Of a DNA stretch of 64,000 nucleotides, positions 1 to 64,000 are shown one piece after another (positions within the stretch are counted from its first letter, which is position 1; the number at the start of each line of letters is the position of its first letter). The translations under genes were made by a program, and so were the position numbers. The notes beneath the pieces are model-generated. The model did not search any database. It worked only from the letters and a program-made list of their open reading frames with translations, and was not told the DNA's origin. The stretch comes from Coptis chinensis (taxonomy: Eukaryota > Streptophyta > Magnoliopsida > Ranunculales > Ranunculaceae): positions 85,151,501 through 85,215,500 of the forward strand of contig CM027381.1 in assembly GCA_015680905.1 (NCBI GenBank), read 5' to 3'.

Positions 1-697
1 ATTGGTCTTGACTCACAACTTGTACATCTTGTTGAGCTTTCTATATCCTCTCCCAATTTTTCAATCCTTGTAAATGGTTCCCCACGTGGCTTTTTCAAAT
101 CTTCCAGAGGCTTCGACAGGGAGACCCTCTCTCACCCCTCTTGTTCATATGTTGCATGGAAGTTTTATCAAGATTAATAAACAAAAAATGTACATAACAA
201 AACCATAAAATTAATGGTATTAAAATTTCTAGAGACAGTGACCTCTTGATTCTTGTCGGGTATGATGGAAGTTTTACCCCACAGCATTGCACACATCACT
301 TGGCAAGTAGGTATAGGGAGTGTGACATACACATTTGGGAAGATTCATGGATTCCAAACCTAGCGGAGGGTAAAATACAAAACCATATACAGCCACACCA
401 CTTGTTTCTATCAGTGTCACAACTCATCAATCCCACCACAAAAGTTGGAACACATCCATACTTCACAATCTTTTTTACTCCTTCACAGCTAACCATATTA
501 AAGGTATTTAATTGCCAAAAACAAATCTTCATGACAAACTCTTATGGAACCTCACCAAAAAAGGAAACCACACAGTTAAATCTATGTACAACATCCTCAG
601 TCCCCCCACCAGCCGTCAGTGCCATCTCAAACTAAATTTAGCTTTTTAGCATAACAAACATTTACCCAGACACACCTTGTTTGCTTGGAAATGCTAC
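1..697 (+). mobile_element. LINE ORF2 remnant, first part (RT and zf-RVT)
   Basis: This is the 3' portion of a plant LINE; its start lies before the window. Near 100-170 a reverse-transcriptase motif of the type [12 protein letters not shown] can be read, with one frame change just upstream of it. From 246 the reading includes IHIWEDSWIPNL and then WNLTKKGNHTVKS and HTLFAWK, typical of the zf-RVT region after the polymerase domain. The distance between the RT motif and this region is several hundred bases shorter than in a whole ORF2, so there is an internal deletion. The coding sense stops at 697, where another element has entered, and resumes at 3295. It is a dead copy. Confidence 0.8.
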
Positions 698-735
698 TAT
701 AACACCTCGTTTATTTCTTTTATTTTTCCTAGACC

Positions 736-771
<36 letters not shown>

Positions 772-3294
772 GATAATAGATAATAGATAAAATAAAAATA
801 GGATAGATATTAGTTAGGATTTCTTTCATCCTTGTTTTTCGGGGGGTTTTAAAACAAAAATGAGTTCACACGTAGAGTTTATTTTTACATAGAGAAGAAA
901 AAATAGAGTTTTTCACATAGAGGAGAAGAGAGGTTTTTTGCTGGAGATTTACTGATAGCTGATATCAGCGGATAACAGGAGCGTCACAAGTGAGTAGTTA
1001 TATTTTTTTTTTCTATTTTCACCGAACCTAGAATTTTACGGGTACGAAGAAAAAGCTTTCTGTCATAGTTTTTCGCTCAATATTTTTTGTTGTTCTGCTT
1101 ATCCTTCTGTCGATATGTTTTTATCATCTTGTTAGTATTTCTAAAACTTGTTAATTTCTAAAACTTGTTAAATGTTAGTATGTTATTTTGCCAAATTACT
1201 ATTGAAAGATTGAACTGTTGAAGCTTATGGTTATTAATGGAGGTGCAAGCCCAATAGAAAGAAATCGTCCTGTATACCTTTTGAACTCTTATTTATTGTG
1301 GGTTTGAACTCATATGGTTGTTGTTTTGGGTTGGTTTATGATTGGTGGTAGTGGGGGGTGATGGAGTGCTGGAGAGTGGGGTTGTTGAAGCTTGAAGGAA
1401 GCGTTAATGGCAGCGCGATTGAGTTTTGGAGTAGCGAAGGTTTTGAGTTTTGATTGTATCGAAAGGTTGGGTTTTTGGTGAGGGTTCAAACCGATGGTTT
1501 TAGAGGGGCCAAATGTGGGTGGTTGATGGTGGCTGATCGGTGGAGGGGTGAGCTATTGAGGAAAAAGAAGGAGAGACAGCGATCCTATTCCTTTCTCTTT
1601 TTGTTGGGCTTGGGCCAAAATCAGTTTATGTGGGCTTGAATGTTTTCTTTTTTCATATTTCACTTATGGGCTTGAGTTTTAGTTGGGCTTGGGAAAGGCT
1701 AAAGACTTTGGGCCTTAGTCTTTGGGTTTTTGGGTTAAATGAGTTTAGGACTGGTTGACTGCTGTTGACCAGGGTTGACTTTAACTAGTTGACCAAGTTT
1801 GACCTTTAACTCTGCTAATGATTAGGTCTATTAGGGTAGGTCTAGGGCTATTAGCGTGCTATATATGTGTGTACGTGTATTAGCTACTATGTGATATTTC
1901 AGACTTTTATGATATACAACGCTATGACACTTAGACATCGATATAATTAATAACGCGTAAACAATAATACAAGAAATAAGATACTCCTCTGTTTTCTAAA
2001 ATAATATATGCAATAAAGTATAATAGTGTTCTCAACAAATTTACCACACCCTTTTAGAACTCTCCACCCCTCAAGTTTTGGAAATAAGATTTTATGACTG
2101 GTGATGTCATGTGATAGGTGGGCATTTATTGAATATGCCATAAATGTCCCGTTAGCATTATAAATGGGTATATTCATTGACTGTGCCATGAATGACTCGT
2201 TAGTGATATGAAAGGTATTCCTTGAATGTGGCAGGAATGACCTAAGGTATTCATTGAATGTGCCATGAATGACCTAAGTTTATATGCCCGAAGAGGCTAT
2301 AAAATATGTGTATGAAAGCCTAGAGATGGCTATGATATCGTGGCATTCGGAGGGAGAGAGGCACACAAAAATGTGTGATTTGGCAAATGTGTGGAGTGCA
2401 AATCGTGGAATAGGTACTAAAGGGTGGGTGTATAAGAAAAGTAATCGATTAATTAATAAGAGAAATTGATTTGATTGTGCGGGTGTGCTTGGGCTTGCAT
2501 TTGAATACTTATAGGATATCTACATATGTTATTTAGAATTTCTAACTTCCGTTTGCAGGAGGGTAGGACTTAATAATATTTTGTGTAGGGATGATGTCCT
2601 ACCCTTATACAAAAGTGGATATCGGTAAGATTTAATTCAATTACTAAGTTATTAAAATGAGTTAGTATAATGAGTTAATAGAATGGAAAGTCTTGCTTGG
2701 GAAGAAACTATGCCGGTTGAAATGATAGAACTACCTATCTTCCAAGCTGAGAATGGTTAAGTTATGGGTACATATAAAGTGTTTGTTTAGATAATTAAAG
2801 TCTGGAAATATTTTTATGTTGTTAGTCTACTCATACCATCAAATTCCATTTTGCTGACCCATATATGTTTGCTTTGTTTTGGCAACGTGGGTGTGTTCTT
2901 GGGAACATAGGTGGAAGGTAGTGGAACCACGGCGTGTGATTTGGATTCTTGCCTAGAGCAGTCCGTTAGTTCTTTTATTAATTAGGTCCGATTATTATTG
3001 GAAGGATGTAATAACGTAGTTTACACATTCAGTATGACATGTGAATATGGTAGGAGTTGTTTGATATGTTTTTTTTTTTTTTTAAGATAGCCTATTAATA
3101 AAGTGATGGCGGATAAATATTTAGATTATTTATTTAAGTTGATTCTTTTATGATATGGCTTTTAAGGTTTTTGTATGTGTTGTATTCACCTCGTCATAGT
3201 CTGGGTTTTAGACAATTGAATATAGTGATGTTTGAGATATTTATATTTCAAATATTCACTTTGTAATAATTATTTAGAAATTCGGGTTGTGACA
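698..3294 (-). mobile_element. Probable solo LTR (Ty3/gypsy-like) inside the LINE
   Basis: A 2597-bp block interrupts the LINE reading and is flanked on both sides by GCTAC (693-697 and 3295-3299), which fits a 5-bp target duplication. Read on the minus strand it begins TGTCACAACCCG and ends in GGTGTTATA, resembling the ends of many plant Ty3/gypsy LTRs. No gag or pol coding could be seen, which favours a solo LTR or a small LTR derivative. It contains an (AAT)n/(ATAG)n tract near 738-785 and short tandem copies of a TTCATTGAATGTGCCATGAA-like unit near 2160-2280. It is a fossil and younger than the LINE it entered. Confidence 0.6.
738..795. repeat. (AAT)n then (ATAG)n microsatellite
   Basis: A run of AATAAT units followed by several ATAGATA units, lying inside the probable LTR. 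Confidence 0.9.
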
Positions 3295-4262
3295 GCTACC
3301 ATAACATCATCCCCACAAGACAACATCTCTCAACTCTTTTCTATATTCTTGACAAGACATGTCTACTATGCAAAAAATCATATGAAAGCTTACACCACAT
3401 TCTCCTTGATTGTTGTTTTACAAGGTTGTTTGGTATAACACTCCTTGGAACTTCAGTCTAAACACTTGCAGTCACTTAACAACACAGGAATAGATCCACC
3501 ACTGGTACTTCCCTCCGGCTGATTGGGAAATCGAGACTAACTTTTGGACACATACATGCCTTTTGATTTACAACACAATTGGCTATACAACAACTATACA
3601 ACAACTCAAGCCCTTCTCTAGCAAAGTTTAACTTAGTAATGACTGATCATTTTGTGTAGAATGATAATTCCATGCAGGTCCAACTACAAATCCATAATGA
3701 ACCCCAAGCAATTTGGAAACCCCCTGAAATAGGATACTATAAAATGAATGTTGCCCTAACTTTAGAGGGAAAGAGTTTAACGCTAGGTATGGCTACTTAT
3801 TAAGAGATTCTAATGGGATCCTCATCACTGCAGGAATTGATAGAGGCTGGGCAACAGATGCTGAATCAACCGAATGCAAGGGTCTTCTCAAGGCAGTCAT
3901 CTGGTGTAAGTAGTACCGATCCACAAATCTACTGATTGAATTAGATGCGCAAGCAGTTGTCTTCTTTTTGGAGAATAAAAATGAAAGCTTAACTCTTCAA
4001 TGTAAAGCTACTCTCAGAGACACGTCTGCAACACTAGAGGAATTCACAACAACTGTTGTATATACAAGTAGAAGTGCAAATCATGTGGCGCACAAACTAG
4101 CTTATTTTGCTTTAACTATTTTACCTACTGTATGGATTAATGTAGTTCCAATATGGCTGAAAGAAAGCCTGGAGCACGACAAGGACAATGTAAACTCGTG
4201 TTGATATAAATAAAAAAAAACAAAACAAAACAAAAAATGACTAAAAAAAAAAAAAAAAAAAA
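3295..4262 (+). mobile_element. LINE ORF2 remnant, second part (zf-RVT end, RNase H, poly-A)
   Basis: The LINE reading resumes with CLLCKKSYESLHHILLDCCF, the cysteine/histidine part of zf-RVT. An RNase H-like domain follows from about 3700: WKPPEIGYYKMNVA, YGYLLRDSNGILITAGIDRG, ESTECKGLLKAVIWC and, near the end, SRSANHVAHKLAYFA. One stop lies in the middle (after VIWCK) and the frame shifts at least once. The 3' end is an A-rich tail at about 4209-4262, as expected for a target-primed LINE insertion. Together with 1-697 this is one LINE copy on the plus strand. Confidence 0.8.
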
Positions 4263-4492
4263 GAGAGAGAAGAGAGAAGTTGTCTAAATTTCAAAAGCAA
4301 TGACAAATTGGCTCGATCATCTAGTGGGGGGAGACCGTGGTTTTTTTGTGTGTATTTGTAACTAAATTGGGTTGACCGCGTTTTTTGTGTGTATTTGGCG
4401 GAGAAACACTAATTTCCCATCTAGTGGGAGGAAATCCAAATTGGCTCATCTAGTGGGAGGTAATACTCGTTAACCCAATATTCAAAACTATC
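4263..4492. other. Spacer with repeated CTAGTGGGAGG phrase
   Basis: No gene seen. The phrase ATCTAGTGGGAGG occurs three times (about 4318, 4420 and 4450), and GTTTTTTGTGTGTATTTG occurs twice, so the stretch carries small diverged internal duplications. Confidence 0.5.
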
Positions 4493-4500
4493 AATTATTA

Positions 4501-4951
4501 GGGAAGGGTTCTAGGGACATATTTTATTTTGACACATAAACAAACTCAAAATCGTTAAGGCATTTAGAAGTTTTGGATTAGGCTAATATTTTGTAGATAT
4601 GATCTCCTAATTATTCTAAACATTGTCACAAATAATATTTTGTAGATATGATATCCTAATTATTCTAAACATTGTCACAAATAACCAAAAAAATCAAAAA
4701 ATTCCAAACTTGCCAAATGTAGTTAACAATTTACAAAATTTGGCTAATTGTAGACCGTTCATTTTCACCATTTTTGATACTATATTTGGCAAGTTTAGAC
4801 ATTTTTAATTTTTTTTTATTTGTGACAATGTTTAGAATAGTTAGGAGATCATATCTACAAAATATTAGTCTAATCCGAAACTTATAAATGCCCTAACGAT
4901 TTTGAGTTTGTTTACGTGTCAAGATAAAATATGTCCCTGGAACCCCTCCCC
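4501..4951. mobile_element. MITE with 8-bp target duplication, hAT-type
   Basis: A 451-bp inverted-repeat element. The left arm starts GGGAAGGGTTCTAGGGACAT and the right arm is its imperfect reverse complement, ending ATGTCCCTGGAACCCCTCCCC. Complementarity runs well over 100 bp into each arm. It is flanked by AATTATTA at 4493-4500 and again at 4952-4959, an 8-bp duplication as made by hAT transposases. Inside, a block of about 50 bp starting AATATTTTGTAGATATGAT is present twice in tandem (about 4580-4680). There is no coding capacity. Confidence 0.75.
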
Positions 4952-5085
4952 AATTATTATTCACTTGCATTTTCTTCAAATAAACAATTTTCTACAATGA
5001 TATCTTTGTGGTGTGCTTCAGTTTGCATGGTACAAGTAATATGTAATTAGCGAGTATTAGTTCAAAGCTCTGTTATCTGCTTCAG

Positions 5086-7140
5086 TTAAGGATGGTTTAA
5101 AAGCCAGCCTTCTTGGTCAATGAAACTTATATCAGCCAGTTGATCCGCGTCTTTTTGGCTGACTACCTTTTCCCATTTCACTCTCCCTGCAGTTTCGGAT
5201 CCAATACCAGTGCAATTAAACTCGGCGTAAAGTATTGTCCCCCTGTTTCAAACATACACAGTAGCAAACAAATCAGTTAGCAATTCAACTTTAGCTGGTT
5301 ACTTGTTCAAAGTCGATAATTAATTGTTTCAAGGTGGATTCGTAGGAATATAAAATTCTGAGGGATGACAATGGATAGGAAATCATACTCATCGCCAGCG
5401 AAGTCCCAAGCATACCATCCTTCACGAATCACAACCTCTGATAAATACGATTTGTAGAACATTACCCTTGAGTAACGTCTCCATGGCCTCCCCAAAAAAG
5501 TTTCACCAGTTCCATTCACAATGCAATTTTTAAATACAAACCCAGTTAACTCACTCGGGGTACTTCTACTTTGAGCTGTTATGAATCCTGCTCGAATATT
5601 CCCTGCAGTAACATTTATTGAACAATCCTGCATATGAAGAAGAAAAGGGGAAAGTGAGGAACTCAAAAGTAGTTCTGTTAGGATATGTAGGCAAGATTTT
5701 GAATTCCACAACTAGCTAGCTACTAGCAGTAAATTTAACGGTTATCCTTAAACGAAATTCATCTTTAATCAAGTCTTCTGGACTTATAATTATGTTTGCC
5801 ACCAGTGCAAGACTTACATACCTCGTAAATTGAACGACCATTGCCAAAGATGAAATCAGTAGCTCCTTCAATATAACAAGACTTAAAATAATGACGACCT
5901 TCTTTGTCGTATAAGGTGTCCTGCATTCCGTAAAATCTACAATCATAAAATGCAGACATATCTCCTGCTATCAGAGCTGCCACGCCCTTTGGATGATCCG
6001 GATTCTCTTCGTATATAGTGTTCTGTTTGAGAAAATTATCATTCAAGTTACAAATAAAGATTCTAACTTGTAGGGCATAGATTCTAATTTTTTCATTCAC
6101 CTCTTTAGTTGAGGGAAAAGAGCATTTTGTATTTACCTTGAAGCTAATACTTTTTGCAACAAAATTTTGAGCCAACACTTTAATAGTAGGCTCTTCTATG
6201 TCATCACAGTCATTCCAAAGGATTGTCGTGTTCATACACCCATCGCCTTCCAGAACAATATAGGGCTTATCATGTGGAATCACAACCTTCTCTCTAAAGA
6301 CAAAGATATTCACTTTTTAGCACAAAAGGGTCCAACAAATAATATTGATTGTGAAATTTTAACAACAATCAAATAGCAATAATAGTAAATTAGTAATAAC
6401 TAAGAAAGAGTTTATAACTATTTAGTACCACGTACTTTTTTTTTTTTTTCTAAATGGTACCCATATTTTTTTTCTCGCCTATTAGTACACCGAACTCTCA
6501 ATTTGTTTCAATTTAATACTTCAGTCTCTTTTCCGTCTCAAGACGTCTAATTTCGCTAATGGCGAGCTCACGTGAATAGTCAATTTAAATAGTAAATCCA
6601 TTAGCAAAATTGGACAGATTGAGACTGAGAAGAGACTGAGATACTAAATTGAAACAAATTAAGAGTTCATGGTACTAATACTAATATGCTAAAAAAAAAT
6701 ACGGGACCATTTAGAAAAAAAAAAAAAAAATACGTAGTACTAAATAGTCATAAACTCGAAAAATAATTATAATAACAATACTAATAATTGTAGTATATAT
6801 GCGTCACATCTACATATTGTTGCTTATAGGCGTTTGTACACCCAAGTGCACACTGATCCCAACTCCCAAGCCCCAAAATGCATATATGTTCACATGTATA
6901 TTAGAAATACCTATAGCTGCCGCCCTTTACATGTATACGTGTCCATTTATTACTCCAAGAAGGAACGGAATCGATTGCCGATTGTATTGTGTAGTAGTCA
7001 CCATTGTTGCCAACAGTTATTATCTTTATAATGGCTTGATCAAGTTGTTTAGTAGGAAACAATCGTGATTCAACACTCATCACAGAAAAAACAACAATGA
7101 AGGAAAGACAAACAAGATTGAGAGACTGCAGAGAACTCAT
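5086..7140 (-). CDS. Pectinesterase (pectin methylesterase), secreted, five exons
   Basis: The enzyme removes methyl esters from cell-wall homogalacturonan. I splice five exons: 7140-6911, 6293-6137, 6022-5822, 5627-5389 and 5242-5086. All introns are GT-AG and all phases join, giving 327 residues. The start is the ATG at 7140, followed by a hydrophobic signal peptide ([18 protein letters not shown]). There is no PMEI pro-domain, so this is the short type. Family motifs in order are [47 protein letters not shown] with the catalytic Asp, and [11 protein letters not shown] with the substrate Arg/Trp. The first catalytic Asp (QDT) and the second (GATDF) are present. The Gln usual in the QAVAL segment seems to be Lys here (HPKGVAAL), which could lower activity. 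A TATA box lies upstream. Intron 1 carries a MITE. The family assignment is sure; activity is less sure. Confidence 0.92.
6408..6757. mobile_element. Inverted-repeat MITE in pectinesterase intron 1
   Basis: A 350-bp element whose ends are inverted copies: the left begins GAGTTTATAACTATTTAGTA and the right ends TACTAAATAGTCATAAACTC. The arms pair over more than 100 bp, including A/T runs. It lies wholly in the first intron. No clear target duplication is seen, so the superfamily is left open. Confidence 0.65.
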
Positions 7141-7250
7141 TGTAAGAGGTACTGAAAAGCTAAAAATCAACAAAGCAAAGTTACTACTTCGTCTTCTTTT
7201 TGGAACAAAACAAGAGTGTCATACTACTTGCGAACTGCAAAACCAGTGGT

Positions 7251-7257
7251 TTATATA
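7251..7257 (-). promoter_or_regulatory. TATA box of the pectinesterase gene
   Basis: TATATAA on the minus strand, about 110 bp upstream of the ATG at 7140, a fitting distance for a plant core promoter with a leader of about 80 nt. Confidence 0.55.
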
Positions 7258-7623
7258 CAATGAACATTCAACATATATCTGAGCTATTTTGGTACAGTAT
7301 ATTATTTTGGCTGCAAGTTTTTTGTTTTTGATTTATATTAAAGGGAAATTTGTTATAACTGAATATTGCATTACTAAGCCTTCCTAATCATAAAAGATTT
7401 AAACTAGAATGGCCACTGTTCTTGCATGGCTCTAATGACATATTGTAATCAGAATCTTATATACTTCTATTTCTTCCCTCCCAAATCAGTTTATGTAATC
7501 ACATTTTAACATTAATTTAGATACATTTTTTAAGGAATCCCAATTTTAGTTAATAACTAAATTAGCCAACCTTTTCTGGATCTCCTTTCATACTACTGAA
7601 TCTCTTTAACCATTAAAGAAAAT
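7258..7623. other. Upstream region of the pectinesterase gene, no gene seen
   Basis: AT-rich sequence between the pectinesterase TATA box and the CACTA-like end. No coding sense or clear repeat was recognised. Confidence 0.4.
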
Positions 7624-8590
7624 CACTACTAAAAATGGGTCTTTCATGACTGCCTAGAATCTGTCATAAAGACCATATCATGACCACTTTTGGATACAAA
7701 ACAGTGTCATAAAAAACTGCCGTAGAAATCCCTTTCTAATGTCATAAAATTAGTCAAACACGTCATAAGAGTATCATCAACGCACTGCTAAAAATCATTT
7801 CTAATGTGACGGATAAAATATTTTTTGGCAATTTCGTTCACCAACGCTATGCCAAACACTCTTTTCTATCTCAGCAATTGGGCGGTGTCAAAAAAAAAGT
7901 TTATAGAAAATGTCATAAACAAAACTGCTGTAGAAATCTCTTTCTAATGTCATAAAATTAGTCAAAAACATCATAAGAGTATTATCAACACACTGCTAAA
8001 AATCATTTCTAATGTGACAAATAAAATATTTTTTGGCAATTCCGTTCACCAACGTGCTGCCAAACACCTTTTTCTATCTCAGTAATTGTCAAATTCTCAA
8101 CCAAAATACTCAAAAATTTAGCAGCCACTTGCATGAGACAACTTTAGCCGTCCACATATTAGACGGGTCAAGTTTTGTTGTCTAGAATTTTTTCATTTTT
8201 TTAATTAAAAAATTAAAACAGCTCGATTTTGGACCGTTGGGCCCAAGATGTTGGACGGGTCAAGTTTAGCCGTCCAGAACTTTTTCAAATTTTTTTTAAT
8301 AAAAAATTAAAATAACAAATTAAAACGGCTGGATGTTTTTGGGCCCAATGGATATATTTAGATCCGTTAGACTTCTACCCTATATATATGCATTGGTGCC
8401 TCACTCAATTTTCATCAATTCACTCATCTTTCTTCTTTCATTCTTCAACAAAATGTCTTCACAAAAGTCTAGAGGTAGAGGAAATAGGGGAGGTAGAAAT
8501 AGCCAAAACCAAAGCCAAGAAAATAGCCAACATACCCATGTTCAAGGAAAGTCGTTTAAAAAATGTCACAGTCGTAGAAAATGAAAATTT
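7624..8590 (+). mobile_element. CACTA-like transposon end with subterminal repeats, truncated
   Basis: The block starts CACTACTAAAAATGG, the terminal signature of CACTA (En/Spm) transposons. Repeated GTCATAAA/CTGCCGTAGAAAT-type subterminal words follow. A 177-bp segment is present twice in tandem (7704-7880 and 7911-8088, roughly 90% alike). Then come two to three copies of a GACGGGTCAAGTTT...GGGCCCAA unit (8137-8350). A TATA element (about 8380) and a start codon at 8453 follow. The matching far end was not found, so the copy appears truncated and overrun by the next repeat near 8650. Confidence 0.5.
8453..8584 (+). CDS. Short Arg/Gly/Gln-rich ORF, possibly first exon of a transposon gene
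   Basis: 43 codons starting MSSQKSRGRGNRGGRNSQ and ending KKCHSRRK. The composition is basic and low-complexity. It sits about 70 bp downstream of a TATATATA element and just inside the CACTA-like end, the place where such elements begin their transposase transcript. No domain is recognised. It may be the first exon of a broken transposase gene or not translated at all. Confidence 0.3.
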   Translation: MSSQKSRGRGNRGGRNSQNQSQENSQHTHVQGKSFKKCHSRRK

Positions 8591-8699
8591 ATATCATAGT
8601 TGGATTTTTATTTCAGAAGATGCAGTTGTTGGAACTGGGCAAAATAGATTTGTTTTTTTTTTTTTTTTTAGAAAATTGCTCAAGAACTGAACAAGCTAA

Positions 8700-8956
8700 G
8701 AGATATGAATATTATATTGGTTACTCATTCAATTTTTTTGCAATGTAAAAACCCCACTTTCCATAAAAACGATAAAACCCTTTGACTTCTTTCTGTTTAA
8801 TTGAAGTTTTGAAAGAATGCCCAATGAGGCAAAAATCATATTAAAGCTACATAAATAGCAAGGCATTTCCAATCATACATAAAGAGATATAATAAACACC
8901 ATTTTAAATGCAAACCTATACTTGTCAAGACATTCCCAATACATATAATACAACAA
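8700..8956 (+). repeat. Leader unit of the minisatellite-bearing repeat, copy 1
   Basis: About 260 bp beginning near TACTCATTCAATTTTTTTGC and running through ATAAAACCCTTTGACTTC and CAAGGCATTTCCAATCAT to the first minisatellite unit. The same leader recurs at about 16797-17080 and 18795-19044, each time directly before an array of the same minisatellite. It marks one dispersed repeat family, possibly Helitron-derived. Confidence 0.65.
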
Positions 8957-9640
8957 AGTTTTGAGGTTAGCTCAATGTATTTGCATCTAGTTTATGTTTT
9001 CCAGTTAATTATTTTTTGATGTTGATTCAATGCATTTGCATCCAATTTCTGATTTCACGTTAATTTTTCTTTGAGGTTAGTTCAATGCAATTGTATCTAG
9101 TTTTCGATTTTCCGTTAATTATTCTTCTTTGAGGTTATTTCAATGCATTTGCATCCAGTTTTCGATTTCCAATTAATTATTCTTTGAGGTAAGTCCAATG
9201 CATTTGCATCAAGTTTATAATTCCAGTTAATTATATTTTTTAGGTTAGTTCAATGCATGTGCATCCAGTTTCGATTCCCCGTTAGTTATTCTTTGAGGAT
9301 AGTTCAATGCATTGGCATCCAATTTCCGATTTCCCGTTACTTCTTCTTTGAGTTTAGTTCAATACAGTTGCATCCAGTTTCTAATTTCATGTTAATTATA
9401 CTTCTTTGAGGATTTCCCGTAAGTTATTCTTCCTTGAGGTTAATTTAATATAGTTGCATCCATTTTCCGATTCCCCGTTACTTATTAGTTCTATTAGTTC
9501 AATGCATTTACATCTAGTTTCCGATTTTCCATTAATTATTATTCTTTGAGGTTAAATTAGTTCAATGTATTTGTATCCAGTTTTCGATTTTTGGCCAGTT
9601 AATTATTCTTCTTTGAGGTTAGTTCAATGCAGTTGGAATG
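8957..9640 (+). repeat. Minisatellite array 1, unit about 56 bp
   Basis: About 12 diverged units, each containing TTGAGGTTAGTTCAATGCAT, then TTGCATCCAGTTTCCGATTT, then CCCGTTAATTATTC. Units differ by substitutions and small indels, so the array is old. Each unit has a partly palindromic ATGCATTTGCAT core. The same unit builds the arrays at 17081-18590 and 19630-20495. Confidence 0.85.
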
Positions 9641-9809
9641 AGTGAAGAACCATTTGTCGACGCATTGAGTATGAAACAATTAAGCAACCAACATACCATG
9701 ACAGGGTTGTGGTGTTGGTTCTCATTGGCCCATGCAATATTTTGAGAGTAACAAATGGATAGGCAACGACTGCAATTCCAGTGACCAATAATCCTACCAT
9801 GCAGATCAT
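9624..9809 (-). pseudogene. Membrane-protein-like ORF fragment, unknown
   Basis: A 61-codon reading that begins MICMVGLLVTGIAVVAYPFV, a hydrophobic segment, and ends without any recognised domain. It directly follows minisatellite array 1. It could be a scrap of a captured gene or chance. Confidence 0.2.
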
Positions 9810-10840
9810 TATATTAAGGTTGTGAAAATTTGAGAATTTTGGTATGGAGTGATCGGTGTTTGGTCAATTTCCAATGTTAGCCAAACATGATTGTTGAGAT
9901 GCTTATGAGGTATGATTTAATGGTTTCTATTAGATGAACTTGCTAATTAACTAATTCATGAGTGAAAGGCCGATTCATAGCGATGAAAATTACTCTAGTT
10001 TGTTTCGTCACTCTAATCAATTTAGTTGGAGTTTGCACCAATATATTAAACTAAGAATCGGACTATCTGATTAGAATAACCAAGATTCATGTCATTTATG
10101 ATATATTGAGAGTTTGAGACCTTGATACCTTTTTAAAATTCCTTATAATCACTACCAATATATAAATTAGAAGTTTTTCATAAGAAATATAATTCCTAAA
10201 CATATAATGTACCTTAGGATTGAGTATTATAGTCGATGAGTTGTTAATGAATTTGTATTATGAATTGAATTGCTACACACAACGACATCACTATGTGTAT
10301 TTGCACATTTACAGTCTTTGCATACTTATGATACATTAATCCGGCTTATTGTCATAATCGTATATCTATTACTACTTTGGGACTGTTTAGAAAGAGAGAG
10401 AGAGAGGGTTTGGTTTCTTTGGTCTCTGAGTAATTGAGCCAGACTATCTATGTTGAACTTTTGGTAACGAATCTCGTTTGAAATCCATTTGTATATTTTT
10501 TTAGAGACATCTGCCATTAGAAGAAAGTCATGATTCAATTGGCAATTGTGCTAAATTTGTGCCATAATTAGCACCTCATGGGTGTACAATTCAAATACTA
10601 ATGTTCTTCAAGAAACATGCTAAAATTATGAGAAAATGAGAAAACAAATGCATTAGTGGTTTAGTGTGCTCCAAAACTTCAAATGGGCAATGTGTATTTT
10701 AAGGTTAACATCCTTGAATATTAGGCTAATGGCTTAGTTAACATTAATCTTAGGTTAAACCCAAAATAATTTATTCATCATTTTTTTTTTATTTGGACTT
10801 TTCATAATTATTATTAGATGCCCAACAGATAGTATATATA
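9810..10840. other. AT-rich spacer, no gene recognised
   Basis: No coding sense that could be named. A minus-strand reading near 10440-10538 (DFLLMADVSKKIYKWISNE) looks protein-like but matches nothing I recognise. A short GA microsatellite lies at about 10390-10410. Confidence 0.3.
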
Positions 10841-10844
10841 CAGT

Positions 10845-11236
10845 CTTGTTCTTAGACGTACGTAATTTTTTAACTTAAAATAAGTACGTAAGTTAAAATT
10901 TCATCTAGAAAATGAATTCAAACCTAATTTTTTGTGGATATGATTTATTCACCATAAATATCATATCCACAAAATTTTAGCTCATTTGGAAACATCTAAT
11001 TTCGATAAAAATTGTTGTCATCTTTAAAAAGAAATCTAACGGTCTAGAAATGTTGAGTTTTTGCAATTATCTTTTGCCTAGGTTAGAAGTATCCAAATGA
11101 TCTGAAATTTTATGGAGATGAGTTTTATGGTGAGTCCATCATATCTACAAAAAATCATATTTGAATTCATTTTCTAAGTGAAGTTTTACGTACTTATTTT
11201 AACTTAAAATAAGTATGTACTTCTAAGAGCGGGGCT
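10845..11236. mobile_element. Inverted-repeat MITE
   Basis: About 390 bp with inverted ends: the left arm is TTCTTAGACGTACGTAATTT and the right arm ends AAAATAAGTATGTACTTCTAAGA. GAAAATGAATTCAAA and its complement lie further inside both arms. The centre holds unrelated AT-rich sequence. No target duplication was fixed with confidence. Confidence 0.6.
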
Positions 11237-11960
11237 AGCTATATTGGATTGGGCTTATGATATGAAAGCCCATAAATACAAATCCTATGTATATTTTGTA
11301 TAAATATAACTCAATCATTAAGAATGTGAAAAAAAAAATAGATAATTAAGAAGGTGGAATGAAGAACATATTTGAACTCATGAACATAGTGTATTGAGAT
11401 TGAAAGAAAGGAAAATTAATGTTTAAACTTCCACCGAATGGTTCAAGCCCAAATAAATAGTAGATATATTGGATTTTGTTTTAGAAGGCCACAGTCCATT
11501 CAATTATCTACTGATGAAGTAAAATTAGGCCCAACTTTCTTTTACTATGGGCCTCATAGTCACGAATTGCACGTGTCTTCAAAGTACCTTTTGACATTTG
11601 CACCAAAAATAATCCTTTTGATTACCAATTTATTTGTTTATCAATTGAGCTTCACAACCCCTACCTTGACTTTTTTTGTACGGGTTTCAACATTTTTTTT
11701 TCACTTGCTTGGTCTTTTCTAGTGATGTTCCTTCTTCTTTCTCTTGGTTTCTCTTTTAGAGCAGTGCATTTAACAATGAAGGGGATGGACCTCAATCGAT
11801 TATGAAGGACGGATTGGAATTTTTTGTCTGAGTAACAATTACAACAGTTACAGGTATACTTTATTCTCTTATCGTTCTTTACCTTTTTTTATTATTATTT
11901 ATTTATTATGATTGAATATTTTATTGTTATATAGATATCAAATATTTTTTTGATAAAGAG
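11237..11960. other. Spacer, no gene recognised
   Basis: A plus-strand reading at 11438-11722 has no recognisable domain. Nothing else is supported here. Confidence 0.3.
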
Positions 11961-12233
11961 TGTTACGATCACGATAATCGATGATCGATATTGGGTTAAT
12001 TCGAGGGTTTATTCACACAATTGTGCAAACACTTAAACAATTTCCATTTTGTCTTGAGACTCATTTACAATATATAGAAGCTACCCACGCACATAACTAC
12101 CATAAGAACCGCCTACTTCTCCACTACACCATAACATAAACTACCCACACACGATATCCACTACTGATAGTTAGTTACACAAAATGCCTAGATAATAGGA
12201 ACTACATGCTAACCTAGCTACACAAATCCAACA
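11961..12233 (-). mobile_element. Ty1/copia-like LTR, one end of a broken element
   Basis: A 273-bp block starting TGTTACGATC and ending AATCCAACA on the plus strand. On the minus strand this is TGTTGGATTT...GTAACA, a copia-style LTR. Just before it on the minus strand stands ATGGGGGTATT, a polypurine-tract-like sequence, so this would be a 3' LTR with internal sequence to its right. The flanking pentamers do not match and no pol reading follows. It is a broken fossil. Confidence 0.5.
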
Positions 12234-12770
12234 AATACCCCCATGAACACATGTACATATCATTGTTTATCAATCGGTAAGTTTATCAATTGATAAAGGC
12301 AAAAAGCTAGGTTGAGCACTATCAAGGCATGACAACTTGCTTTGTATTTGAGCATGAGTTTTCTGGTTCCGTGGTCATTAAGTTCAGGCAAATATTGTTT
12401 GAGCATTGATTGAATTGTTTCTTGGATTATTTGATATTAAATATTTAGATCATCCATATATCATCATTTTCCAAGGGTTATGTATGAAAGGAACACACCT
12501 TTTCAATACCAGACATAGTGTCATTCTTTTGCCTAAATTTTCCTGGGAACCCAATATAACATTTAACACAATCTATTATGTTCGTCTTTTGGAAATTGTG
12601 CTTTACAGTTGAGTAAATGTAAATTTGTGACGCCTTACAATCTTGAAACTATAATTTTGCTACAATCTGTAAAACTTTAATAAACAATTATGGTAGTAAC
12701 CTAAACGTTTTTCCGTTAAGCAAATAGAAGGATCGAGTGCATGAGGAATGCTCTTTTTCTTTCTGTTTTT
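12234..12770. other. Spacer, perhaps remnant internal LTR-element sequence
   Basis: Follows the polypurine-like tract, so part may be internal sequence of the copia remnant. No coding sense was recognised. Confidence 0.25.
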
Positions 12771-12778
12771 TCCTAGTG

Positions 12779-12829
12779 TCTTGCATATTTGAGGAGAGAC
12801 CAACCTAATAGCAGACAAAGTTGCTAAGG
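12779..12829 (+). mobile_element. Small LINE RNase H scrap
   Basis: A short reading VLHI, one stop, then GETNLIADKVAK matches the end of LINE RNase H domains (compare WREANLVADQAAK near 19400 in this window). The surrounding reading is not preserved, so this is at most a fossil fragment. Confidence 0.4.
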
Positions 12830-14810
12830 TTGACTCGTCAAAATATCTTATGAGGAAACAAAGTGTAAAACTTGGGATGTACGTCCACATGTGTGTTGGA
12901 TAAGGACTCAAGTCTCCAGTGTATCTAAAACACTTACAGAGATTGATCCGGATAAACAACAACTATATCTCCTTTTATGCCTATATATTGGGAATAGAAA
13001 ACCCAACGTAGGTTATCTCTTTGATTCCTATGCTCATTCTCTCTTCTCTCCATTAATCATTGGCAAGCCTAACAGAGTTTTACTGTGTGAAAACAAAGTC
13101 ACTATTCTAGTAATTGTGGCGACGACAACGAGACAGGATGTGTCTTTAATTGATACCGATTCCGCTTTCGTTGCCGAGCTTACTGCTCTATTTGGACAAA
13201 AGGTATGTGCACTATTTTGTCTTCACAAAGTGTCCTACATCTAAATTTTCAAAGGAAAAATCATGGTTAGATATGAATATAGTATCAATAACATTTCAAT
13301 AGGTAATTTTTCAGTTGCATAAGTTAGTAATTGTTCTTGCTGATTTAAAAACCATCTAAAATGAAAACTCTTGTTTTTTTGCTTTATTAGAAACCTCCTT
13401 TTGGATCAAACTTGATCTTGTATCCCTTTCTTGGGGCTTTTGACCAATGTTATGTGATTCAATGGTTTGAAATTGGACTGGGAAGTTAATACTCACTTTC
13501 TCTAGAAAAGTGGTGCATGGTCAGTTTCTAGACGTGTATTGTAGCATAACTTAAACATGATTAAGTTCAAAGTTGTAGGTTACTGTAGGATTGTGAAGGG
13601 ATTTATTGCTCCTAATTCCCTTTATATTAAGTTCAACAGGAGTATTTACATCACTTTTTTTATATAAAAACTCCTTTAGTTTTCCTCTTGTTTTGTTTGT
13701 TTGCCACATCACCATAGGAGATGTTCTGTTTCACTCCGTTGATCTGAAAGAAAACTCTTCTTGATCTTCTGTAATATATATATGGAATTAGTGCTATTTC
13801 AACATGCATGGAAATACACTTTGGACATATTTGCAAGCGATTGTTTTTTTAACTTATCATGCGTGAGCGAGGACGTGTGTTCTTGAACTCATGTTTGTAG
13901 CGTACATGATTGAGCAATGGGCTCAAAGCGTCAAAGTGCAATTTTTTTGCATAGGTATTATATTTTATACTTGCAATTAACTTGTTTCTTTTAACACTAC
14001 TTCTTAGATTATAGAAACTCGTCAAAGTAAAGTATTGGAAAAATAACACCGAGTCAAAATTTTAACTTGCTTAGGAGAGCATTTTGTGTCATACTTTTAA
14101 ATTTATGATTATATTTTTATATAATTAATTTTTCCAGGTGCCGGTGGGCCCCAACCATATACACTCCCTCAATGATTCCCTGTCAACAGAGGATGCTGCC
14201 ACTAACTATGAGTTTGCATGGTGAAGGTTTGCACCGTTGGTGTGTCTGAGCGGAACGATTGCCCCAAGTTTGATCATCTCATCATTCTACTCATTGTTCC
14301 CAAACCACATTGCACTTGAAGAGCTAATAATTGAAAGGAGATAGTAATGAATCTCTAAAATCTTAATTCCGTTACTTTTTTTTTTTATTTCATGTGTTAT
14401 TACTCTATAGGTTATATTTCCATTCTTAGATAATGATTGATCAGCCAGTTGGAAGATGTTGTTGTGCGCTATCTCGCTGGATTCACCTCTTTGTATTATG
14501 CTGTTTTTTGTATGTCTATATATTCTCCGTTTTGATTTCCTGTTATTTTATTTTTTTGTATTTTTGGAGATATTTTCAATTTATATTGGCTTGGGCTGCA
14601 TGAAGAAATGGAACCTATGTCTAACAATGGACAAAGGTTTGTTTTCTTACTCTATATTCTCTGCTCTTTTCCCCTTTCTGTTCTAGCTATCTCGATGTAT
14701 TCCAATTTTTGTATTCTGTTGTAATCTATCTCCGTGATGTATTCCGTTGTTTTCTCTATTTCTATATATTCCCTGATTTGATTTTTCGTTATATTGTCGT
14801 CAATGGAAGT
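12830..14810. other. Long stretch without an identified gene
   Basis: A plus-strand reading that passes through 13090-13203 (QDVSLIDTDSAFVAELTALFGQK) ends at a plausible GT donor and looks exon-like, but the protein is not recognised. A second exon-like patch lies near 14139-14225 after a TTTTCCAG acceptor. They might belong to one degenerate gene or transcript on the plus strand. Confidence 0.25.
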
Positions 14811-15125
14811 TGGACTCAAGAAAGTGAGAAGTGGAGTAGTCTCAAGCATGAAGATACAGCTAAGCTAGGTTGTTTGAAGGTGCTTCAAGCAGTTCCCAAG
14901 TGCTTCCTGTGAGGTATGTGTAATAGCAAATTTATTTGGTTTTTCTACATGTCAAAGCTTGATAAACTACGCTTTTCTTCTAGCGAGTTATCTTATAGTT
15001 TGGTTACTTATTTGAAGTTGAACCAAGAAAGTGAGAAGGGGAGTAGGCTCCAGCATGAAGATAAAGCTAAGCTAGGTCATTTGAAGGGGCCTTCAAGAAG
15101 ATCTGAAGAGCTTCAAGCTAGGTAT
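14811..15125 (+). repeat. Duplicated exon-like unit of about 92 bp
   Basis: Two similar segments, 14811-14911 and about 15026-15125, share AAGAAAGTGAGAAG, AGCATGAAGATA and AGCTAAGCTAGGT. Their translations are ESEKWSSLKHEDTAKLGCLK and ESEKGSRLQHEDKAKLGHLK. The reading frame is kept in both and each is followed by a GT donor-like site. The product is not recognised. It may be a duplicated exon of a decayed gene. Confidence 0.4.
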
Positions 15126-16044
15126 GTGTATATTCCTATCTTCCAGCAAGTTCTTTTATAGTTTGCTTAATTGTTTGGTTCATTTAGGCATCTATGAATT
15201 GGTCTCTTGGTATATTTTCTATAGTCAGCATCTTTATAGAGATTAAGTATGTGAAGGTGACTTTGTTTATTTCCTTAGCAAGATGATAGAAATAAAGTCG
15301 AGAACTTACGAAATAATTATTATAAAAAAAAAAAATTAACTTAAAAGACATTAAAAAATAATTAACTTAAATTACAATAAGGTTGCTATTAAAAAAATGA
15401 CTTTTAGAAAGTTATTCAGTAGTAGATTACTTACCTGCCCAAGCTTTTCCAAATCTTTTTGCACTTTTGCAAATCAGTCATAAGATCATGCAATTTAATC
15501 TCAAAAACTCTAGCAACAATTTCAGGAAAATCAACGTATGTATATCCAAGAGCAATCTTGTATCTCGTTTAAAAACAGGACCAATCAAAAAAAAAAAAAA
15601 AAACAATCTTGTTAATACATTTTCTAGGTCTCCACTACAAGTATTGTATCAATTGTCAAAAGTTTGATTTCTTCTCCATTCCTTAGTATAATATCCACTA
15701 TTTTGATTAAATGCACTTTCAAGTATGTGTAGGTGTATTGCTATTGGGGACCATTGCTTTTTGGTCGACATACTTGCCTATTAAAAATTCAGAGAGAAGA
15801 TTATAGAGATAAGCACTTGGTATCAAAAATACTTGGCATCATCATATATGTATCATAATATGATGTGGGATAAGTTTTTGGTTCTGTCACCGGTGGATTG
15901 TGGGTGGAAACATTCTACTTTGCTAAGTGTGAAGGTTTTCTTGAAGGAATAGAGGTTAGGGAAGCTTGGTAGGACTCATGTTTGAGTACTCAAATTTCAA
16001 TTCAGGAAAACATTCACGGGTAAGTCAATCACCACTACTTTTTC

Positions 16045-16078
<34 letters not shown>

Positions 16079-16120
16079 CAATTATTCTTTCCTTTTTCAA
16101 TAAGACTCTTCTTCTTTTTC
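15126..16120. other. AT-rich spacer with poly-T tract
   Basis: No gene seen. A long T run occupies about 16049-16078. Confidence 0.4.
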
Positions 16121-16705
16121 ATATGTCAGGGGTTCTTCTTCTCTACTTTAGATACATATGAATGCTTGCATATACACGTGATGAGATCTAAGAAGGGCAT
16201 GAGAAGGTAAGAAATTGGAAATTATCTTCAAGCTTAGATGGTTTGTTAAAACCACAGTCCGATTTTTGCTCATTGTAAGATGAAGAAGCACCAGTACTTG
16301 TTGACCCAAAAGAAGTTAAAGCAAGAAGATGGGGCTCAAGGTGGGTAAGTTGCACAACTTGAAGGATCAAAATAAAAGGCCACTTCAAAATGATGTATTA
16401 TGGTGGAAAATATATTGTAATTGACAGTAGTTCATAAAGATATCAAATACACAAACCTTGAGTGGAAGCAATCTGTTTGAAGATAATGAGCACATTTGAT
16501 TATATATGAACTTGACAGTTTCTAGAGTTTCTAAATATTCAAGCCTTTTGAAAATATGAAAGTGTGTGATTTAGATTAGGAATCTTTCGAGGTTAAATTT
16601 CGTTAGACTCATATTTTGCAGTTTTTTTTCTCCTATTTTTTCTTAATTCCCCTACTAACGTGGACAGCCCCATTGAGCCCGAAAAGGGATTGTTATTATA
16701 TTTCA
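16121..16705. repeat. 585-bp direct repeat, copy 1
   Basis: Nearly identical to 21755-22337 (differences of a few percent). Its minus strand holds a 66-codon reading with LTHLEPHLLALTSFGSTSTG, of unknown function, kept in both copies. The copy ends at ACTAGT (16705-16710), followed by TTTTCAAACCCG, a Helitron-like 3' terminus read on the minus strand. It may be a captured gene piece or part of a repeated element. Confidence 0.7.
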
Positions 16706-16740
16706 CTAGTTTTCAAACCCGTCCTACGAATGGGTGTCGT
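16706..16740 (-). mobile_element. Helitron-like 3' terminus
   Basis: On the minus strand the sequence reads ACCCATTCGTAGGACGGGT, then TTGAAAA, then CTAG followed by T. A hairpin a few bases before CTAG with insertion next to T is the Helitron 3' signature. The element body would extend to the right, over the leader and minisatellite arrays. Confidence 0.45.
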
Positions 16741-16796
16741 TATATTAAATTATTCTAAAAAATATTATCAATTATACATAGCTATGAGATATATAT

Positions 16797-17080
16797 AATA
16801 ATTATATTAATTACTCATTCAAATTTCTTGCACTACTCTCAATAAAAAAAAAACACCAAACCTTGATAAAACCTATTGACTTCTTTTAGCTGTTAGGTTT
16901 AATAATTAAAGTTTGATTGAAGTTTTATAAGAATGCTCAATGTAGCGAAGATGATATTGAAACTACTTGAATAGTAAGACACTCTCAATCATAATAAAAG
17001 AATTATGATAAACACTATTTAAAATGCAAAACTATACTTATTGAGACATTATATTCCCCCTACAAATAATACAATTATGT
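16797..17080 (+). repeat. Leader unit, copy 2
   Basis: A second copy of the leader found at 8700: TTACTCATTCAAATTTCTTG through TTGATAAAACCTATTGAC to the first minisatellite unit. Confidence 0.65.
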
Positions 17081-18020
17081 TTCGAGGTTAGTTCAATTCA
17101 TTTGCATCAAGTTTCCGATTTTCTGTTAATTATTCATTGAGATTAGTTCAATGTAGTTATTGCATCTAGTATCCGATTTCCCATTAATTATTCTTTTTAA
17201 GTTAGTTGATGCACAGATCAAGTTTTCGATTTCCCGTTAATTATTCTTTGAGGTTAATTTAGTGTAGTTGCATCAAGTTTATGATTTCTCGTTAGTTATT
17301 CATTAAGGTTAATTTAGTACAGTTACATCCAGTTTTTTATGTTTCTTTAATTAGTTTTTGAGATTAGTTCATTGCATTTCCATCCAAGTTCCAATTTCTC
17401 ATTAATTACTCTTTCAGATTAGTTCAATACATCTGCATCCAGTTTCTAATTTCCAGTTAATTATTTTTAGAGGTTAGTTCGATGTTCAATGCATTTGCAT
17501 CTAGTTTCAAATTTCTTGTTATTTATGTTTTGAAGTTAGTTCGACCAGTTACATCCGATTTCTAATTTCTTGTTAACTATTCTTTGAGGTTATTTCAATG
17601 CATTTGTATCAAGTTTTTGATTTCCTGTTAAATATTCCTCAAGATATTGCATCCAATTTCTGATTTATCATTAGTTAATCTTTGATTTTAGTTTTATACA
17701 ATTGCATCCAGTTTCTGATTTTTGTTAATTATTCTTTGAGGTTAACTCAATGTAGTTGCATCCAATTTTTAATTTCTAGTTAATTGTTCTTTGAGGTTAG
17801 TTCAATATCAAGTTTCCGATTTTCCGTTAATTATTTTTTGAAGTTAGTTCAATGTAGTTGTATCAAATTTATGCTTTCCTGTTAATTATTCATTGAGATT
17901 AGTTCAGTGCAGTTACATCCATTTTTCAATGTTTCGTTAATTAGTCTTTGAGATTAGTTCATTGTATTTGCATACAGTTTATGACTTCCCGTTAATAACT
18001 CTTTGAGGTTAATGTTAATT

Positions 18021-18057
<37 letters not shown>

Positions 18058-18590
18058 ATATATATATATATTATATATTTTCTAGTTGTTAGTTTTTATT
18101 ATTTAATTTTGATCCGGTTTCCGGTTTTTTTTTTGTTAACTATTCTTTGAGGTTATTTCAATACATTTGCATCTAGTTTCGATTTCCGCCAATTATTCTA
18201 TGAGGTTAGTTCAACGCAGCTTTTATTCGATTTTTTTATTTTCTATTAATTATTTTTTAGATTAGTTCAATGCATTTGCATCCAGTTTTCGATTTCCGTT
18301 AATTATTATTTGAAGTTTGTTTGATGTATTTGCATACCGTTTCCAATTTCCGATTAAATATTTTTCAAGGATTTGCATCCAATTTCTAATTTATCGTTAG
18401 TTATTTTCTGACGTTAGTTTAATGCAATTACATCCAATTTCTGATTTTTAGTTAATTACTTTTTTAGTCTGGTTTATTGTATTTACATAAAGTTTCCGAT
18501 TTTCTTTTAATTACTCTTTGAGCGCAGTTCAATGTATTTGAATCCACTTTTTGATTTCCTTTTAATTATCCAATGTGGTGTGTAATATCA
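17081..18590 (+). repeat. Minisatellite array 2
   Basis: About 26 diverged copies of the 56-bp unit described for array 1. The array is interrupted by an (AT)n tract at about 18021-18075. Confidence 0.85.
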
Positions 18591-18794
18591 ACTTCAAACA
18601 GGACATAAAAATAAATTATGTTTGATTTACTATGTAGGATCATAAAAAATTATCTAGTTCCCGATTTTCAGTTAATTATTCTTTAAATTATACATGACTC
18701 ACTATGTGGGATCTTTAAAGATTATGTACGAATGTGTGATGTTATATTAATTATTCTGAAAAATATTTGTAACAATATATGCAGAACTATTATA

Positions 18795-19044
18795 TATGAA
18801 TATTATATTAATCACTCATCCAAATTTCTTATAACGTGAAAACCCCACTATCCATTAAAAAAAAAGAACTCACTCTTGATAAAACCCCTCAACTTCATTT
18901 TATTGTTTAATAATAGAAGTTTAATTAAAGTTTTATGAGATTGCCTAATAAGGCAAAGTTTATGTTGAAGCTACTTGAACAGCAAGGCGTTCCCAATCAT
19001 TCCTACAACATATAACATAACTATGTTTTGAGGTTAGTTTAATG
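18795..19044 (+). repeat. Leader unit, copy 3
   Basis: The third copy: ATTAATCACTCATCCAAATT, then TAACGTGAAAACCCCACTAT, through AGCAAGGCGTTCCCAATCAT to GAGGTTAGTTTAATG. It is closest in sense to copy 1. Confidence 0.65.
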
Positions 19045-19629
19045 ATTCCTTCAAATTGGTGATCAAATTAAGGTCAACATAGATGGGGCTTCTAGAGGGA
19101 ACCCAGATCCAGCTAGGTTGGGTGGATCCTTTAGAAATGTTCATGGTGATTTTGTCTTACTCTTGAGCAAGGGGTATCGGAATTGCAGACAACTATACAG
19201 CCGAGTGCATGGTTATATTGGAGAGTGTGGAGCTTGCCCTTTCAAAAGGATGAAGCAATCTCTGGGTGGAATCAGATTTGGCAGCAGCTGTCACAACTTT
19301 TAACTCATGGGGCAACCCTTGGCAACTCCTATGTAGATGGAAAATTTGCATGACGAAGGTGCAAAGCTTGAATGTGTAGCACAACTGGAGAGAGGCTAAC
19401 CTAGTCGCAGACCAGGCGGCAAAATTTGGATCTTTCTTAGCTGAGAATGAGACTTTTGTATCAAATGGTAAACCTCCCATGGCTATATGAATGGGAGGTT
19501 CCATATGGTTGCTATTTTAGAATATCTTGAACCTACATCATATAGCATGTAAGTTCTACCACTCCTGTACAATTCTTTTATTTCGTTTTTTTCCTTAATT
19601 CAATTTACACTTACCGAGCAAAAAAAAAT
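19045..19629 (+). mobile_element. 5'-truncated LINE (RNase H end and poly-A) with target duplication
   Basis: RNase H-type readings can be seen: DGASRGNPDPARLGG near 19080 and WREANLVADQAAKFGS near 19390-19440, with frame changes between them. The 3' end is a run of A at about 19620-19628. GTTAGTTTAATG stands both before (19033-19044) and after (19630-19641), a 12-bp target duplication. The LINE therefore landed inside the minisatellite array. Because the target is itself repetitive, the duplication is likely rather than certain. Confidence 0.7.
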
Positions 19630-20495
19630 GTTAGTTTAATGCATTTGCATCCAGTTTCTGATTTTCAATTCCATTATTTATTTTTTTATGTTAGTTCAAT
19701 GCAGTTGCATTTAGTTTTCAATTTTCCGTTATTTATTTTTTGAGGTTAGTTCAATGCATTTGCATCAAATTTCCTATTAATTGTTCTTTGAGGTCAATTC
19801 AATGAATTTGCATCCAATTTCCGATTTTCCATTAATTATTCTTTGAGATTATTTTAATGCATTTGCATCCAGTTTTTGATTTCTCGTTTATTATTCGATA
19901 AGGTTGCATTTGCATTTAGTTTCCGATTTTCCGTTAATTATTGTTTGAGGTTAGTTCAATGAATTTGCATCCAGTTTTCGATTTTCCGTTAATAATTTCT
20001 TGAGGTTAGTTCAATGCATTTGCATCCAGTTTATTTTTTGAGATTAGTTCAATGCAGTTGCATCTGGTTTCGATTTCCCATTAATTATTATTTAAAATTA
20101 GTTCTACGCATTTGCATCTTGTTCCCAATTTATAGTTAATTTTTCTTTGATGTTAGTTCAATGCAGTTGCATCCAGTTTCTGATTTTCTATTAATTTAAT
20201 CATTGAGAGTTAGTTCAATGCATTTCCAACCAGTTTTTGATTTCCCTACAATTATTTTTTTATGTTAATTTGATGTATTTGCATCAAAGTTTTGATTTTC
20301 CATTAATTATTATTTGAGGTTAGTTTAATGCAGTTGTATCCATAGTCCGATTTCTCATTAATTACTTTTTAAGATTAGTTTAATGTTTTCATTTGCATCA
20401 AGTTTCCAATTTTCCGTTAAATATTATTTGAGGTTAGTTCGATGCATTTGCATCCAGTTTTCGGTTTCCCATTAATTGTTCTTTGAGCTTTGTTT
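19630..20495 (+). repeat. Minisatellite array 3
   Basis: About 15 further diverged units of the 56-bp minisatellite, continuing after the LINE insertion. Confidence 0.85.
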
Positions 20496-20537
20496 CATGT
20501 AGTATTATATATATTTTAAAATATTTGTCATTATTGG

Positions 20538-20672
20538 TTTACCGTTATTTTTTTTTTAATTTTTTTTATACATGTGAGCTTGCATTACAATGAATGCAAA
20601 ATTTTCTATTATATGTTTTGTGATGTTATTTTTTATATAATTTATTTTTCCACTATAATTTGTTTTGGTTTG

Positions 20673-20751
<79 letters not shown>

Positions 20752-20982
20752 AACATGTATTTTGCAAAACACCAAACCAAAACATGTATTTTGCAAAACA
20801 CCAAACCAAAACATGTATTTTGCAAAACATATATTTTGCAAAACACCAAACCAAAACAAATTATAGTGGAAAAATAAATTATATAAAAAATAACATCACA
20901 AAACATATAATAGAAAATTTTGCATTCATTGTAATGCAAGCTCACATGTATAAAAAAAAAATTAAAAAAAAATAACGGTAAA
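20538..20982. mobile_element. Long palindrome (foldback MITE) with (AT)n core and 29-bp repeats
   Basis: Two arms of about 138 bp, TTTACCGTTATTTTTTTT... and its nearly perfect reverse complement ending AATAACGGTAAA, enclose an (AT)n tract (about 20676-20743) and several tandem copies of a unit containing CATGTATTTTGCAAAACACC. The tandem unit is derived from the inner end of the arm (GTTTTGGTTTGGTGT). TGTCATT occurs just outside both ends (20526-20532 and about 20986-20992) and might be a target duplication. The arms are so alike that the element looks recent. Confidence 0.7.
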
Positions 20983-20994
20983 TATGTCATTGTA

Positions 20995-21754
20995 TATATA
21001 TATTATAAAAATAGAAATTACATTATAGTATTGAAAAAAAAATTAATTGGAATATGTCATAATTACTGTGGTTTTTGAAATCATTAACAATGACTAAATG
21101 TCTAAATCCCAAAGTGGATGATGCCTTAAATCTATCCAACTTTATTTGTTTAGGCCCATATGGACATATAGTGCATACAATACAATTTTATTTGTTGTCC
21201 GCTTAGTTTTGAGTGTACACTGTTATTTATTTTATGATTAGTTGACTTTTATTTTTCCTTTTTGTCCCAGTCACATGTGTGGTTAACAAATGTAGAAAGT
21301 AAATATTCAAGCAACTCAACTTATTTTTTCCTTCGTTATTTCATTGTCTTTTTCTAAAAAAAATAACTTTGTTATGTTAAACTTCACCTAAGATTAGTGT
21401 GTAAACTATTATTCGTAGCGTAAGGGTTTTAGGAAAATCATTTTCGGTGGAAATTATTGTTTTTAGCAATTTAGTTTTTTGTCTCATATTTTTTCATAAT
21501 TAGCTATAGTGTTTAGAAAAAATTGGAGAATCTATGAAAATCTAGATGGGATTGTTTACTTCTTTATATCATATTTTTTTACTAATTAGTAATAGAGTTT
21601 AAAAAAAACTGGAGTCTAGTGCTCCAATTGTCTGATTTTTCATATTAGTCTCCTATTTTTTAGTAATTAGTCAAAGAGTTTTACAAATATTGGAGACTCT
21701 GCGAATGCTCAAAAAATAGAGCCAAGAGGGTACAGCTATAATATATATCTAAAG
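20995..21754. other. AT-rich spacer, no gene seen
   Basis: Contains CTAATTAGT/CTCCAAT-type repeated phrases near 21480-21680 (the sense TTAGTAATTAG...GAGTTT...GGAGAC recurs two to three times). There is no coding sense. Confidence 0.35.
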
Positions 21755-22337
21755 ATATGTCAAGGGTTCTTCTTCTCTACTTTAGATACATATGAATGCT
21801 TGTGTATACACGTGATGAGATCTAAGAAGGGCATGAGAAGGTAAGAAATTGGAAACTATCTTCAAGCTTAGATGGTTTGTTAAAACCACAGTCCGATCCT
21901 TGCTCATTGTAAGATGAAGAAACACCAGTACTTGTTGACCCAAAAGAAGTTAAAGCAAAAAGATGGGGCTCAAGGTGGGTAAGCTGCACAACTTGAAGGA
22001 TCAAAACAAAAGGCCGCTTCAAAATGATGTATTATGGTGGAAAATATATTGTAATTGACAGTAGTTCATAAAGATATCAAATACACAAACCTTGAGTGGA
22101 AGCAATCTGTTTGAAGATAATGAGCACAGTCGATTATATATTAACTTGACAGTTTCTAGAGTTTCTAAATATTCAAGCCTTCTAAAAATATGAAAGTGTG
22201 TGATTTAGATTAGAAATCTTTCGAGGTTAAATTTCGTCGGACTCATACTTTGTAGTTTTTTTCTCCTATTTTTTCTTAATCCCCCTGTTGACGTGGACAG
22301 CTCCATTGAGCCCGAAAAGGGATTGTTATTATATATA
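21755..22337. repeat. 585-bp direct repeat, copy 2
   Basis: Second copy of 16121-16705, again ending at ACTAGT. The minus-strand 66-codon reading is kept (LTHLEPHLFALTSFGSTSTG). The sequence after ACTAGT differs from that after copy 1 although both look like Helitron termini. Confidence 0.7.
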
Positions 22338-22372
22338 CTAGTAAACGGGCACATCGTTGCACGTGCTAGGAA
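22338..22372 (-). mobile_element. Helitron-like 3' terminus
   Basis: On the minus strand: GCACGTGCAACGATGTGCCC, then GTTTA, then CTAG followed by T. This fits a Helitron 3' hairpin and CTRR end. The body would lie to the right and would include the F-box fragment at 23200. Confidence 0.5.
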
Positions 22373-23199
22373 AGAAAAATTGGGAAAAAGAATGAACACA
22401 TGTAAATTATAATAGTAAATTAAAAAAATTCAATAAGGAAAAAACACTTCAATACACTAGTTGTATTCTTTGTTCGATTCGAATTATGATGCTTTACAAT
22501 CAGCTCTTTTTAATTGTTGGTTTAAATAAGTAGGTAGCTTGGACAGATAAAGAATTTGTAGCTAGCTTAAAAAAACAATTTTTATTTATTTATTTTATTT
22601 TTATTTAGAAACGATCACATTTGGAAACAATTAGAAAAAATGCATTGGACACTGTTAATATTTGGAGTGAATTGAATGTGTAAATAATAGCTTTTCGGAA
22701 GATGGTTATGTAACAAGATTATAATTTAAAAGCTTTCAATATAATGTGGATCTTATTTCATGTGTATGGAGATTGAATGATTCAAATGTTGGAGTGTTGA
22801 TTTTTTCAAACCATATGTATGGAGTAGCTAGTTGCATCGGTGAATTCTTACATTGGTTATTGGTCCCCATTCTGAAAATGTTATTAGCACCCAACGCCAC
22901 ATGCAGAACCATAATGCAATGGAATGTTAGTTCTTTGAGAGTCAAATTAAGTGTAATGACTCAGTAGTTAGGAGCAGGTGCAGAGTGCATGGTGAAGGAG
23001 TGCAGAGGCATTATAAGCATGATCCATTGTGCATAAGCACTATGCTATGCCTAGATGATTATAGAAACATTTTGTCAAACGGCAACAATTTGATTATAAA
23101 GACATCCTTAATATAGACGGGTGTGCTGGGAAAAATGGTAGTGTTCTTCGTAAAGAAAAAAAATTGTTGGACTGGTATTAAAAACTCTAATATTGCTTC
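22373..23199. other. Possible Helitron interior, unnamed readings
   Basis: A minus-strand reading at 22736-22945 and its plus-strand partner are open, but neither is recognised. Confidence 0.25.
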
Positions 23200-23345
23200 C
23201 AATAGACGGAACTTTTGTATGTCAGAGGTGCCATGTTGAATAAAAACCTCATCTAAAAATGTCTTAAAACGAGGTTTTCTTCCATACGTTGGTTTCCTAT
23301 CATTTAGTACTCTTGAGTCAAAATAAAGAGTCTTCATGTTCAACA
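23200..23345 (-). pseudogene. F-box/FBD-LRR protein gene fragment
   Basis: The minus-strand reading MKTLYFDS, then RKPTYGRKPRFKTFLDEVF, then IQHGTSDIQKFRL matches the stretch after the F-box in plant F-box/FBD/LRR proteins (typical WKHLWTS..LDFDD..F..FVDRVLL..SDIQKFRLSC). The F-box itself and the LRR/FBD parts are not seen. It is a short gene fragment next to a Helitron-like terminus, so capture is possible. Confidence 0.5.
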
Positions 23346-24194
23346 AAATTTTCACTATAGATATAACTTGACCATCTTTTGATTCCTTGACTGAAGAAAA
23401 TTTAAGGCAACAGAAAACAGTAGTATAAAAAGTAAGTTTATTTATAGTAGTGCAAAAAATAAACAAACTATATCACACTTATACATGCAAGAAGGAAATA
23501 ATGAGACTGGAACCTAAGCATATTGGCAAAAAAAAAAATTGATGCGCTTTCTAAACCCTAAGTTTTACTAATAAATGCCCGTGTTTTTTATCAGTGCAGT
23601 GAGCAACACATTGTTTTTTTATAGCTAATGTGAAAATATGAACTTACCCTAAGTAAAACTTATTTAAAAATATATCAGTATATATCAGCAAAAGTGCAAT
23701 GTGATTGACATATATCATTATGGATATTAAGAGGAAAAACTAACAACCTGATAGAATGAAATTGTGCAAAGGAGCACTTAATTCGTTGGTTAGTAAGTTG
23801 CTTATGACTTGTTACACATGATTGGTGCAGTAAGACATTTAGACCAATAGGTACCAAAATTCCTTGAAATGGTTTCATTTAATAATAAGTAATTACTTCA
23901 AATGTGTATAGTGTTAAAATATATCAATAACGCTTCAAGTATAAATCTAACATTTAGGCCTCAAAGTATTCCAAGTATTCAAAAACAAATATGAACATTG
24001 AGACGCATATCATGTCTCGGACAATTTTATGCTCAAGATGCTTAGTGAACATGCATCCTCTCTCACTTAATATCTTCATCAGAGAGTCTGTTAGATCTTG
24101 TCATGCAAGGTCAAGGCGAAAGATGGCATGGGACCGCGTGACAAACTCCATCACCAAAACCCATACCTTAATACCTTAATATATATATATATAT
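23346..24194. other. Spacer with one exon-like reading
   Basis: A minus-strand reading around 23760-23878 (NVLLHQSCVTSHKQLTNQRI) looks exon-like but is unidentified. The stretch ends in (AT)n at 24180-24194. Confidence 0.25.
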
Positions 24195-24491
24195 CGGTTT
24201 GTCTAGAGTGCCACTCTAATATTGCCACTCTTATCTCACACTTCTCCTCAGCCGTCCGATCTAATCTAAGTTTCAAAAGATCTAACACTCCAAATTTCAA
24301 ACAACAAAGTGGGGCTAAAAACGTCTTTTCCTAGCTCAAATTAGAAATCCACACTTTTGGATCTCTCTCTCCCCCATCTCGACAGCAAGAGAAACCGTGA
24401 TTTCTATGTGTTTTCTCCATGGTCGTGGTTGGAACTCTCTCTCTCTCTCTCTGCTAAGAATCAAGTTGCTATGAACCCAATCAACACTGTC
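24195..24491 (+). repeat. Left terminal inverted repeat of the Pack-type element
   Basis: Pairs with 27104-27402. It includes a (CT)n run at about 24436-24452. Confidence 0.85.
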
Positions 24492-25532
24492 GGGGCTTAT
24501 GTATGTCTTTCCTGAACAAGATTTGCGTTTGAATTTGTTTCAAGGGTAAATAAGCTCATCTTCCTCTTTAATCACTTCCATAATCCATCAATAATCAGGG
24601 CCTCGAGAGTCCTGTGATCTAAAATATTTTAGTATTTGAAGTATAGAGAAGCCTATAACCTTGCATGAGTCATCTTCTCAAGAGAATTGTGACTTCTGCA
24701 TGTGTTCCTTCATTTGCGTGTTTTTATCAAACAAGTGTACTAGTTTTTTTTAAAGAAGATGTCATTTTTCCTAATTAAAATTGATACCTACAAAAATCAG
24801 TGTTTTGTTACGACGAGGTACTTAGGTCATTAGTAGTTGATAGGTCTGGTTTGGAACTTCAGTAGATGGAAATAGCCTATGAGGGACATTAATGATTTAT
24901 TCTTTTAGTGGGAGGATCATCTTACGATTCACTATTATTGTTGAGGGAAAGACCATTTCATGATTTACTATTCTAATGAGGCATTTTGGAAATAACAATA
25001 TATGCAATCGGTAGAATGTACACCAGCATTTCTGCAATTTGCTGCAGCCGCAGAGCAAGCATATGCTTTGTTGATCAGTTAAGAAGAACTCAATGTTCTG
25101 TTTATGGTCATTGTATTCTGAATTTTGATGCTAATTTTCCAATACTTGCAACAAATATTATATAAGTTTGAGCCAAATTACAAGCAAATGGTCAAACACT
25201 CAAACTACAAGCAGTTGCAGGACTCCGTATACCAAATCACTTTGTTTAGTAGTGTGAGAGATGGTCAAACTACAAAGCCAAATTACATAACAGATTCATT
25301 GGTGTAAAATTACTTCTTCTCATTAAATAGATCACCAAATTTGCATCTTCCCAGTTACGGCTTTGTGATCGAGTCTTGCATTGGTCGGTCCCAGATTACT
25401 GCAGTTTACTTAAAGTTTCAGTCTCTTGAGAATTTATTCGTCCTTCCTGGATTCTCAAAAGCTTCATACATTTGTAGTTCAAACATTTGGAAAACAATAT
25501 TGTGATATAGCTCTCCATCTAAGAACCCCTAC

Positions 25533-25850
25533 AAGCATTCTGCAACTTGGTGAGGATCAAGATCGTTAAACGTACCTAAAGAAACACTTGCCCAAATTAG
25601 CAAGGAAGATGAATAATTAATACTGAAGAAAGAAGGAAATAGCAACAAAAGAAGCTGTTGAGTCATAACTCATAAGCTCACCGTTGAACATCAATTCCGT
25701 AACAAGAAGTACGTCTCCTGTGTCTATCAAGCATGCAGCACGGCCCTTTAACTAGACAACACCACCATCATCAATATGGCCAAGCTTCTACAAAACCCCG
25801 AACGATTTTTTAGTTCATCACGAGTTTTGAAGTCGCACAATGAATACCGC
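25533..25850 (-). pseudogene. Captured MTR4/HEN2-type DExH RNA helicase fragment
   Basis: The minus-strand readings DFKTRDELKNRS, KLGHIDDGGVV, LKGRAACLIDTGDVLLVTEL and MFNG match the C-terminal region of Ski2-like nuclear exosome helicases (MTR4/HEN2: LGHIDADGVVQLKGRAAC...TELMFNG). A GT donor follows at about 25680 and a TTTAG acceptor resumes the protein with GTFNDLDPHQVAECL, so an intron was carried along, which means capture at DNA level. A stop replaces the Gln after GVV and a frameshift follows NRS. Only about 80 codons remain, inside the TIR element. Confidence 0.75.
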
Positions 25851-26956
25851 AACTCTCTTTTTTAGACGTAAAAAACTTTAATTACTATTGGAAGAGTAAA
25901 AGATCTCATCAGAAGAGTGAATCACGAGAACAAAGCAGAAATCACATGGGTAGAGGATATATAAAATCAATGAACAAATCCTCAAGTGACACTGACAGTA
26001 ATGCTTGACAAGCTAAAGCAGAAGTTTTTTCATACATGACTGACAATTTTTTCCTTCATACATTTCACATTATGCTAAATTTATATCTAAAACAAAGAAT
26101 CACACGTGACAGAGAGACCTCTATCTCTATTTAGTTACCAACTGACAAACAAAGCAGCTGAACTAATAATATAGTAAAAAAAAAACAAATGTCTAGAAGA
26201 GACCTTCTGATTTCAAAATTCAAACTTCTACATGGGGGTATTTATATCTGTAAGAAAGTCGAATCCACTTCGATACGACTTTTTCTATCAATTGTAGATT
26301 GCCTCAAGATTCGCGTCCCACTTCTCGATGGTTTTATACATTGAAAAAAGAAAAATATGGAGAACCCTTAGAGATCAACTTCTTGAAGCATTTGGAATGA
26401 AAATAGGAAATTTTTACGCAATATATATATGTGGCTACTGGCTACAACATCATCATGACACTGACACCCTTCTCCTTCGACCTAAAAGATTCTCCTAGTG
26501 AAAAGGGATTTACTACAAGGAATTCTTCGAGGCAGCTAGCAATACCTGGTATTGTAAGTACTGTATTTTGGTTATCATAATAGGAGGATGTCTCGTTCAC
26601 TGAAAGTTACAACTACATGATATTTTAACAGATTTGGTTGAGACGAGAAATTACGATATGAAAGTGCCTTTTTCTTCTTTTTTTTCAGTATTTTCTGCTC
26701 CCTCTTCTTGTATGCATGAGTCTCCCCCTCACCTTTTTCTCTCCTAATCAATAAGATACTAATTTACCCAAAATAAAAAGACATTCCAATGTGCATGTTT
26801 CGGTTCTACTTCCTATTAATAATTACAGTTTTTGTCTTAGATGCCGTGAACCATAATATACAAGTCGAATCAGTACAGAGCACAAAAAATGGAAAACTTA
26901 CAACGACTTCATGAGCTAATACATAGGAATATTCAAAAAAAAAAAAAAAAAAAAAA

Positions 26957-27056
26957 GGAACATGAATCCACTTTCCTTGTTCTAATGTCAACAGATTAGC
27001 GCATGCAGCAAGAGCACTAACAAGGGTAAACTCATTTGGAGAAAATACAACAGATC

Positions 27057-27060
<4 letters not shown>
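26957..27060 (-). pseudogene. Captured PPR protein fragment
   Basis: The minus-strand reading VVFSPNEFTLVSALAACANL followed by LTLEQGKWIHV is the classic PLS-class pentatricopeptide repeat sequence (PNEFTLVSALAACA..GALEQGKWIH). Only about one repeat is present. It stops at a T-rich run and abuts the right TIR. It is a fragment of an organelle RNA-processing type gene caught in the transposon. Confidence 0.75.
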
Positions 27061-27087
<27 letters not shown>

Positions 27088-27103
27088 ATTAGATCTTACC
27101 ATA

Positions 27104-27402
27104 GACAGTGTTGATTGGGTTCATAGCAACTTGATTCTTAGCAGCAGAGAGAGAGAGAGAGAGTTCTAGCCACGACCATGGAGAAAACACAGAGAAATCA
27201 TGGTTTCTCTTGCTATTGAGATGGGGGAGAGAGAGATCCAAAGTGTGGATTTCTAATTTGAGCTAGGAAAAGACGTTTTTACCCCCACTTTGTTGTTTGA
27301 AATTTGGAGTGTTAGATCTTTTTAAACTTAGATTAGATCGGACGGTTCAGGAGGGGTGTGAGGTAAGAGTGGCACAATAAGGGTGGCACTTTAGCCTAAC
27401 CG
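27104..27402 (-). repeat. Right terminal inverted repeat of the Pack-type element
   Basis: Reverse complement of 24195-24491. Confidence 0.85.

Positions 27403-27407
<5 letters not shown>

Positions 27408-27486
<79 letters not shown>
27408..27486. repeat. (AT)n microsatellite
   Basis: About 80 bp of nearly pure AT next to the right TIR. The left TIR is also preceded by (AT)n, so the element lies within or created an AT tract. Confidence 0.95.
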
Positions 27487-27488
<2 letters not shown>

Positions 27489-28130
27489 TAGTTACCAAAC
27501 GTAATGACAGTAGGTCAGATACGGTTGTGTTAAATCCTAAAAACACCGACCTGTTGTACGACCATTGGCATAGAGAGAAAACACAGTCCGAATTGTAATG
27601 CTTACGCGATTGATCTTCCTTCTACATTCAACATCTCGAATACCTTTAATGTGCAAGACATTTTCCCTTTCTATGGTGATGAAGCTTTCTCTCTACCGGA
27701 TGCCAACACGAGGTCGTGTTTTTCTCATGAAGGGGGGTGACTGATGTAGAACATCAAGCCCGCACTATCCAGCAAGTATAAGACCTTGCTAAAGTATTAA
27801 GAGATGTCCAGACTACTCTAGTCTGTGTTGCATTAAGTTAGTTACTTCATTTTCTTTCTGTCTATTCTTAGTCTTTTGTTTCCTTAGCTGTTACGTGACT
27901 AACGTGTAAACCCTTAACTATAAAAGGGTGTAGACTTATTTGGTTTAGACACCGACCTATTACTATTGAATCAAGATTATTTTCCAGAAACCCCAAGTTC
28001 TCTCCGATTCTCCTTGTTCTTGTTCTTTGACTGCGTCTTCTCCTCCTTTTCCATACTAAATCCTCTTCTTTTCTTGATCAGTGAAGATCTCTTCATCTTT
28101 TTTCGTCTATTCGAGATTCTTGAGTCATCA
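27487..28130 (+). mobile_element. Ty3/gypsy element end: pol tail, polypurine tract and LTR
   Basis: The plus-strand reading NAYAIDLPSTFNISNTFNV then DIFPFYGDE is the conserved end of plant Ty3/gypsy polyproteins. It is followed by AAGGGGGGTGAC, a polypurine tract, and then TGATGTAGAACATC, where an LTR begins (about 27742). The LTR includes a TATA element (ACTATAAAAGGG near 27920) and ends near CATCACA at about 28130. The rest of the element is absent and the left side runs into the AT microsatellite. It is a broken fossil. Confidence 0.7.
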
Positions 28131-28652
28131 CATGATCAGACTCATAATACTTTAGTTGAGTCTCAATGTGGGAGTTGGCACATGGCATGTCAACATGACA
28201 CTCCATACACTGAAGCCGCATACACCCACACCAATGTATGTTTGTGGAACAAAATTTGTATCAAGAAACTATAAACTCTATTCTGATGTCCATCCAAGAT
28301 GATATCTTTTGTTACAAACTTACAACTTCTATTTTATCTGGTTTATTTGAGGTTTTCTTTTGCTTGGAGCTTAAGAAACTCATGTTTTTTAGGCCTTCAG
28401 AGCTTCCATTTTCAGTAGCTGTTTTCGAGTAATAAAGACTTCGTTGTAATTAGCTTATTTAAGGCTTTGTTCGAATTTAAATCGATTCTACATCTATGGT
28501 TTTTATCATTCAATATTCAATAGAAAGGAACAACATCCACTCTAAACGTAGCAAATTGGCTATGCAAAAAAGTACATACACCAAAAGACCAAAAAAAAAC
28601 ACATTGAATAAGCATGTACGCAAATATGTTAGCCAAAGCCCCAGACAATGGA
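28131..28652. other. Spacer, no gene recognised
   Basis: Plus-strand readings here (for example 28238-28432) have no recognised domain. Confidence 0.3.
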
Positions 28653-29081
28653 TTACACACTGGGCTTGTGATCGGGTTCCGATTTTAAAGTGCCGCAGTA
28701 TAATATATAATCAACATATGCGGTTGCGCATTCACCCAATACTAAGGACCCGGTTTTCTCCTCATCTTCACTAACCTTTTCTTCTAGTTCCGAATGCTGA
28801 GACCTGAGCTTGAACCTAACAAACACATACAGCAAGCATGTTGTGAATTCCCCGAGTATAACACTGAGCCAGAGGTAGCGAGGCGTGGGCAGTAATACCT
28901 CAAATCCAACGATAATTGAAAGCAAAATACAGTTGTAGGACGCAAATACCATGTAGAGTAAGCGGAATTGTCTGAGCTTACGGGAACTTTTCCCTATAGC
29001 CGTAAAGCCACAGTTCAGAAAGCAACACTCATTTGATGGCCGAGCCTCATAATCAACTCCAAATGTGCCAAACATACACAA
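28653..29081 (-). pseudogene. Seven-TM (GPR107/lung-7TM-like) receptor, C-terminal fragment
   Basis: The reading contains KLRQFRLLYMVFASYN, a hydrophobic segment, RYLWLSVILGEFTTCLLYVF and VRFKLR followed by an acidic tail. This resembles the last two membrane segments of the lung seven-transmembrane/GPR107 family (LFRQYY...YRYLWTSVV.EL.TLAFYVF.GYKFRP). The part before KLRQF is not recognisable. It pairs with 31413-31920 on the same strand, about 2.3 kb away, so it could be the end of one decayed gene. The family assignment is moderate. Confidence 0.45.
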
Positions 29082-29535
29082 AGCACAACCTAGTCAAATT
29101 ATTTTATGCAGCCAATTTCACCTTGCACGAAACAATCTCATAGTCTCATAATTGTACGCACAAACTTACAGTACGCCTCAAGTTTTACCCTTCTATTCTA
29201 GACCTCTGGTATCATCACCCAAAGGTTTTACCAACTTTGCTAGTCAGCACCTGTCTTTGGTTATGCCTGTCAATTAATTGAAGAATGTTTAATATGTGTT
29301 ACAATGTTTCGCAAAGGCAGGAGCACTCACTTATTTACACCATCATTCCTTATCATGATTCACTCAATACAGGTACTGTAAAATTGTTAGTAAGGCTGCA
29401 TTTGTAACTCTTCTGGTACTGGTTTTTTGGAGAACTGTGGCCTTGCTTCTCTTCTTCAAGGATCTGAGTTTCCTATTGGTAGTGTGGTAAATAACATTGA
29501 TAACTATAATGCATAGTTTTATTTTTGTGTTTCAG
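29082..29535. other. Spacer within the patchwork, no gene seen
   Basis: It might be intron of the decayed 7-TM gene or flank of the ankyrin fragment. No coding sense was recognised. Confidence 0.25.
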
Positions 29536-29870
29536 GGAAAATGGCTACCTCTACACACTCTAGCTGCATCAGGAGAGTTCTATCGATCTTGTGGATGCAT
29601 TGCTAAAACACGCTATTGATATAAATGCAGCTGATAAGGTATATTTTCTTATCACTTGATGATAATGTTTTGTTTTGTAGACCACTATTTAGTAAAATTC
29701 ATCTGTAGAACTCCAAGATTCTGTTGGTCATTGACTCATTGCATTACATCATTAGCTTTGGTTTTGAGTTTTGCGGTTGATAAACCAATTTCCTTTACAG
29801 GATGGTTTGACTGCACTCCACAAAGCAATATTATGCAGGAAGCAGGCTGTTACCAACTACCTTTTGTGAG
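29536..29870 (+). pseudogene. AKRP/EMB506-type ankyrin repeat gene fragment, two exons
   Basis: Exon-like segment 29536-29638, after a TTTCAG acceptor, reads GKWLPLHTLAASGEFY and, after a frame slip, VDALLKHAIDINAADK. A GT donor follows, and at 29801 a TTTACAG acceptor leads to DGLTALHKAILCRKQAVTNYLL and then a stop. This closely resembles plastid ankyrin proteins AKRP/EMB506 (WLPLHTLAASGEFYLLD.LLKHN.DINAVDKDGLTA.HKA). The fragment keeps its intron, lies antisense to the 7-TM pieces around it, and cannot make the full protein. Confidence 0.7.
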
Positions 29871-31412
29871 AGTGAGCGAATCTTTTTATCCGTGATAGAG
29901 TAAGCCCGAGCTTTCGAAAGATCACTATTATTTTCCAGTATTAGTTGTCAGTGACGCTGCCATTTTCCTTATTTCCTTGCATTTCAATACTAATCACTGA
30001 TGGTTATTATTGCGGCTTATAAAAAGAAGAAATATAAGAAGGAACCAAGTTACGATTGAAAACTGTTGATCAATTAATGAATTAGCATTATGTAATAAAA
30101 AAAAAAAGGAGAAAAATAAAGAATAGCAGTCAAATCTAAAACTTTCCTGCCTGATTCAAGAATGCTTATGCATAATGCATAATTGTGTCTTTGTAGTGGT
30201 TGTGGTAGATTCCTCTGAGGCTTCTTCAATTCGTGTTTACATTGTTATTTGAGATCATAGAAAAGATCAATATGTCAGATAGACTCTTTTGAAATGATTT
30301 TTATCCATTCAGTGACTAATATATTGAGAACAATATGCCTTTTAAAGGGGCAGCTGGGGAAACAAATGTATACACTTTGGGGTTTCTCAGGCACTGCTTA
30401 AGATGCTCTGACAGAGGAAGATATTATATCTGGATTACCAAACAAATACCACAATGTTCTCTTTCACCCTTTCCGAAATTGTAAACAAACATATATTTAT
30501 GTCCACTGACAATTATCTCCAACTACAAACTAAGTGGGATTTGACAGCAAAATAGAAATATAGATAGGAAATCATCAACAGTTTATTTGAACTCACAGTT
30601 TTTCTGACAGCATAAGCATAAAGTAATTTTAAATATAAAGATACACATTACTAAATATAAAAGCAAATTCGACAGACGCTTGATTCTAGACGGAAAATAA
30701 AAGTAGCAAGGGCATACCATCTCCATAAAAGAAACCCAGTACACAGATGTACCAAGTCATTCAGCTGTCGTCAACATTCCTTCGCGGTTTTTAACGATTG
30801 CAACTACATCCATATTCCAAACAAAATATATGAACTTCCTCTAGTCGCCTTTCTGCAACCGACAGCATGTTGTACGGTGGTTGCTTGATGTTAATTCTGC
30901 TCAGTAAGAACCCAGTCCCAATTCAATATTCCATATCTGATTGGCTTCAATTACCAATGTACTGATTTCAACGTATTCTGATTCGCTCTTTACCTTTTTC
31001 TCTTAGTAAAATGCTACTTAATCTGAGTCTCTTCATCAGTATGTTATCAATTGTATCATGTATGAGAAACCGACATGAATACCACAGATTGGCATCACTT
31101 TCAATAGAGCCTCTCCATTAACCTGTAGTGGAACAAATTTACAGAATACCATTGTTGTAGATCGTGAAAGAAGCTTTATGCTGACTCGCGTGAAAGTATA
31201 TAAATCCATATACAGAAGAAGTGATGTTTTATGTAATTTTTCCAAATCACGTTTACTGATTCAAAGCAGGTTAAGGGCTGAATCCAAACATGTAACCCCT
31301 GACAAAACCATTAGGATCTATTGGATGATCCAAACAGATACTTCATAATCCAAATGTAGATATATGCTCAGGAAAGTGAACATATGGGGCAAAAAAGGAG
31401 CCTACGACTGCA
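29871..31412. other. Patchwork spacer, no gene recognised
   Basis: 1.5 kb between the ankyrin and 7-TM fragments. Open readings (for example 31036-31245 minus) match nothing known. Part may be intron of the 7-TM pseudogene. Confidence 0.25.
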
Positions 31413-31919
31413 TCATCGAGCCAGAAGGAAAAGCAACTTCCAGGTACTATCAACAAAGGACACAACCGAAAAAGAGAAAGTAGAGTAAAATAACTGTTTA
31501 AGCAACGAGCATCCGTAACAGGGGCCAAATTTGATAACATTGTCCGTAACCAAATCAGTGTAAGTTATCTGAATTTGGCAAGCCATAACTAAGATTAGCA
31601 GAAGGACATCCCATATCTTAAGGTAGGGTTTCATGTGAGACCAACCAACTAAGATGAGAACCATCATTGTGACTGGAGGTGTTGTACTCAGAAACAGCGT
31701 AGCAGCTAAGCAATAGGAGGATGACGAACATTGAGAGCAGCCAGTGAGAGAGATATTATGTTCATTCACAATTTCCAACACCAAGCTAATTGCTTTAAAG
31801 ATCAAAACAAAAAGCATAGAGACATGAATCCTACACACTCGGGATTCATTTTTGTGTAGAAAATAGGCCCACAGAAAAGCCAAAGAGACATGAAGTAATA
31901 AGATGCAGAATGGAATTTT
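31413..31919 (-). pseudogene. Seven-TM receptor-like fragment (middle membrane segments)
   Basis: The minus-strand reading includes LAFLWAYFLHKNESRVCRIH, LFVLIFKAISLVLEIVNEHN and MMVLILVGWSHMKPYL with further hydrophobic segments. The order of a TM segment, a basic CRIH turn, a TM with KAISL and a later GWS.MKPYL fits lung seven-transmembrane/GPR107-like receptors (HKIH..MAVLV.LK.L.L...VILIGTGWSFLKPYL). The N-terminal lumenal domain is missing. Its upstream end is joined directly to an actin fragment. Confidence 0.45.
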
Positions 31920-32045
31920 CTAATGCAATATCTTCTCCATATCAGCCCAGTTGGTAACAATCCCATGCTCAATTGGATATTTCAACATAAGAATACCTCT
32001 TTTAGACTGGGCTTCATCTCCCACATATGCATCTTTCTGCCCCAT
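31920..32045 (-). pseudogene. Actin gene fragment
   Basis: The 41 codons read [33 protein letters not shown] and ADMEKILH before a stop. This is the highly conserved actin segment at about residues 46-88, with few substitutions. The fragment lacks both sides of actin and its borders are not at the usual plant actin introns. Past the stop the same frame continues into the 7-TM-like reading, so two unrelated sequences have been joined. It is a captured or retro-derived scrap with no function inferred. Confidence 0.8.
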
Positions 32046-34324
32046 TGCAAAGAGAAGAGAACCATAAGTGCATGAGAGTTGCATCATAAACACACTTAAG
32101 TCGAATCAATGGAACATAAACATGGAACTATGAAACATTCATATGATCATGAACAAAAACAAAACAAACATACGATCCATTATCTAAAAGCACTGTAATG
32201 AAACTTACTTTGTGCCATTTTTCCGAAAGCTCGTTGCTACTTGCAAGAAAATGCAAGGTTAAACCTCCTGGATGTGATGGATTCATTCATTCATATCCAA
32301 TAAAATTTCTTTTCTTTCCTGAAGAGTTGCTATCGAGCATGTTCCGTCATTCTTCCTATTATTTATGTTAACGAAACTATTTTCAGGGAATATTAGAAAA
32401 AAGAAAAGAAATCGACTATGAACATAAAGGTAATATTTGGCTCCTTGTTAAAATCTAGACACAAATGTTGTGCACTGTTTAACGGAGTTGTGGTCGTCGT
32501 AGATGTACCATCCTTATAAACAACGGTATGAGAATCTACAGAAATTGCAAGTGCCGAGTTATTAGAACGTGGCAAACTTGGTGTGGTCCTTTTCCTAAAA
32601 AACTGATCGCACACACAATTACCCTGCCTTTTGTTGAGTTTATGCCCAAGGATATTTTTTCAAAGGAAACTTGACTTCTTGGCCTCCTCCCTTGTAACAT
32701 AGACCTTTGTTGCTTGAAGCAATCTGGATTCAGAACAAATACTGAAACAGAAATATCAAATGATAAAATTGACAATGCTGAACAAAAAAGAATGAACACA
32801 AATTCTATGGAACTAAGGAAACCACCATTATTTAAAGGGATAAAAAGTTGGAGTATATACTAAATTAAGCAAATCATTTGTAGTCTGAGTATACCCTAGA
32901 TAACCATTAAGTTTGATAGAGTTACCTCTGTAAGTCTGTTCCTCAGTTGTTGAGCAATCACAGTGCTCCATATTAAAAGCACACTGCCATTTTTGAAATA
33001 GGTCGCAATTAATTTCAGGAAATATGTTGCACTATTTGGTTTGAAGAAGAGGATGCATACCTAGTTGCTAGTAGTCACATGTCATCGTTGATCATCGTCA
33101 CCTTCGTAGTCACATGTCATTCTAATCATCAAACAACAACGATAACGATCGTGAAACAAAAAATATCAAATAGATGAAGATAATAAAGAAGGAAAGAAAG
33201 GAATTGAAGAGTTTCAGTAAATTCATCTATGAACTTGTTTGGATTCAATTAAAGAATTAGTTCTCTTCAAAACCCAGAATTAAGAAACGAATTCGTTTTC
33301 TTCAAAACTCCTAAATTCTACCCTTCTCTCTTCTCGTGGAATATATGTGAGACATTTTTATCAACAAAGTGATGTATGTCTAAACAGTTGATGTCTTTGA
33401 ATTAGACCACTCCCTGGTCTGTTAGTGTACTGAAGCTTCATGGTAGAAACTCAGTCACTGTCCTCTGTTAGTAGCCCCCTTCCCCGCTCACTTGTGGCCA
33501 TTATCAGAATCAAGGCCAAGTTGGTCCCAAAAAAATGAAGGAAGAAAGAAAATGAACCATAATTTGTTTCTGAAAGGGATTAAGGGTGCAAAAACATATT
33601 ATGTAGCCCTGTCTAGTGCCTACTATATTAACCATGCAATGCCTATACTGTTAGTGAACAGTAAGCTAATGCGGAACTTGGAATAGTTGGAAAAAAAACA
33701 TTTGGAATTTGGACATAATTCATCATTCAAAAAGAACAATCCAGTCACTAAAAACGTCAAAAACCAAAACTTCAATTTGGAACATTCGAGGCAATACCAT
33801 ATATTGCAATAAAATTTTCATCCCATTAATTAAACAATTTCTAAACCATCAGTGTAGAATTCATTTTTACATACCTCCTATTTGTGCTTGTTCAATTCCT
33901 TTCAGGGTTGTACCCATTCTCCCTCTTCTTCCGCTTTACAATAGGTTTAGAATATACCATAAGGTTGACAATTATTTCCCTCATCAACACATCCTTTAAC
34001 AAACAAACAATAATAAAACATCAAGATCATCCCTGAAAAATTCATAAAAGAAGGATTGAGTTGTCTATATCTAGTAGCTACTCACCAAGCACCGTAGAGA
34101 TGAAGTCTCACAAATAGTGAGTCAGCCGGTCGCTATATGTGAAACGGGCGTGCATGGTTTCAAAATTACTGAGTTGAATGGGAAGGTCCTATACAAAGAG
34201 TTAGAATTAAAGTCTAGAAGAGAAATGCAAACAAAGCTTAAAGCATTATTTTCCAAAGCTATGCAACATAATGTCTACTTGGGCATATATACAGCAACAA
34301 CGCCCTATAGGAATTCAGTAACCA
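32046..34324. other. Patchwork spacer with an exon-like patch
   Basis: Around 32219-32270 the minus strand reads GGLTLHFLASSNELSEKWHK before a GT donor, looking like a genuine exon of an unidentified gene. Other open readings at 32393-32799 are unrecognised. 33040-33130 repeats TAGTCACATGTCAT twice. There is nothing firm from 33200 to 34320. Confidence 0.3.
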
Positions 34325-35275
34325 CAGCGATTCTTGTAACCTGTAAATCAATAACCTGTAACCTTGTGGTATTCATTAACCACATAGGAATTTGGCCACG
34401 GAGTGCACAATTGCCAACAACAAGGATCATCAAGTTTTTAAACCCAGTAATATTTTGTGGAATTTCTTCTCTATGGAAATTCCTTGTGAGAATAAGAGTA
34501 GTTAGACTATGGCATTGCTGAAGTACACCCTACACTGTTTGACAAAGAGAGAAATGAGATGCGGGATTTGCAAAATCGTAAGGGATCTCCGCATGGAAAT
34601 TATTCTTAGCAAGGCTAAAGGTTTTCAACTTCCTACAACTCAATAGAGTAGCAGGAAGGGGTCCCGAGAAATGATTAGTGAAGTTAGATTGGGCATTCTT
34701 GTAAAATTGGGACTGATATTCCCTGTAAGAGAATTGTTCAGCGTTGGACAAAACGATAGAGAAGAAGGTAAAAGGCCTGAGAAATTATTGGAGTGTGCAC
34801 TGAACTGCTCTAGTTCTCTGAGATTTCCAAACACATCTGGAAGAGGGCCAGAAAATCTATTTCCATAAACAACTAAAGTTTTAAGTCTGAAAAAGCTTAC
34901 TTAGTCTCTTGCTCAACTGTCCAGAAAAATTGTTGAAAGAAATAGATAGCTGCTCCAAAGATGACATCAAATATAATGCGTTTGGAAGATGGGCAGAAAG
35001 CAAATTGGAATGGACATGCAGCTGTCGAAGAGTCGTACTGCAATTGGTTAAACCTTCTGCAATGAGCCCTCCAGAGAAATGATTCATAGATAAATCCAGA
35101 ATCTGAAGCGCATTTGAGGCGTCACTTATATTAAGTACATCAAGATTCGGATAAGCCAGTAAAGAAATTGTTTGATATATTAAGCGACAAGATAGATGTC
35201 AGACCACCGAGCACCTGTGAAACTGATCCAGATAACATGTTATAGCTGAGATCAAGAACCTCCAACTTCTACAAG
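34325..35275 (-). pseudogene. Phytosulfokine-receptor-like (PSKR) LRR domain fragment
   Basis: Leucine-rich repeats run on the minus strand: KLEVLDLSYNMLSGSVSQVL, LQILDLSMNHFSGG, TLRQLHVHSNLLSAHLPNAL, SSLEQLSISFNNFSGQLSK, LEQFSAHSNNFSGLLPSSL, CRKLKTFSLAKNNF and, near 34400, GFKNLMILVVGNCALRGQIP. The order and wording follow plant PSKR-type LRR receptor kinases. Several frameshifts and stops break it. The signal peptide, the island end and the kinase domain are absent, so this is a piece of the ectodomain only. Receptors of this family bind a sulfated peptide at the cell surface; this copy cannot. Confidence 0.8.
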
Positions 35276-37228
35276 TTAGAAAAAGAATTAATGTCAGGGA
35301 TTTGGGTAGTAAATTCTTAGACAGAACTTCCCAAATGTCAGGAATGGAGAAGACGAACAATTTTTTTCCTCATATGTTATGACAGTAAATTCTTCAAATG
35401 TACAATAGAGAGGAGCGAACATGTTTATGAAGAAGGATTGCCTACAAATTGGAAACAAAGAATAACAAATTAGGAATTCAGTGAATTAGAATTTGATTAA
35501 GAAACTTTAAGAAAAAATAAATCATCAAACTAACCTCATCCATTGTGGTTCCAGAGTATTAAACGTTGGTAACAATTCGTAGGAAAAAAATGAGGGAGAG
35601 AGGATATGATCATGAAGATGGAGAAATTTGTGAAAGCCGGAGATAGAAAGATCTGAAAGAGGGGTGATTGGTCAAGGAGATTCTAACATTTTTGGGAGAG
35701 AATTACGATGGAAAATGGGGTCGAAACGGTGTCTTTTGTGAAAGCAGAATTTCCCGTGTTTTTATTCATTTTTTGTTGACTAACAAATTTACCCTTGTAC
35801 ATAAGTTTTTAAAAATTTTATGTGTGAAACTTTCGGTACCCTTTTGATTTAAAAGATTGGTTTAAATTGTAGAATACGGGGACTAATTTATAAGCATGTC
35901 TTCAGTGCGCGAGATGTATGGGCATTTAGATCAGTACTTATTTGTTGAAATACACCCTCACCTCTGTGTGTGAGTGGCCCAGATTTACCCTCACTTTCTC
36001 TCTCCTGCGCACCCTAGATTTACCCCTAATTTATAAGATATCAAAGACCATTAATACTGAGTAGTGGAAAATGCTCCCAAACCCACCCAAGTAGCCCCTT
36101 TTTTTCCTCAAACTCCACACATCGATTTTTCATAAAAAAAATTCTACCATTTTTTCTTTGATTTTAATTGTTCGTAACCCAAAATAGATAAAAACCTCTT
36201 TCTATACTCTTTTTTCAATTCTACAAAACACTTCCAACTCTCCAAAAAAAAATCATCTCTTCAAACCCTCTCTCTTATTCTTCTCTTCTTCCAATTCACT
36301 TGTATTCGAAAATGAACCAAAATCTTTCCACTAAATACCTTTTTGACTATTGGTTCAATCTTCCTTGTTGAGTTAGGAATTGCGTTCATACCATATTTTA
36401 ATCACTGTTTGGTTGATTATTAAGAGTTGGTTCCCTCATATAATAAGTTTTAAGTTATACAAAACTGTTGATTTTTTGCTTTTTGTAGGATTTGAGTGTC
36501 GTAAGACTGTTGGTTGAGAACACATATGATATAGCGTAAGTGCGCACTGAGCTCAATGGAAGGAGAAGTTGTCTCTTTAGCGGCTCTGCTTATGGTGGTA
36601 CCGAGAGAAGGTGACATCTTTGATTATGGTTTTGATGCCGATGGAGGATTGGCTTTCGAAAGACATGACAACCATCTATGAATGTGCTATACGAGAAGTG
36701 TTGTGTCTTGGTCAAAAGAGGGTTCATTTAAAGTGTCAAGAAGGAGGCTTGGATTGATGAGTAGAACTCATAAAAAGAAATTCTATGCTCATTGAGATTG
36801 AGTTGTTGGCTTATTCGATGCTTCATTCTTGCAAAGGCGACCAATCGAGTCACCTCACCGCTTATTCTTCTTTGCTTTCGTAAAATATAAATATACATAG
36901 GAAGATTGTAATTATTAAAAGTCATTTTGACAATTACCTTAATGTTAGATTGTCAGAAACAAAGATTATCCTATTCATTTAACAATTAATCTGGGAATTT
37001 AGAAGTGGTAAATGACATGAGATGAGGGACACCTAACTTATTCATCTGAAGTGAAAAATGGCCTAAGGTATTATCTGAATTTTAATAATTAAGCAAAGGA
37101 GCATAAAATAATGGTACTAAGGATGAGAAGACAAATCAAACATGGCATTTTGAAGGCAAAGTTATGAGGAGCAATGTGAATGTCTGGATGAGATAGTAAC
37201 AGTTTGAACTATTGTTTAAGGTGTGCGG
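35276..37228. other. Spacer with a 39-bp pyrimidine-rich repeat
   Basis: No gene recognised. A segment at 36254-36292 (ATCTCTTCAAACCCTCTCTC and onward) recurs at 37702-37740. The purpose is unknown; both look like plant 5' leader sequence. Confidence 0.3.
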
Positions 37229-37312
37229 TGAAGAAGTTGTACAGCTTATTCTCGGTACCAACATTGATGTAAATGAAACAGACAGAGAAGGAAACTCGGC
37301 CTTCAGATTGCT
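37229..37312 (+). pseudogene. Second ankyrin-repeat fragment
   Basis: The plus-strand reading EEVVQLILGTNIDVNETD then REGNSAFRL follows the ankyrin consensus (VVKLLLE.GADVN.KD..GNTALHLA). Only about one repeat is preserved. It lies about 7.7 kb from the AKRP-type fragment and on the same strand. Confidence 0.5.
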
Positions 37313-39057
37313 ACCTCTCAAGCACCGCTCCAATACTAAGATTCCCGTGTTTGGTGAATTTCATGTCTCAAGTGCATTGCTATCCTAATAGCAGTTCATG
37401 GTTAAAATCTCTCGTACATGACACATATTTTTTTCTTATACCGTTAAGATTGTGGCGTTTGCTTAATGATAATCGTAGGATTCCATTTCGCTTCAAACGT
37501 GGAGCCAATGGGAGCCGAGAGAAACAAGTTAATGTGACCCCTCCACCTTGCTTGTTTCCAAAGGTTATTTCCAAGCACTCTAGGTATAAGAGACTGCTCC
37601 CTCCAGTAGTCTTTTGCCCTGTAATTGGACAAGTCATACAAATATTCCAATACATTGAAATTGAAAATCAGTGTTCTGTTATCCCAAATATGTTCCAGAT
37701 CCATCTCTTCAAACCCTCTCTCTTATTCTTCTCTTCTTCCCAAATTAAACTAATAATGATAGAGTGATGTCAAAATTAAACTACTAAGTGTTGGGAGACT
37801 TAATTGTGGAAACAGAGCAGTAAAAACCTTTCCCTCTCTCCCCACTTTCGTTCATCAACAAACGCTTTCTCTATGAACCGTACCACCGACTCTAGCACTG
37901 CTATGAATCGCAAGCAGGTTATTTATGATCATGCTTATTTAATTGTTTCGGTTTATTTTTTACTTCTTGATTTTCCATTTTCTTTTTGTCTAATTGCAAC
38001 TTCAGAGTCCATTTAATCAACTCTAGATTCTTGGGTGAAAACCCATTTTCTCGAGCAATCAAAACCATTTGGGAGTACGTAATGCCAATTCTATTAATAA
38101 ATTTATTAAGACATACCAAAAGTTGGAATACCTTGATCCCTTTTCATGTATTGATCTTTTACCAGTGTAACTAAACCTCGGATTTGGGTAATATTTCTCC
38201 GTTTGAAAAGACGTAGTGTTTAACTGAAATTCGTCATAATATTTAGAAATTATCCAATGTTGAAAAAGTTGAAATATCTTCTACTGATTCTTTGGTACCT
38301 TGAAATTGTATGCAAAATCTTGCAAATTGTGCTCTATGGTATACTCAATTTTTTTGGGAATTATTACCTTTTCAATTTCTTTCCATGTGTGTGTGTGTGT
38401 GTGTGTGTGCAAATATGGGGTTCCCACATTATTTCCGGGCTTGAGTCTTTACTCTTCTTCTCAGTCATCTTTCCATTTGTATCTAGAAAAATAATTTGAT
38501 AAATATAACTGATGATGTTTCTGCAGTATCTACTATACAAGTCATTGAGGAAACGTCATTTGGGAAGTGTTCATCTCTGTCAAAAGCATATCCATGTGCT
38601 GAAGTTTATGAATCTACCAAATGTAAGCTGTCTTGAGAAAAGAATAACATTAGAAATGGGAAAATATCAATCAATGATTATACCAGTAATTTTGGTAAGT
38701 ATGTTAATGGATCCGAAATTAAAATAATAATCACATTTAATTATTTTCTCAACAGTCTGCTTATTGCTATTCTCTTACGAGCTCCATCGGCAACTATGGT
38801 TGGTTGAAGGTTCTTCCCAGGTTTCGGTCCTGTATGTATTTAAGAACTTCTTTGTCTCCTTTCCCGCTTTTACTTAAAATTACTGTAGAAGATAGCCAAT
38901 TAAGAGAAATCTAATGAAAAATTGAAAATCGATCATCTGCAAGCATGACATTGATGAGAAAAGGATAGTTGTGGATGGTGCAAAAGCCCCCAAATCAATG
39001 AGCTATACTGGTCTATTTGGTGGATGGCCTAATTATCGGCCACAACCATTTATTAGA
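37313..39057. other. Exon-like patches, unidentified
   Basis: At 37874-37918 MNRTTDSSTAMNRKQ precedes a GT. At about 38525-38630, after CTGCAG, STIQVIEETSFGKCSSLSKA then YPCAEVYESTKC is open, and at 38756-38830, after CAACAG, SAYCYSLTSSIGNYGWLKVL follows. They are on one strand and could be exons of a decayed gene, but the family is not recognised. A (GT)n microsatellite lies at 38386-38410. Confidence 0.3.
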
Positions 39058-39235
39058 TAACTTTTTTAGTGGTGGTGCAAGTGGCAGCGGCTATGGTATG
39101 GTCAAAATAATCTTTTAGATAATGAGCCTGAAGATGTTGAAGGTGGCAATGATAATTTTTTTAGTGGTGGTGCAATAAGTGGCAACGGCTATGGTACGGT
39201 TAGAATGATCCTTTAGATAATGAGGATGAAGACTT
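39058..39235 (+). repeat. About 80-bp tandem duplication
   Basis: TTTTTTAGTGGTGGTGCA, GGCTATGGTA and TTTTAGATAATGAG occur twice in the same order (39058-39137 and 39156-39235), with a few differences. Confidence 0.6.
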
Positions 39236-41324
39236 TGCTGACAAGAGGGGATCAGAAATCTCTCTGTATAATGTGCGAAAAATGACTCGAATGCTCATAA
39301 GATTTGAATTTTTGTACCAAGTAGAGTGAAAATAAGGATATTAGTTGGTCGTGATCCCCCTTCTTTCTTAGTTAATGGCCACTCATTATGTTATGATCTT
39401 TATGTCGGTTTTAATGTGAGAATGTTTTGGCTAATTGGTCATATGTTGTCATGTGTACCAGATTTTATATCTAAATATGTCAAAGCGTAGTTACTGTACA
39501 GAGTAAAAACAGTTAATTGTGAACTATCAATGTAGCAGGTTTTCTAATGGTAGTAATTGTGAACTATCAATGGTAGTAATTGTGCTGGAAGCAGGTTTTC
39601 TAAATATTGGATGTTGCAACCCGAGTGTGGTGACACGTACAGTTCAACATTACGAGTATATACAAGAGTCTGGCTGTCCTTGAAACCTGAACACCAAGTA
39701 TTCACAAGCTTACCTACTATGTAACAAAGAAAGCCAACTGGGAGCGTCTCAATAGAAGCAGTCTCACAAAACACATTACAAGATTACAGACTAGCTCAAT
39801 AGATGCGGCATAAACATTCTACAAACAAAGATATTTACCTAAGTGCATGTCACAAAAACACAAACCAGTTATCTCTAAGCAATTGTTGCCCTATAAACAC
39901 GAGCCTGTAAGGTGGGATGTAGATCCAGAGTCCTGTAAGAACAAAGAAGTGTTGAGCACCCTATAAACCTGCCAACATCAAGCTACAAGGGATGAGTGGA
40001 ATACATGCACCAGCTAAGCACACAAATGAAATATAGACAAAGCATGTAGTCAACAATGTAAAGGTTCCCAGCTATGCTTTGAGGAATGAGGACCCAACAG
40101 AAAGTTCTTGAGCACCAACAAATACAATACCACGTAAAAACACATGCTTTCATAGCCTAAGGAGCCACCTTTGAAGTTTTGTTCACCTCAACATATTCAT
40201 TCAAAATTATAGCGCGATACGTGTTGATCTTTCGGCTGCATACTAATGGCGCACAACAATCAAGACCAAAAATCCCACGAAGGCCGGTTTTACACACAAG
40301 GTTTATTGCATGGACAATTATCACAATACGAAAAAAATTAGGTATGAACATACAAAGGGTAACCTAATGCCTTATGGAAGCTTATATTAAACCTCCAAAT
40401 CTGAGTTGCATTGAAAGTTTGTATATGGTGAGCTAGACGCGAATGATGAAATGAAAAAGAATTCAACTAGAGTATTGTATGTTATAATCACTCACTTGAA
40501 TTAGAGTCATTCTAGGGCGATTGGATTTTACAAAATAAAACTCCACTGATACAAAATATATATTTACTTTTGGACGGTGTTTTGTCTATGCTTTATGATA
40601 CTTTCTCTTTGCAATTGATAAGGTGAAAAAATGGATTGAGGTTATGTGATCTCTTTTGTTAAAATTTAATACATTGAAAGTTCACCCTTTTGGGTTATGG
40701 ATGTCATGGAAGAAGCAACATTCACCGGGTCGCATTTAGCTTTATTTGTAGTGGAATTATTATACAAAATAAATAGCAAATGGTAAATTGGTAATGCATA
40801 TATTGTTACTAATGTACATGAATTTTTCTGTTTGTTTCATGGATTGATGCAGTGAAGGCTTCCCCTGAGAAGGACCTAAACAAGTTTTGCGAGCTCATTG
40901 TTTTATCTTTCAGTGAATATCACTTGCATTGGTATACTTCTTCTTACATTTGTATTTCATTATTTTCAAGTACCTATCTAAATTTGCTCTCAAAAAGGAG
41001 TTGATCCTGTGGACTTGAAGGCAATAAGGCACACAGGAAGTTCAAGAGCAAAACATGATAGTAAGACCACCCTCATTTGGTATTCATTCTCTACAAATGC
41101 TTTGGATTTGGTACAACTAAATCCCGCTCAATGTTTCCCATTCCAATTGGGTTTGAGCAAACTCCATTTTTTGAAAATTATTCATTAAGTAATCTAGGAG
41201 ATGTCAAACCTGAAATGAGATTTAGAATAACATTTTGTTCACAACCCAATTGTTTCCCAATTGAGTTTTTTTGGACCAGTAAACAGCATTACTAATAATG
41301 AAGAATAGGGGGGATAACATGAAT
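39236..41324. other. Spacer, no gene recognised
   Basis: A short GGTAGTAATTGTGAACTATC tandem lies at 39548-39580. A 39-bp segment at 39503-39541 recurs imperfectly at 41806-41844. No coding sense could be named. Confidence 0.3.
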
Positions 41325-41475
41325 TTATTCAATTTAAAAGAAAGTTTCAAGAACCGAGTTTTATATTTCAAAAATATGTCGATGAGCCTAAATGCAGAAA
41401 AATGTTTAGCTTAGTTCACATGTTAGTTGTGTTGCATAATTGTATTGTCGAGGATGCAACAACAACCAAAGGAGG
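41325..41475 (+). mobile_element. PIF/Harbinger-like transposase scrap
   Basis: Two adjoining readings, ESFKNRVLYFKNMSMSLNAE and, one frame over, MLVVLHNCIVEDAT, resemble the end of Harbinger DDE nucleases (LK.RFR.L......ACCVLHNFC.D). At least one frameshift and two stops are present. It is a short and tentative fossil. Confidence 0.4.
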
Positions 41476-41874
41476 TTTCTACTTTTTTCGTTATTCACTT
41501 AGATTCACTCAGAAATTTCTTCCTTGGTTCCCCCTTACAGAATGACCTTTTGCAAGAGCTTCTGAAATTTATTACAATGTCGTGTTAAAAATAAAATGGC
41601 TTGGATCTTGGGAAGAAAAAGAACCAACATCTTCAACTTCTACAAGTGTTTGAAGGTGTGCCTCTATGTCCTTAATTTTATTTCTTCTTTGTTAGTATAG
41701 TTTGTTTGGGTTTTCTTTCTATGAAAGTACATATCTGATTCATGTCTACTTTTATTACATTCGGGTGTATTAAGGGTTCTAGCATCCCATTAATAGAATG
41801 ATAAAAGTAAAAATTGTTCATTGTGAACTATGAATGTAGCAGGTTCGGCCGCAGGCGGACTAATTGGTTAGTAA

Positions 41875-41885
41875 GATATATAAAG
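41875..41885 (+). promoter_or_regulatory. Candidate TATA box of mevalonate kinase
   Basis: GATATATAAAG lies about 135 bp upstream of the ATG at 42018. Position and sequence are suitable, but no further promoter evidence is visible. Confidence 0.45.
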
Positions 41886-42017
41886 ATTGATTTAAAAGGT
41901 CGGCTATGCAAATCATGTCACATGTGGGTGGGCCTTATCCATATTGAAAGCCCAAGAAGATTGTCTTCTTTGTCTTGTTTGGAGAAATTAACAGAAAAAA
42001 CAGACAGAGACAAAAAA

Positions 42018-44539
42018 ATGGAGGTAACTGCTCGTGCACCCGGAAAAATCATACTATCCGGTGAACATGCGGTCGTTCATGGGTCCACAGCTGTTGCAGC
42101 TTCCATTAATCTATATACCCAAGTTTCTCTCCGTTTTTCCAATGGTATTTTTCTAATGCTTAGAACAAGTTTGAAATACTATTCTTTCTGACAATGGCTA
42201 TCCTTAATTAATTATGTAGAGAGTAATGATGGGTTACTAAAATTTCATCTCAAGAATATGGGATTCGAGTTTTCATGGCCAATCGAAAGAATCAAAGAGG
42301 TACTCCCTGAATCAGGCAGTCCTCGTTCGTCCACGCCAAGATCATGCCCGCCAGAATCTATCATAGCGATTACCAATCTAGTTGAGGAACAAAATATTCC
42401 AGAGGCTAAAATCGGTCTTGCAGCTGGCATTACTGCTTTTATCTGGTTATATACCTCAATCCACGGGTGTGTCTCTTAATATATATGTTATTTAACATTT
42501 AAATTCATACTTTGTTGTATTAATTTAGTTTCGTCTTCTATTCTTTTTATTCTATCTCAGTTGCAAGCCTGCTACAGTAGTTGTCACTTCTACTCTTCCT
42601 TTAGGGTCGGGGTTGGGTTCATCTGCATCATTTTGTGTCTCAATGTCGGCTTCCTTGCTTGCATCGTCAGATGCTGTAAATTTGGATTTAGGGCACCAAG
42701 GTTGGTTCTCTTTTGGGGAGAGTGAGCTTGAGTTAGTGAACAAGTGGGCTTTTGAAGGTGAAAAGATAATTCATGGCAAGCCATCTGGAATCGACAACAC
42801 TGTAAGCACATTTGGTATGTTACACTAAGTGTTAGGCCATGGATGACTTTATGACTTCATTTTTCATACTTTTGTGAATCAGTATTCCTCAGACACATGT
42901 GGTGCTTTTTGTGTTCTCTATGCACTCATTCATCTGTCTCGAATATTTATTGGATGTTTTTCTTTTAGTACTCAAATATTTATTGGATGTATCTTGATGT
43001 TAAACAGAGTTCCACTCTCTTCAAAATTTCTGACCACTTTCCAACCTTTTGGAAATGCTCATACTGGGAACATCGTTAGTTAGTTACATCGATCTCTTTA
43101 TCTGTATCTTTGTTCAAGGCATTCGTTCTTATTTTTCAAGTTATACCTCTATAATACTAGTCCTATTTGTAGTAGTATAAGGATATTCATTAACAATAAC
43201 TATTCAAAATGGACATTTATTAATCGCCACCAATTGTATAAACATCTATGGAAAAACTTATTGGGCCTTATCTCCTAGTCTTGCCTTGTGGTAGTCTTTG
43301 TTTTGTAGATTTTCTTCAAAAAGTTGCATTAGCAATATCTTTGTATATTTCCTCATAACTTTGGAATGTATTTTTTTTCAATTTTCTAGTTTGTCAAATG
43401 ATTTTTTCTATTCTTTTCAATTTTGCAAAAAGGTTGTTTTATGGGGAGTTCATTTGAATTTCGGTTAATGTAACAGGCAATATAATCCTGTTCAAGTCGG
43501 GCAAATTGACTCTCATGAAATCTAGTATGCCACTCAAGATGCTTATTACTAATACCAAAGTTGGGAGAAACACAAAGGCATTGGTGGCCGGTGTTTCAGA
43601 AAGGGCCTTAAGGCATCCAGATGCTATGGCTCATGTATTTACAGCAGTTGATTCTATCAGCAAGGAGTTTTCTTCCATTATCCAGTCACCTGCATCTGAT
43701 GACCTCTCCTTAGTTGAGAAGGAAGGGAAGCTTGAAGAGTTGATTGAGATGAACCAAGGTCTTCTCCAATGCATGGGTGTAAGCCATGCTTCTATAGAAA
43801 GTGTGCTTCGCACAACTTTGAAATATAGGTTAGCTTCCAAGCTAACTGGAGCAGGTGGCGGAGGCTGTGTATTGACATTGTTACCAGCATGTATCCAACT
43901 TCTTATTTGGTTTATACCATCTTCTGATTTACTTGAAAAGTTACTTTTCCCATTTTTGCTAGTAGTAAGTAATATTGGTTATTTGTATGCTTGTTCTGCC
44001 ATATTTAATATGCTCTGTGAACTGGATACAATGTGTTTAATGTTTCCATTCAATCACAGTGCTCTGATTTGTTTACTTTACAAGAAGGTTCTAAGTGACG
44101 AAACGCCTTATATGGCGTTTCTGCACATTTTTTGTTATATGTGCCATCTTACATTTTTCTTTAAACAGAAGATGGGGTGGGGAACAAATGTTCCTTTTTT
44201 TAGAGGGTGGCATGAGGGTTTTCTAATTCTACTTTAAAGAGAAAAAAAACACGGAAGTATAGTTTATCTAAATCTGCGGTAATTTATGAAAGGGCAATCG
44301 ATAGAAGTCTACCATATTTCAGTACATTGAAGGATTATATCTTGCCGTTCATTTTCTGTATTTCCTGATTGTCTTATTATTGCTTTCTTCGCCAATGGAT
44401 TCCTTGACCACATGTATCAGTGTTAGCTAAAACAGTTGTTGACAAGGTCATTGCCGAGCTTGAATCGAGCGGCTTCCAGTGCTTAATAGCAGAGATTGGC
44501 GGAAAGGGTGTCGAGATATGCTTTGATGGTTCCAGCTGA
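42018..44539 (+). CDS. MVK: Mevalonate kinase, five exons, intact
   Basis: Phosphorylates mevalonate with ATP to 5-phosphomevalonate in the cytosolic isoprenoid (MVA) pathway. Exons are 42018-42144, 42220-42466, 42561-42814, 43477-43890 and 44421-44539. All introns are GT-AG and phases join without a break to give 386 residues, the usual plant length. GHMP-kinase landmarks are all present: ARAPGKIILSGEHAVVHG at the N terminus, LPLGSGLGSSASFCVS (the ATP-binding motif), GKPSGIDNTVS with the catalytic Asp, and KLTGAGGGGCVLTLLP near the C terminus. The start is the first ATG after the leader and gives the family's usual MEV.ARAPGK start. It is a single gene without cotranscribed neighbours, and the best-supported intact gene in the window. 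Confidence 0.96.
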
Positions 44540-44938
44540 CATTTCCACTGCATCACTAGATCAAAGTAAGATTCAATCCTGACTACAATGACGTTGGCCA
44601 CTTTCTCAAGTTTTTGCAAAATATTTATGCTTTGACTGATTTTCATTCATCGTATGTGATCATTTCAATGTTGTATTGTCTTCATGCTGAATGTATACTC
44701 AATTTGTTGCATGTATGACCTTCAGAATTTGCTAATGCTGATTTTTTAAATCAAGGTTCATAGTCTGTCACTGGTGTTTGAAACAAATCTTGGTTGTGTT
44801 ATTTGTTACTTATTTTCTTATGTGTGTTATTTATATCAATATAGGGACAATCTGCTATGTTGTTAACGTTTTTTTTATATCTATCACACGCATTTATACT
44901 AGTTTTCTTATGGGCAAACTAATCTTCTAGGATTACTT
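44540..44938. other. 3' flank of mevalonate kinase
   Basis: 3' UTR and downstream region up to the LINE-type poly-T end. No separate gene seen. Confidence 0.45.
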
Positions 44939-46780
44939 TTTTTTTTGAAAAATTAAGATGGGGTTAAGGTAGACCCCCACCTGTTATATTGCAAAAGGTT
45001 AAACCTTACAAATCCTCCCTAAGAGTTAGGTCATTAAAAAGAAGTACACAAAGACACAATAATAACTATAGGCTTCAAGCCTAACATACTTAAGACAGTA
45101 CACTGACCATGCTACATTCGAAGCTAAAAAGTAGAGATAGTAGTCCTATTTCCTAGTCATGATTTCCTTAACAATCTTATGATGATCCTTCCTAAGATGA
45201 TTCTGCGCTTTCTCGTAGCTGCAAAAGAATCCTTCGCAAGTGCAACACACATAACTAGTGAGTCCCAAGGTACCATCCCAATACTCTTTGGTGTAGTCCT
45301 CAAGACGTCTCATCTTTTTGTTTTTCGTTAGCGACTTTACCTTCTTCATCATTGCAAGCATAGACTCTATTTCTCCTGATGCACATTCTTGAATCCTTTT
45401 GCTTCTTTTTGGCTTCACAGTAGTCCATTGATTTTGATCCTCAAAAAACGTTACATGCCTTGATGAGCTCTTAGGCAAAACAAGTGTTGGGCCTACTTTA
45501 TCTCCAAAGAACTCGGTTTCATTCTCTGAGAGATCATCCTCTATGTCCTCATCATATCTAACAACTAACCCTTCATACATATCTCATTCTCTACTATTCG
45601 GCAGTTGGCTTGTCGGTAAAACTTTATGTCGATAACTCTCTTTTGTAATTGCCACTCCTTCAATTGTGCGCATGTTAGCATGTGACTCATCCTTTAAATA
45701 GGCTTCACTAGAGTTCAAAAACAGTGGCTCATTCTCATGCTGCTCAACTTGTACCTCAATATGTTCCCTATTCACATAAGGAACTATGTCAGTAATCGGT
45801 GTCTCATTTGTTACTGGATTGGGCACTCCAAGATTTGCAGTGCCACTAGTTTCATCCCTTTCCCCTTCTTGAGGAGTCCATCTCCTTGTACTTCTAATGC
45901 CACATCTTGCCGTAGAATGCCCAAACTTATTGCACTTCGTACATGAGAGAGGCTTCCATGTATATTCCACCCCGACCACCACATCTTTCCCTTTCACTTT
46001 GAGACGAACTGTAAGTTTATATTTGTGATTCACAGAGATCTCTACACAAACTCTTGCAAATGAAAGTCGTTTTCTTTTTGCAGTAGCATCATCCATGAAC
46101 ATAGGTCCTCCGACTAAATTGGCAACATATGATAGGTCATCTAATGTCCATAGTTCTTTCGGAAGATAATTTAGTTTCACCCACATTGGAGCTGTTGTGA
46201 GCTTACTTCTCTGTGCTTCAATATTCACACTCCATGATTTTAGCACAAAAATCCTTCCTGCAATAAAGACTAGTCCAGTTTCCAGTACCATTTGCCGATC
46301 CTCATTACTAGTAAAGCTTATGTAAAAAAGCTCTTTATCTGTTGTTATCTCAAAGCTAGTCTTTAGCTTCCATGTTTTGGTAAAAAAGTCTTTAACAAAA
46401 GGGAAAGACAATCGCTTATCAAGAAAGTAGCCTACGAGATAATCATCCCATTGTTGGATTCCTTGGTCTACCAAGTCATTTGGGACCAAAACAACACCAT
46501 CAAAGAGAATCGGTGTAAAGCTTTTGAGAGTTGTAAGAGTTGTTGCTGCACTAGATCCTTGGAAAAGAGAACTCCAAGAAGTGTGAGTGGAAGTACGAGC
46601 TACTAGCCAGATTACTTGATGAATTAGCCATAGAAATGAGAAATTGAAGAATATTTCTTGAATCTATATCCTATTCAAGTCCTAAACAGGGAAAGAACAG
46701 CGGAAACGAAGAGATAAGATAGGTTACCGACCAAAAAATTGCCAAACAAAGTAATTTTTGGGAGTATTGGATCGAGAAAC
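44939..46780 (-). mobile_element. LINE ORF1-type retrocopy (DUF4283, zinc knuckle) with poly-A
   Basis: The minus strand carries a reading from an ATG at 46631 to 45146. It has a frameshift near 46560, so that most of the reading starts at about 46500, and one in-frame stop at 45584. The DUF4283 part reads WDDYLVGYFLDKRLSFPFVK, then FYISFTSNEDRQMVL, APMWVKLNYLPKELW and ARVCVEI. The CCHC-like knuckle is LSCTKCNKFGHSTARC. The C-terminal half has a C2H2-like CCTCEGFFCSYEKAQNHLRKDHH. A 3' UTR and a run of A (44939-44948 on the minus strand) follow. No reverse transcriptase is present, so it is ORF1 only, retrotransposed or deleted. About 150 bp of 5' leader are visible. Confidence 0.7.
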
Positions 46781-48001
46781 AGGCTAGCTTATGTTACTCC
46801 CGGTCGCCTCTAATAGTCCCCATGAGCCTCGACATTCCCTTGTAATGAACGATAATAAATTATTCCTAAGTATCCATATAGTGATATTCACTGTTTCACA
46901 ACTTCTGGAACTTCTGGGTGTGCAAATTGCATTGGGTGTGCAATTGCAAGTATTCCTTGATTGCGTTCACTTTACCCGCTTCTTGTTTAGTCGTACTGAA
47001 TTGGCATTCCTAGCTCCAGTTCAGCTCGAACCATCCCACATATTGTTATTTCACTCCATATAAAGAATAATAATTGATTTACAATTCCACTCTAAAGAAA
47101 AATAGAGTTGCCATGAGTGGTGACAATGGTCTCCCACATGATTTTGAGTGGAAGAGTTCATGATAATTCAAACGCCTCTTCCGAATTCCGATGTCAGCCA
47201 CACTGAACATTTTGCATTCTATGGACCGGATGATGGAAATCCACGCTGAACATTTTGCATTATGTGGACTCGTTGATAGAAATCCACACTACATATTATC
47301 GGAAAAAAAAAATCCGCACTACATGTTTTTTAGGTTGGTCTCAAGGTTTCGAGTTAAATAGTCAATTTAAAGAAATGAGAAATAAAACAAAATACATAAA
47401 ATAAATCGTTCCTTGGGTGGATTTGGTGGAAGAGTAAAACCTTTTGAAACTCTGTTCCGATCCTGAATTTGCCCTTGTAAATCATTATTCGATTGATTAT
47501 AACTGACCCGGGTTACATGCCGGCCTATTGTCTAATACAAACCTTTCACACCCTTACTACTTACTGACTTACTCTCTTTTCCATATATACATAATCAAAC
47601 ACCACCACTTGCTCGTAACGTACCAATTACCACTTATTACTACGAAATACTGACTAACTCCACAAAAAATGTTGTGACCTATTTCGTTAGTCCTTTTTCC
47701 TCCTCTCTCTTCTTCCTCACTTTTCCTTTTATACACTTCCCACTGCGGCCTTTCTAGCCATTGATCTTCTCGCCCATCTCTCTCTCTTCCTTCGACCACG
47801 TGGCCTTTTTTCTACCACACACTACACCGCCTACTTCCTTTATCCTCTGCCTCTCGTTCCATGATTCTCTACGGTGCCACCGGCTTGTTGGGCTTGGTGG
47901 ACCTCTTTAATGCCCCTAACCCATTGGGCTTTGTGGACCTCTAGGATCCCGTAACAAAAAAGTAGACAGAAGAACACCAAAATCTCAAGTACATCAAGAT
48001 C
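46781..48001. other. Spacer; small tandem repeat at 47201-47296
   Basis: The phrase CTGAACATTTTGCATT...GATGGAAATCCACG is present twice in tandem, about 50 bp apart. No gene recognised; open readings at 46791-47063 and 47569-47799 have no known domain. Confidence 0.35.
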
Positions 48002-49176
48002 TTAAGCATTGACTATGGTAGCACCTGCAAATCAAAACAGCAATGTGAACAACCATCTGGGAACAAAATATGAAAAACACGCATCAAAACCAATCTAATC
48101 ATGAACTTACCATTGGGATGGAGGACTTGGCCAGTGAAATAAGAAGAATCCACATTAGAAGCAAGGAAGACATATGATGGTGCAATTTCATGGGGTTGGG
48201 CCATCCTTCCCATCGGCACATATGATCGGAATCTTGAGGTCTTCACCGAATGAGGCTGGTATAAGTGGAGTCCAGACTGGACCGGGGGCTACACCATTGA
48301 TGCGTATTCCTTTACCTCCTTGTGAAGGCTACAATTGCGCCTTTTGTTGAAGTGTAATCTAGTAATGTTGGGTGCCTCTTGTAGGCATTAACTGATGTAG
48401 TGTTGATAATAGAGCTTCCCTCTCCCATGTGCTTCAGAGCATGCCTGACCATGAAAAAATGAGAGAGAGTGTTGGTCCTAAACACTCTTTCAAGTCTAGT
48501 CTCATCGATATCCTCGATAGATGGTGCCTTATATTGCTCTGCAGCATTGTTCACTAGCACATCAATGCGTCCAAAAGCACTCGCAACCATATCAACAACC
48601 TTCTTGCAGTTCTCGTCATAACTGAGATCCATAGGTATTGTTGTCGGGTCCTTTGCATCACTAACTTTTGCTTGCTTAAGCATTATGAGAGTATCTTGTG
48701 CATCTTTATCTTCACAACCATGCACATGTATTGGTGAAGGCCACAGTTGCACCTTCAAGTGCGAAGTAAAAGCACACTCCCCTACCTATTCCAGAGTCAC
48801 CTCCTGCCACTAATGCTACTATACCTTTCCCTGTACAACAGCAATATTGCTTATTATTAATTTTCCTTAATATATATGCATGCACTGGAAGTTTAAATCA
48901 CATGGTATGTATATGTTCTACTACATATTTGCACTTGAAGTTACATCCATACATGAGATCTATGTCCACTATCATTACAAGCATGTTTAGCTAAAATACA
49001 TTTAAAATTATTTGTACAATGCATTATGTATGTCTAGAGTCTAGAGAGAATACACAAAACTTGTTGGATGGCCTGTAGTTAGGGTTAGTGGCTTGTGAGA
49101 TTGGGTTCATGACATATTCTTTCCCTGGTTGCTTCTCTTGCTTTTGTGGTGGAAATTGTTCACCACCTGATGCCAT
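48002..49176 (-). pseudogene. SDR aldehyde reductase (ChlADR/glucose-ribitol dehydrogenase type), copy 1, decayed
   Basis: The family consists of NADPH-dependent short-chain reductases that detoxify aldehydes. Exon 1 starts MASGGEQFPPQKQEKQPGKE at 49176. The open reading continues upstream to about 49370 with a transit-peptide-like sequence but no in-frame ATG. Exon 2 (from about 48832) has VALVAGGDSGIGRGV, the cofactor loop, then FALEGATVAFT. Later come DVLVNNAAEQYK, SSIINTTSVNAY, the YTSTKG catalytic Tyr/Lys, INGVAPGPVWTPLIPASF and SSYFTGQVLHPNG, and a last exon ATIVNA with the stop at 48002. At least three frame breaks exist: after VAFT, a small deletion after AFTR that removes most of GLALQLVE, and one after PASF. 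It is probably a recent pseudogene of the paralogous pair. Confidence 0.8.
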
Positions 49177-49447
49177 TCTCTTGAAATCAAATCTTCTCTG
49201 TGGTTGAGATACAATAAATGATTTCCCAGCTGCAAGAATTTCAGGTTTCCGGTGGCATTTGAAAAAATTGTTCCGACTAGAACAAAGTGAAGTAGATTTA
49301 AGTAACACATTTGAAGAAGGAAGTAGTGCAGCACAAGAAAAAAATCTATCAGTCTTTATGATGAAGTGAATCTCCGCTCGTAATATAAGAGAAGTCCGTC
49401 CTAGCTATCCACACGTATCACCTAAATCTGCAAATGTGTCATGTTGG

Positions 49448-51966
49448 TGATAAATTAGAGAGAGAGAGATTGATTTGAGAGAATATTTACTTGATTGATT
49501 TCTATAGAGATTACAAGTTCTTAAAATAGAAACTAAAATAACAAAGATCTAAGATCGGTACAAATACAAGCGGTGCGAATATAGCAAACAGGACTCGAGG
49601 CGCGGGCGCGCTCGAGAAAGTGCTTGAAGATAGTGCGGGCGCGCTCTGCACTTTGACTTGTGAATCAACTTCTAATACTGCCCCTCAAGTTGGAGAGTGA
49701 ATATCAAGAACTCCTAACTTGCGAATTAATCTAAAAAAAGTGTCCTTGCCGAGAGGTTTAGTGAAGGCGTTAGCCACCTGATCTGAGGATGGAACGAACG
49801 TAGGTGATAGTAACTTGGCATGTATCTTGTCGCGTATGAAATGACAGTCCAATTCGATGTGTTTCGTTCGTTCATGAAAAACTAGATTTTGAGAGAGATG
49901 GAGGGCGGCCTGATTGTCGCAGAATATGTCCATCGGAGAAGGATGAGAGATGCCTAAGTCATGCAGAAGATACTTCAACCATTGAAGTTCACACGCAAGG
50001 GTAGCCATGGAACGATATTCGGCTTCAGCAGAAGAACAAGATACAATGCTCTGTTTCTTTGTTTTCCAGGATATAAGGCTAGAACCAAGAAAGGTGTAAT
50101 AACCACTAGTAGAACGACGAGTGACAGGGCAGCCAGCCCAATCAGAGTCACAGAAACCAGAGATGTGTAAAGAGCTATTAGCTGATAAGAGAATCCCTTT
50201 GTTGATCAAACCTTTAAGGTAGTGGAGTATACGATGAGCAACATCTAGATGTGGAGTCCGTGGGGACTGCATGAAAAGGCTGAGATAATTAACAGAATAA
50301 GTGATATTTGGATGTGTAACTGTGAGATATAAGAGACGTCTAATCAAGTGACAATAGACAGTAGGATCTTGAAGTAACGTGCCATTATCGGTATGGAGGT
50401 TGATGTTTTGTTCCATAGGAAACTCAGAAATACGACCACCAGTGGTACCACAATTAGACAGAATGTCCAAAAGACATTTGCGCTGTGTAAGAAATAATCC
50501 TTCTTTGGAACGAGCCACCTCAATGCCCAAGAAATATTTTAGACGTCCCAATCCAATCTTCTTCTTCGATAACTAGTCCTGTCAGATTTGCTTGTGAAGT
50601 GGTATTACCTGAATCAAGCAAACTGAGAAGTTGGTTGTATTGTTCAGTGGAGAAAACAGGAGAATTGGAGTCCGTAGCAACTGAATTGGCTTGAGCAGGC
50701 TTGGGGGGATAACTATGCAGTTTGTAACATGTACCAATATAATGTCCAACACGGTTACAGTGATTGTAGAATGGACGAAGCCTTGGCCCGGTGGCCCCGG
50801 TGGCCCTCTATATCCGCGTGGTGCGCCAAGGCTGAAGGGAACCAAAGTTGTCTTTCGCGGGAGGTTTAGATGGGTCTGGTTTCGAAGAAGAAGCCCAGTT
50901 GGCCTTTTGTAAGTGAGTACTCAGGGCAGCAGCGTCTGGAGCAGAAGGAAGAGAGAGTGCATGAATCTCTTGTTGCTTCTCTTCTTGTCGGATTAAAGAA
51001 TAAATCTTAGACATATGAGGAAAATGATCAATTAAGAGAATTTGACTGCAGATGGATTGAAAACAAGCATCTAGTTCTTGCATGAATGTCATAGAACGAC
51101 CGTCTTCAACCTCCTTGGCAAAAATAGATGCATGACCACAAGTACAAGCAGGCATAGTAGACAAAGAACTTAATTCATCCCATAAAGATTTAAACAAAGT
51201 GAAAAAAACAGATACCGGACGATTGTCTTGCTTGAGAAGAGTGACGGAATCCTTTAGTTGAAAAACCTTGGGTGCATTAGTTTGTGAAAAACGATTACCT
51301 AGATCTTTCCAGATTTCGGATGCAGAGTCGGCATAAAGGATGCTTCTACGGATATCTGGAGCAACAGAATTGAGAATCCATGAAGCAATGAGGTTATCAC
51401 ATCGCGACCACTTGAATTTTTCTTTGGGACTGCTGGGAGTTGTGACAGAGCCATCGACAAAACCAAACTTATTATTTGCTTGAAGGGCTCTAGAGATAGA
51501 CAGTAACCAAGTCGGATAATTGTCACCGGATAACAGAAGAGATACGAGAATAGTTGTGGGGCTATCTGAATGGTGGATAAAGAAAGGATCATCGGAACCT
51601 GGAGGAGAGTTATTATTGGTGTTTGAGGCGTCGGCCATTGGAAATTGAGAAGAGGCGGAAGCTTAGAGCGGTTAGGGTTAGGATTTGGATCGAAATTAGG
51701 CTGATACCATGATAAATTAGAGAGAGAGAGAGAGAGATTGATTTGAGAGAATATTTACTTGATTGATTTCTATAGAGATTACAATAGTTTATATAGAGAT
51801 TACAAGTTCTTAAAATAGAAACTAAAATAAAAAATATCTAAGATCGGTACATATACAAGCGGTGCGAATATAGTAAACAGGACTCGAGGTGCAGGCGCGC
51901 TCGAAAAAGTGCTTGAAAATAGCGCGGGCGCACTTTGCACTTTGACTTGCGAATCAACTTCTAACA
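49448..51966 (-). mobile_element. Ty1/copia element, short and broken, with LTRs and target duplication
   Basis: LTRs lie at 49448-49677 and 51710-51966, similar but differing by small changes. The element is flanked by GTTGG on both sides (49443-49447 and 51967-51971). On the minus strand the 5' LTR is followed by TGGTATCAGCC, a Met-initiator tRNA primer site, and the 3' LTR is preceded by TTGAGGGGCAG, a polypurine tract. Parts seen are gag (YPTWLLSISRALQANNKFGF, APKVFQLKDSV) and the end of the reverse transcriptase with RNase H (MGRLKYFLGIEVARS, SGFCDSDWAGC, SSAEAEYRSMA). At 2.5 kb it is about half the length of a whole copia element, so it is broken. The LTR likeness suggests moderate age. 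Confidence 0.85.
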
Positions 51967-51971
51967 GTTGG

Positions 51972-52999
51972 TAAATGCATAGAGGTAAACGTGCCATGTT
52001 GGTGTGGATAGAACTAAAACTTGGACTAGTAAAATGTTAAAACAGCTAAAAACCTAAAGCACCAGGAAGTCGGGAAAGCATTGTCTTCCCCAGATCGAAA
52101 TATGTTATGAAAACTTGGGTTATACTCTTCAGTATTACCGTAATAACCAGTCGCACGAAATGGTTTCGGGCCGACAGCGGCACAGATGTCCCGGGATTAC
52201 CATACGACAGATGTAGTGGAAGTTCACAGGAAAACATAAACTACCTGTCTACCTAGCATATATGTATTGTTTTCACCACTACAGTTGGAACAAAAAAACA
52301 AGATGTCATTAAAAATGTTATTGCACTGAAAAGCCTTGCTGCAATTTCAAAATTGCAAAGTTTCAGCTGTCATATGCATTGCATTTTTTTATACAAGTGA
52401 ACTGTCCTTTTTTTATTTCAAAAGCGTGCCCTATTAATTATATATTACTCATTTGTTGAGCATAACAGCCTATGCTTATGGTTTAGTGTGACTGTGTGAC
52501 TCAGTAATACATTAGCACATTAATTTAACGCGTACAAATTTAGCGTATTCTGTCCAGCCCAATGAATCCTCACCGAATTCACCTTGATTGTGTTCGAAAT
52601 AATTTTATCAATTAGTTGTTTCCATAAAGTATTGATTCATCATGTTTCTTCTGTCTGATTTTTCCCTCACCTGCATTTGATATTAAACATTCATAGAACT
52701 TCAGCTTGCCAGTTCCCCTGAACTGGTCGTGAAGGAGAACCGAGCAGTTGCTAATAAGTTTTAGCTACACTGATAACACCACTACCAAGTAGCAGCACAA
52801 ATACACTATGTTCACCACCACTTATATCAGAAACTTAAGGCCATAGCTTTTATTTATCAACCGACTCTTTACCTACACACGTCATGACCACACTCAAAAC
52901 CAACCAACTACATTCTACACACATAATATAACACTCATTTGACAATAGTGTATTACACCATGACACAAACCGAACCAAAAGCCATTAGGGTGGAACAGA
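51972..52999. other. Spacer between the two SDR copies, no gene seen
   Basis: Non-repetitive AT-rich DNA; it would include the promoter side of copy 1's neighbour and the 3' flank of copy 2. Confidence 0.35.
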
Positions 53000-54061
53000 C
53001 ATCAGTAGTCCACCAACCATTCACTATCACCCCACCTGCAAATTACAAGAAATGTAGTTTGAATGAAATTCACATACAGAAAAGGACAAAATAGAAACAT
53101 GTCCCAAGAAGCAGAGGACCAGAGGTCAACATGAACCTACCATTAGGATGAAGGACCTGGCCAGTGAAGTAAGAAGAACACACATTAGAAGCAAGAAGAC
53201 ATAAGATGGTGCAATCTCATGAGGTTGCCCTGCCCATTTCATAGGCACTTCTGACCCAAATTTTGGGTCCTCGTCTTTGCTGAATGAGGCTGGTATAAAT
53301 GGAGTCCAGACTGGACCAGGGGCTACACCGTTTACACGAATCCCCCGTTCAACAAGTTGTAGGGCTAGACCACTTGTGAAGTTGTGAATGCTACACTTGC
53401 ACCCACCACTTGTGATTGTTACACTTGCACCCTTTGTTGACGTGTAATCAAGAAGCTTTGGGTTGTCTTTGTATGCTGTTACAGATGTGATGTTGATGAT
53501 AGAGCTTCCCTCCGCCATATGCTTCAAAGCATGCCTACATGCATCCACATTTCACAAGTTTTAAATAAGCAAAAGTGTTGCCAATTCAGGATTGTTTAAT
53601 ATTTTAACTCTCAACTCAAATTTATCAAGTCCACTAATATCTTTCTCAAACCTTGAGCGATCACCATTATCTGACCATGAAAAAGTAAGAAGATGCGTGT
53701 TAGTCCTAAACACCCTTTCAAGTCGAGCATCATCAATCTCTTCTACGGAATGTGCCTTATGTTGCTCTGCAGCGTTGTTAACAAGTACATCAATCCGTCC
53801 ATAAGTATGGACAACTTCATCAACCACTCGCTTGCAGTTCTCATCATAACCAAGATCAGAGGGTATAGCAATCGGGTCCTTCGCATAGCTAGTTTTGACT
53901 TGTTTGATCATCCCGAGAGTGTCTTGCGAGTTTTTTTCTTCTTCACTCTTGACATATGTGAATGCCACAGTTGCACCCTCGAGTGCAAAACAATGGCACA
54001 CTGCCTTTCCTATTCCAGAGTCTCCCTGTCACTATTGCCACCTCTCCCTATAATAGGACAA

Positions 54062-54805
54062 CATATATTCCAGGCCATATGTCAAATTCAAAGTTATATC
54101 TACTGATATTATGCTCATACTTGGGGAAAGATCAATGAGCATTACCATAAGTGGAGCTGTTAAAGGTTTCCATGGCTAGTGGATTCTGGAACAATTCATG
54201 TTAACCACATGAAGTACCATACGGTACGGTGAAGTACATAATGTGAAGGTAGGAGAATTCTATATATCTGTTCATCAATAGTTGTGCACATGAGCCTTGG
54301 GCTAGTAATGAGGCTACATACTCGAGAATAATGACAGCGCAGCACTATATGTTTGTATATAGGAGTCAAGCTTAGTTGAGCTTCAAATAACTGAGCTACC
54401 GGGCTTACTTCATTTTGCGTGTATGTACTGGGTTAGGAGCTGAGCCTGAACTTATTTTACAGCTCATTTTAAAAAACCAGAGTGAAGTTCGTACCAGTAC
54501 CAAAGCTCGACTTAGCCTTGTACACCCTTGATCTACAATATCAATTGGTAATTGTATCCTTATAATTTTGTCTATTTGAATATCTATCTTGATGATCCTA
54601 AATTCCTGATTGTTTTCTTCTTTTTTTTGGAGAATAAAATTCCTAATTGTTTTCACATACATGTGAGATCTCTATACACGTCTTCTTTTTTCCCCAAAGA
54701 CATGTATGTCACTCTGCATACTATGATCTAGTAAATGATTCATGAATCACATGGAAATGTGTACATATGTATGACTTAGAAAGAATAATATATAGGAAGC
54801 TGATG
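54062..54805. other. Intron 1 remainder of SDR copy 2
   Basis: No coding sense. The part near 54370-54560 (GAGCTT/CTCGA-rich) resembles widespread plant interspersed repeat DNA but has no clear ends. Confidence 0.35.
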
Positions 54806-55429
54806 TGTTAGAATAGTTGTATGAACACAGCAACTAAAGTAGAACGAAGAAATAAGATAGCAATGAAGAAACAAGGACAAGAAGAATTAGGAATAACCAA
54901 GTAATTATCATCCTTAAGGAAAGATTTAAGCCCTTCCAATGGTGCGAGAAAGGCAACAATGGCGTCTTCCTCCGCGGGATTCAATGGTTAACAATGGCGA
55001 CTTTGCACTAGAACAACGATACTACCTGGCTGAACGACAATATAACTCTCTCTCAAGGCGAGGAAGAAGAGAAGAAGAAAAAGGATCGGTTTGAGTTTTC
55101 GTTTCTCGAGTTGAGTTTCGATCAAGTCTATTTTCTCTATGGACTCACATCCTATTTATAGAGGTTAGGAGAAAGAGAGACCAACTCCTAATAGAACAAT
55201 TGAAACTTGTTTGCTTTCGAAAAAGGCAAAACAAGTTTAAAGCTATTGGTCAAACCACTACCCACAATGAAGCCCAAGCCCAGGCCGAACCCTACCCGAT
55301 GTGGTGGATAACCAATGTGGGACTATCTACTATGCACTAAAGTGGCGAGAATACCATTTGTTCATCTCCTCCACTTTGCACACACACACACACACACTAG
55401 TATTTAGAAATACACAAGAGATTCCAACA
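54806..55429 (-). repeat. LTR of the LARD-type element (left copy)
   Basis: Includes TATTTATAGAGGTTAGGAGA and a (CA)n run near 55380. Matches 59836-60448. Confidence 0.9.
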
Positions 55430-58400
55430 ATCCCCCACTATTTCAAAATACTAATAGTCCCCCACTATTTTGGAATAGGATATTACAAAAGAAATGGGTT
55501 AATGAAATGCCAGAGAGAATCGAAAAAACAATGCATAAGATACTGGTGCTTTACGGGCTTGAACCAGTCATAGGGTAACATGTCTTATAATATGTGAAAG
55601 TGGTGGATTAAAAAATTTTTGAACCAACATTCCCTTGTAGTAAAATAGAGGACATGCACCCACATTGCTCTTTCATTATATGTATATTTCGTTAGCGATT
55701 TTTGGCTTTTTTGGCCCTTGGTGCATGTTATGTGAATGCTCTAGAGTACTTGCACGAATACTCATAAGAACCCACCAGTTCTACATTCACGTAGGTGGAT
55801 ATCCATCAAGTGTACATAGCGGTTAGAATACACTATCTCATAAAAAATAATGGACTATGGATTCCATTAAGAGTAAAATAACTTCGGCCTTTTCTCATTG
55901 CTATTCAAGTTATACAAAGTATAATCAATAATGCTATCTAGTCATAGTGGGGCGTCTCAAAGAAAGACAATAGCATACCGGAGCGGCGAGGTGACTTGTT
56001 TTTCCCTTTGAACCTAATTCATGGGATCTCCAATCACATAGGTGGGGTTGCCGTCGATTAATAAGCCCTATCTAAGGCAAAAGTCCCATCCCCTCGACGT
56101 ATAACCACTTGCCTCCAAAGAAGTGGTTTAGACATGTGGCCAAACTAAATCCAACCTAACATAATCTCTAGCAACTGCTTGATTAAGTTATATCTCAACT
56201 TACATGTATTCTTTTCCCATTTGCACATAAGATAACATGTCTTAGCTATTGAATGAGGCGGTTTGCAAAAGCATATACATATCGGAGGTCATTTTAGAGC
56301 CAATGGGAAGATTTGCCAAGAGGTTGCTAACCCACTCAACATCATCACATGCCTTTTCTAAGGCGATTAAAACTTGGATGATATCCAAGACACTCAATTT
56401 CCACCAAAGGTAAACACATAAACATTCTTTGGATCCAGTTTATAACATATTACCCTTCTAACAATGATGGAAATCTACTAAATATCATCCATAATCAATG
56501 GCTCTGCTATAGTACTTGGATAATCTAACAATATACATCAAAGTTCCTTATAAGGACACAATGGGTTATCCTCAAGATATGCCATTAATGTAGGCAATGT
56601 CATGTCTCACATACATTATCCATCAAGTACAATTGGCTACCAATGATATTGACATATTTAGTATGAGAAAACACAAAGAGATTATTTTTCATAAGATGGA
56701 TATTTGCCACAAAATGTGTTAACACATGCTTACTATCATAATACCCATACTTTTCAATGAAAAATATTTCTACTAAGTGCTATAACAATATAATGAGACC
56801 AACATGAGTTTTAATTCCTATATTCACCGGTCATTCAATTCTCAGTGCCGAAATTCCCCCATATACCATCCGGCGGTAAGGTACAACCATATTCAAACGT
56901 CAACATCTTGACAAATGAATATAGCGATTCTGAGAAATGAGTTTAACAACATAATAAACTATCATTTTCAATGACGGTTTATGATTTCAAATAGGAATTT
57001 CTCTGTCTCATACACATTCTCAATGCTAGCACTCATGATATTAAATCATCTAAACAAAGAGATTTAACACATATGTCTTGCTTTTCTAAAGAAAGACACA
57101 TTTTTTTTTATCAACAACGGTACTTTGACATCCATATGACACAAATATGTTGTTGAATTGCTCATGCCATTTATAGGCTTTGAATCAACTCATACAAAGA
57201 TTTAACTAAATTGTATACCTTCAAACTCATCACCGGTACTACTTGGTATTGTAGTTCCGCTGACTAACTACTCAACTAGAGTCTTTAGAATTCGTAGTAG
57301 AAATTCTAGTTATATGAGCAAGGTTTCAAAATAGTATAAATTTTGTCTCCTCATTGAAACCCCTTGGCTATTATTATTAACATTGTATTTTGCAATACAA
57401 CTATCACGTTTTAATTTTCTCTTGAAGATCCAATTCAACCTATAGATCCCCCATAAATCAAGAGTCCGGTTTAAAGGAGTTGTATCCGTCAAAAAAAAGA
57501 CACTTCTCATAGATTTACAACTTCCTTATAGGTTAATGAATCTTCCTTAAGAAACATATAAACATCATCACCGTTAATGATGGAAATACTCATTGATAGT
57601 CTTCCAAATTTCTTGTGCAAAATAATGGGATTATCTTATGTAGTTCATTATGAACATTCAACCACTCTATGCCAATTTCTCGAAAAGCACAACCTCAAAT
57701 AAAATTAGCATATAAGACATTCAATAATAGTGTGGTATCTACAAAATTGTTATCACTCATGACAACTGAAAACAAACATCACTATTATGAGTTTCACCAA
57801 TGAACATCTACTTGATAATTCTAGGTCTCAAAAAAATATATATATATTTCTTTTAGATTCATTCACAATAGCCTTGGCAAACACCCCCACATTTTGAAAC
57901 ATTTTTGGATAGGCCCAAGACCTTTCCATACTTTGTAGTTCAATTGTCTTTCCAATTATCTTGTGAGATGAACTATGGTAAAAACAATGTCATGCATATG
58001 GGTCACTACCCCCCACAGCTCAATGGTTACTCAACCTAATCAAACTTACATGCAAAACACATTATACCGCTACAAACACTAAAAAGAAACAACAACAATA
58101 AAATGCACTCTTATGACAAGAATATACTTTACTCAAGTCTATGATTCTAGATCATATTAAACATAGTCATATTATGTTCATGCTATCTATATGAAAGGAA
58201 ATCCACAAGTGATTCAAATGAATTTTAAAGAATAGAAGAATTAGATGAAAAAGGTTTTACCCGAGATAATATCATTATCATCCTTCTTTTCATCATTCAA
58301 CATTCCAACTGTCATAGGGGAGACAATCCACGACTTGTATATCACCTTGGCTATTTATCCATAGTCATAGGAGGATAATGCCTAATAAGACAATCTACAA

Positions 58401-59835
58401 GCGTTACATCTCCTCGCCTAAAATAGTCACTTGGAGGATATTGTCTAAGAAGACAAACCATTACCTTACATCTCCTTGACTAAATTAGGTTTAAGAGGAT
58501 ATTGATTGTTTCCCCATATTGTTTCCTCTCGTGAAAATAACGATGCTCATTACTTAATAATATATGACATGGTTAAACTTCATGTCAATGTTAAATAATG
58601 CATTCATGCCAAACATGGTAAATATCATATCATAGGTTCGGGAAAAGTAAACTTTAAAACTGTACCTCACAACAAAAAAGTATACAATATTTAAGCAAAT
58701 CTAGCCACCGAATATGCAAAACAACCGAGGACTCCACCTCCTCTTTTTATATGAGCTCAAGTAAGATAGAATACCCTATCAACAAGACCTCAAAATACTA
58801 CCACAACATCTAATGGCTCAATCCATTAATGTCTTCAACTAGAAAAATTTACCAATAAACTATTATCAAGTTTAAAGTAAATCCACGATGATTAATATCC
58901 AAAACTAGCATGCTACACAACTTTAACATATGCTATATTGGATATAAGCTACAAGTTACTTCATCTAACATGTATTTTTTCACAACAATACAATTATAAC
59001 CATCGTCTAACAACACGTTCACTCAATAAAGATAAGCAATTATGCATTGAATACATTATAATTACTATCCAAGATTTGAGTGTGGTTGATATTAACTATC
59101 TTAAGGTCTCTCTTAGACCATCTACATACATCTATATATGTACAAAGAAAATTAATATCAAACTACTTCTAGTCAAACCAATTAATTCCTCAGTGATAAA
59201 CACGTATAATTTGTTGACTAGGTTATTAAAGAAGTTTAAGCTTAGAGATTTCCCTCCTAAGAAAAACTAGTATGCAACTCAAGGCAATAATATCACCATA
59301 TAATCAAACCAAAAGAATTGTAAAGAGTGAAAGAATCGATACCTAACCCGATTGAAAAATCGGATTACCATATTTTCCTCCTAGAAAAACAGTTCAAAAG
59401 AACTGTAATTCTGAACCAGCTCATGAAGAATTGGGTATCAAGCCTTATACCACTGGAAAGCTCTTTGAATCAGCTTTTCAACCCAAAAAGCAGATTGCAA
59501 AACCGAGTTCTGAGCTGAAAGTTATAGCAGTTTCGTAACGAGTGACGCTTGCAGTCAAAAAGACGAACTTTGACGTTTTTCTTGATAGAAATCTCATATT
59601 TGACTCCCACAAACGTAGGAGAAAGGTCTACAACCATATAGGGTTTGATAAACCACAAAAGATCAATAAATATTGAATCTTTAATTGGTTTCCCTAACAA
59701 AAACGAAATTATTAGAAAATTTCTAAAAAGTCATAACACAATAACACAAAAATAATTCAAAGTAAAAGACTTATCTTTTGATTGTCAGATTAAAACACTC
59801 TCCTTTGTTCTACTACAAAACTCTTTCCTTAAGAT

Positions 59836-60448
59836 TGTTAGAATAGTTGTATGAACACACAAAGAACTAAAGTAGAAACGTAGGAACAAGAGAAGCAATG
59901 AAGAAACAAGGACCAAGATGGCAACTAGGAATAACCAAGGCGCCGGATTAGTCGCCCTTAAGGAAAAATTTCCCACCAATGGTGCGAAAAAGCAATGGCG
60001 TCTTCCTCACGGATTCAATGGTTAACAAGATGGCGACTTTGCACTTTACCCTCTAAACGAAAATAATAAACTCTCTCGGGGTGAAGAAAGAAGAAGAAGA
60101 AAGGGCCGGTTTGAGTTTTTACGTTTCTCGAGTTGAGTTTCGATCAAGTCTATTTTCTCTATGGACTCACGATCCTATTTATAGAGGTTAGGAGAAAGAG
60201 ACCAACTCTAATAGAACACCAAACTTCTTTGCTTTCAAAAAAAGGCAAAACAAGTTTAAAATTATTTGGTCAAACCACTACCCAACAACAAAAGCCCAAG
60301 CCCAAAGCCCAACCCTACCCGATGTGGTGGATAACCAATGTGGGACTATCTACTATGCACTAAAGTGGCGAGAATACCATTTGTTCATCTCCTCCACTTT
60401 GCACACACACACACACTAGTATTTAGAAATACACAAGAGATTCCAACA
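59836..60448 (-). repeat. LTR of the LARD-type element (right copy)
   Basis: Partner of the left LTR. On the minus strand this is the 5' LTR. Confidence 0.9.
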
Positions 60449-60649
60449 GCTTGTGGGAGGGCTTGTAATCATCCTTTGGAGGATTGTGGTGTTGGATCCA
60501 TTGCATGCTCCTTGCCTGGATGCCTGTCTTGCCTTTGTGGAGGGAATTGTTGGCCACCTGATGCCATTGATCTCTTGCTGGATTGTTGAATTAACAAGCC
60601 AAAGATGTTGTACCTAGCGCCTGAATGTCAGTTTTCCGACGACTGAAAC

Positions 60650-61140
60650 CAATATTCCCTACGAAGTGAAGTAGCTAGTGCACTTGTAGCTAGATGCAAC
60701 ATGCAAGTACACCAAAGAGCATTTTGGTTATGGAAAAAAACGGTGCTGATTATATTAGAGAAACATAGATGGATTGTTTTAGCAAAAAAAAATATAGATG
60801 AATTGTAGTACACTTGTCGTGGAATGTGTAATATGTGTCTAGGTGTCAAGTTGGTGCATGCACGCAAAGCAGACGTGTCAATGTGAGTGTTTGGTGACAA
60901 GACAAATAAGGAGGTTCTAGACTCTAGTAGGTGAGACTAGTGCGAGCTGAGACAAGGGTTGAGTACTTGAGTCCAAATGCTCATCCACTCTCTAGCTTAA
61001 TTTGGCACAAATGCTCCTGCTGCAGTGCTGCTTAATGTTAGTTTAAGAGTCCTCACTAGTGGTCAACGTGTCTGTAGGTTAGCTAAGAGATTGAAGCATA
61101 AATTAATATGATCTAACCATGGAACAACAGATCCGTAACT
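60650..61140. other. Upstream flank of SDR copy 2
   Basis: Promoter-side DNA of the decayed SDR gene. No gene recognised. Confidence 0.35.
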
Positions 61141-61143
61141 TAA

Positions 61144-61252
61144 GAGCATCTTCAATTGTTGAATTTTCCTGTTAGTTTTTCTAGTTGATTCTTAGCTAAA
61201 ATCAGCATACAATGCTGAAAATGTTGAAGAAAGTGATGGATTGAAAATGCTC
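61144..61252. mobile_element. Tourist-like MITE (PIF/Harbinger type)
   Basis: A 109-bp element with ends GAGCATCTTCAATTG and ATTGAAAATGCTC, imperfect inverted repeats. It is flanked by TAA on both sides (61141-61143 and 61253-61255). GAGCATC... ends with a 3-bp TAA duplication are the Tourist pattern. Confidence 0.7.
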
Positions 61253-61335
61253 TAACAATTTAACTTGTTGCCAGGGAAGTTTTGAAGCAGTGAATAGTTG
61301 GGAGAGATTAGAAATTAAATAATTATATTGCAAGT

Positions 61336-61855
61336 AGGGGGCGGATCCAGGAATTTCGTTGAGGGTATTCAAGTCAGAAATTTAACAACCAAATTTTTTT
61401 TTTAGTGTTATATAAAAAAATTTTTAAAAAAATCAACAAGTAATTCTGTAAAATCTTGAGGTCACTAACAATAGAAGGTTCAGTATAAACATATGATTTC
61501 AAAATGAAAAATGATATCCGCGAGAAATTGAATTGAGAATTCGAGATAGTTTGAGAAATAAATCCGAGAAAATATCGAAATAATAGAGAATGTGATTGAG
61601 AAATCGAAAACGTTTGGAAAGCTGGAAAAAAATGAAATGAATTACTCATTGGAGTAAAAGTAAGTGTAAACTTGGCCTAAATTACATAGTCCATAATCCA
61701 AAATGTTAAAAAAAACTTGTGAACTAATGAGCCAAGTTTTTTTGGGCTAAATACTAATGGGCCAACTTAAATACTACCAGTTAAGCATGCTACTTTTTTT
61801 TTTGGGCAAACTTGAATACCCTAGTTGTACAGTGGGTCCACCCATGATTGCAGGG
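61336..61855. repeat. Interspersed repeat with GGATCC/GGTCCACC ends
   Basis: Left part GGGGGCGGATCCAGGAATTT then GGGTATTCAAGT; right part ACTTGAATACCCTAG then GTGGGTCCACCCATG. The GGGTATTCAAGT words are inverted, so the block behaves as an imperfect inverted repeat of about 520 bp. It is probably a decayed DNA element. Confidence 0.45.
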
Positions 61856-62020
61856 CAATTTTGACACTTAAATAAGCATTTAATTGGAAAGGAAAACTAG
61901 TACCACTAATCAGTGGCAGACAGGGACAGAGCCGGGATTCTAAGTCAGGGGTGCGAGATTATGTGGACACCCCACCCCACCCCACCCTACCAAAAGAAAA
62001 AGTATACAATTTTTTTATAT

Positions 62021-62168
62021 TTTTTTTTTTATGTTAGAAAGTCTAAACAATAAATATCAACAAAATTATGTATTTATTTCAATTAACAAAACGAGTTTTT
62101 TTATGTTAGAAGGTCTAAACACTAAATATCAACAAAATTATGTATTTATTTCAATTAACAAAACGAGA
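62021..62168. repeat. Tandem repeat, two units of about 73 bp
   Basis: ATGTTAGAAAGTCTAAACA to CAATTAACAAAACGAG, present twice with few differences. Confidence 0.8.
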
Positions 62169-62277
62169 GTGTGTTGACTACTAAGAATTGAATATGGACT
62201 GACGAAGTTAACTACTTAAACTATTAATTAATATTACTATGTCTATATATATCTACATAATCTAGTCCACAAGTCTA

Positions 62278-62440
62278 CAACAATTCAACAAATTGTTAAC
62301 TTCCTATAATGCTATAAGTCTATATAACTCTACTATTGTGTGGAGAAAACTATAAAGGAACAATTCAACAGATTGTTAACTTCCTATAAAATTATAAGTT
62401 TATATAATCCTACTATCATGTGGAGAAAACTATAAAAGAT
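62278..62440. repeat. Tandem repeat, two units of about 80 bp
   Basis: AACAATTCAACAAATTGTTA to TGTGGAGAAAACTATAAA, present twice with few differences. Confidence 0.8.
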
Positions 62441-62806
62441 TAACATTGAAAATTAAAAAATTACCTCGTTTTTTTTAAACAGCAAATTACCTCGTTTAAA
62501 GTAGAATTTTTTTTTATAATGATAACGAATTTTACAAATAATTAAGACAAACATGCAACAAACTATGCCGTCAGTTTTCAGTCCTTTCTGGATAGCAAAA
62601 TCCTATTCTTCTAAAAACAAACTCGTTAGAGCTAGTTGTCATAATGTTACTGTTTATAACTTTCTGAAGTCTCTTGAGGAGTTCAACAGACTGTTGTTCT
62701 AAGAAACCGAAATGATAACGTTTTTTTTTAAGTGAAAATTTTATTGATAATAATAACGAGTTTTATAAATAATTAGGACAAACATACAACAAGTCAATTC
62801 CTTTAC

Positions 62807-62850
<44 letters not shown>

Positions 62851-63445
62851 GTTGAGGTATGATGTTTGTTTAAGAATTGATAGTGAAAGAAATGAAGGAT
62901 GATTAGAATTATACAAACTGACCGACTGGCCTTTGGGACTTTGGCTATTTGTTTGTCTTATTAACCTATCAAATATTTAAAGACACATTTGTCCATCTTT
63001 AATAGTTTTGGACTCAAAGTAAATTATAAATAATAATTTTGTAAGAGCAAAAAGAGAAATAAAAAAAACGTTGGTTTATTAGAATGTTTTTTATTAGTTT
63101 TTTTTTTCATACTATTTTTTTTGTTAATTATATTCTCACTATAGTTGTAAAAATTTGGAGTGCGGTAGTAGAAGTTTGCTAAAAAAATTGGGGAGAGCAA
63201 ATCGTTATAGTTTGAAGATTTTTTTAGACAATTAGTTATGTGGTAGTGAAACTATTCTAACCTTAGGAGTACGACTGCCCCCACACGCATCCCCCTATAT
63301 CCATCTATGGTGGCTGAGCCAATAATTGTCTCCAGGGGGGTCTAGTGCTTAGTACACTGCCAGAACCTAAACAAGTACTTATTTATTTTTTCCCAGTGTG
63401 TAACAATATACACTAAGGAGTCATGGTAAACGAAATAGTTATGTA
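62441..63445. other. AT-rich repeat-derived DNA, no gene
   Basis: AAATAATTAAGACAAACAT-like and AAATAATTAGGACAAACAT-like segments recur (about 62530 and 62770), each preceded by a TTATAATGATAACGA-like stretch. A T run of about 36 lies at 62810-62845. Confidence 0.4.
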
Positions 63446-63845
63446 CTAGAAAGTAAACCTGTGCATACGCACCGGCTCTTTTAAAAATTTACTCAACAAT
63501 CATAATAAATCGTGATTCCTGTTTTCGTCGCTAACCTATTTTAATTTCCTAACAAATTGTTTTAATCAAGTCTTAAAAATCTGTTTTAATTTCTTAACAA
63601 ATTGTTTTAATTATGTTTTAAAAACCCGTGTTTTTTAATTGGGGGAGGGATACCATTTTAATTTGGAAATAAATGGTTTTTATACTACTATTTGAGTTTT
63701 GGTTTTAAAAGGAAAGGAGATTCCCGTTTGAAGTTGGATTCTAAAAGGAAAAAAAGTTTCCCATTTTAAGTTAACTATTAAGTTGATGACGTGGAATTTT
63801 AATAGAGCTCGAAAAATATCTCTTGTGGGAGTTTTAATATTAAGA
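63446..63845 (-). mobile_element. Helitron-like 3' end, copy 1
   Basis: On the minus strand, GAGCCGGTGCGTATGCACAG, then GTTTACTTT, then CTAG followed by T. The hairpin GTGC/GCAC before CTAG fits a Helitron 3' end. About 170 bp of body with AACAAATTGTTTTAAT words follow, and similar sequence recurs after the second terminus at 63846. Confidence 0.5.
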
Positions 63846-64000
63846 CTAGCTTGTAGGCCCGTGCATACGCACCGGCTCTTTTGAAAACATTTAGATTTTT
63901 TTTCTAACCCGTTGACTATCGTTTAGTCGCTAACTCGTTTTAATTTTTTAACAAATTGTTTTAAATAAAGTTTTAATTAAGTTTTAAAAACCCGTTTTTT
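63846..64000 (-). mobile_element. Helitron-like 3' end, copy 2, running out of the window
   Basis: On the minus strand, GAGCCGGTGCGTATGCACGG, then GCCTACAAG, then CTAG followed by T. The body (TCGCTAACTCGTTTTAATTT, AACAAATTGTTTTAAAT) repeats that of copy 1. The rest lies beyond the window. Confidence 0.5.

Follow-up and report, generated by a model that had tools for sequence, protein, structure and literature searches.

The window, a stretch of 64,000 bp from Coptis chinensis (C5:85151501-85215500), contains an element of 3,208 bp at positions 24195 to 27402, in which 2,612 bp are enclosed between inverted arms of 297 and 299 bp. An earlier note on this DNA, made from the sequence alone, had described a Pack-type transposon with 297-bp inverted ends that lies in an AT microsatellite and carries pieces of two unrelated host genes and no transposase. 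Inverted-repeat alignment placed the left terminal inverted repeat (TIR; outer end CGGTTTGTCTAGAGTGCCAC) at 24195 to 24491 on the plus strand and the right TIR at 27104 to 27402 on the minus strand, with 276 of 296 aligned bases identical (93.2%), 20 mismatches, and 4 gap positions. The alignment score of 500, against a maximum of -8 in 200 shuffles, indicates that the arms are related to each other; the note had held that its reading would fall if they were not. TA tracts flank the element on both sides, as the note had seen: a left tract at 24178 to 24194, where three empty paralogous sites have a short TA tract in the corresponding position, and a long right tract at 27403 to 27486, recognized from the sequence and from empty paralogous sites. 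A readable target duplication is absent from this copy. Farther into the right flank (27534 to 27740), a frame resembles by eye the end of a Ty3-type polyprotein, so that a retroelement may contain or adjoin the host tract.

The element had a GC content of 36.2%, compared with 34.9% for the window, and its longest stop-to-stop frame was 104 amino acids. A Pfam scan of 13 of the 20 frames of at least 50 amino acids in or overlapping the element found no transposase, and yielded a weak match to DUF3732 (E value, 0.015) that was below the cutoff of that family. A tblastn search of the element with the FAR1, MULE, and C-terminal parts of a transposase from a relative on C1 (see below) likewise gave no match, in agreement with the note. 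Two internal stretches are related to other loci of the genome. The first, at 24488 to 25158, is 82% identical to C9:27712817-27713484 and overlaps the helicase-associated DNA described below; the other, at 27046 to 27112 (minus strand), is 86.6% identical to the inner part of the long TIRs of an element on C6 and continues into the right TIR.

The helicase and PPR pieces

About 2 kb of the element derives from an MTR4/HEN2-type helicase locus; HEN2 is the plant paralogue. Alignment to loci on C3 identified, at 25540 to 26940 on the minus strand, the start of exon 4, an intron, exon 3, and a further intron, with exon 3 placed within 25623 to 25862 by tblastn. The intron between exon 3 and the start of exon 4 is retained, as the note had proposed, and exon 3 is interrupted by stops. 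A further stretch at 24973 to 25537 (minus strand), in which no exon was recognized, is shared with helicase-bearing loci (88 to 90% with those on C2 and C6, and in part 82 to 88% with those on C3). At the junction between the two (25512 to 25540), about 666 bp of the C2 locus is missing from the element. The note had placed the helicase homology at 25533 to 25850, where it is indeed present, but it extends much further, from 24973 to 26940.

Element positions 1346 to 2746 aligned piecewise to three C3 loci (35.87, 35.85, and 34.73 Mb), with 84 to 92% identity in the longer pieces. The locus at 35.87 Mb contains helicase exons with a DSHCT domain (PF08148; E value, 7.7e-9), for which MTR4 and DOB1 were the top matches among solved structures (best E value, 3.7e-13). 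The nearest locus for positions 779 to 1318 (90.1%) and 1346 to 2697 (94.8%) was on C2, and a locus on C6 was 88.4% identical over positions 779 to 1346 and 92.7% identical over positions 1346 to 2697. The C2 and C6 loci have in common a 6.5-kb segment with 94.5% identity. Based on the closeness of these fragments, the donor may have been a helicase gene copy that was already fragmentary, or a near relative. On C2 (75556500-75566400), the helicase fragment adjoins a gene with a lipoyl-ligase domain (PF21948, tested at this locus); C6:99575500-99585400 is the counterpart of this segment, and short matches to the TIR of the window element were seen nearby.

The second captured piece is an 82-bp part of a PPR-DYW gene at 26960 to 27041 (element positions 2766 to 2847), on the minus strand like the helicase piece, as the note had stated. 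It is 98.8% identical to C13:484428-484509, in a gene that carries E, E+, and DYW motifs, and all 27 core residues are the same. The interval that the note had given for this piece (26957 to 27060) thus contains the PPR sequence, but the final ∼20 bp lie outside that sequence. On C7, a partial PPR copy (positions 1134 to 1300 of C7:25183000-25185500) is joined to inner-TIR sequence of the element's family, with 41 bp identical to the inner TIR beside the PPR sequence. This copy may be a truncated sister element, or it may preserve this capture at an earlier stage.

Copies of the chimera

The interior of the element was searched against the whole 936-Mb genome, 40 of 46 candidates were scored, and the fetched loci were then aligned; a further genome search, which contributed to the evidence for both TIRs, scored 40 of 642 candidates. 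The helicase-PPR chimera with both ends was found in five copies: the window element, one at C4:53.37 Mb (covering element positions 9 to 3208), one at C5:74.08 Mb (positions 1 to 454 and 619 to 3208), and two on C9. Wherever helicase and PPR pieces occurred together among the 40 scored interior candidates and the loci read, the sequence was a copy of the TIR element; their occurrence side by side elsewhere was another outcome that the note had regarded as contrary to its reading. The dispersed copies keep the helicase-PPR arrangement, and beside those on C4, C5, and C9, TIR pieces stand back to back across a TA tract.

Both C9 copies are split at element position ∼2520, with left halves starting at 4139178 and 4376804 and right halves at 4159584 and 4406181. 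GTATG is present on both sides of the break, and the intervening DNA starts with TG and ends with CA. From these termini, we infer that each pair of halves is one element split by an LTR-type insertion. Because the break is identical, the two copies appear to have a single common origin, and they probably arose by segmental duplication. Small internal-deletion derivatives lie near them, at C9:4172.4 and 4411.0 kb. The region from 4.13 to 4.42 Mb on C9 is a cluster of family members, parts of which are present twice on this chromosome.

A family of ends in TA tracts

We counted ends of the same type in the genome by joining the first 23 bases of the left end to TA-repeat flanks, allowing up to 2 mismatches. 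With ATATAT outside the end, there were 265 matches, and with TATATA, 184, for a total of 449 TA-flanked ends, compared with none in the reversed-pattern control for either flank. Further copies of the end, which the note had suggested looking for by TIR, are thus numerous. When a G or C was required six bases outside the 23-base end, only 2 exact matches were found, one of which (C8:1622567) lies five bases (TATAT) away from another end. With as many as 2 mismatches allowed, this pattern gave 427 matches (1 in the reversed control), a count that takes in the TA-flanked ends, since an A or T there uses up one mismatch. The TA microsatellite that the note had recorded around the window element is the usual target of this family and not an incidental setting.

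The arrangement of ends was read from 208 listed ones: 100 with ATATAT, 57 of the 59 exact TATATA ends (the other two are on small contigs, C56 and C101), 36 TATATA ends with one mismatch, and 15 from the G/C pattern, with flanks other than perfect TA. Among these listed ends, 41 neighboring pairs were convergent within 20 kb, at distances of 2.1 to 16.7 kb, with the caveat that a long convergent pair is not necessarily one element; the other orientations accounted for 3, 5, and 3 pairs. In some cases (e.g., C1:23584084/23584124 and C5:71457005/71457092), a single short TA tract separates two ends placed back to back, and we read extra outer TIR pieces as the ends of neighboring elements across such a tract and not as tandem TIRs.

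The left flank of the window element is a repeat with further copies in the genome. Three of the six fetched flank paralogues crossed a short TA tract uninterrupted and represent empty sites. Another was rearranged, and one was without the right flank. In the sixth (C3:119058700-119059900, minus strand), a different short inverted-repeat element with ends GGCGGATCTTAGAAGTAC occupies the same TA tract, so this tract seems to be a target for another family as well.

We read target duplications at 10 end pairs, formed by 9 left ends, one of which had two right ends, chosen for their imperfect TA flanks. One pair was decisive: a relative outside a microsatellite, at C2:105815383-105822048, has a perfect 9-bp target duplication, CTATATAAA, which supplies the duplication at a non-AT site that the note had called for. 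Five pairs matched at 8 or 9 of 9 positions, although these are TA rich and suit other odd lengths too; one matched at 6 of 9, and three (L060/L061, L072/L073, and L074/L075) did not fit. If a duplication within a TA tract has an odd length, the flanks on either side are expected to be in opposite phase. Of the 41 convergent pairs, 19 were in opposite phase, 13 in the same phase, and 9 undetermined (P = 0.38); an early count by eye over part of the list (∼15 versus 4) did not hold in this full count.

Transposase-bearing relatives

All 150 places listed for the MULE transposase domain (PF10551), out of 4,347 first-look candidates, were compared with the listed ends. Eight of the 150 are on the strand of a listed end and 1,985 to 2,819 bp inward of it; a further two are on the strand opposite to an end and outside it. 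These 10 domains within 4 kb of a listed end, in any placement, compare with a random mean of 0.26 and a maximum of 3 (150 points, 2,000 trials), where the random points were placed uniformly and ignore the clustering of transposons.

Predicted transposase-bearing members with the same ends, the partners that the note had asked for, are thus present in the genome, e.g., on C1 and C9. The C1 partner has a FAR1 DNA-binding domain (PF03101; E value, 3.4e-14) and a MULE domain (PF10551; E value, 1.2e-33), and its second TIR end was not found within the stretch fetched. FAR1 domains are linked with Jittery. The C9 partner (C9:4173095-4184337) has related TIRs at both ends (∼250 bp aligned, 79.7%) with TA tracts outside them, and its neighbor, in back-to-back orientation, is a deletion derivative of the window element. 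Its FAR1 and MULE regions were 81 and 91% identical to those of the C1 partner by tblastn, with the coding stretches spread over several frames. The TIR of the window element matches that of the C9 partner only over the outer ∼65 to 80 bp.

Tblastn with the three transposase parts of the C1 partner, over 10 loci in all, was positive for the C9 partner and negative for the window element, its copies L031 to L034, and four long relatives. These four, which we therefore rejected as autonomous partners, are a 4.7-kb element at C1:74.55 Mb, a 9.6-kb element at C8:95.45 Mb, a 3.6-kb element at C8:65.60 Mb, and a 5.6-kb element at C6:75.54 Mb. Members with and without transposase have in common a tandem-repeat-like internal stretch, which aligns with itself and among them (positions 88 to 1580 of L049, the C1 partner; 3645 to 3893 of L045; 8723 to 9160 of L043; and 2230 to 2820 of L053).

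Other captured sequences

The TIRs of the C6 element (75541446-75547071) measure 544 and 540 bp, with 521 of 535 aligned bases identical, and this element contains two pieces of class-I fructose-bisphosphate aldolase (E value, 7e-13 each). The C1:74.55 Mb element contains a kinase-like piece (Pkinase; E value, 0.0022, below the curated cutoff), the peptide of which is present in both arms, and a similar kinase-like peptide lies at the right end of the C8:95.45 Mb element; putative receptor-kinase pieces in these relatives are weakly supported. An F-box-like frame in the C8:65.60 Mb element had no Pfam match, and thus we claim no capture there. In a small and unplanned sample of four transposase-less lineages (the window type, C1:74.55/C8:95.45 Mb, C6, and C8:65.60 Mb), two contained clear host gene DNA and one probably did.

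Discussion

Our analysis confirmed the observation of a gene-carrying TIR element, and the description of it as a Pack-type element with long TIRs and pieces of two unrelated genes is supported. We consider it very probable that this is a nonautonomous, gene-carrying element of the Pack-MULE type, belonging to a lineage of Mutator-like elements (MULEs) with FAR1-domain transposases and inserting mainly into TA microsatellites. MULEs have long TIRs (here, 297 and 299 bp), a target duplication of 8 to 11 bp, usually 9 (seen here in one family member), and transposase in relatives with the same ends (here, as predicted domains). Host gene DNA between TIRs with no transposase is characteristic of Pack-MULEs, as is mobility after capture (here, dispersed copies with one helicase-PPR arrangement), and insertion in TA tracts is characteristic of TA-targeting MULEs; all three are found here. 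The earlier note had found the termini unlike the Mutator ends known to it and had suggested a poorly described family. Given the 9-bp duplication in a member and the MULE transposase in the partners, the family is Mutator-like and therefore not unplaced.

Under this interpretation, transposase made elsewhere in the genome would bind the TIRs of the element, which would move by cut and paste with 9-bp staggered cuts. The duplication would be masked within a TA tract, the length of which slippage would then alter. The helicase and PPR pieces would have been acquired at the DNA level, probably during the repair of a gap in a parent element with other loci serving as templates. The chimera would have been amplified after its assembly, because the copies keep the same internal order. 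We claim no function for the carried pieces, and the helicase exon is broken by stops.

The unfamiliar termini, and the fact that TA targets by themselves fit Tc1/mariner, could point to another TIR superfamily that also favors TA (hAT, PIF/Harbinger, CACTA, or Tc1/mariner). However, the perfect 9-bp duplication in a family member and the eight MULE transposase domains found inward of these ends at similar distances make this very improbable. Even less credible, to the point of being negligible, is an inverted duplication, by chance or of older date, that surrounds a rearranged pseudogene, with no transposon involved; a broken helicase exon would fit such a history, but the empty sites, the dispersed copies that share these ends, and the large number of related ends would not.

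The manner of entry into the microsatellite deserves separate consideration. Homologous recombination of circular intermediates has been proposed for SaTar elements, and the two ends found at times back to back in one TA tract are like SaTar arrays, as described in the accessible sections of that report (PMC5907723). The window site without a readable duplication, and flank phases of 19 opposite versus 13 same (P = 0.38), are also compatible with such entry. Nevertheless, the 9-bp duplication at a nonmicrosatellite site represents ordinary transposition at least once, and only short TA tracts are present at the three empty sites, so that we regard recombination of circles as unlikely here and favor ordinary transposition. 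A refinement compatible with that interpretation is that capture was stepwise, from other transposons or fragmentary gene copies and not directly from working genes, which we place at close to even chances. The main helicase stretch is closest to the C2 (94.8%) and C6 (92.7%) fragments, compared with 84 to 92% by piece for C3, and the C7 PPR locus has its 41 bp identical to the inner TIR. On the other hand, the C13 PPR-DYW gene and the PPR piece share 98.8% identity over 82 bp, and identity ranks over short or mostly noncoding DNA are weak evidence.

TA targeting and gene capture are each already known in MULEs, and the point of interest is that both occur in one family. The comparisons that follow draw on the accessible sections of the published reports. 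MuTAnT of Medicago truncatula, a Mutator-like family that targets TA microsatellites, resembles the Coptis family in these targets and in the 9-bp duplications at the few sites where it has inserted outside perfect TA tracts; its autonomous element has a Jittery-like transposase (PMC4486113). The TIR mask published for MuTAnT (PMC4486113), GGGGTTTGCTAGAACA, resembles CGGTTTGTCTAGAGTG in a comparison by eye. In contrast, 90% of MuTAnT elements are 200 to 300 bp, whereas paired ends here are 2.1 to 16.7 kb apart, and the accessible text on MuTAnT does not mention gene capture, while some Coptis elements carry host gene pieces (PMC4486113). SaTar elements of guayule and rice, including Micron, are also nonautonomous MULEs in TA-tract arrays with related autonomous MULEs, but they are smaller (380 to 1,900 bp in rice and about 400 to 1,700 bp in guayule) than the 3,208-bp window element (PMC5907723). 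Three rice SaTar families are termed non-Pack-MULEs, and the term gene fragment is absent from the accessible text (PMC5907723). TAFT of maize is likewise TA flanked, with expansion of the tract after insertion, as described in PMC5907723; TAFT is also cited in PMC4486113.

Pack-MULEs, like the window element, are nonautonomous MULEs with host gene DNA between their TIRs, but the word microsatellite is absent from the accessible text of PMC8903248, whereas the Coptis family targets TA microsatellites. In the MULEs with multiple TIRs described by Ferguson and Jiang, acquired sequence can enter extended TIRs, according to the sections consulted (PMC3310237). The relative at C1:74.55 Mb, with its captured kinase-like peptide in both arms, is similar in this respect, but outer TIR pieces here are read as the ends of neighboring elements. 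A limited search of the open-licence literature found no TA-targeting MULE family that carries gene pieces.

One family thus joins two known Mutator-like behaviors, landing in TA microsatellites and carriage of host genes. Whether the lineage goes further, systematically capturing genes, partly in growing TIRs, and stacking modules end to end so that new combinations are assembled at low-harm sites, is a tentative idea that we consider somewhat doubtful at present. If capture is common in the lineage, gene fragments would be brought to TA tracts and stacked there. The family is also useful for studying insertion by microsatellite-targeting MULEs, because its repeated flanks give empty sites and at least one nonmicrosatellite insertion has a 9-bp duplication.
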